26,796 bases of DNA. Origin: a virus. The stretch spans positions 1-26,796 of IMG/VR virus record IMGVR_UViG_3300036761_000881; one strand, 5' to 3'. The notes beneath the pieces were generated by a model that was given only the letters and a program-made list of their open reading frames with translations, ran no database searches and was not told where the DNA came from. Of the stretch, positions 1 through 26,796 are shown in pieces (position 1 is the stretch's first letter; each line of letters begins with the position of its first letter). The position numbers and the translations under genes are program-made.

Positions 1-2801
1 GATTCCTCAAGGTTGAGTAGGGGTGCCAACTTGCCTCGAACGTGCTGTGCGAGAATTTCCACCCGGCTGACCTTCTGAATCTCCCCGGCGGCCGTCATGG
101 TTTCGCCCAAGACCGCACGTACTATCGTGCGAAGGATTCCGCCGGTTCCTTCCGTCAGGTCGTAACGAGTGTCGCCAATGCGCACCGTCAGGAAATCGCC
201 CTTCAAGGGATTCAACCCCACCTCCAATCCGAACATCTTGGCGATGTAGGTCTGCGCCATGATGGAGACGATGGCTCCGGCGGTCCTCTTGATCCCGTGG
301 GATCGGATGACCGGATCGGTGCTGAGTGCGCCATAAAGTCGCGTGATGTTGCGCACTCGCGCGTACCACCAACGCATAGAGAAGATGGCGTTGGTGCCGA
401 CATCATAGATGCCCTTTAGGGCCTTGTACTTCGGCAACATGGCGCGGCCAGTCAGATCGCCCACGTCCTTGGCGATCCTCAGTTCTATCTCAGGGGTGAT
501 CTCGATACCCCTGGCTCGATACTCGCCCAACAGTCTGTCGCCTGACAGCGCTCGCGCCGTGTTGGTGGACAGGGCGGCGAATTGGTTGGCAAAGTGAACA
601 AGTTCGCGTAGCACCGGAACATACTCAGGAGCTCGCGCCCCGAATCCCTCCACTCGGATGCCGCTCTCGACCGGGCCGGATTCGACGAATTGGCCATGCC
701 GACGCAGCAAATCGTAGGATTCGGCCTCTTTCAGGTTCGCCATGCGCCGGTCGTACTGTTGCGGGTCAAAGGCAACTTCGAGCCCCGACCAGACTGACCT
801 GAGCCAATCAGCGGTTGGCCTCTTGAAGACGAGGAGCTTAGAGAGGTTGGCGATATCCTCATAGAGAACTGGACGCAACTGTCGGCCCGCGTAGGACACG
901 TCGGCGGTGGCCACCAACGTGCGCAGGGTATTTCCAATCTCAATGGGTATCTGAAAGACGGTGCTCCAAAGTTTCCCTTCGGATGTCATCGTATCCGTCA
1001 GGGCGTCGGCCACATCATCCCCGAAGACCTCTCGCATCAGGGCGACCTCGTTGGGTTGCGTGATTCGCCCTTCTTGCAGCTTCGTGATCGTCAGGTTGCC
1101 CCGGATTCGCTCGAAGGCTAGTTGTTCTCCAGGGAACGCTTCCCCGATACCCTGTCGGAGAAACTCCCACCCGGTAGGAGTCAGCCGGACTCGCAATTCG
1201 GGCGGAAGGATAATCTCCTCCTCCATGAGTGGACCCGAAAGGACTTCCATCGCCTTTTGTGATGCGAGTGCCCTGGTGTCGCCTTGTGCCAGATAGGAAT
1301 TCTCAAGTTCCGTGTACTCTGCGGTCCTTCTGGCTCTCTCCTTGCGGTAGACCTTCTCCATCTGGTAACGCGCCTGCTGTTGGTGTTTCAGTCCCTCAAG
1401 TAGTTGCGCGACAGCCTCGGCAGGAGTGCCGGGTTCCACCGGCATGGTCGGCGGGGAAAGAGTCTCCAGTTTCGTGGCCACGGTCTCCAGGGCCTCGGAC
1501 GGGGCGTCAGGAGCGAGCCGTTTGAGGTAGGTCCGCAAGGCGCGGGGTGCCCGCAAGACGCCCATGCCCAAGGGGACCAATCCCATGACAATGGCTTCCT
1601 CGTCCTCGCCGCCCAGTGCCTTGGTGGTCAGATACCCGGCCAACCCCTCAGTGATGATCTTGGCCCCAGTCCTGGCGATGGGGCTTGGTATCAGGTTAGC
1701 GACTCCACCAGCGACCTCGTAAGCCGTTCCGACAGCCAGACCATGCCCAGCTTGGCCGCCCGAAAATGCCGTGGCCAGTCCCATCGAGGCGATGTTCTGA
1801 GCCGCATTGGCGACTTGTCCCACCGCCGTGGGTTGGGCGATTGTCTGGGTTCCTAGCAACCGATGGGCCACGGCGATACTCATCAGCATGGGCACCAGTC
1901 CGGCGGCGGACTGGGCCATCTTCTGACTTGACGTGACAGCCGGATGGGTCAGATCAACCGTACCGGGTTCTCCGCTGGGTATCGACGTGATCGCGGCCAA
2001 TGCCGCTGCACCAAAGGTCTCCAGAAGGCCCCGCTCGGAATCCCGGCGCATTTCGGCGTAGGGTTCGGCGGCGACGGCGACCACGCGGTCGATCAGGTTG
2101 GGCGATACGCGCAATTGATTGATGCGAGTCAGGATGTCGTTCGATGACGGAGCGGATGTGATCGTGCCGAGGTCTTTGCCGATCCCGGAGACTTCCTCCA
2201 GCATGGCTTGCGCCAGTTTGTTGGGCGGTCCGGCGTGTGTGACGCCCGCCAGGATCAGCGAATCCGTCGTCACGACGGCGCGGACTTCCGGTATCTGGGT
2301 GTAGGCGTAGGCGACAGACGGGTGCATATCCAAGATGACGTTGGGAACGACGACCGGACCCGTGCTGAAATAGATCGGCTTTCCCCCGGCCTCGATTTCC
2401 GCTTGGGGTGGCGGATTGTCCGCGCGCTCCACCGTTCCGGTCTCTTGTGCCGCCTGCGCCTCGGTAATGAAGTAGGCCCCTCCATAGAGTGGCGGCATGG
2501 ACTTGGCCACGGCGGCTCGCTGGGTCTCTTGACGCTGTAGTCTGTCGGCCAACACGGCGCGACCAGCATCGTCCAACGGCATGCGCGTCCGCATCGCCAA
2601 CTCAAATGCTTCGCGCGAAATCTTGGCCGACTCGGCGGGCGCGGTCTGCCGCGTGACCATTCCCGAAAGCAGACTCGTCGGTTGCGAACCCACATAGACG
2701 CGCGTGTCGGCAGAAGTCTCATCCGGTAGCGGTGCCAACTCGACCAGGTTGGGGTCCGGCGGCGTCTCGCCGGGGAAGGGTTCAAGTTCGATCAGGGTCA
2801 C
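1..2801 (-). CDS. Large internal virion protein (gp16 position, LPD38-like), C-terminus beyond window
   Basis: One frame stays open for about 933 codons from a GTG at 2801 to the left edge, so the C-terminus is missing. The GTG overlaps the TGA of the upstream gene (GTGA) and has GGGGA seven bases ahead. Residues about 260-400 are rich in Ala/Gly/Ile and could hold membrane-active helices. The part encoded by about 900-20 resembles the LPD38-type region of giant phage virion proteins as I remember it: a TLRTLVATADVS stretch followed by RQ, then LTGRAMLP, then FSMRWWYARVRN, then RYDLTEGTGGILRTI. Position after the gp14- and gp15-like genes matches T7 gp16, an ejected core protein that in T7 carries a lytic transglycosylase. 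I see no transglycosylase motif in the visible part. The family call rests on motif memory; the virion role follows from gene order. Confidence 0.72.
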   Translation of the reverse strand, partial: MTLIELEPFPGETPPDPNLVELAPLPDETSADTRVYVGSQPTSLLSGMVTRQTAPAESAKISREAFELAMRTRMPLDDAGRAVLADRLQRQETQRAAVAKSMPPLYGGAYFITEAQAAQETGTVERADNPPPQAEIEAGGKPIYFSTGPVVVPNVILDMHPSVAYAYTQIPEVRAVVTTDSLILAGVTHAGPPNKLAQAMLEEVSGIGKDLGTITSAPSSNDILTRINQLRVSPNLIDRVVAVAAEPYAEMRRDSERGLLETFGAAALAAITSIPSGEPGTVDLTHPAVTSSQKMAQSAAGLVPMLMSIAVAHRLLGTQTIAQPTAVGQVANAAQNIASMGLATAFSGGQAGHGLAVGTAYEVAGGVANLIPSPIARTGAKIITEGLAGYLTTKALGGEDEEAIVMGLVPLGMGVLRAPRALRTYLKRLAPDAPSEALETVATKLETLSPPTMPVEPGTPAEAVAQLLEGLKHQQQARYQMEKVYRKERARRTAEYTELENSYLAQGDTRALASQKAMEVLSGPLMEEEIILPPELRVRLTPTGWEFLRQGIGEAFPGEQLAFERIRGNLTITKLQEGRITQPNEVALMREVFGDDVADALTDTMTSEGKLWSTVFQIPIEIGNTLRTLVATADVSYAGRQLRPVLYEDIANLSKLLVFKRPTADWLRSVWSGLEVAFDPQQYDRRMANLKEAESYDLLRRHGQFVESGPVESGIRVEGFGARAPEYVPVLRELVHFANQFAALSTNTARALSGDRLLGEYRARGIEITPEIELRIAKDVGDLTGRAMLPKYKALKGIYDVGTNAIFSMRWWYARVRNITRLYGALSTDPVIRSHGIKRTAGAIVSIMAQTYIAKMFGLEVGLNPLKGDFLTVRIGDTRYDLTEGTGGILRTIVRAVLGETMTAAGEIQKVSRVEILAQHVRGKLAPLLNLEE

Positions 2802-4279
2802 GGCTTAATCCCCATCAGTTTGCCGTCTCGCCAGACCGTCCACATCTGTCGGCGTTCGTCCCATGCGGCGTCGGGATGGTTGACGGGCGGGGTTCTGTTA
2901 GCGGTCGGGTTGGCTGTTGCACCGCCGCCTAGGTCCTTCATCCTCTGTTGGACCTCAGATGTCGGCATGTTCGACCATCGGGTCGCAAGTTCCGCCGCCG
3001 CCTGTACCGCGTCCACATCGGTCCAGTCGGGATGATCGGCAATCTCGCCGCGAAGGGCCTTCTGGTACAAGAAGACCAGCATCTCCGAATCCATGTCCGG
3101 GTGTCTGCCCCCCACGTCCGCGCGGAACACGGAGAGCATGGGTTTCACGGCCTCCCAACGGGCACTCTCTTTGCCGGTCTTGAGACGACTGACGTACTGT
3201 TGGTAGAGCGTCGATCCCGACTTGCCGGGGCCGAAGCTTCCCGCGTTCCACGCCGCCGCAAGGTCCGTCTCCAGCATCGGCTCGGAGACGCCGCCCAGGA
3301 CGCGCCCGATCCGTTCACTTAGGTCATTGAGCGCCTTGAAGTCGCGTTGACCCTGGCGCAGTTCGAAACGGTCGATCTGTTCCAACCACTTCTGATTCTG
3401 TGTGCCGTCGAATGAACTCTGGAACACGGCCTGTCGTTGTTGCTGGGCCACGTCATGCAGTTCCTGGTCCGACAGGTCGCGCTGGTAGGCGTCGTTCTGC
3501 TGGTCGGCTAGTCCGTTGGAGAAGTCGTTCACCTGGCCAGTGATGATCTTCTGGCGCAGTTGCTGGTCGCGGGCGGCGATCTGCTCCTTGGCTATTTCAG
3601 CGTGGGCCAGTCTGCTATCGACCTCATCGCCCATGCCCATGAAGTTCGCCATAGGCGCGATGGCATTGATGCCCTCGATGTCGCCCCTGGCGGCGTATGC
3701 TTGCAGCGCCGCTTGAAGAGGTTCGCGGGTCATCTCCTCGGTGAGACCGGCCTTCAACCACTCGCCGACCTGCCCCTCATAAAGGGCCAGACCGTCCGCC
3801 CGCTGGGCCGGGTCCAAGAGCATCACCGTCATGTTGGACTTTGCCCGCCAACCTTCCTGATACAGCCATTGCTTCTGACCTTGCTCGGCCTTCTGCTGGT
3901 ATCGGTTGGCGATATGCTCGAAGAACGCGACTTGGTTTTTGGGTTGGAGGGTCTTGTAGCGAGGCCACGCCAACAGAGTTCGCTCGACTGCCTGGCTGGC
4001 GGTCTCATTCCCTTGAATCTGGATACTATCCAGCGGAAAGTCTATCGCGTCTTTTGCGAGATCAAGTCGTTCGGCTTCCTCAAGTCGATTCTGATTCTTC
4101 TCGCTGAGTTGCCCCCACTGCTGCACCACGCCCCCGATGGCCCCGACGATCTTCTGGACCGCCGCGCCCATGTCGTAGGGTTCCGTGCGCTCCGGCATGA
4201 CGGGCCGAATGTCCGGCGCGTTTAGGTTGCCGATCTCCTGCCGGTACGATCCGATGCCCTGGTTGCGGGGTTCTGGCAT
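2798..4279 (-). CDS. Internal virion protein (T7 gp15-like by position)
   Basis: A 493-residue, mostly helical, Gln- and Ala-rich soluble protein without signal peptide or membrane segment. It has many Q-rich helical stretches (for example residues 230-300) and a C-terminal WTVWRDGKLMGIKP tail. It lies two bases after the gp14-like gene and overlaps the start of the giant virion gene, the same order as T7 genes 14-15-16, whose products form the internal core and are ejected into the host envelope to make the DNA conduit. T7 gp15 is longer (about 747 aa), so this is a short or diverged version. The assignment comes from order, size and composition rather than a diagnostic motif. Confidence 0.6.
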   Translation of the reverse strand: MPEPRNQGIGSYRQEIGNLNAPDIRPVMPERTEPYDMGAAVQKIVGAIGGVVQQWGQLSEKNQNRLEEAERLDLAKDAIDFPLDSIQIQGNETASQAVERTLLAWPRYKTLQPKNQVAFFEHIANRYQQKAEQGQKQWLYQEGWRAKSNMTVMLLDPAQRADGLALYEGQVGEWLKAGLTEEMTREPLQAALQAYAARGDIEGINAIAPMANFMGMGDEVDSRLAHAEIAKEQIAARDQQLRQKIITGQVNDFSNGLADQQNDAYQRDLSDQELHDVAQQQRQAVFQSSFDGTQNQKWLEQIDRFELRQGQRDFKALNDLSERIGRVLGGVSEPMLETDLAAAWNAGSFGPGKSGSTLYQQYVSRLKTGKESARWEAVKPMLSVFRADVGGRHPDMDSEMLVFLYQKALRGEIADHPDWTDVDAVQAAAELATRWSNMPTSEVQQRMKDLGGGATANPTANRTPPVNHPDAAWDERRQMWTVWRDGKLMGIKP

Positions 4280-4281
4280 GG

Positions 4282-4911
4282 TTATTCCTTGAAGAAACTG
4301 GCGATCTGGAGGCCCGTGGTCAGACCTCCCAAGCCGCCCATGAACCCTTCTATGAGTGGGTTGTAGGTGTTCGCCCGGATCGGTTGCATCCCACTGGCGG
4401 CGGCCCCGAACGAGTTGATGGCGTTCTGGTGGATGATGTTCGTGTTCATCAGCGTGTCGTAGTCCACCTGGCGCATCAGGGCCAGGGCGGTGCCTCCCAT
4501 GCCCATCCCGCTTTCCCCGGCCGTGACGCGAATCCGCGACTCGATAAGGTGAGACTGGTTGATGGCCTTGCGGCTCTCGTTGGTCTCCTGGGCGCGGATC
4601 ATCCGGTTCTGTGCCCCGATGGCTGTGCCCTGCGCGGCATACGCCTTCTTCATGTAGTCGGACTGGGCTGACGCCTGCTGGTATGATCCGTAGGCGGCCA
4701 TGCCGCCCATGCCAACGGTCCCTATCCCAATCAGGCTGGCCGCGTTAGCCGAAGCGAACGTGCCAAGGGCCGATGCCGCACCCGCTGCCGTACCCGACAT
4801 CCCCACGGGGGTCATCGCTCCTGCGATCAGAGCGCCCCAGCTTACCGGGTCGAACCACTCGGCTATCAGCCAACACCCGCCGATCAGGAGCAATAGCAGT
4901 TCAAGGCTCAT
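4282..4911 (-). CDS. Internal virion protein (T7 gp14-like)
   Basis: A 209-residue protein with a hydrophobic N-terminus (residues 3-40), a Gly/Ala/Met-rich middle (about 40-75) that could insert in a membrane, then a helical part containing YGSYQQASAQSDYMKKAY and NRMIRAQETNESRKAINQ. This layout (small-residue hydrophobic region followed by a Gln/Asn-rich helix) is typical of gp14-type proteins, which are ejected first and form the outer-membrane pore of the DNA conduit in T7. T7 gp14 is 196 aa, so the length fits. The stop codon lies directly before the ATG-adjacent end of the nozzle gene and two bases before the gp15-like gene, which indicates a single transcript. Confidence is good for the role, moderate for strict homology. 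Confidence 0.7.
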   Translation of the reverse strand: MSLELLLLLIGGCWLIAEWFDPVSWGALIAGAMTPVGMSGTAAGAASALGTFASANAASLIGIGTVGMGGMAAYGSYQQASAQSDYMKKAYAAQGTAIGAQNRMIRAQETNESRKAINQSHLIESRIRVTAGESGMGMGGTALALMRQVDYDTLMNTNIIHQNAINSFGAAASGMQPIRANTYNPLIEGFMGGLGGLTTGLQIASFFKE

Positions 4912-7900
4912 TTACATGGCCCTCGGTGCAAAGGTTGATTCCCACTCCCCGCAGACGATGGTGCAGGGCGTGTGGCCCGAAGCGGTGATCGTGACGGTCG
5001 TATCGTCGGCCTGGCCCCTGATCCAGAACCGCGTCTCCCCGCTGGCGTCCGTCAAACCGCTCGCAGGCGCGAACGATTCCGAATAGTCAGAGTAGCCGGA
5101 CATGGCGACTGTGACGGTGTAGGGGCCGCTCTCGTTGTGCGTCAGGCTCAGGACGTGCAGCATCATCCCGGCGTCCAGCACGGCCCCGCCCTCCCGGTCC
5201 CGCACATAGGGCCTGGAAAGAGTCAGGGACATCGTGTAGGGCCTTCCGACGTAACAGGGGTATGCTGAGTAGTCCCCGACGACGGTAAGGGTTGTGGCGC
5301 CCGCCCTGGTCGCTGTAAGGGCCACTCCGGCGGTCGTCGTCCAGCCCCCGCCCTTGACAACCTGCGTGGAGATCGGGTCGATGTGACCTTCCGTAAACGT
5401 GGTCAAACCCGTCCCGGCCGAGTAGACGCCCGTGATGAGCTTCCAGTTGTCCAGCAAGGGCATGAACGTGGCCCCCGTGGGTGCCGACTCCCGCTCCACG
5501 GGCAGGCGGAGGATGGTGTACTTGGTCCCGATCTGGGCCAGGACGTAGAGGTTGTTCCGCAGGGCGGCGATGTCCACGATGCGGTCGGCGTCGTCCAGGA
5601 CGATCCTGCTCCAGGAGGACTGGACCTTCTCGGTCCCGCGCCAGTAGGCCCGGTAGGCGTAGATGTGGTAGCCGTCTTCCGGCAAGACATAGAGGGTGTT
5701 GAAGTTGGGGCAAGCCTCCATCGAAACGACCGTGGCCGGGATGTAGCCCTCGACGTGGGCCGTGATGTCGGCGGCGACGGCGGCCAGGGCCGAATCATCG
5801 TACAGATACTCCCGAATCTGGGCACCGTGAGGCGCGATCGACGGGAAGTAGACCTGTGTGCCCATGACGGCGGGGCGCACCCCGATGATGGAATCGTAGC
5901 GCGTGCTGGCGGTCAGGGCGGCCGTGGAGGGACTGAGAACTTCCGGCGCATTCAACTCGAACTGCTGGCCCGCCAACGTGAAGATCACCATGCTCTTGCG
6001 GAAGGGGACCATGAAGTCGCCCAAGGTCACGCGGTCGGTGGACATGGCCTGGTCGATGGGGTCCGCGTCGGCGAGGTTGTCGGCATCCTCGATGAAGAAG
6101 TTGAAGAAGTCGCCCGCCGCCGACAGGACGATGTTCTCGCCTCCAACCAAGGCCAGACGGTTACGGTGGAAGGAGACATCGGAGAGTTTCTTGCCCACGA
6201 AGCTGGGCACGGGGTTGGTCACTTCATCGCCCGAGAGGCGCGGCTTCCAGTCGATCACGTCGATGTTGAACGTGGGGCCGCCCGACACCACGTCCACACG
6301 GGCGGCGTACTCTTCGGCAATCTCGGCCGCCGTCAGGGGCCGCTCGTAGATGGCTACCTCGTCCAGAGTGCCATTCCAGAACTTGCCCTGTATCTGGTTG
6401 TGGTCGCAACCTATGTAGACGTGGTGGATGTGATGCCAGGTGCGCCGGGCCTCAGCCGACGTGGCGGTGTCGGTCCCGTAAAGCGCCCCGTCGATGTAAA
6501 ACCGCACGCGCACTGAACCCGTCGCCGGGGTCACGGTCACTACCAGATGATGCCAATCTCCGTCCTGCAACTCGTAGGCGGGTTTACTATCGAGTGTCTG
6601 GCTGAGCGGTTCATCGGGTGTATCGAAGTACCCCCGACTGTAGCATCCCAGGTACCCCTGCGAATTGATGCTCACCCCGAAGAAATCGGAGTCCCATAGT
6701 ATCAGAGGCGCGGCTTCCTGCAATGAAATCATCCTGCGCGACGTGGCTGATGTATCCGAGGTCTTGAACCAGAGACTGATGCTCCAGCCGGTAGAGTGAA
6801 GGGTAGGCCCTAACTGGACAGGGTATACCTGTACGTCCACAGACTCAGTGGTCCCGTTAAACGTGACGGCCGTGTTGGCGTCGCCAGTAATAGCGCCTGC
6901 CACTCCTAGCGTAGGCGTGGCGGTGTAGGTTCCATCGCAATGTCCCATCTCGTCAACGGCGACGGTCCCGCTGGCTTCGCCCAGCCGCCAGTAGTAGTAA
7001 GGCATGTCGTCTACGATGATCTCGTTGTAGACCTTTTCCACGCCCCCTCCGGTTGACTCCCGCGTGATCTGGATCGGCATGGTCGTGGCGACGAACTGGG
7101 CCTGAGCCTGGTTGGGGGCTGGGTAGGAGGTCCAGCGCGTCAGGACGGATTTCGTGTCGGTAGTTGGCGCACCCGTCCCTGCCGTAACCACGTCGCCCGA
7201 CCCGCCGGTGTAGAAGGGGCGTGTACTGGTTGACCAGTTGTACCCGCTGTCCGGGGCGGCGATAGCATTGGCCGGGAACGTGCAGACCGATCCCCGCCAC
7301 GGCCCGGTGATCGTGAAGTAGCCCGCCGATAGTCCCGTGTACGTCCAACTGACGCAACCATCGGCGCAACCCGAAGCGAGAAGGGCAGCCTGGAACTGTA
7401 GGGCGACATCATGCATCGAGGTCATCGTGGCCCGCTGCATGTCCAGGGTGACGGCGAACTGCCGACCGATGGCCGTAATCGCCACGTCCGTTGCCACTGC
7501 CGCGCCCGCCGTAGCCGACAGAATCAGCAGGTCGTCGTTGGGGCGCGAGGCGATGTTGTGCCAACCCGCCGTCACACCTGTTCCAGAGGCTATCAGCACT
7601 TGGTCGCCCGCAGAGAAGGCGTATCCATCGAACCCAGCAGCCGAAACCAGGGAAAAGGCCGCGTCGGCATAGGTGGCCGTCCCGCCAAACAACCAAGCTC
7701 CCACTCCGCCCGTGCAGGCGATCCCGGTTCCATTCGACCCAGGTCCCCCAGAGATTTCGATCACGTCCGCGCTTATCCTGGCCGTGACGGTGTAGGATGT
7801 GCCCGCGAACCCTCCCCCCGTCAGGGGATATATCTTGTCCCCGCTCTGCCAGGCGTAGCTGGTGAAGGCTCCCGTGGCCGTCAGGCGACTGGTGGCGGCA

Positions 7901-8841
7901 ACCCATGTAGCGCCGGTGAAGACGGTCGGCACGCCGGCAATCACCGGATACACCGTCGCCCCCGTGGCGACAATGCTGTCGGTCATCCGCAGACTGTCAT
8001 TGTCCACCTTCTCCGCGATGTGGTGCCAGCCAAGAACCGCGTTGGTCAGGGAGTACAGTTGGTCGCCCGCCTCAAAGGTGTAGGCTGTGAAGCAGGCCGA
8101 CCCGTACAAAATCTTCGCCTGGGGATGGTATAGCACGCTGGTCAGCGAGAGGGTCCGCCGGTAGGCGGCCAGCTTGAACCCGCCGGGGTTCTGCGTGTCC
8201 CCGTCGTATTCCGCCGCCGTGTCAAAGCTGTCCGACACGGCGGGCAGTTTCAAGGTCGGGAACGTGCCGACGCTCGTGGCGTCACCCGGTTCGTACTTGT
8301 AGTACCCCGCGACGTGCCCGCTCTCGGAATCGGCGCGGGTCTTGTGGTAGGTGTTGGCGGTGGGAGTAAAGGACGACATGACATCGAAGTCGTCGAACTC
8401 GCTGGTCACGGTGTACGACGCGCTGGACTCGACCGCCGTGGTGACGGTGGTGTTCACCAGAATCGTGTAGTCGGCCATCGACACCAGGCGCATTTCTGCC
8501 GCCGTGGCGTTGTTGGCGTCCAGGTACGTCTGTGCATCCGGGGAGGTCGTCAGCGTCGCCTCCACGCCCGCCAGGGTGAAGATGCGGATCGTCGAGTCGC
8601 CGTAGACCATCAGGTACTGCTCAGTCGCGTCCCGGTCGATGGGGTGCAAATGATAGAGTCCGTCAGCCGTAAGACCCGTGATCTCGAACAGGTGCTCCGT
8701 GCCGGGCCGCTTGGAGGCGTCGTCGCGGACACTGAACAACACGTTGTCCGCCGCCGTCACCTGATTCAGAGGTCTTAAACTCATCGGCTGAGTGCTAACG
8801 CCCCCAAAGAGCGTCGTGATCGAATCCCTGCGATTTACCAT
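4912..8841 (-). CDS. Tail tube protein B (nozzle, T7 gp12-like) with LamG and repeat insertions
   Basis: About 1309 residues against about 794 for T7 gp12. The conserved gp12 core is split. The N-terminus has LFGGVSTQPMSLRPLNQ (gp12 proteins begin with a GG(I/V)SQQP-like motif), and the second half has PSFVGKKLSDVSFHRNRL followed by SAAGDFFNFF, a hallmark of the family. Three related modules of about 75 aa occur around residues 250-460, each with F-x-x-Y-x-(F/W)-x-x-GD(Q/K). Residues about 610-850 look like a LamG jelly-roll: YYYWRLGEASGT at the start, ISLWFKTSD, GDWHHLVVTV, YIDGALYGT and LDEVAIYERPLTAAEIAEEY at the end. The C-terminus has an Ig-like beta domain. The start is placed at the ATG at 8841 because homologs begin near it and AGGG/GGGAG lie upstream; an in-frame ATG at 8859 would overlap the previous gene. 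The LamG fold may bind host surface glycans. Confidence 0.88.
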   Translation of the reverse strand: MVNRRDSITTLFGGVSTQPMSLRPLNQVTAADNVLFSVRDDASKRPGTEHLFEITGLTADGLYHLHPIDRDATEQYLMVYGDSTIRIFTLAGVEATLTTSPDAQTYLDANNATAAEMRLVSMADYTILVNTTVTTAVESSASYTVTSEFDDFDVMSSFTPTANTYHKTRADSESGHVAGYYKYEPGDATSVGTFPTLKLPAVSDSFDTAAEYDGDTQNPGGFKLAAYRRTLSLTSVLYHPQAKILYGSACFTAYTFEAGDQLYSLTNAVLGWHHIAEKVDNDSLRMTDSIVATGATVYPVIAGVPTVFTGATWVAATSRLTATGAFTSYAWQSGDKIYPLTGGGFAGTSYTVTARISADVIEISGGPGSNGTGIACTGGVGAWLFGGTATYADAAFSLVSAAGFDGYAFSAGDQVLIASGTGVTAGWHNIASRPNDDLLILSATAGAAVATDVAITAIGRQFAVTLDMQRATMTSMHDVALQFQAALLASGCADGCVSWTYTGLSAGYFTITGPWRGSVCTFPANAIAAPDSGYNWSTSTRPFYTGGSGDVVTAGTGAPTTDTKSVLTRWTSYPAPNQAQAQFVATTMPIQITRESTGGGVEKVYNEIIVDDMPYYYWRLGEASGTVAVDEMGHCDGTYTATPTLGVAGAITGDANTAVTFNGTTESVDVQVYPVQLGPTLHSTGWSISLWFKTSDTSATSRRMISLQEAAPLILWDSDFFGVSINSQGYLGCYSRGYFDTPDEPLSQTLDSKPAYELQDGDWHHLVVTVTPATGSVRVRFYIDGALYGTDTATSAEARRTWHHIHHVYIGCDHNQIQGKFWNGTLDEVAIYERPLTAAEIAEEYAARVDVVSGGPTFNIDVIDWKPRLSGDEVTNPVPSFVGKKLSDVSFHRNRLALVGGENIVLSAAGDFFNFFIEDADNLADADPIDQAMSTDRVTLGDFMVPFRKSMVIFTLAGQQFELNAPEVLSPSTAALTASTRYDSIIGVRPAVMGTQVYFPSIAPHGAQIREYLYDDSALAAVAADITAHVEGYIPATVVSMEACPNFNTLYVLPEDGYHIYAYRAYWRGTEKVQSSWSRIVLDDADRIVDIAALRNNLYVLAQIGTKYTILRLPVERESAPTGATFMPLLDNWKLITGVYSAGTGLTTFTEGHIDPISTQVVKGGGWTTTAGVALTATRAGATTLTVVGDYSAYPCYVGRPYTMSLTLSRPYVRDREGGAVLDAGMMLHVLSLTHNESGPYTVTVAMSGYSDYSESFAPASGLTDASGETRFWIRGQADDTTVTITASGHTPCTIVCGEWESTFAPRAM

Positions 8842-8848
8842 TCGCGCC

Positions 8849-9439
8849 CTAACTCCCATTCACGTCAGCAGCACTCTTTTGTGCGCTGGCTTTCACCATC
8901 ACATGCACATGCACTTGACCACTAGTCCACGTGCCATTATTAGTCATTAGTTTTAAGGACAAGGTGCCATTACTCTTCAAGATAAGCTGTGTGCTGATAG
9001 CGGCCTCTGTAACATTTACGCTGTCTAATGCCACTAACAACTTTTCTGTTGCATACGTCGAGCCGACTCTGCATACAAAAGGTAGAATCCCGTCGTTCTC
9101 ATTAGCAGTCCATACGACTGTGTTGGGTGTTGATCCGCTTGTAACAGCAACATCACATTCTATAACCCTTCCCCTCCAATCATTCGCGTCTATAGCATAG
9201 TAAGTAGCATGTGCTACAGGGGTAGTGAAAGCTACCCATTTGTCTAGTTGTAGAGCATAAGGAGAAGTACCATCTTTTCCATCCACTCCGTCCACTCCGT
9301 CCGCGCCCGCTGGGCCAGTCTCCCCTGTTGCTCCCGCCGTCAGAGCAAGACTGTCTATCACGTCCCGGATGGTGCGGAGTTGCCGGTCGGCCGATTGGAG
9401 GGTGTCCGTCCGCTCAACCGGCTTGCGAAACAGACTCAC
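8849..9439 (-). CDS. Collagen-like virion protein
   Basis: 196 residues starting at a GTG that overlaps the stop of tail tube A (GTGA). Residues 1-35 form a helical N-terminus (SLFRKPVERTDTLQSADRQL), residues about 37-58 are seven Gly-X-Y triplets (GATGETGPAGADGVDGVDG and KDG), and the remainder is a beta-rich, Thr/Asn/Val domain ending near HVHVMVKASAQ. Short collagen triplets joining a helical base to a beta C-terminal knob are known in trimeric phage fibres, so a small trimeric fibre or fibre adaptor at the tail is a reasonable inference. The part at about 8880-9250 is visibly more A/T-rich than all neighbouring genes, which suggests recent acquisition. T7 has no gene between 11 and 12. 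Confidence 0.7.
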   Translation of the reverse strand: MSLFRKPVERTDTLQSADRQLRTIRDVIDSLALTAGATGETGPAGADGVDGVDGKDGTSPYALQLDKWVAFTTPVAHATYYAIDANDWRGRVIECDVAVTSGSTPNTVVWTANENDGILPFVCRVGSTYATEKLLVALDSVNVTEAAISTQLILKSNGTLSLKLMTNNGTWTSGQVHVHVMVKASAQKSAADVNGS

Positions 9440-10233
9440 CGCGACCTCGGCATAGACCCCGACCGGCCCATGGCCGACCGGAAGTAGTCACTATCCATCA
9501 GGTTCAGGTCCGCCCGGTCCCCGTCCTCCTGGGCGGCGCGCATCCGCACTTCGCCCAGCCGGGTCTTGATGTCGTCGGGTACGGGCATGCGCTGGTTGGT
9601 GCAGAAGGCAAGGGTTGCCTCCACCGTCACCAAGTCAGCCATCGTCGGCGGCAACTGCGTGAACGCCAGCAGGCGCACCTGCTGGACCGTCAAGACGGCA
9701 TCGAACGTGAAGGTGTTGTCGGTGATGTTGTAGAATCGGCCCCCACGGTTGGTCACGTCGGGTTGACCCGTGCTGACCGGATCGGCGCTCAGCACGTCGG
9801 CGTCCATGTAGATGAACCCCTCGGTGACGGCGGCTGCCGTGGTGCCCGTGACCGTCGCTCCGCTCACCGCCCCGGTCAGGACCTGCCCGCCAGTAAAGGC
9901 GGCGGTGGTGTCGTCCAACTCGGTAAGGTATACCGAGCCGTCGTAGAGGTAGCCGAAGCGGCCGGTGGCCCCGCTGGTCTTCTCCGTGACGGTCTCCCCG
10001 GCCAGGAACGTGCCGGTGGGCGGATCAACGTAAACGATCGACGTGTCGGGCGGCGGCAGTTCAACGTCCGTCTCCGTGTTGCAGTGCCATCCCCTGGCCT
10101 GGATTCGTCGGTTGTAGTCCGCAACCAATCCGGCGGCAATCGCCGCCTGGCTTCCGTCACTGGCCGTGTAGGTCGTCACCGGCCTCATACCGATGGCCTG
10201 AATCATCTGGTTGACCGCCTCAAGTAGCGTCAT
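9436..10233 (-). CDS. Tail tube protein A (T7 gp11-like adaptor)
   Basis: 265 residues against 196 for T7 gp11. The N-terminus (LLEAVNQMIQAIGMRPVTT) and the middle (VADYNRRIQARGWHCNTETDVEL) match the start of gp11-type gatekeeper proteins (ring joining portal and nozzle), as do GGRFYNITDNTFTF and the C-terminal YFRSAMGRSG. The extra length is explained by an insertion at about residues 70-135 made of a repeated unit (GTFLAGETVTEKTSGATG and later GGQVLTGAVSGATVTGT). SD sequence TAGGAG lies upstream of the ATG. The gene precedes the collagen-like and nozzle genes, in the T7 order 11-12 except for the inserted gene. High confidence. Confidence 0.88.
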   Translation of the reverse strand: MTLLEAVNQMIQAIGMRPVTTYTASDGSQAAIAAGLVADYNRRIQARGWHCNTETDVELPPPDTSIVYVDPPTGTFLAGETVTEKTSGATGRFGYLYDGSVYLTELDDTTAAFTGGQVLTGAVSGATVTGTTAAAVTEGFIYMDADVLSADPVSTGQPDVTNRGGRFYNITDNTFTFDAVLTVQQVRLLAFTQLPPTMADLVTVEATLAFCTNQRMPVPDDIKTRLGEVRMRAAQEDGDRADLNLMDSDYFRSAMGRSGSMPRSR

Positions 10234-10242
10234 GTATGGCTC

Positions 10243-11892
10243 CTACGTGGGGTTTGGACGCGAAGTGTCCGAGGCGTCCTCGTCGGGGTACGGAGGGACG
10301 GCAGGCGACGGGTGAGCCGACGAGCCGCTGACGGGATAGGGATAGACGAGTTCCGGGGTAGCGTACACATGCGCTGGCGGGATTTCGTCGGGATCGACCG
10401 CCTCGCCTTCCTCCGCCGCCCCGCCCAGTCCGGCCACTACGGTCGTCAGGGTAAAGGACGTGTACCCGGCGGTGGTCAAGGCCGCCGCGATCCGGGCGTC
10501 CATCGGCCAGGGCCAGAGATCATCGGCGGTCAGCACGCCATCGACATACCGCTTGGCAATCGTGGCACCAAGGCCATCGACGGCGGCCAGGATGCCGGAA
10601 CCGGATGTGACCAAACGCAACCCGCTGGTGGACCATGCCGAGTGAATGTGACTGGGTACGGAACTGATCCCTGTAATGGCATCAGTGGTCAGGTCGGTAG
10701 GGGTTTCGTGCGAATCGGTATAGAGGGTAAAGGCCGGGATGGCCTTCTCGGTGTATGCGGCGCAGTTGACCAGACTGATGTGATCGAGATTGATACAGAA
10801 GAACAGACCGGAACCTGCCCTCAGTGTACATCGGTCGGCGGTGCGAACCAAGGCAATGCAACCCTTGAGCGTCGTGTAGGTGTCGTGGACGGCGCTGGCG
10901 TCGCACGAGAAGAGCCCATAGGGTTGATCGACGCCGTAATTGGTGTAGACCCTCGGTGTCGTTTCGCCTGCGTAGATATAATCGTTGCCATCAGTTTGCA
11001 GGGTGTAACTGGTAGGCATGGCCTCGCCCGTCCACATCGCCACACAGTTCTCAAAGATGCAGTGGTAGTTGTTGTACGCGATGGTGAACGGCATCTTGGG
11101 ACCGACGCAGGTACTGCCCATCCAGATTCCAAGGCATCGGCGGAAGGTGGTGTAGTCGCCGCCCTGAGAGGCGCTGAAAATCTTGCGGCCTTTGCCGAAT
11201 CCGCAGCAGTCCTCAAAGAGGTTGTACCGGCTGACGCCTACCCCGCTCGCGCCGGCGCTAAACAAGACTGCGTTCCAATCGATCGGCGCGTCCCAGGCGC
11301 AGCACCGCTTGACTTGGCAGTAGTTGCAGTTGAAGAGCCGTGCCACGGTGGTATTCAGCGACTTGCGGAAGTTGATCCCCTCGACGTTCCAGTAGTCCAC
11401 CCCGGACAGGAGCATGGGTTGGCGAAGACTCTGGCCGTCGATCAAGACCGCCCCGTCATTTGTGGCCTGGATCGTGATGGGATTGGCGAGAGTGCCATGC
11501 ACCTTGTCCACGACGGTCAACATGCGGGTCACGCCCGTGTAGGTGCCGTCGGCAAGATGGATCGTACAAGATGGCACGGCCAGTGCAATGCAGGCCACTG
11601 GTGTGCCAGGAGTTCCAGCCGTTAGACAGTTGCCCGTACCGTCAGAACTGGCGTAGAGATGGAGCATGGTTGTAACCTCTGGTTGCGTGGCGGGCAGGGT
11701 CTCGGGCAGTGTGGCCGGCACTGTGGTCGGTTGGGTGACGGGTTGAGTCGCGGGCGCGGTCGTGGGAATCGTCGTCGGCTGGGCAACTGGCGGCTTCACC
11801 ACAATCGGCTTGTGCTTGGCGGGTCGGTGCATCGCAACGGATGTGCATCCCAACAGCAGACAGACCAACCACGTCAGATGTTTCGGGTGCAT
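10243..11892 (-). CDS. Beta-helix protein with lipoprotein signal and Pro/Thr linker
   Basis: 549 residues. Residues 1-20 form a signal peptide with a lipobox-like LLGC (Cys16): MHPKH, then LTWLVCLLLGC. Residues about 30-75 are a Pro/Thr/Gln linker with repeated ATQP and VTQP. From about 76 (MLHLYASSDGTGN) there is a right-handed beta-helix type domain to about residue 400, with LADGTYTG, ITIQATNDGAVLIDGQ and DYWNVEGINFRKS stretches, and unusually many Cys (NCNYCQVKRCCAW, EDCCGFGKG). The C-terminus is Pro-rich. SD GAGGAT precedes the ATG. Beta-helix folds in phages are mostly tail spikes or polysaccharide-degrading enzymes, and the place just before the tail genes suits a spike, but a lipoprotein signal is not expected for one. 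Residue 76 is an alternative start that would give a conventional spike. No active site is identified. Confidence 0.65.
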   Translation of the reverse strand: MHPKHLTWLVCLLLGCTSVAMHRPAKHKPIVVKPPVAQPTTIPTTAPATQPVTQPTTVPATLPETLPATQPEVTTMLHLYASSDGTGNCLTAGTPGTPVACIALAVPSCTIHLADGTYTGVTRMLTVVDKVHGTLANPITIQATNDGAVLIDGQSLRQPMLLSGVDYWNVEGINFRKSLNTTVARLFNCNYCQVKRCCAWDAPIDWNAVLFSAGASGVGVSRYNLFEDCCGFGKGRKIFSASQGGDYTTFRRCLGIWMGSTCVGPKMPFTIAYNNYHCIFENCVAMWTGEAMPTSYTLQTDGNDYIYAGETTPRVYTNYGVDQPYGLFSCDASAVHDTYTTLKGCIALVRTADRCTLRAGSGLFFCINLDHISLVNCAAYTEKAIPAFTLYTDSHETPTDLTTDAITGISSVPSHIHSAWSTSGLRLVTSGSGILAAVDGLGATIAKRYVDGVLTADDLWPWPMDARIAAALTTAGYTSFTLTTVVAGLGGAAEEGEAVDPDEIPPAHVYATPELVYPYPVSGSSAHPSPAVPPYPDEDASDTSRPNPT

Positions 11893-11922
11893 GGTAAATC
11901 CTCGGTTCCAGAGTTCGATGCG

Positions 11923-12723
11923 TCAGGTGCCGACGCCCAACAGGGCCAGCGTTCCGGCTCCGGTTCCATCCGTGAACATGCTGACGACCGCACTCACCAC
12001 GAACGCGCCTTGGTTGGCGGCTGTCTTGGCGCGAATCTCGTACTGATAGACGTGGTCGGCGACTACCGTGTCGTCCGTCTTAGTTGTGGCGGCCGCCGTG
12101 GCCGTGGACCATGCGGCGAAGCCCGCCCCGTTGTCGCTGCGATACAGGTCATACCCCGTCCGGTCGGCGTCGGCGGCGCACGCCCACGTCAGATCGATCT
12201 GCGAGCCGTTGCGGGTGGCGATGAAGTCGTAGGGCCGATACAGCCCGACGCCGTAGATGTTCGCCGTCAAATCAGGGTAAACATCGTCAATGGTCGCGGT
12301 CAGAGCAACGGGAGTAGCGCCGGAGACATAGGTTTGTGTGGCTGCTGTGACGAGTTCCGCATCCCCGCCGCTATCCACATACTTGGGCCGCACGGTGCTA
12401 TCGGCATGATAAACAAACCAGTACGTTGTCAGGGCAGTTCCGCTGAACAGGGTATCCAGGGTAAAGGTATACCATGTCTGCACCGTAGCATGGTAGGCGA
12501 CGCTTACCTCATCCGAGTCCACCACACGATCATGCGGCACGTGCGCTGTTTCCGTATACACCCCTGCCGTTACCTTAGCCGTGCCGGATGCGGCCTTGCG
12601 CAGAAGAATCTTGATGGCCCACAGGTCAGCATCGCTGGTGAGGAGGAACGCGGCGCCGGCCGGCTTGGCAGCCACAATTGGTTCTTCCGTCCCGTCGCCT
12701 GTGGTATGTCCGAAGTTTGCCAT
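11923..12723 (-). CDS. Structural protein with beta-sandwich and fibronectin type III domain
   Basis: 266 residues. The N-terminal ~155 residues are beta-rich (AAFLLTSDADLWAIKILLR, YTFTLDTLFSGTALTTYW), like a jelly-roll found in phage and bacterial surface proteins. Residues about 165-250 read as a fibronectin type III domain: DFIATRNGSQIDLTW, then GYDLYRSDNGAGF, then YQYEIRAKTAANQG, with the expected W and Y-x-Y-x-(I/V)-x-A pattern. The C-terminus is a short Gly-rich tail. No signal peptide is seen. The gene starts seven bases after the 31-aa gene and lacks a close strong SD (GGGAGG lies 14 bases ahead). FnIII domains in virions usually sit on exposed surfaces and bind weakly to cells. It may be a fibre or decoration protein; the exact role is not known. 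Confidence 0.6.
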   Translation of the reverse strand: MANFGHTTGDGTEEPIVAAKPAGAAFLLTSDADLWAIKILLRKAASGTAKVTAGVYTETAHVPHDRVVDSDEVSVAYHATVQTWYTFTLDTLFSGTALTTYWFVYHADSTVRPKYVDSGGDAELVTAATQTYVSGATPVALTATIDDVYPDLTANIYGVGLYRPYDFIATRNGSQIDLTWACAADADRTGYDLYRSDNGAGFAAWSTATAAATTKTDDTVVADHVYQYEIRAKTAANQGAFVVSAVVSMFTDGTGAGTLALLGVGT

Positions 12724-12729
12724 GCTACT

Positions 12730-12825
12730 TCAATGCCTCCCGCCGCACAGGGCGATCACCATCGCCGCGAAGATGACCAGAGCCAGGGCGACGGCCCAGA
12801 AGGTGCGCTGGGCTGTGGGGATCAT
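12730..12825 (-). CDS. 31-aa single-pass membrane protein
   Basis: The product is MIPTAQRTF, then a hydrophobic helix WAVALALVIFAAMVIAL, then CGGRH. The ATG overlaps the stop of the lipoprotein gene (ATGA), and AGGAGGT is placed eight bases before it, one of the strongest ribosome sites in the window. The next gene follows seven bases after the stop. The overlaps with the holin-like and lipoprotein genes make a lysis or membrane role likely, for example as a holin partner, but nothing in the sequence identifies it. Confidence 0.55.
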   Translation of the reverse strand: MIPTAQRTFWAVALALVIFAAMVIALCGGRH

Positions 12826-13091
12826 GGTGTACCTCCTGGCTGGGTTGTCGGGTCGTCGCCGGGGTCGGGCAAGGCCCACCAGCCGGCGGGGATCGTGGCT
12901 CGCATTTGGACCCGCACCCCGTCCGGCTCAGTTTCGATCCAGACCCTCGCCTTCACATCCTTGGCAAGCTGGACCGGATCACCCTGGGGGACTATGACGG
13001 CTTCTCGCCTCACGCACCCGCTTGAGCAGGCGCTCGCGGCGAGAAGGATCGCGGCGAGCCACAGTAGCAGTCGATGGTTTCTGTGCCTCAT
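12822..13091 (-). CDS. Small lipoprotein, outer-membrane spanin-like candidate
   Basis: 89 residues. A basic start (MRHRNHR), a hydrophobic core (LLLWLAAILLAA) and a lipobox-like ASAC with Cys22 suggest a type II signal peptide; a second Cys is at 26. The mature part has VPQGDPVQLAKDVKARVW, then an AGWWALPDP segment and a DDPTTQPGG tail. Phage proteins with the pattern V-P-x-G-x-P-V-x-L and IP-x-GW-x-x-P exist next to lysis genes, as far as I recall. The start codon lies inside the 57-aa gene in another reading frame, the arrangement known for Rz1 in Rz. It could serve as an outer-membrane spanin subunit, but it lacks the usual Pro-rich Rz1 character over most of its length. Confidence 0.62.
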   Translation of the reverse strand: MRHRNHRLLLWLAAILLAASACSSGCVRREAVIVPQGDPVQLAKDVKARVWIETEPDGVRVQMRATIPAGWWALPDPGDDPTTQPGGTP

Positions 13092-13152
13092 GTACGAGCA
13101 CTTTCAGTAGGGCTTCCAGGATGGCCAGAATGAGCGGGTAGAGCCAGTTCAT
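12979..13152 (-). CDS. 57-aa protein with N-terminal helix and basic tail
   Basis: The product begins MNWLYPLILAILEALLKVLVHEA (one hydrophobic or amphipathic helix) and continues with a very basic tail (RRDPSRRERLLKRVREARSR). The ATG overlaps the stop of the holin-like gene (ATGA), so it is probably translated by coupling; an own SD is weak. Its second half overlaps, out of frame, the first 113 bases of the lipoprotein gene. By position it resembles an inner-membrane spanin with a nested outer one, but at 57 aa it is far shorter than Rz. The basic tail could be partly a by-product of the lipoprotein frame. Confidence 0.42.
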   Translation of the reverse strand: MNWLYPLILAILEALLKVLVHEAQKPSTATVARRDPSRRERLLKRVREARSRHSPPG

Positions 13153-13325
13153 GCCGGGTTCGCATCCTTAGCCAGCAACAGGCCAATGGCCACGGTGATT
13201 GCGCCAATGACCACGGGCCAGTCGGGGTTGGTCAACGGATCGCCATCGATCATGGCCTTCACGGCGCTACTCAGGGCGATAACAGCGGTCAGGATGCCAG
13301 CAACAGTCGTCTTCCAGTTCTTCAC
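13149..13325 (-). CDS. Holin-like small membrane protein
   Basis: 58 residues from a GTG overlapping the previous stop (GTGA), with GGAGA seven bases ahead. Sequence features: NWKTTVAGILTAVIALSSAV (first hydrophobic helix), a polar turn DGDPLTNPDWP, and VVIGAITVAIGLLLAKD (second helix). The NWKTT start, a central D-G-D-P-x-T-N-P-D-W and an L-x-x-AKD end are a pattern that recurs in small phage proteins usually annotated as holin-like. Two helices with a short loop suit a class II-type holin that makes holes in the inner membrane. Activity is inferred from topology and neighbours. Confidence 0.62.
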   Translation of the reverse strand: MKNWKTTVAGILTAVIALSSAVKAMIDGDPLTNPDWPVVIGAITVAIGLLLAKDANPA

Positions 13326-13630
13326 GGTGTTCTCCTAGCTTGGGGTTCGCTCTTGTCCAGCTTGGCTTCGATCCGTAGCATCGCCGATTCGATGCGATTG
13401 ATGCTCTTGTCCAGGGATTCCAAGGTAGCTGCCCGCTTAGCCCCGCCCTGCTCCTCGATGCGCAAGCGCTCGTCCAGCTTGCGTGTCGCCTCTTGCTGTG
13501 CCAGTATGGCGTCGCCCTGGCCCCTGCCGCAGAGCAATCCCACGGTCACCTGAGCGCCCAACAGCAGGCCGATAACCCAGCAGGCGAGTTTCAGGTGCTT
13601 GGTGCCGCAACCGTTGGTCGAGGTCATCAT
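13322..13630 (-). CDS. Membrane-anchored coiled-coil protein (inner spanin-like topology)
   Basis: 102 residues: a short N-terminus with a basic patch (KHLK), one transmembrane helix (about 15-34, ACWVIGLLLGAQVTVGLL), then a charged coiled coil (ATRKLDERLRIEEQGG, ESLDKSINRIESAMLRIEAK). N-in topology with a long outer coiled coil is that of inner-membrane spanins (Rz, T7 gp18.5). It is directly upstream of, and overlaps, the holin-like gene. SD AAGGGG precedes ATG ATG. It is a better inner-spanin candidate than the 57-aa gene. Function remains an inference from topology and place. Confidence 0.6.
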   Translation of the reverse strand: MMTSTNGCGTKHLKLACWVIGLLLGAQVTVGLLCGRGQGDAILAQQEATRKLDERLRIEEQGGAKRAATLESLDKSINRIESAMLRIEAKLDKSEPQARRTP

Positions 13631-13640
13631 GCGGTGCCCC

Positions 13641-14015
13641 TTAGAGGATCAGGCTGACAGCCATGCCGTTGACGTTGCCGCCGGAACCGGCCACAAGATC
13701 GATGCCGACGCCTGCGGCCGTCTTGCACAGGCCCCACGGCGTCCACGAGTTTGACCCACCTGCCGCCGCGATGTTCATGGTGCCCGACAAGGCCACGGGG
13801 CTTTGCGCGGTGTCCCGAATCAGCAGGGTCGTCGCGGCAGAACCTATGACGGGGCACAGGGCCAGGAGTATCGCGCCTCGCACAGCTACCGCCGCCGTGT
13901 GCAAGTGCTGTGTCCCGCTGGCCGTGACGGCGATGGCCGTGTACGTCAGATCAGCCGGAGTCTTGCCGTAGAACGCCAAGATGCTGTTCATGTCTTGGAC
14001 CGGGTTTCCCATCAT
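13641..14015 (-). CDS. Small probable virion protein
   Basis: 124 residues, beta-rich with many Ala, Gly, Val and Thr. Stretches such as RGAILLALCPVIGSAATTLL, then IRDTAQSP, and GVGIDLVAGSGGNVNGMAVS look like small phage decoration or fibre-base proteins with a repeated beta-hairpin plan. The ATG overlaps the TGA of the 114-aa gene. It lies between the capsid-associated genes and the lysis-like cassette. I do not recognise a named family. Confidence 0.5.
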   Translation of the reverse strand: MMGNPVQDMNSILAFYGKTPADLTYTAIAVTASGTQHLHTAAVAVRGAILLALCPVIGSAATTLLIRDTAQSPVALSGTMNIAAAGGSNSWTPWGLCKTAAGVGIDLVAGSGGNVNGMAVSLIL

Positions 14016-14356
14016 GTCTGTATCTCCTGTTTGGCTTCTTGAACCTCGACGGCGACGGCCTCTATGACCCGCCGCACAAGTTCGACTTCCGCTCGCGTGA
14101 ATCCAACGTGGACCTCGCAGGCTCGCTTGAGCTTCTGCCAGTCCTGTTCGTTCAGCAGAATGGACTGGTCGGGGCAGTCTAGGATGGCCTTGGCGATCTC
14201 CTGCATCTGCATTAGCGCCGTGCCGTTCAGTTGAAGCTCCGGCACAAAGCAGAGGGCCGACAGGGAACCCCGCACGTCGTATTGGGGGTGCCCGCCGCCG
14301 GGGATGACAATGTGGTTCAGCGGGTAGTCGGCGAGGTCGAGTTTGCGTGCCTGCAT
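14012..14356 (-). CDS. 114-aa protein of unknown function
   Basis: The product begins MQARKLDLADYPLNHIVIPG and ends VEVQEAKQEIQT. The N-terminal half is extended (HPQYDVRGSLSALCFVPELQ), the C-terminal half is helical (MQEIAKAILDCPDQSILL, EVELVRRVIEAV). The ATG at 14356 is chosen over an upstream in-frame start because AAAGGAACC is correctly placed before it and the upstream stretch reads as a shadow of the 230-aa gene. No membrane segment. It could be a small assembly factor; the sequence gives no direct evidence. Confidence 0.55.
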   Translation of the reverse strand: MQARKLDLADYPLNHIVIPGGGHPQYDVRGSLSALCFVPELQLNGTALMQMQEIAKAILDCPDQSILLNEQDWQKLKRACEVHVGFTRAEVELVRRVIEAVAVEVQEAKQEIQT

Positions 14357-14378
14357 GGTTCGGTTCCTTTGTGTCTGG

Positions 14379-15071
14379 TTAGGCGATGGTGCCCAGTTGG
14401 AGGTAGGTCGGGCCGGTGACGCCCGCGATCTTGACGAGCATCTTGTGCGTCTTGGTGAAGTTGCCACTTGCAGAAGTCGTCAGGAATCCGGCCACATCCT
14501 CAAAGTTGATGAAGTTGGCCATGCCCGCGCCCTGGTAGACGGTGAACAATCCGTCGATGATGGCACCTGACGAGGGGTTGGCGTTGTTGGAGAACCGGGC
14601 CATGTACTGACCGCCGCTGGACACGACATCGCAATGGGCGTCCACCCACAGCGTCCAGGTACGAGCCAGCACGTCCACGCCGGTCGGGTGGTCGCTGCAC
14701 CCGTACAGGGCTGTGTTGATGCAGGTCGTCCCGGCCTGCACCGCCGAGGGCTGCGTGTAGGCTTGAATGGCCTGCAAGCCGCTCGCGGCTGCGATCCCGC
14801 TGGAGGCCGACACGTTCAGGCCCACGGAGCAGGCGGTCGCGTCGTTGGCGTGGGCGGCTGAACACTTCATGCGAATCTGGAGGCCCCAGGCCGTCCCGGT
14901 CGTGGCGGTGGACTCCATCATGAACTTGAGGCCCACCCTCTCGGCCGTGGTGCCCAACTGAATCCAGTCACCCGATTCGCCGAACTTGATGATCCCGTTG
15001 ACGACGTTCGGGTCCGAATCGACGCAGAACTTCCAAGTCGATCCGATGTACTCGCGGTTATATCGTGGCAT
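14379..15071 (-). CDS. Probable capsid-associated or fibre protein
   Basis: 230 residues, beta-rich, without signal peptide. It starts MPRYNREYIGSTWKFCVD and contains WIQLGTTAERVGLKFMME, AWGLQIRMKCSAAHA, TWTLWVDAHCD and GPTYLQLGT. Eight or so Cys are spread through it, more than in typical virion proteins. It follows a strong terminator-like hairpin and has AAGGAGCCTCAAC before the ATG, a leader that closely matches those of the 183- and 72-aa genes. A virion surface role is inferred from composition and place. Family not recognised. Confidence 0.5.
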   Translation of the reverse strand: MPRYNREYIGSTWKFCVDSDPNVVNGIIKFGESGDWIQLGTTAERVGLKFMMESTATTGTAWGLQIRMKCSAAHANDATACSVGLNVSASSGIAAASGLQAIQAYTQPSAVQAGTTCINTALYGCSDHPTGVDVLARTWTLWVDAHCDVVSSGGQYMARFSNNANPSSGAIIDGLFTVYQGAGMANFINFEDVAGFLTTSASGNFTKTHKMLVKIAGVTGPTYLQLGTIA

Positions 15072-15096
15072 GTTGAGGCTCCTTGTGGAAACAAAG

Positions 15097-15126
15097 GGGG
15101 CGCGGACTCGTTGGAATCCGCGCCCC
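15097..15126 (-). terminator. GC-rich hairpin followed by T-run
   Basis: Perfect 10-bp arms (GGGGCGCGGA at 15097-15106, TCCGCGCCCC at 15117-15126) with a 10-base loop. On the minus strand the stem is followed by CTTTGTTT. It lies between the 183-aa and 230-aa genes. It fits a factor-independent terminator, probably partial since genes continue downstream. Confidence 0.6.
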
Positions 15127-15133
15127 GGTCCGG

Positions 15134-15685
15134 CTAGTAGTCGCCGAGGTTGACCCAGGTGATCGTGACGTTGCCGGTGGCTCCGATGATGGAAGTCTCG
15201 TCGGTGTGCGCGTCGGTAATGGTGCCATTCAGGATGATCGGAACGGCGGTGGTCGTTCCGTCAAACTGCGCTGATGCCGCCAGGGCGGCTCCTACCGCCG
15301 TGGTCAGGTCGTCGGCGGTAGTAGCCGTCCGAGGGAGGAAACTGACATCGGCGGCGTCGGTCAGGTCGCCATCGGTGCAACTGATGGTGCCAATGCCGAA
15401 GTGACCGTCAGACGCATTGGTCAGATCCCCCTCCGTTGAGATCAGGGGGAACGCCAACGAGGCAGTGACGCCCAGGACCAGGATGCGGCCCTGGGGGAAC
15501 GTGCCCAACTGAACGCTTCCGAATCCGACGCCAGTGGCACCGACGATGGTGATCGGCGTGGCGGCCAGATTGAACGTGGTGACGTGCAGGTTGGCCGCTC
15601 CGCGTTCGTCAATGCCGATGGTGGCGGCAATCGCGGCGGTGGCATTGGGAGTCAGGGGACCGTCCATAGTAGCTGAACGAGGCAT
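15134..15685 (-). CDS. Capsid-proximal virion protein (decoration-like)
   Basis: 183 residues, beta-rich, no signal. It starts MPRSATMDGPLTPNATAAI and ends GNVTITWVNLGDY. The segment VQLGTFPQGRILVLGVTASL, the FLPRTATT segment, ASAQFDGTTTA and the TWVNLGDY end are features I recall from a small protein often encoded near podovirus capsid genes. That supports a head-associated or decoration role, but not a defined function. AAGGAGCTTCAC precedes the ATG. The gene is bracketed by hairpins on both sides. Confidence 0.6.
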   Translation of the reverse strand: MPRSATMDGPLTPNATAAIAATIGIDERGAANLHVTTFNLAATPITIVGATGVGFGSVQLGTFPQGRILVLGVTASLAFPLISTEGDLTNASDGHFGIGTISCTDGDLTDAADVSFLPRTATTADDLTTAVGAALAASAQFDGTTTAVPIILNGTITDAHTDETSIIGATGNVTITWVNLGDY

Positions 15686-15702
15686 GTGAAGCTCCTTGAA
15701 CT

Positions 15703-15719
15703 ATCCGGGCAAGCCGGAT
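15703..15719 (-). other. Intergenic hairpin
   Basis: ATCCGG (15703-15708) and CCGGAT (15714-15719) form a perfect 6-bp stem with a 5-base loop between the 72-aa and 183-aa genes. There is no T-run, so an RNA processing or stability element is as likely as a terminator. Confidence 0.4.
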
Positions 15720-15728
15720 GGTTGGTGG

Positions 15729-15947
15729 TTAGAGGCTGGTGTTGCCGGGCGTCAGGCCGAAGTTGCCTGCCGTCGCCAGCGGCATGGTGGACTTGTCCGC
15801 CAAGGCGTTGAAGTCCGTGTTGGCGATGCGGATCAGGACCGACGCGATGCTGGGACAGTTGGGGCCAGCCTTGTCTCGCACGTCCTTAATCAGCGCGCTC
15901 TTCGTCGCGTATACGGGGTAGTGTGTAAGTCGATACTCGTTAGCCAT
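15729..15947 (-). CDS. 72-aa protein downstream of capsid
   Basis: The product starts MANEYRLTHYPVYATKSALI and contains VRDKAGPNCPSIASVLIRIA. It is soluble, with no recognisable motif. CAAGGAGCATCAC precedes the ATG, almost the same leader as the next gene. It lies between the capsid hairpin and another hairpin, so it may be a minor head protein expressed at a set ratio to capsid. Function unknown. Confidence 0.5.
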   Translation of the reverse strand: MANEYRLTHYPVYATKSALIKDVRDKAGPNCPSIASVLIRIANTDFNALADKSTMPLATAGNFGLTPGNTSL

Positions 15948-15969
15948 GTGATGCTCCTTGAAAGGTCCG

Positions 15970-16003
15970 GTGGGGGCCGGGAGGAGGAGGAACCAGCCCC
16001 CAC
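15970..16003 (-). terminator. Strong hairpin directly after the capsid gene
   Basis: Arms GTGGGGGCCGG (15970-15980) and CCAGCCCCCAC (15993-16003), loop of 12. In minus-strand RNA all 11 positions pair, one of them G-U; on the other strand that position would be a mismatch, which points to minus-strand RNA. It starts about 18 bases after the capsid stop, the place of T7 terminator Tphi. Only TTT follows, so termination may be partial. Confidence 0.5.
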
Positions 16004-16020
16004 GCGCGGACCCGTTACAG

Positions 16021-17091
16021 TTAACCGCTCAGGGCGATCTCGCCGCAGGCGCAGGGGCGAATCCACTTCGCGCCCAGCCAGAGCTTCGCGCCCATGAACC
16101 AGGCGTTCTTCCACGTCACCCACTCCGGGTTGACCGGGCGAACACCGCCCAGGGCCGTGATCTCGCCCACCGCGTCCTTGCCAGCGATGGCGAGAACGGC
16201 GGTTGTGTAGTTGGTCACGCTGGCGTGCAGGCCGCCGGACGTGCCGCCCGTGGCGTCGGCCGCGTTGTTGACCCGATACTGGGAGGGCAGTGCCAGATTG
16301 GCCGTACTCGTCTCGGTGCCCGCCGGCATCCGGTTGGTCTGCTCGATGGCGAAGCCCTCGACGAACAGCAGGCTCCGGGTCAGCATGTCGTTGGTCCCCT
16401 GGTAGTCGCGGGAAACCAACGTCTTGTCCTGACGCAGAACGCGGTGCATGGCCGGGCTGAGGAAGGCCACCCGACCATCCTTGCCGCAGTTCTTCTCGTC
16501 GAACGCCTGAGCCAGTTTGGCCAGGTCATTCTGGAGCGACAGCGAACCCGTCAGACTGGCCGGGTAGTTGGTCGTGAGGACGGTCGTGCTGGTGGTCGTG
16601 TCGCTGTAGACGATGGTGCCGGCCGGGAAGGTGTCGGCAACCGGGGAGCCAGACGCGGGACGACTCGCCTGCCGTGCGCCGATGGCAATCATGCGCAGCA
16701 GCCGGTCCTCTTCCAGATACGCCAGGGCCTTGCCGTGCGCCTCGCCGTAGGCCGCCGTGATGTCGAAGTGACGAATGAAGTCATCCGTCAGGGACTCCCA
16801 GCGGTCGGATTCCATCTCCTTGAGGTCCAGACTGACCGTTCGGAACTCCATCTCAGGCTGATTGGCCCCGGTGCGGTCCACGCCGGGATCGACATCGGAG
16901 GCAGTCGCCATCGCGGAGCCGGGGAACTGGAACGTGGAACCGCCGGTGATCGGCAGCTTCCAGACGTGCTTGGCGGCAACCATCTCATCGAAATACGACT
17001 TGATGATGCTGCCGCCGTACTGGGTCAGGGCACCGGCAATCTCGTCGCCCGTGCCGTAGTTCTGTAGCGAATGTTGAAGTACAACGCTCAT
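16021..17091 (-). CDS. Major capsid protein (T7 gp10-like)
   Basis: 356 residues, close to T7 gp10A (345). It starts MSVVLQHSLQNYGTGDEIAG, with an N-arm, then FDEMVAAKHVWKLPITGGST, then FLSPAMHRVLRQDKTLVSRD, and ends KLWLGAKWIRPCACGEI. The helical and P-domain layout suits the HK97 fold of podovirus capsids, and the gene follows scaffold and portal. SD AAGGAG is seven bases before the ATG. It ends with TAA and a second in-frame TAA two codons later. I see no sign of a gp10B-type frameshift extension. High confidence. Confidence 0.9.
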   Translation of the reverse strand: MSVVLQHSLQNYGTGDEIAGALTQYGGSIIKSYFDEMVAAKHVWKLPITGGSTFQFPGSAMATASDVDPGVDRTGANQPEMEFRTVSLDLKEMESDRWESLTDDFIRHFDITAAYGEAHGKALAYLEEDRLLRMIAIGARQASRPASGSPVADTFPAGTIVYSDTTTSTTVLTTNYPASLTGSLSLQNDLAKLAQAFDEKNCGKDGRVAFLSPAMHRVLRQDKTLVSRDYQGTNDMLTRSLLFVEGFAIEQTNRMPAGTETSTANLALPSQYRVNNAADATGGTSGGLHASVTNYTTAVLAIAGKDAVGEITALGGVRPVNPEWVTWKNAWFMGAKLWLGAKWIRPCACGEIALSG

Positions 17092-17151
17092 GGTCCAACT
17101 CCTTGTGCTAGTTTGGAACGTCTATGCGTCGCACGCAGAGTTGTGCTGAGG

Positions 17152-17240
17152 CCCGTGGGTCCACGGGGGATTGTGCCGTGGGCGTTCAGGCTCGTTGGCG
17201 ACTGAATGGCTGGGGGCGGGGCACCGTGCTTACCGCCCCC
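17152..17240 (-). other. Two hairpins in the scaffold-capsid gap
   Basis: The 169-base gap 17092-17260 holds no gene. CCCGTGG (17152-17158) pairs with CCACGGG (17161-17167), and GGGGGCGG (17212-17219) pairs with CCGCCCCC (17233-17240). They precede the capsid ribosome site by 60-150 bases. They could stabilise capsid mRNA or mark RNA processing, as happens near T7 gene 10. I see no TATAGGG-like phage promoter here. Confidence 0.4.
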
Positions 17241-17260
17241 GCCAGGAACCGATGACTCGG

Positions 17261-18013
17261 TTAGTGGGGCGGGAGAGTGTGAATGGGCTGGGAGGCTACC
17301 ATGCGGGCCACATGCTTCTTGTGGGCCTCGCTGCTCTGCTTGGCCTCGTGAGTGCCCTTGTAGAAGTCCTCTTGTGTGGCGTAGCCGGTTGCGCCGCCGC
17401 CCCCCTGGCCCGATCCCTCGATCATGGGTTTGGCCTGGCCCGCCTTGATGGCCATGTTGTAGTGGCCCTGAATCTCCAGCACGGCCCCAAACAGCGTCAC
17501 GGGATTAGCAAGACGGCGGTTGAGGTCGCCCTTGAGGGCTTCGGGCAGGCCCTTGGCGAACGTCAGCAGGGTGTCGAGTTGCTGTTGCCCGCCGGCCAGG
17601 CTACGGGCCTCGCCGACCGCCTTGTCCACGGCCTGCTGCTGAGCCAGGGCGATCCCGCCGATGGTGTCCTGCACCATCTTCTTGCCGTAGCCGAGCTTCT
17701 TGAAGGCTTCGTACTGCTCAGGGGACAGGTCGCCCTTCTCCTTGATGGTAGCGGCCAGGGCCTCCTGCGTGAATCCGGCCTTCTGGATCACCGCGTCCAA
17801 GCCCGCCTCGTCGTCGATGGCGGGGGGCGCGTCTGTGATGGAGAGTGCGGCCTTGGGTGTTCGGAGTTTTCCCTCAAGCTCCCTGGTCGAGTCGGCCCAC
17901 TTCTTGATCGAAGTGTCCAGGTTGCCGTCCCAGAACTTCTCTGGCATGTCGGCGGGTCGCTGGGGCGTCTCGACGGCTGGCGTTTCGATTGCTGCGATTG
18001 GTTCCTCTGGCAT
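17261..18013 (-). CDS. Capsid assembly scaffolding protein (T7 gp9-like)
   Basis: 250 residues, acidic at the N-terminus and helical, starting MPEEPIAAIETPAVETP. It contains DMPEKFWDGNLDTSIKKWAD, the P-E-K-FWD motif that is common near the start of phage scaffolds, and a basic C-terminus (KGTHEAKQSSEAHKKHVARM), the part that in T7-like scaffolds contacts capsid. T7 gp9 is 307 aa. SD AAGGAACC is upstream. Located between portal and capsid genes, as in T7. High confidence for role. Confidence 0.85.
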   Translation of the reverse strand: MPEEPIAAIETPAVETPQRPADMPEKFWDGNLDTSIKKWADSTRELEGKLRTPKAALSITDAPPAIDDEAGLDAVIQKAGFTQEALAATIKEKGDLSPEQYEAFKKLGYGKKMVQDTIGGIALAQQQAVDKAVGEARSLAGGQQQLDTLLTFAKGLPEALKGDLNRRLANPVTLFGAVLEIQGHYNMAIKAGQAKPMIEGSGQGGGGATGYATQEDFYKGTHEAKQSSEAHKKHVARMVASQPIHTLPPH

Positions 18014-18023
18014 GGTCGGTTCC

Positions 18024-18323
18024 TTATGCTGGGGTCAGTTGTCCGGTGCGGGTCAGATACTCTGCGGCACCGCGAACCTGCACCGGAAGGGTCGGGTCGC
18101 ATATCAACGTGCCCAGATTGCGAAAGGGTTGCCCCGTCTGCTTGCGCCAGTCCAGTACAGCCATCGCCGCGTTACGGTCGGCCTCGAACTGTCGCTTGTG
18201 CTGGGCCGGGAACTCGTAGGGCGCGTACTTCTTGGGCGGCTTCTTGATGTGGCGCTTGATGTGGCGAACGATACCTTCGGCCAACATCGCGGCCAGTCTC
18301 AGGGCGGCTGGGGTGCGTTTCAT
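18024..18323 (-). CDS. 99-aa protein of unknown function
   Basis: Start ATG at 18323 is preferred over an upstream in-frame one because AAAGGAACCGACC lies before it, the same leader as the scaffold gene. The product is basic: MKRTPAALRLAAMLAEGIV, then RHIKRHIKKPPKKYAPYEFP, and ends VRGAAEYLTRTGQLTPA. No membrane segment. A basic helical protein next to portal and scaffold could be a nucleic-acid binding or assembly protein, but this is a guess. Confidence 0.5.
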   Translation of the reverse strand: MKRTPAALRLAAMLAEGIVRHIKRHIKKPPKKYAPYEFPAQHKRQFEADRNAAMAVLDWRKQTGQPFRNLGTLICDPTLPVQVRGAAEYLTRTGQLTPA

Positions 18324-18359
18324 GGTCGGTTCCTTTGGAAAAGCGGGCAAGCGGCGGGA

Positions 18360-18539
18360 TCAGGCATTTCTCTCTGCCTCTAAGCTCGCTACTAGGCGCG
18401 GGAGAGACTCGCGCGCCTCCTTTTCGGTATTGACGAAGGTGTCATGTTGCCTGTGCCGCACAACATCACGGGCCAGGGCTTGCCAGCAGTTCATGCCCCT
18501 GGGCCAGTGCAGTACCTCCGTGATGATGCGGTTACGCAT
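18360..18539 (-). CDS. 59-aa protein of unknown function
   Basis: The ATG at 18539 overlaps the portal stop (ATGCGTAA), which suggests translation coupling. Product MRNRIITEVLHWPRGMNCWQ, then helical and charged to its end at ASLEAERNA. A longer in-frame start at 18578 would run back into the portal and has no support. No known motif. Confidence 0.45.
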   Translation of the reverse strand: MRNRIITEVLHWPRGMNCWQALARDVVRHRQHDTFVNTEKEARESLPRLVASLEAERNA

Positions 18540-20145
18540 TGCCCGTCTGCTGTAGGTCCGCCTGCTGCTGGGCGGCACGCTGCTCGATGACGCTCCCCAC
18601 GGTCTTGACGAACTGCTTGCCCGCCTCCGGCATGGCGGCCTGCATCATCTTCTGTTGGAGTTCGGCCTGGACTTTCTCGGCGGTCTTGATGAGACCCGAC
18701 GTGTCGATCCCCCGGTACTGGAAGATGCGGTCCACCAGCACCTGCACGTCGATCCGGTCCAGCGCGCCCTGAATCGGGGCCAGCAACTGGATCGCGCCCA
18801 CCAGCTTGTCCAACTCGAAGCTCTTGGCCAGGGCCGCCGAGCCGGTCAGCACGTCGATCTTCATCGCCTTGCCGGTCCCAGCGGGCAGCGGGGCGATGAT
18901 CTTGTCCCGCTCCAGTTGGTAGAGCAGACGGGCCAGGTAGGGCTTCTGCGATTCGTCGGCGATGTGGGCGTAGGGCCCGCCCAAGGCCCCGTCGAGTTCC
19001 TGGGCAATCCGACCCACGGCGTAGGCCGTCACGCGCTCGCCCTTGGGCATGGAAGCGGTTTCCATCAGCATCGACCGGCCCAGGCGTTGCTCGATGGCCT
19101 GGGCACCCTGGAAGGCCAGGCCGAAGTCGGCGTTCTTATTGGTCTGGAGACAGGCTGCACCCTGAATCGCGCCGTTGACGACGCGCCCGGCGGCAATGGA
19201 CCCGTTGGGCTTGAGCAGATCTGATGGGCGCAAGTTGGGTTCGGACGGGTCCACAAGCCAAAGCATCTTCGCGGCGTTGGCCATCCCGAAGATCAAAGAC
19301 TGCCACAGCGAATTGCTGCTCTTGAGGTCGGGGAACCGAGTGGCGATGAACCCGCGCGCGTAGTCCTCGCCGGGGCACAGGCGATAGCCCACACAGTTGT
19401 AGGGGCTGACGGGTTCCTCGCTACCCTCATTGTCGTACAGGATCGCCTCGTTGACCTCCTGAGTGATCCGCCAGGCGAAGTCATCATCTCCGTCGCCGGT
19501 GCGGACCCGCTCGCAAAGCGTGAACAGGTCCACGTCGTACTTGTCGCGGGACTTGATCTTGGCCTTTGACCGATCTTCCGGCGTCAGTTCGATGGGGGCC
19601 TTCTTCTCCCGCGTGATCGTCCACAGGAGAGTCCCGCCGCCCGATCGCTTGCACACCCAGTTGTCGAATCGGAAGTACCGCAGGCTGTAGTCGCGGGCCA
19701 TCCGGGTCAGACCGTTGCCGCAGATCAACAGGCTCTCGGTCTCGGCGCGCTTGGCGAGCCGGTAGTTGCTCGCTTCTGCCTTGCTGGCGGCGACGAGTTC
19801 CCGCGCGTAGAGCATCGCGGCGAATGCGTTGTACTGGTCGGCGGTCAGGGGCGTCCCGTAGCCGGTCAGACTGCCGACAGCCGCTTTGACCTCTGCCGCC
19901 GGAGTGATGGCAAACCAAGGTATTCCTACCGGGTAGAGACTGGTCAGCACCTTGCCGACCATGTTCTCCATCCCCTCGCCCCCGATGTTGCTCCAGCAGG
20001 CGGGCAGGTCGGTGTCTTGGGACTGGCCGGCTGGCGGTAGGACCGCCGGGATGGTCAGCGAGGCGTAGTCTCGGCAGCGTTGGAGCAGGCTGGACCGCTT
20101 CTCGTTTGCCTCGCCGAATCGGTCGGCAATGGTTTCTTTGCTCAT
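18532..20145 (-). CDS. Portal protein (T7 gp8-like head-tail connector)
   Basis: 537 residues, nearly the T7 gp8 length (536). It has the features of podovirus portals: N-terminal RDYASLTIPAVLPP, then a NMVGKVLTSLYPVGIPWF segment, CPGEDYARGFI (a GEDYxR motif conserved in the family), and RVTAYAVGRIAQELDGALGG (matching the V-T-A-x-E-V-x-R-x-x-QEL of relatives). The C-terminus is helical and Gln-rich. The ATG overlaps the stop of the 76-aa polyproline gene (ATGA). High confidence. The portal is the DNA entry ring to which tail tube A attaches. Confidence 0.92.
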   Translation of the reverse strand: MSKETIADRFGEANEKRSSLLQRCRDYASLTIPAVLPPAGQSQDTDLPACWSNIGGEGMENMVGKVLTSLYPVGIPWFAITPAAEVKAAVGSLTGYGTPLTADQYNAFAAMLYARELVAASKAEASNYRLAKRAETESLLICGNGLTRMARDYSLRYFRFDNWVCKRSGGGTLLWTITREKKAPIELTPEDRSKAKIKSRDKYDVDLFTLCERVRTGDGDDDFAWRITQEVNEAILYDNEGSEEPVSPYNCVGYRLCPGEDYARGFIATRFPDLKSSNSLWQSLIFGMANAAKMLWLVDPSEPNLRPSDLLKPNGSIAAGRVVNGAIQGAACLQTNKNADFGLAFQGAQAIEQRLGRSMLMETASMPKGERVTAYAVGRIAQELDGALGGPYAHIADESQKPYLARLLYQLERDKIIAPLPAGTGKAMKIDVLTGSAALAKSFELDKLVGAIQLLAPIQGALDRIDVQVLVDRIFQYRGIDTSGLIKTAEKVQAELQQKMMQAAMPEAGKQFVKTVGSVIEQRAAQQQADLQQTGNA

Positions 20146-20372
20146 TCTGGGATTCGCAATCCCCCCGACTCTTTGGGGATAACTAGGCGGGAACGTCCCA
20201 CGCGGCTGGCCTCCAGCGACTTCCGCTTGCGGGCCAGTTCAGCCATCTCGGCAGAGTCGTCGGGGATGATCGGGGGCGGAGGCGGGGGCGGGGGCGGCAT
20301 CTTGGGTGCCCCGCCGCCGAAGAATGACGCCAGGGCCAGCAGAAGCAGGATGAACGTCAGTGTCAACGTCAT
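20142..20372 (-). CDS. Small protein with membrane segment and polyproline run
   Basis: 76 residues. One hydrophobic helix at the N-terminus (TLTFILLLLALASFF), then GGGAPKM, a run of nine Pro, IIPDDSAEMAELARKRKS and a basic C-terminus. Short proteins with a polyproline run and a basic R/K-rich helix are regularly encoded next to portal genes of podoviruses; I do not know a proven function. Start and stop overlap the neighbours by four bases each, which suggests a coupled operon with the portal. Confidence 0.6.
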   Translation of the reverse strand: MTLTLTFILLLLALASFFGGGAPKMPPPPPPPPPIIPDDSAEMAELARKRKSLEASRVGRSRLVIPKESGGLRIPE

Positions 20373-20578
20373 AGGATTTTGTACCTCGATTTGAGGTCTT
20401 CCACGATCTGGCGGCGGGTCAGGTAGACCGTCAGGGAGAGGCGGTCAGCCTCAGTGGACAGCAACCCCAGTATCGTGCTGGTCGTCAGGGGCGGGTACAT
20501 CCTCTCCATGGCCGCAATCAGCCCCGCCGCGTTGGGCGGCAGGTCGTGCATCGAATCGATGGGGTTTTCTGTGGGCAT
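20369..20578 (-). CDS. 69-aa helical protein
   Basis: Starts MPTENPIDSMHDLPPNAAGL and ends IVEDLKSRYKIL; soluble and helical, with STEADRLSLTVYLTRRQ in the middle. AAGGA lies ten bases before the ATG. The gene overlaps the last 128 bases of the papain-like gene in another frame and ends with ATGA overlap into the polyproline gene. Function not recognised. Confidence 0.55.
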   Translation of the reverse strand: MPTENPIDSMHDLPPNAAGLIAAMERMYPPLTTSTILGLLSTEADRLSLTVYLTRRQIVEDLKSRYKIL

Positions 20579-21017
20579 GGACTGGGAATCCTTGATGTTT
20601 GAGCCAGCGGAGCAGGCCGATGGGGGTGGTGATGTTGCGGTCTACGGGGACTCCCGCGGCCTCCAGACACAGCAACGCCGCGCAGAGGCAATCCTCGTTG
20701 TAGAGGCCGCCCATGTTGAGCCAGCGCCAGAACGTGGGCCAACCAGACAACTTTCGGCCCACTCCGTACTCGAAATAAGCTAAGCTTATGCGCCTACCAG
20801 GAACCTCGACGATGGCGACGATCCCCGGATAATGGCAAAGATAGGTTCTGGTGGGCCAGAAGGTGTTACCGGCCATCCCCACGTTCAGCACCACGTCACC
20901 ATCCCCAATGTCACAATGTACGATTCGGCTTAGGGTTAGGACGCGGACGAGCCAGAGTGTGCAGCGGTCCCACAGCGTCATCCGGCAGCCGTCCAACGTG
21001 GAGAAGTAGACGAGCAC
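20451..21017 (-). CDS. Permuted papain-like (NlpC/P60-type) protein
   Basis: 188 residues from a GTG with AGGAAAGGTGG upstream. Residues about 30-45 read RIVHCDIGDGDVVLNVG and residues 105-125 read LYNEDCLCAALLCLEAAGVP. A His in a short beta turn (His34) before a Cys at a helix start (Cys110) is the order in permuted papain-like amidases (YiiX/LRAT type), and LLRWLKHQGF resembles the usual end. From about residue 145 the frame overlaps the 69-aa gene and looks like a read-through tail. A role in cell wall or protein cleavage is possible. The fold call is tentative. Confidence 0.48.
   Translation of the reverse strand: MLVYFSTLDGCRMTLWDRCTLWLVRVLTLSRIVHCDIGDGDVVLNVGMAGNTFWPTRTYLCHYPGIVAIVEVPGRRISLAYFEYGVGRKLSGWPTFWRWLNMGGLYNEDCLCAALLCLEAAGVPVDRNITTPIGLLRWLKHQGFPVHAHRKPHRFDARPAAQRGGADCGHGEDVPAPDDQHDTGVAVH
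20775..20789. repeat. Inverted repeat copy 3 (ATAAGC-N3-GCTTAT)
   Basis: Perfect six-base arms around TAA, inside the papain-like gene. Together with the following GCGCC it shares GCTTATGCGCC with copy 2. Confidence 0.55.
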
Positions 21018-21091
21018 GCGCCCACCTTTCCTAGATTGCCCAAACCGTTAGGGTTGCCTATCATGCTACGAGGTTGGGAAAGTACTACGAT

Positions 21092-21108
21092 TGTGAACAT
21101 TCGTCACA
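21092..21108. promoter_or_regulatory. Inverted repeat TGTGA-N7-TCACA
   Basis: Five-base perfect arms in the gap between RNA polymerase and papain-like genes. The arms match CRP half sites, but the spacer is seven rather than six, so a CRP-type site is not claimed. A possible operator for the late block. Confidence 0.25.
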
Positions 21109-21163
21109 CTGATAGAACCTGTTGTTCCCACTGTAGTAATGAGGATTTGTCTGCGAATGGGCT

Positions 21164-21178
21164 ATAAGCTGTGCTTAT
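21164..21178. repeat. Inverted repeat copy 2 (ATAAGC-N3-GCTTAT)
   Basis: Perfect six-base arms around TGT. Its centre is 22 bp, about two helical turns, from copy 1, so both would face the same side of the DNA. Confidence 0.6.
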
Positions 21179-21181
21179 GCG

Positions 21182-21201
21182 CCCTATAAGCGTTGCTTAT
21201 A
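21182..21201 (-). promoter_or_regulatory. Candidate phage RNA polymerase promoter
   Basis: On the minus strand TATAAGCAACGCTTATAGGG (21201 to 21182) agrees with the T7 consensus TAATACGACTCACTATAGGG at 11 of 20 positions, including the whole TATAGGG initiation part. It points leftward into the structural block. The upstream specificity region differs, as expected for another polymerase. It overlaps inverted repeat copy 1, so the similarity might derive from that repeat. No second TATAGGG was found elsewhere on this strand. Confidence 0.35.
21186..21200. repeat. Inverted repeat copy 1 (ATAAGC-N3-GCTTAT)
   Basis: Arms extend to eight bases each (CTATAAGC at 21184-21191, GCTTATAG at 21195-21202) around GTT. 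It begins five bases after the polymerase stop codon. As RNA it would be a short hairpin without a T-run; as DNA it may be an operator or promoter. Confidence 0.6.
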
Positions 21202-21206
21202 GCAGG

Positions 21207-23660
21207 TCAGGAAAGCAGGTAGTCGGATCGGGCGACTTGGGAGAGATCGAGGGAACCCAATGGAGGGGCGGGCGGGAAGCGCAGTGCATATCGGGCTTTA
21301 AGCTCAGTACGAAGCGACTCTAGGACTGGTTGCTCATGGATCAGGGTGAACTGTTCAGCGGCCATCTCGCGTAGCCGGTCCATGTCAGCGGCATGGGTCC
21401 AGAGGCAGTCGTGGACCCCCGCAAAGGCGATCTTCGCGTCCCGAGCGCATACCGCCACACACTGTATGTGGGCGGCGTCCAGGGAGTGGACGTAGTTGGG
21501 GGCGAAGCCGTTGACCTGCTCGAGGGCGTCAACCGGGCAGTCCTCAGTAACTTCCGCGAACTGCAAGTTGTGAAAATCCGTCCAGATGCAGACGCGGGAG
21601 GACTGTCTGTAGGCTTGCTCAACCTCCATCCCCAGCGGCGTCGTCCAGGCTATCAGTTGGCCCTTGCGGTCCTTCGTCGTCTTGACGATCATCCGCGCGC
21701 ACGTCTCCAGCCACAGCATGGCCTCGTGGACGGTCGGGCAGCATTGGCTCGTCGCCTCCAGAATCTTCTTGGCCAGGTAGCGCGAGGCGTGCCACAGGTG
21801 GTGCTCGTCGAACCCCGCCTCGGCCATCTTGTCCATGACCTGCTGGCGGGCACCCGTCATCGTCACCCGGTAGTACGTCGTCATGGCCGTCTGCTTGACG
21901 ATCTTGCGGTTGACCCAGCCGTCCAGCCGCTTCGCCCATTCGTTCCCGGCGTCGGCTTCCAGGCCCACGGTATGCTTCACCCGCTCCGTCACCAGGGAGT
22001 AGAAGTCGGCGGGTTTGTCCGCCGGCACGAGATTGACCAACCGCCCGGTGTCCTCATCCCGGAGCATCGCGGCGTAGTGCTGGAGGGCGTTGTTCGTGGC
22101 ATCCACCTGGATCGGCAGGTGCTGGGCGGCCTGGTCGTCCAGGAGGGCACGGGCAGCCGCCAGGGCCTGCCAGGGGTCATCCATCTCCATCCAGCCGGTG
22201 TTCTCCAGGGGGTCGGCTACCCAGCCCCGCACGGCCTCCATCGAATGATCCACCCAGGCGATCCGCTCATCAAACGACACCTTGTCCACCCCGCAACGGT
22301 TGGCCAGTTGCACCTTGAGCCAGAACTGCGCCAGGTCGGAGTCCACGGGTCGCGCGTCGGCGAACTCCAACAGGCCCCGGTTGATGTCGTCGCTCTGATG
22401 GTGCAGGGTGGAGGGCATTGGGTAAGCCCGCCCGGTGAAGTCCAACTGGTGGGGCAGGTAGAAGCGGGGGTAGCGGGTCATCTTCCCCGCCGTGTCCAGC
22501 GTCGTGTTGAACACCGTCATGCGGCTCTTGAGCGCCAGATTCGCCCTGCGCCACAGAACCCAACGTTTCTTCCACGCTTTCAGGAGGATCGGATCATCCT
22601 CGACGTTCGGCGGGGCCTCGGGCCGCTCGATGAGCGTCTGGCGGGGCACCCCGGCCACGTTGCCGCCGGAAGCAGCAACCTCCCGCATGATGTCCAGAAT
22701 CCAGCGGTTCACCCGCCAGGGCGTCGAGTTGAGGCAGTTGACGGCCTCGCGGATCGTCTCGTTGTCCATCGGGTGCTTCTTGTACTGGGATTTCTTGACC
22801 AACAGGGTCGGCAACTGGACGTACCCGCCCATCTCCTTGGCGGTCCAGGGCATCGGCGGGACCACCATCGGCAGGTAGACGGGTAGCAGGTGGGACCGGC
22901 GGCGGTGCCCGTCCTCCAGCAACTGGTCGGCGGCGGGCGTCAGGAAGTACCGAATCTCTCGGTTCAGCCCCATCTGGCGCACCTTGAAGCAGGGCACGAA
23001 CGGCTTGTCATGGTCGGCGCAGGTGGCGACTTTGAGCAGCAGTTCCATCAGGCAGGCCCCCAGACGCGCCTGAATCCTGAGCGACCAGCGGGCGCCGGGA
23101 AAGAACTGGTTGCTGACCCAGTTCACCTTGCGGGGCTTGAACTTCTTCTTCTGCCGCGTGGTCTTGATCAGCGACTCCCACGGCGCGTAGGAGAATCGGT
23201 CGGGGTTCTTCCCATCCTTGTGGGCCTTCCACTGAGCGTAACGCAGGCGGCGAAGCTCCTTGATGTTCGCCTCCGCGTTGATCTCCCGGCCAATCGCCAG
23301 CCAGAGCCTCATCGGGCGGACGCCCATCGGGTCTGACATCAAGCTCCCCAGCACTTCCGACATCGTGGCCACGGCCATCTTCGCGGAGTTGAACCGCAGG
23401 AAGAAGGGCGCGTAGAGAGTGGGATCGCCCCTCACCGCACGGGCCGCGACGAGCTTCCGCTTGTGTGCCGCGATCAGGCGGCGCAGGGGGACAAACCAAT
23501 GGACCATCAGACGTTCGGCGGTCTTGAGGTGCGCCCCGTCGCCCCGGTCGATTGCCTCCTGGGCCAGTCGGCGGTATCGGGCGACACCCCGGCTTCGGGC
23601 CTCGCGCTCCAGGGTCAACTCCTGCTCGTAGGGTGTGCCGTCGAGGACGTGGGGCATCAC
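21207..23660 (-). CDS. Single-subunit DNA-dependent RNA polymerase (T7 gp1-like)
   Basis: 817 residues (T7: 883), numbered from a GTG at 23660; the next codon, ATG at 23657, is as likely. Motifs in order: QLDFTGRAYP at 405-414 (DxxGR), motif A with Asp520 in VDATNNALQHYAAMLRDE, motif B NRKIVKQTAMTTYYR at 584-598 (Arg585, Lys589, Tyr597), GFAPNYVHSLDAAH at 718-731, and motif C GVHDCLWT with Asp751. The two catalytic Asp, the Lys and the Tyr equivalent to T7 Tyr639 are all present, so the enzyme should be active. Motif A lacks the usual DGSxxG glycines and the residue after Tyr597 is Arg in place of Gly. It probably drives the leftward virion genes. The upstream coiled-coil gene overlaps its start. 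Confidence 0.93.
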   Translation of the reverse strand: MMPHVLDGTPYEQELTLEREARSRGVARYRRLAQEAIDRGDGAHLKTAERLMVHWFVPLRRLIAAHKRKLVAARAVRGDPTLYAPFFLRFNSAKMAVATMSEVLGSLMSDPMGVRPMRLWLAIGREINAEANIKELRRLRYAQWKAHKDGKNPDRFSYAPWESLIKTTRQKKKFKPRKVNWVSNQFFPGARWSLRIQARLGACLMELLLKVATCADHDKPFVPCFKVRQMGLNREIRYFLTPAADQLLEDGHRRRSHLLPVYLPMVVPPMPWTAKEMGGYVQLPTLLVKKSQYKKHPMDNETIREAVNCLNSTPWRVNRWILDIMREVAASGGNVAGVPRQTLIERPEAPPNVEDDPILLKAWKKRWVLWRRANLALKSRMTVFNTTLDTAGKMTRYPRFYLPHQLDFTGRAYPMPSTLHHQSDDINRGLLEFADARPVDSDLAQFWLKVQLANRCGVDKVSFDERIAWVDHSMEAVRGWVADPLENTGWMEMDDPWQALAAARALLDDQAAQHLPIQVDATNNALQHYAAMLRDEDTGRLVNLVPADKPADFYSLVTERVKHTVGLEADAGNEWAKRLDGWVNRKIVKQTAMTTYYRVTMTGARQQVMDKMAEAGFDEHHLWHASRYLAKKILEATSQCCPTVHEAMLWLETCARMIVKTTKDRKGQLIAWTTPLGMEVEQAYRQSSRVCIWTDFHNLQFAEVTEDCPVDALEQVNGFAPNYVHSLDAAHIQCVAVCARDAKIAFAGVHDCLWTHAADMDRLREMAAEQFTLIHEQPVLESLRTELKARYALRFPPAPPLGSLDLSQVARSDYLLS

Positions 23661-24142
23661 TTCGCCTTGTCGCGTTGGACACGCCGGACGATTTCGTCAG
23701 CCAGTGAGGTCGTAACCTGGGCCAGGTCGTAACGGATGCAGTTGATCCGCCGCTCCAACTCGGCATCACAGGACCTTCCTCGCTCGATCCCCTCACGAAG
23801 CGTCTCGACAGTCAGGGCCAGATTGCTCTGGTCCCGTTCTACCCGGTCCGGGCGCTGACGAATTCCTCCCTGGGCGTTCCCCAGGTAGACGACCTCCTTG
23901 TCCATTCTGTTCATTCTGTCCTGTAGCTCTATCAAAGCGGTTCTGTCCTTCGCCGTCTCCTCGCTCAGCACCCGATATTCCTTCCAGAGGATGCTTTCCT
24001 CGATGTGCCGATCCGACGGCGCAGGTGGGCCGCCCTTCATCGATTTGGAGGGATCGGACTCTAAAACGTGATGACCAAAGGCGATCCAAAGGATTGCCGC
24101 GGCTACGGTTAGCACCCAAATTGCGATCCAAACAGTTACCAT
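23657..24142 (-). CDS. Membrane-anchored coiled-coil protein
   Basis: 161 residues with an N-terminal transmembrane helix (VTVWIAIWVLTVAAAILWIA), then a long charged coiled coil (SEETAKDRTALIELQDRMNR, then MDKEVVYLG, and later AQVTTSLADEIVRRVQRD). Cys occur at about 125 and 135. SD GAGGAG is correctly placed. Topology is that of an inner spanin or of a membrane-tethered early protein. Its stop overlaps the polymerase start, so the two are co-translated in the early block. That is odd for a lysis gene, so a role in early takeover or exclusion is equally possible. Confidence 0.55.
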   Translation of the reverse strand: MVTVWIAIWVLTVAAAILWIAFGHHVLESDPSKSMKGGPPAPSDRHIEESILWKEYRVLSEETAKDRTALIELQDRMNRMDKEVVYLGNAQGGIRQRPDRVERDQSNLALTVETLREGIERGRSCDAELERRINCIRYDLAQVTTSLADEIVRRVQRDKAK

Positions 24143-24155
24143 CGGATTCTCCTCT

Positions 24156-24165
24156 GCTAAAAGGG
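24156..24165 (-). repeat. Leader repeat CCCTTTTAGC, copy 1
   Basis: CCCTTTTAGC on the minus strand lies 14 bases before the ATG of the coiled-coil gene and just before its SD. The same ten bases occur before the 55-aa gene. Confidence 0.45.
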
Positions 24166-24172
24166 TGTTCGC

Positions 24173-24340
24173 TCACCACGGAAACTGTGGCGGCGGTGGG
24201 GCGACTCCGCTTTTCCGCATCTGATCGCACAGTTTGCCGTAGTCCTTGAGTGACACATAGGTGACGTACCCCATCATCAAGGCGCAGGCCAGACCTGCGA
24301 TACCGAAGGCGACCAGACCAGCGATCTCGTACCAGTGCAT
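24173..24340 (-). CDS. 55-aa single-pass membrane protein
   Basis: Product MHWYEIAGLVAFGIAGLACA, then LMMGYVTYVSLKDYGKL, and a Pro-rich end (APPPPQFPW). One transmembrane helix at about 5-27. AAGGAG lies seven bases before the ATG. It is the first gene of the leftward block, nearest the divergent control region. Function unknown; small early membrane proteins in T7-like phages often modify host functions. Confidence 0.55.
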   Translation of the reverse strand: MHWYEIAGLVAFGIAGLACALMMGYVTYVSLKDYGKLCDQMRKSGVAPPPPQFPW

Positions 24341-24354
24341 GTTCGTTCTCCTTG

Positions 24355-24364
24355 GCTAAAAGGG
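24355..24364 (-). repeat. Leader repeat CCCTTTTAGC, copy 2
   Basis: Same ten bases as at 24156-24165, 15 bases before the ATG of the 55-aa gene and followed by AAGGAG. The spacing relative to the start codons is conserved within one base. Confidence 0.45.
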
Positions 24365-24502
24365 CGGCCGGGGCAGGCGAAAGGGAGGGGAACACCCACC
24401 CCGGCCGGGCAATGGATCAGGGGCCGGATACCCGTGGAGACGGCTGTGGGGACGGAACCGCGCGGCTGGGCATGGCAATCTCCCGCGCAGAGGATACAGG
24501 AC

Positions 24503-24530
24503 ACTCTATCGGCTATCCAGCAGACCGCAA
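24503..24530 (-). promoter_or_regulatory. Weak leftward sigma70-like promoter
   Basis: TTGCGG (24530-24525) and TAGAGT (24508-24503) on the minus strand with a 16-base spacer. Four of six bases match at -10, three at -35. It points to the 55-aa gene. Planctomycetal promoter rules are not well fixed, so support is weak. Confidence 0.25.
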
Positions 24531-24562
24531 GAGAATAATTTCGGATTCCCTCAAGATTTGTC

Positions 24563-24590
24563 TTGCGTTGTCCGACAGATAGGCTAGGAT
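24563..24590 (+). promoter_or_regulatory. Weak rightward sigma70-like promoter
   Basis: TTGCGT (24563-24568), 16-base spacer, TAGGAT (24585-24590). Start of transcription would fall almost at the ATG of the regulator, which implies a nearly leaderless message. An alternative pair is TTGTCT (24558-24563) with TAGGCT (24580-24585). Confidence 0.28.
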
Positions 24591-24598
24591 GAGCCGCT

Positions 24599-24730
24599 AT
24601 GATGAAGGTTGAACAGGACGCTAGGCTGACGGTGAGGGTGCCGCGGACACTGCTGGACCGGCTCAGGACGCGGGCCGCTAGAGAGGATCGAAGGCTGTCG
24701 CAGTTGATCCGGCGACTACTGAGCCGATGA
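24599..24730 (+). CDS. Ribbon-helix-helix DNA-binding protein (Arc/CopG type)
   Basis: 43 residues: MMKVEQD, a beta ribbon ARLTVRVP, then helix RTLLDRLRTRAARE, turn DRRLS, and helix QLIRRLLSR. This is the plain Arc/CopG fold: a strand with alternating polar residues (T11, R13 would contact DNA), helix A, and helix B starting at an S-x-x-I/L. It would act as a dimer binding a palindrome or tandem half sites. It is the first gene of the rightward block, beside the divergent promoters, so autoregulation and early gene repression are likely. Start is ATG at 24599 or 24602; AGGA lies nearby. It is too short for usual gene finders. Confidence 0.7.
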   Translation: MMKVEQDARLTVRVPRTLLDRLRTRAAREDRRLSQLIRRLLSR

Positions 24731-24755
24731 CGCTTGGGCAACGGACTGAAAGGGC

Positions 24756-24950
24756 ATGGCGATGGACCGCGAAGGGCAAGGACGCACACGTCGAATGTAC
24801 CCGGTTTCGTACCTCCTGCGGGGCGGACAAGGACGTGCCCCCCAGGAGCTTCTTGACACCATCTCCGTTTTGAGTCTCCTCTTTCTCATCGGTGTCATCA
24901 TCCTGATCCTGTCGGCGCTCGTCGTCTACTGGCTATACACCGGCTCGTAA
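24756..24950 (+). CDS. 64-aa single-pass membrane protein
   Basis: Begins MAMDREGQGRTRRMYPVSYL (basic, cytoplasmic) and ends in a transmembrane helix (LSLLFLIGVIILILSALVVY). An ATG at 24762 gives better spacing to AAAGGG than the one at 24756. Tail-anchored topology. No known family. Possibly an early protein acting on the host membrane. Confidence 0.5.
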   Translation: MAMDREGQGRTRRMYPVSYLLRGGQGRAPQELLDTISVLSLLFLIGVIILILSALVVYWLYTGS

Positions 24951-24963
24951 AGCCGGAACCCGA

Positions 24964-24995
24964 AGCCCGCCCTGCGCAGAGGACAGGGGCGGGCT
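24964..24995 (+). other. GC-rich hairpin upstream of a small gene
   Basis: AGCCCGCCC (24964-24972) and GGGCGGGCT (24987-24995) pair perfectly over nine bases with a 14-base loop. A second small stem, CGGCC-CCAA-GGCCG, follows just before the next ribosome site. No T-run; attenuation or mRNA protection is possible. Confidence 0.4.
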
Positions 24996-25038
24996 GTTGA
25001 GAACAATCGGCCCCAAGGCCGTCAAAGGAGATCGGAAT

Positions 25039-25182
25039 ATGAAACCTTGGATTCGACTGCTGCTGTGTCTTTCGGTCGCGGTTGGCGTCGTATTGATTGC
25101 CCAAGGCGTACCGTGGCTTTCAGGTATTGGTGGGGGGGCGATTACTGGCCCCTTGTACTGGTTGACGTGCGAGTGGAAATAG
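25039..25182 (+). CDS. 47-aa small membrane protein
   Basis: The ATG at 25039 is chosen because AAAGGAG lies nine bases upstream; an in-frame start at 24997 lacks one. Product MKPWIRLLLCLSVAVGVVLI, then AQGVPWLSGIGGGAITGP and LYWLTCEWK. It may be a signal-anchored or exported peptide, or a two-helix membrane protein. Function unknown. Confidence 0.5.
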   Translation: MKPWIRLLLCLSVAVGVVLIAQGVPWLSGIGGGAITGPLYWLTCEWK

Positions 25183-25218
25183 CCCCCGTTCTGTGACACC
25201 ACAAGAGGGGAACTGAGC

Positions 25219-25449
25219 ATGATCGGCACAACAATCACCCGTGACCAGAGCGAGGCCATCGAGTCGGCATACCAGCGGATCAAGCTGGCAAGGATCGAGG
25301 AAGGCAAGACGCACCAGGCGCACAAGGCCGCCAAGGAAGACTTGGCTGACGCAGAAGAGGTGATGTTCAACCTCTGCCGCGACATCTACGAGCCGAACCT
25401 GTTCACCGGCGAGAAGGTGGACCCGGAGACGGGTGAAGTGCAGCCATGA
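25219..25449 (+). CDS. 76-aa helical, charged protein
   Basis: Product MIGTTITRDQSEAIESAYQR, then a long charged helix (LARIEEGKTHQAHKAAKE, DLADAEEVMFNLCRDIY) and an end with [15 protein letters not shown]. Coiled coil likely. SD GAGGGG is nine bases before the ATG. Its stop overlaps the ATG of the lysozyme-like gene. No known family. Confidence 0.6.
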   Translation: MIGTTITRDQSEAIESAYQRIKLARIEEGKTHQAHKAAKEDLADAEEVMFNLCRDIYEPNLFTGEKVDPETGEVQP

Positions 25450-26273
25450 AGACCCTTGCAGGTGCCAGATTGGCAACGAACATGCCCCGGCAGCCGGAAG
25501 CCCTGGAGTCCTGCCTCTGGGAAGCGCCGGCCTTGGGTGGACCCACACCGCGAACAGACACCGGCGAGACAATCCCTGTGGGGCATGCAGCGACCGAATT
25601 GCGTGAGGGCATGGTGGCCACCAGCCTGATTCCGGCTTCGCAACCGGCGGTCGCGTTCTCCCTTCGCCTGATGCTGCGTACCGCCCTGCTCACCGTCGCC
25701 CTGGGCTTAGCCCTGTGCGTGGCCGGGGGCATGATGCACTTACCCTTCATGGAGGTGCCGAACAATGGCACGGAAGCCAATTTTGCCACGTCTGCCCAAG
25801 GCGCACAAGGCGCTCTGGACAGTGGTGTACCTAAACATGACCCGTCGCTGGAAGATCGAAGGGCGATACCCCACACGGAGTTCCGTCAGGGCGCACGAGT
25901 GGGGCTTGGACTTTCAGACCAATCTGTACGTCCGCATCATCCCCCCGTTGCGATGCAGTCACTCTTCGACGCGATCCGCCAAGTCGAAAGCCAAGGCAAC
26001 GACCGCGCGGTCGGGGACGGAAATCGTAGCAAAGGCCCGTACCAGTGTGGCCGCGCGGCTTGGGAAGATGGAGGCGGCGATCCGGCCAGATATGACCGGC
26101 TGGTGTGGAACCGGGCGGCGACGGAGCGGGTGATGCTGGCCTACTGGCAGCGGTACGGAGCGGTGACGGATGAACAGAAAGCCCGCTGCTGGAACTCCGG
26201 GCCGAAGTGGCGGGACCGTTACCCGCTGACGGACGACTACTGGCGGCGCGTGCAGAAGGTAATGGAGCGATAG
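25446..26273 (+). CDS. Membrane-anchored lysozyme-like (muramidase) protein
   Basis: 275 residues with ATGA overlap to the previous gene. Residues about 71-95 form a hydrophobic anchor ([20 protein letters not shown]), and residues about 172-275 a lysozyme-like domain: [18 protein letters not shown] with the likely catalytic Glu181, then [36 protein letters not shown] and [14 protein letters not shown]. The E-S-x-x-N-x-x-A-x-GDG-x-x-S-x-GPYQ pattern recalls i-type lysozyme/transglycosylase relatives. It probably cuts peptidoglycan, as endolysin or for entry. The linker at about residues 105-168 reads like a non-coding frame, while another frame with a strong SD covers it (see 25765-26133), so the gene may really be two. 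An endolysin in the divergent early arm, away from the holin-like gene, is unusual. Confidence 0.6.
25765..26133 (+). CDS. Overlapping frame, possible N-terminus of the lysozyme protein
   Basis: Starts at an ATG with GGAGGT eight bases ahead, in the +1 frame relative to the surrounding gene. The first 60 residues ([20 protein letters not shown], then [16 protein letters not shown] and [17 protein letters not shown]) look like a normal protein with G/C in third positions, whereas the other frame does not. From residue 61 on it looks like a shadow of the lysozyme domain. At 25941-25947 the sequence C CCC CCG would, after a -1 slip, continue directly into the lysozyme frame ([15 protein letters not shown]). 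So the product may be a 60-residue head fused to lysozyme by frameshift, or the C-run may be one base short in the assembly. Confidence 0.45.
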   Translation: MARKPILPRLPKAHKALWTVVYLNMTRRWKIEGRYPTRSSVRAHEWGLDFQTNLYVRIIPPLRCSHSSTRSAKSKAKATTARSGTEIVAKARTSVAARLGKMEAAIRPDMTGWCGTGRRRSG

Positions 26274-26275
26274 CC

Positions 26276-26796
26276 ATGTGCGAAACTTTCAGCGGCATCG
26301 GAACACGAACGGGCCAGTTGTACACGTCGGACGTGACTGACTCGCATAACGATCTGTTCGACATCTACAACCTGCGCGAGACGCAGTGTACGCCTGTCGA
26401 GTTTATGCTCGGGGAAGACCCGACAGATGTGTCTACCTACACATTCCGATTCGACGCCGAGCGCCCCGCCTGGGCCGATGATGAATGGGTCGAGCGGATC
26501 AAGGCCGAGTGGACCCGCCGCATCGAGAAGATGATCGTCCGAGACGAGCGGAAGATTCTGGCTGGAGGGTGCTGGATACTGGCGCCGGGGAGTAGGATTC
26601 ATAAACTCATCAGGGCGCGAATCGTCGTCGCCCAAAAAGCCGACCTTCGCGGAGCCGACCTTTGCGGAGCCGACCTTCGCGGAGCCAACCTTCGCGAAGC
26701 CGACCTTCGCGGAGCCGACCTTCGCGGAGCCGACCTTTGCGGAGCCGACCTTCGCGGAGCCAACCTTCGCGAAGCCGACCTTCGCGGAGCCGACCT
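26276..26796 (+). CDS. Pentapeptide-repeat protein, C-terminus beyond window
   Basis: 173 complete codons, running off the right edge. SD GGAG is eight bases before the ATG. The N-terminal ~120 residues ([50 protein letters not shown]) match a phage domain I recall, which starts MC-x-x-F-x-x-x-x-x-x-x-G and has D-S-H; its function is unknown. From about residue 122 come at least ten A(D/N)L(R/C)(G/E) units, which fold as a four-sided right-handed helix. Such proteins can mimic DNA and protect or inhibit gyrase, or act as scaffolds. Which applies is unknown. Its place after the lysozyme gene suggests the same transcript. Confidence 0.75.
26639..26796 (+). repeat. 15-bp tandem repeat with 75-bp higher order
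   Basis: Ten full copies of GCCGACCTTCGCGGA and variants, plus part of an eleventh. Copies 1-5 (26639-26713) are identical base for base to copies 6-10 (26714-26788), variants included. The array runs off the window. Confidence 0.95.

Follow-up and report, generated by a model that had tools for sequence, protein, structure and literature searches.

The gene analysed here raises the question of where a phage beta-helix protein acts: in the virion, among whose genes it lies, or on the infected cell, as its N-terminal export signal would imply. The window, that is the whole stretch of 26,796 nucleotides analysed, is a 26.8-kb fragment of a T7-like podovirus, with genes for a single-subunit RNA polymerase, a head-tail connector, a capsid protein and homologues of gp11 and gp12. 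The beta-helix gene belongs to the tail cluster, as the first-pass annotation had placed it: the gp11 homologue lies 9 bases downstream, and the capsid and head-tail connector genes lie upstream (Table 1).

Table 1. Features of the beta-helix gene and its neighbours, in window coordinates.
Feature	Position	Strand	Basis or remark
Exported beta-helix protein, whole gene, 549 aa	10243..11892	-	ORF read from 11892 to 10243
Signal peptide and lipobox MHPKHLTWLVCLLLG/C16, residues 1-16	11845..11892	-	PS51257 rule
Pro/Thr/Gln linker, residues 33-75	11668..11796	-	Sequence; P, T or Q at 28 of 43 residues
Met76, first residue of folded domain, possible second start	11665..11667	-	GAGGT upstream
Right-handed beta-helix up to LWPWP module, residues 76-458	10519..11667	-	Alignment, AF2, VIA-align
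C-terminal LWPWP module, residues 459-491	10420..10518	-	Family alignment
Pro-rich C-terminal tail, residues 492-549	10246..10419	-	Low model confidence
gp11-like tail tubular protein, directly downstream	9436..10233	-	Pfam (Tube), PHROG 446
Preceding gene	11923..12723	-	Weak choice-of-anchor R match, below cut-off
Small second lipoprotein, 89 aa, amid short membrane proteins	12822..13091	-	Lysis-like cassette
Membrane protein, 102 aa, charged helical-looking tail	13322..13630	-	Lysis-like cassette, by eye

The N-terminus of the ORF, MHPKHLTWLVCLLLGC, satisfies the PROSITE lipoprotein rule. This rule, PS51257, was coded as a signal sequence with a lipobox, Cys at position 15-35 and Lys or Arg within the first seven residues. 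LLGC occupies residues 13-16, so that Cys16 and Lys4 fit the rule, and none of the six residues preceding the lipobox is charged. The signal is close to the lower length limit of the rule and has a single Lys, and an alternative SPI-type cut after Ala20 was also scored. The gene is missed when the lipobox is screened at a tighter hydrophobicity threshold, and the PROSITE rule was used for the counts. Among 695 non-overlapping ORFs of at least 300 aa, from 163 T7-like loci collected via tail and portal genes, none satisfied the lipoprotein rule and one satisfied the Sec rule, a home-made heuristic and not SignalP. Since none of these large T7-like ORFs fits the lipoprotein rule, the signal is not something that such ORFs show by chance. 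The leader itself is coding-like (GC3 of 0.73 over codons 1-75, against 0.75 for the remainder), and the ATG lies 30 bases past the preceding gene with GAGG ahead of it. The lipobox and the Pro/Thr/Gln linker that had been described from the sequence were both confirmed (Table 1). Export of the protein is a well-supported prediction from sequence, and we infer its function below.

Relatives of the protein form a small family in unrelated phages, defined here by a common helix core and the module LWPWPNE near the C-terminus; the window protein has both marks, the core L.ED.W.WG..R...RR and the LWPWP module. The vir555 protein P0002 (BK063671; host field of the record, Methanomicrobiales) is 29% identical over 196 columns and is encoded after a tail gene. 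It carries an N-terminal signal peptide and has a C-terminal LWPxP stretch in common with the window protein. For further members, viral contigs were scanned for LWPWPNE-coding DNA and with a two-sequence profile, and tblastn linked the family independently (E = 8e-6 for vir555 and 2e-13 for L183). At 20-26% identity, the window protein stands furthest from the other members, and used alone it detected no relative in viral_contigs or genome_contigs. No relative was found on plasmids, a portal profile gave no match in genome_contigs and hence no host link, and no description of an LWPWP beta-helix family was found in the literature.

Export signals are present in seven of the nine distinct members whose N-terminus can be read (L178 is cut off). 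Six are Sec/SPI-like (vir555, L166/L182, L170, L173, L181 and L186, with L179 the same record), and that of the window protein is SPII. Two members have no signal, L171/L169 and L167, the true start of the latter being uncertain. L173 also has a Thr/Pro-rich linker between signal and beta-helix domain. In a quick tree, L173 paired with the signal-less L167 (support 1.0) and L170, which has a signal, with L171, which has none (support 0.84). Because members with and without a signal pair in the tree, the leader has been gained and lost within the family, and export is a recurrent and swappable trait of it. The earlier suggestion that a host gene became joined to a spike is unnecessary, as the leader is a module present in some members of a phage family and absent from others. 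Since distant relatives mostly carry export signals, these proteins probably act on the infected-cell surface and not in the particle. In L186 (4793-6391, minus strand), the signal is followed by a thrombospondin-type-1-like stretch, SEWVEVAGEWSACVNGTQTHTISR (by eye), and then the beta-helix; a Pro linker also precedes this domain.

The gene was absent from the portal and tail relatives L003, L004, L006, L011 and L017. The nearest of these (L003, portal identity 57%) carry different genes in the same slot, which argues that the beta-helix gene is accessory; the gene preceding it in the window was not homologous to the L003 gene of that slot. L003 also has, amid its late genes, a glycosyltransferase-like gene (14428-15249, by eye), a possible surface modifier, and L006 has a large repeat protein of choice-of-anchor D type (6739-8934, by eye) in an accessory slot before gp11. 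Between the capsid and beta-helix genes of the window, the short membrane proteins and the small lipoprotein look by eye like a lysis cassette, and comparison of this cassette with PHROG gave no informative match. The 89 aa lipoprotein begins MRHRNHRLLLWLAAILLAASACSSGC and by eye resembles L005 7989-8288 (common ...DVKARV...); it is perhaps a conserved lysis-region lipoprotein. At the right end of the window, an opposite-strand ORF of 275 aa (25446-26273, plus strand) had a weak transglycosylase-like match below cut-off, and a tandem repeat of 15 bp in 10.6 copies (26638-26796) closes the record.

The fold was examined by sequence and by model. Pfam Chondroitinas_B matched at 24.7 bits (cut-off 24). 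AF2 without an alignment was unusable (pLDDT 31); with the nine-sequence alignment it gave a pTM of 0.64, with pLDDT about 90 over the first 40 residues from Met76 and the last 70 residues unreliable. The best sequence and Foldseek matches were PL6 lyases and Pel9A, and the VIA-align Z was 26 against BT_1002, about 23 against PL6 and 20-21 against phage tailspikes. The beta-helix assignment of the first-pass annotation therefore holds, from Pfam, AF2 and VIA-align alike. As Z is high for PL6 and for tailspikes, the fold cannot separate an enzyme from a spike. Across the nine aligned members, E227, D228, R236, R251, R252 and Y273 are invariant. The high Cys count that had been remarked on is also real: the protein has 20, two of them within the signal region, and several repeat at one coil position (FEDCC, FRRC, FENC, LKGC and LVNC), which would resemble a buried Cys stack.

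The start of the modelled domain bears on a further reading, in which one gene makes two products: the lipoprotein, translated in full from Met1, and a virion spike of 474 aa that starts at Met76 and lacks the leader. Translation from residue 76, raised in the first-pass annotation, is possible: Met76 is where the domain begins (its first ten residues have a pLDDT of 90) and GAGGT stands at Shine-Dalgarno (SD) distance before it; in the alignment, Met76 also coincides with the start codon of L171, which has no leader. A core-containing 5-base SD match was found at one of 140 internal ATGs, the one at Met76. Of 129 internal in-frame ATGs, however, 8 have an SD core ahead of them, and the amino acids that lead up to Met76 yield the motif by themselves with probability 0.71. 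Because the local amino acids explain it, the motif is weak evidence for a second start. A leaderless product from Met76 is possible from the sequence, and we regard the two-product gene as rather unlikely.

Alternatively, the protein may be a plain virion tailspike, made from Met76 only or with a functionless leader. Its position before gp11 and the virion genes adjoining it are in keeping with this, as are the collagen-like and LamG-like genes in the same region of the window phage and of related phages (by eye in the latter). Podovirus tailspikes (Sf6, phi29 gp12, Fri1 gp49) have the generic beta-helix in common with the window protein (VIA-align, above), and in L171 and L167 the same domain lacks a signal and may be a virion part. 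Such tailspikes, however, are parts of the virion that lack export signals and have virion-binding regions. The N-terminus of the window protein is a signal and a linker, and the protein had no PHROG match. On this reading, it would have to be a coincidence that the 75 leader codons are open, have a coding-like GC3 and encode a lipobox and a linker, and signals are clear in relatives. We consider a tailspike improbable.

PL6 lyases (chondroitinase B and alginate lyases; PF14592) are the closest enzymes. They have the right-handed beta-helix in common with the window protein, match its N-terminal coils in sequence, and are secreted by bacteria much as the window protein carries an export signal. 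The window protein differs in its LWPWP module and in being encoded in a phage late region. We take the Ca-binding Glu and the catalytic Lys to be positions in the block GExEIISxKS, following the usual assignment. All nine members have Arg in place of the first Glu of this block, and the Lys is replaced, though the alignment is weak there, so that PL6 chemistry is unlikely in this family. An exported PL6-type polysaccharide lyase that would aid egress by degrading capsule or matrix, suggested by the top sequence and Foldseek matches, is accordingly also improbable, given these substitutions and a match that is good over the N-terminal coils only.

The reading we prefer, at about even confidence, is that the gene encodes a lipid-anchored, probably glycan-binding envelope protein, made late, that would alter the surface of the infected cell. 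The protein would be exported by the Sec pathway and then lipidated at Cys16, and the Pro/Thr/Gln linker would act as a spacer between the membrane and a glycan-binding beta-helix. Made late, it would mask or modify surface glycans, so that progeny could be released without re-adsorbing to the cell or its debris; other phages might be blocked as well. The signal with its lipobox, the linker, the fold, the late-gene position and the export signals of relatives are seen in the sequences; lipidation, membrane site, glycan binding and purpose are what we infer. In E. coli, an Asp after the lipobox Cys bears on the membrane destination of a lipoprotein. The window protein has no Asp there, which would suggest outer-membrane display if this E. 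coli rule holds in its host. Display on the infected cell, as first proposed, gains support in its export and envelope anchoring, from the protein's own signal and those of distant relatives; as to purpose, egress or glycan modification is as possible as the blocking of other phages.

Similar functions are known or proposed for other viral proteins. Re-infection is blocked by Llp and Rtp45, two lipoproteins of phages (PMC9586334, PMC12685063). Superinfection-exclusion lipoproteins (T5 Llp, Cor and Rtp45) are phage-encoded and act on the infected-cell envelope, as we propose for the window protein; those of the Llp/Cor type inactivate the phage receptor. They are periplasmic and of small size, about 6 kDa for Rtp45, whereas in the window protein the linker carries a large beta-helix. 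Archaeal viruses likewise encode secreted, sheath-like proteins that carry a signal peptide and are proposed to change the surface and help egress; unlike the window protein, these have an amyloid-like fold, 159-288 aa and archaeal hosts (PMC11576556).

In L183, L181/L189 and L165, genes near the beta-helix gene also encode signal peptides, making three to five such genes together, which suggests a possible late exported cassette. L183 has three signal-bearing genes, with a holin-like gene shortly downstream of the beta-helix. L189 (a contig of L181) has five genes with N-terminal signals in about 6 kb (2039-8215), and L165 (BK063671, an archaeal virus record) four signal-bearing genes in a row past a tail gene (821-6063). 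Tentatively, several unrelated tailed viruses may keep a late cassette of Sec-exported surface proteins that rebuilds the infected-cell surface before lysis, the window lipoprotein being its T7-like version, and the domain may switch between exported and virion use by exchange of its N-terminus.

The usual annotation of a phage beta-helix protein is virion tailspike or depolymerase, and a family with export signals in most members would be misannotated. Such a family would indicate phage proteins that work on the outer face of the infected cell, in egress, re-adsorption or superinfection exclusion.
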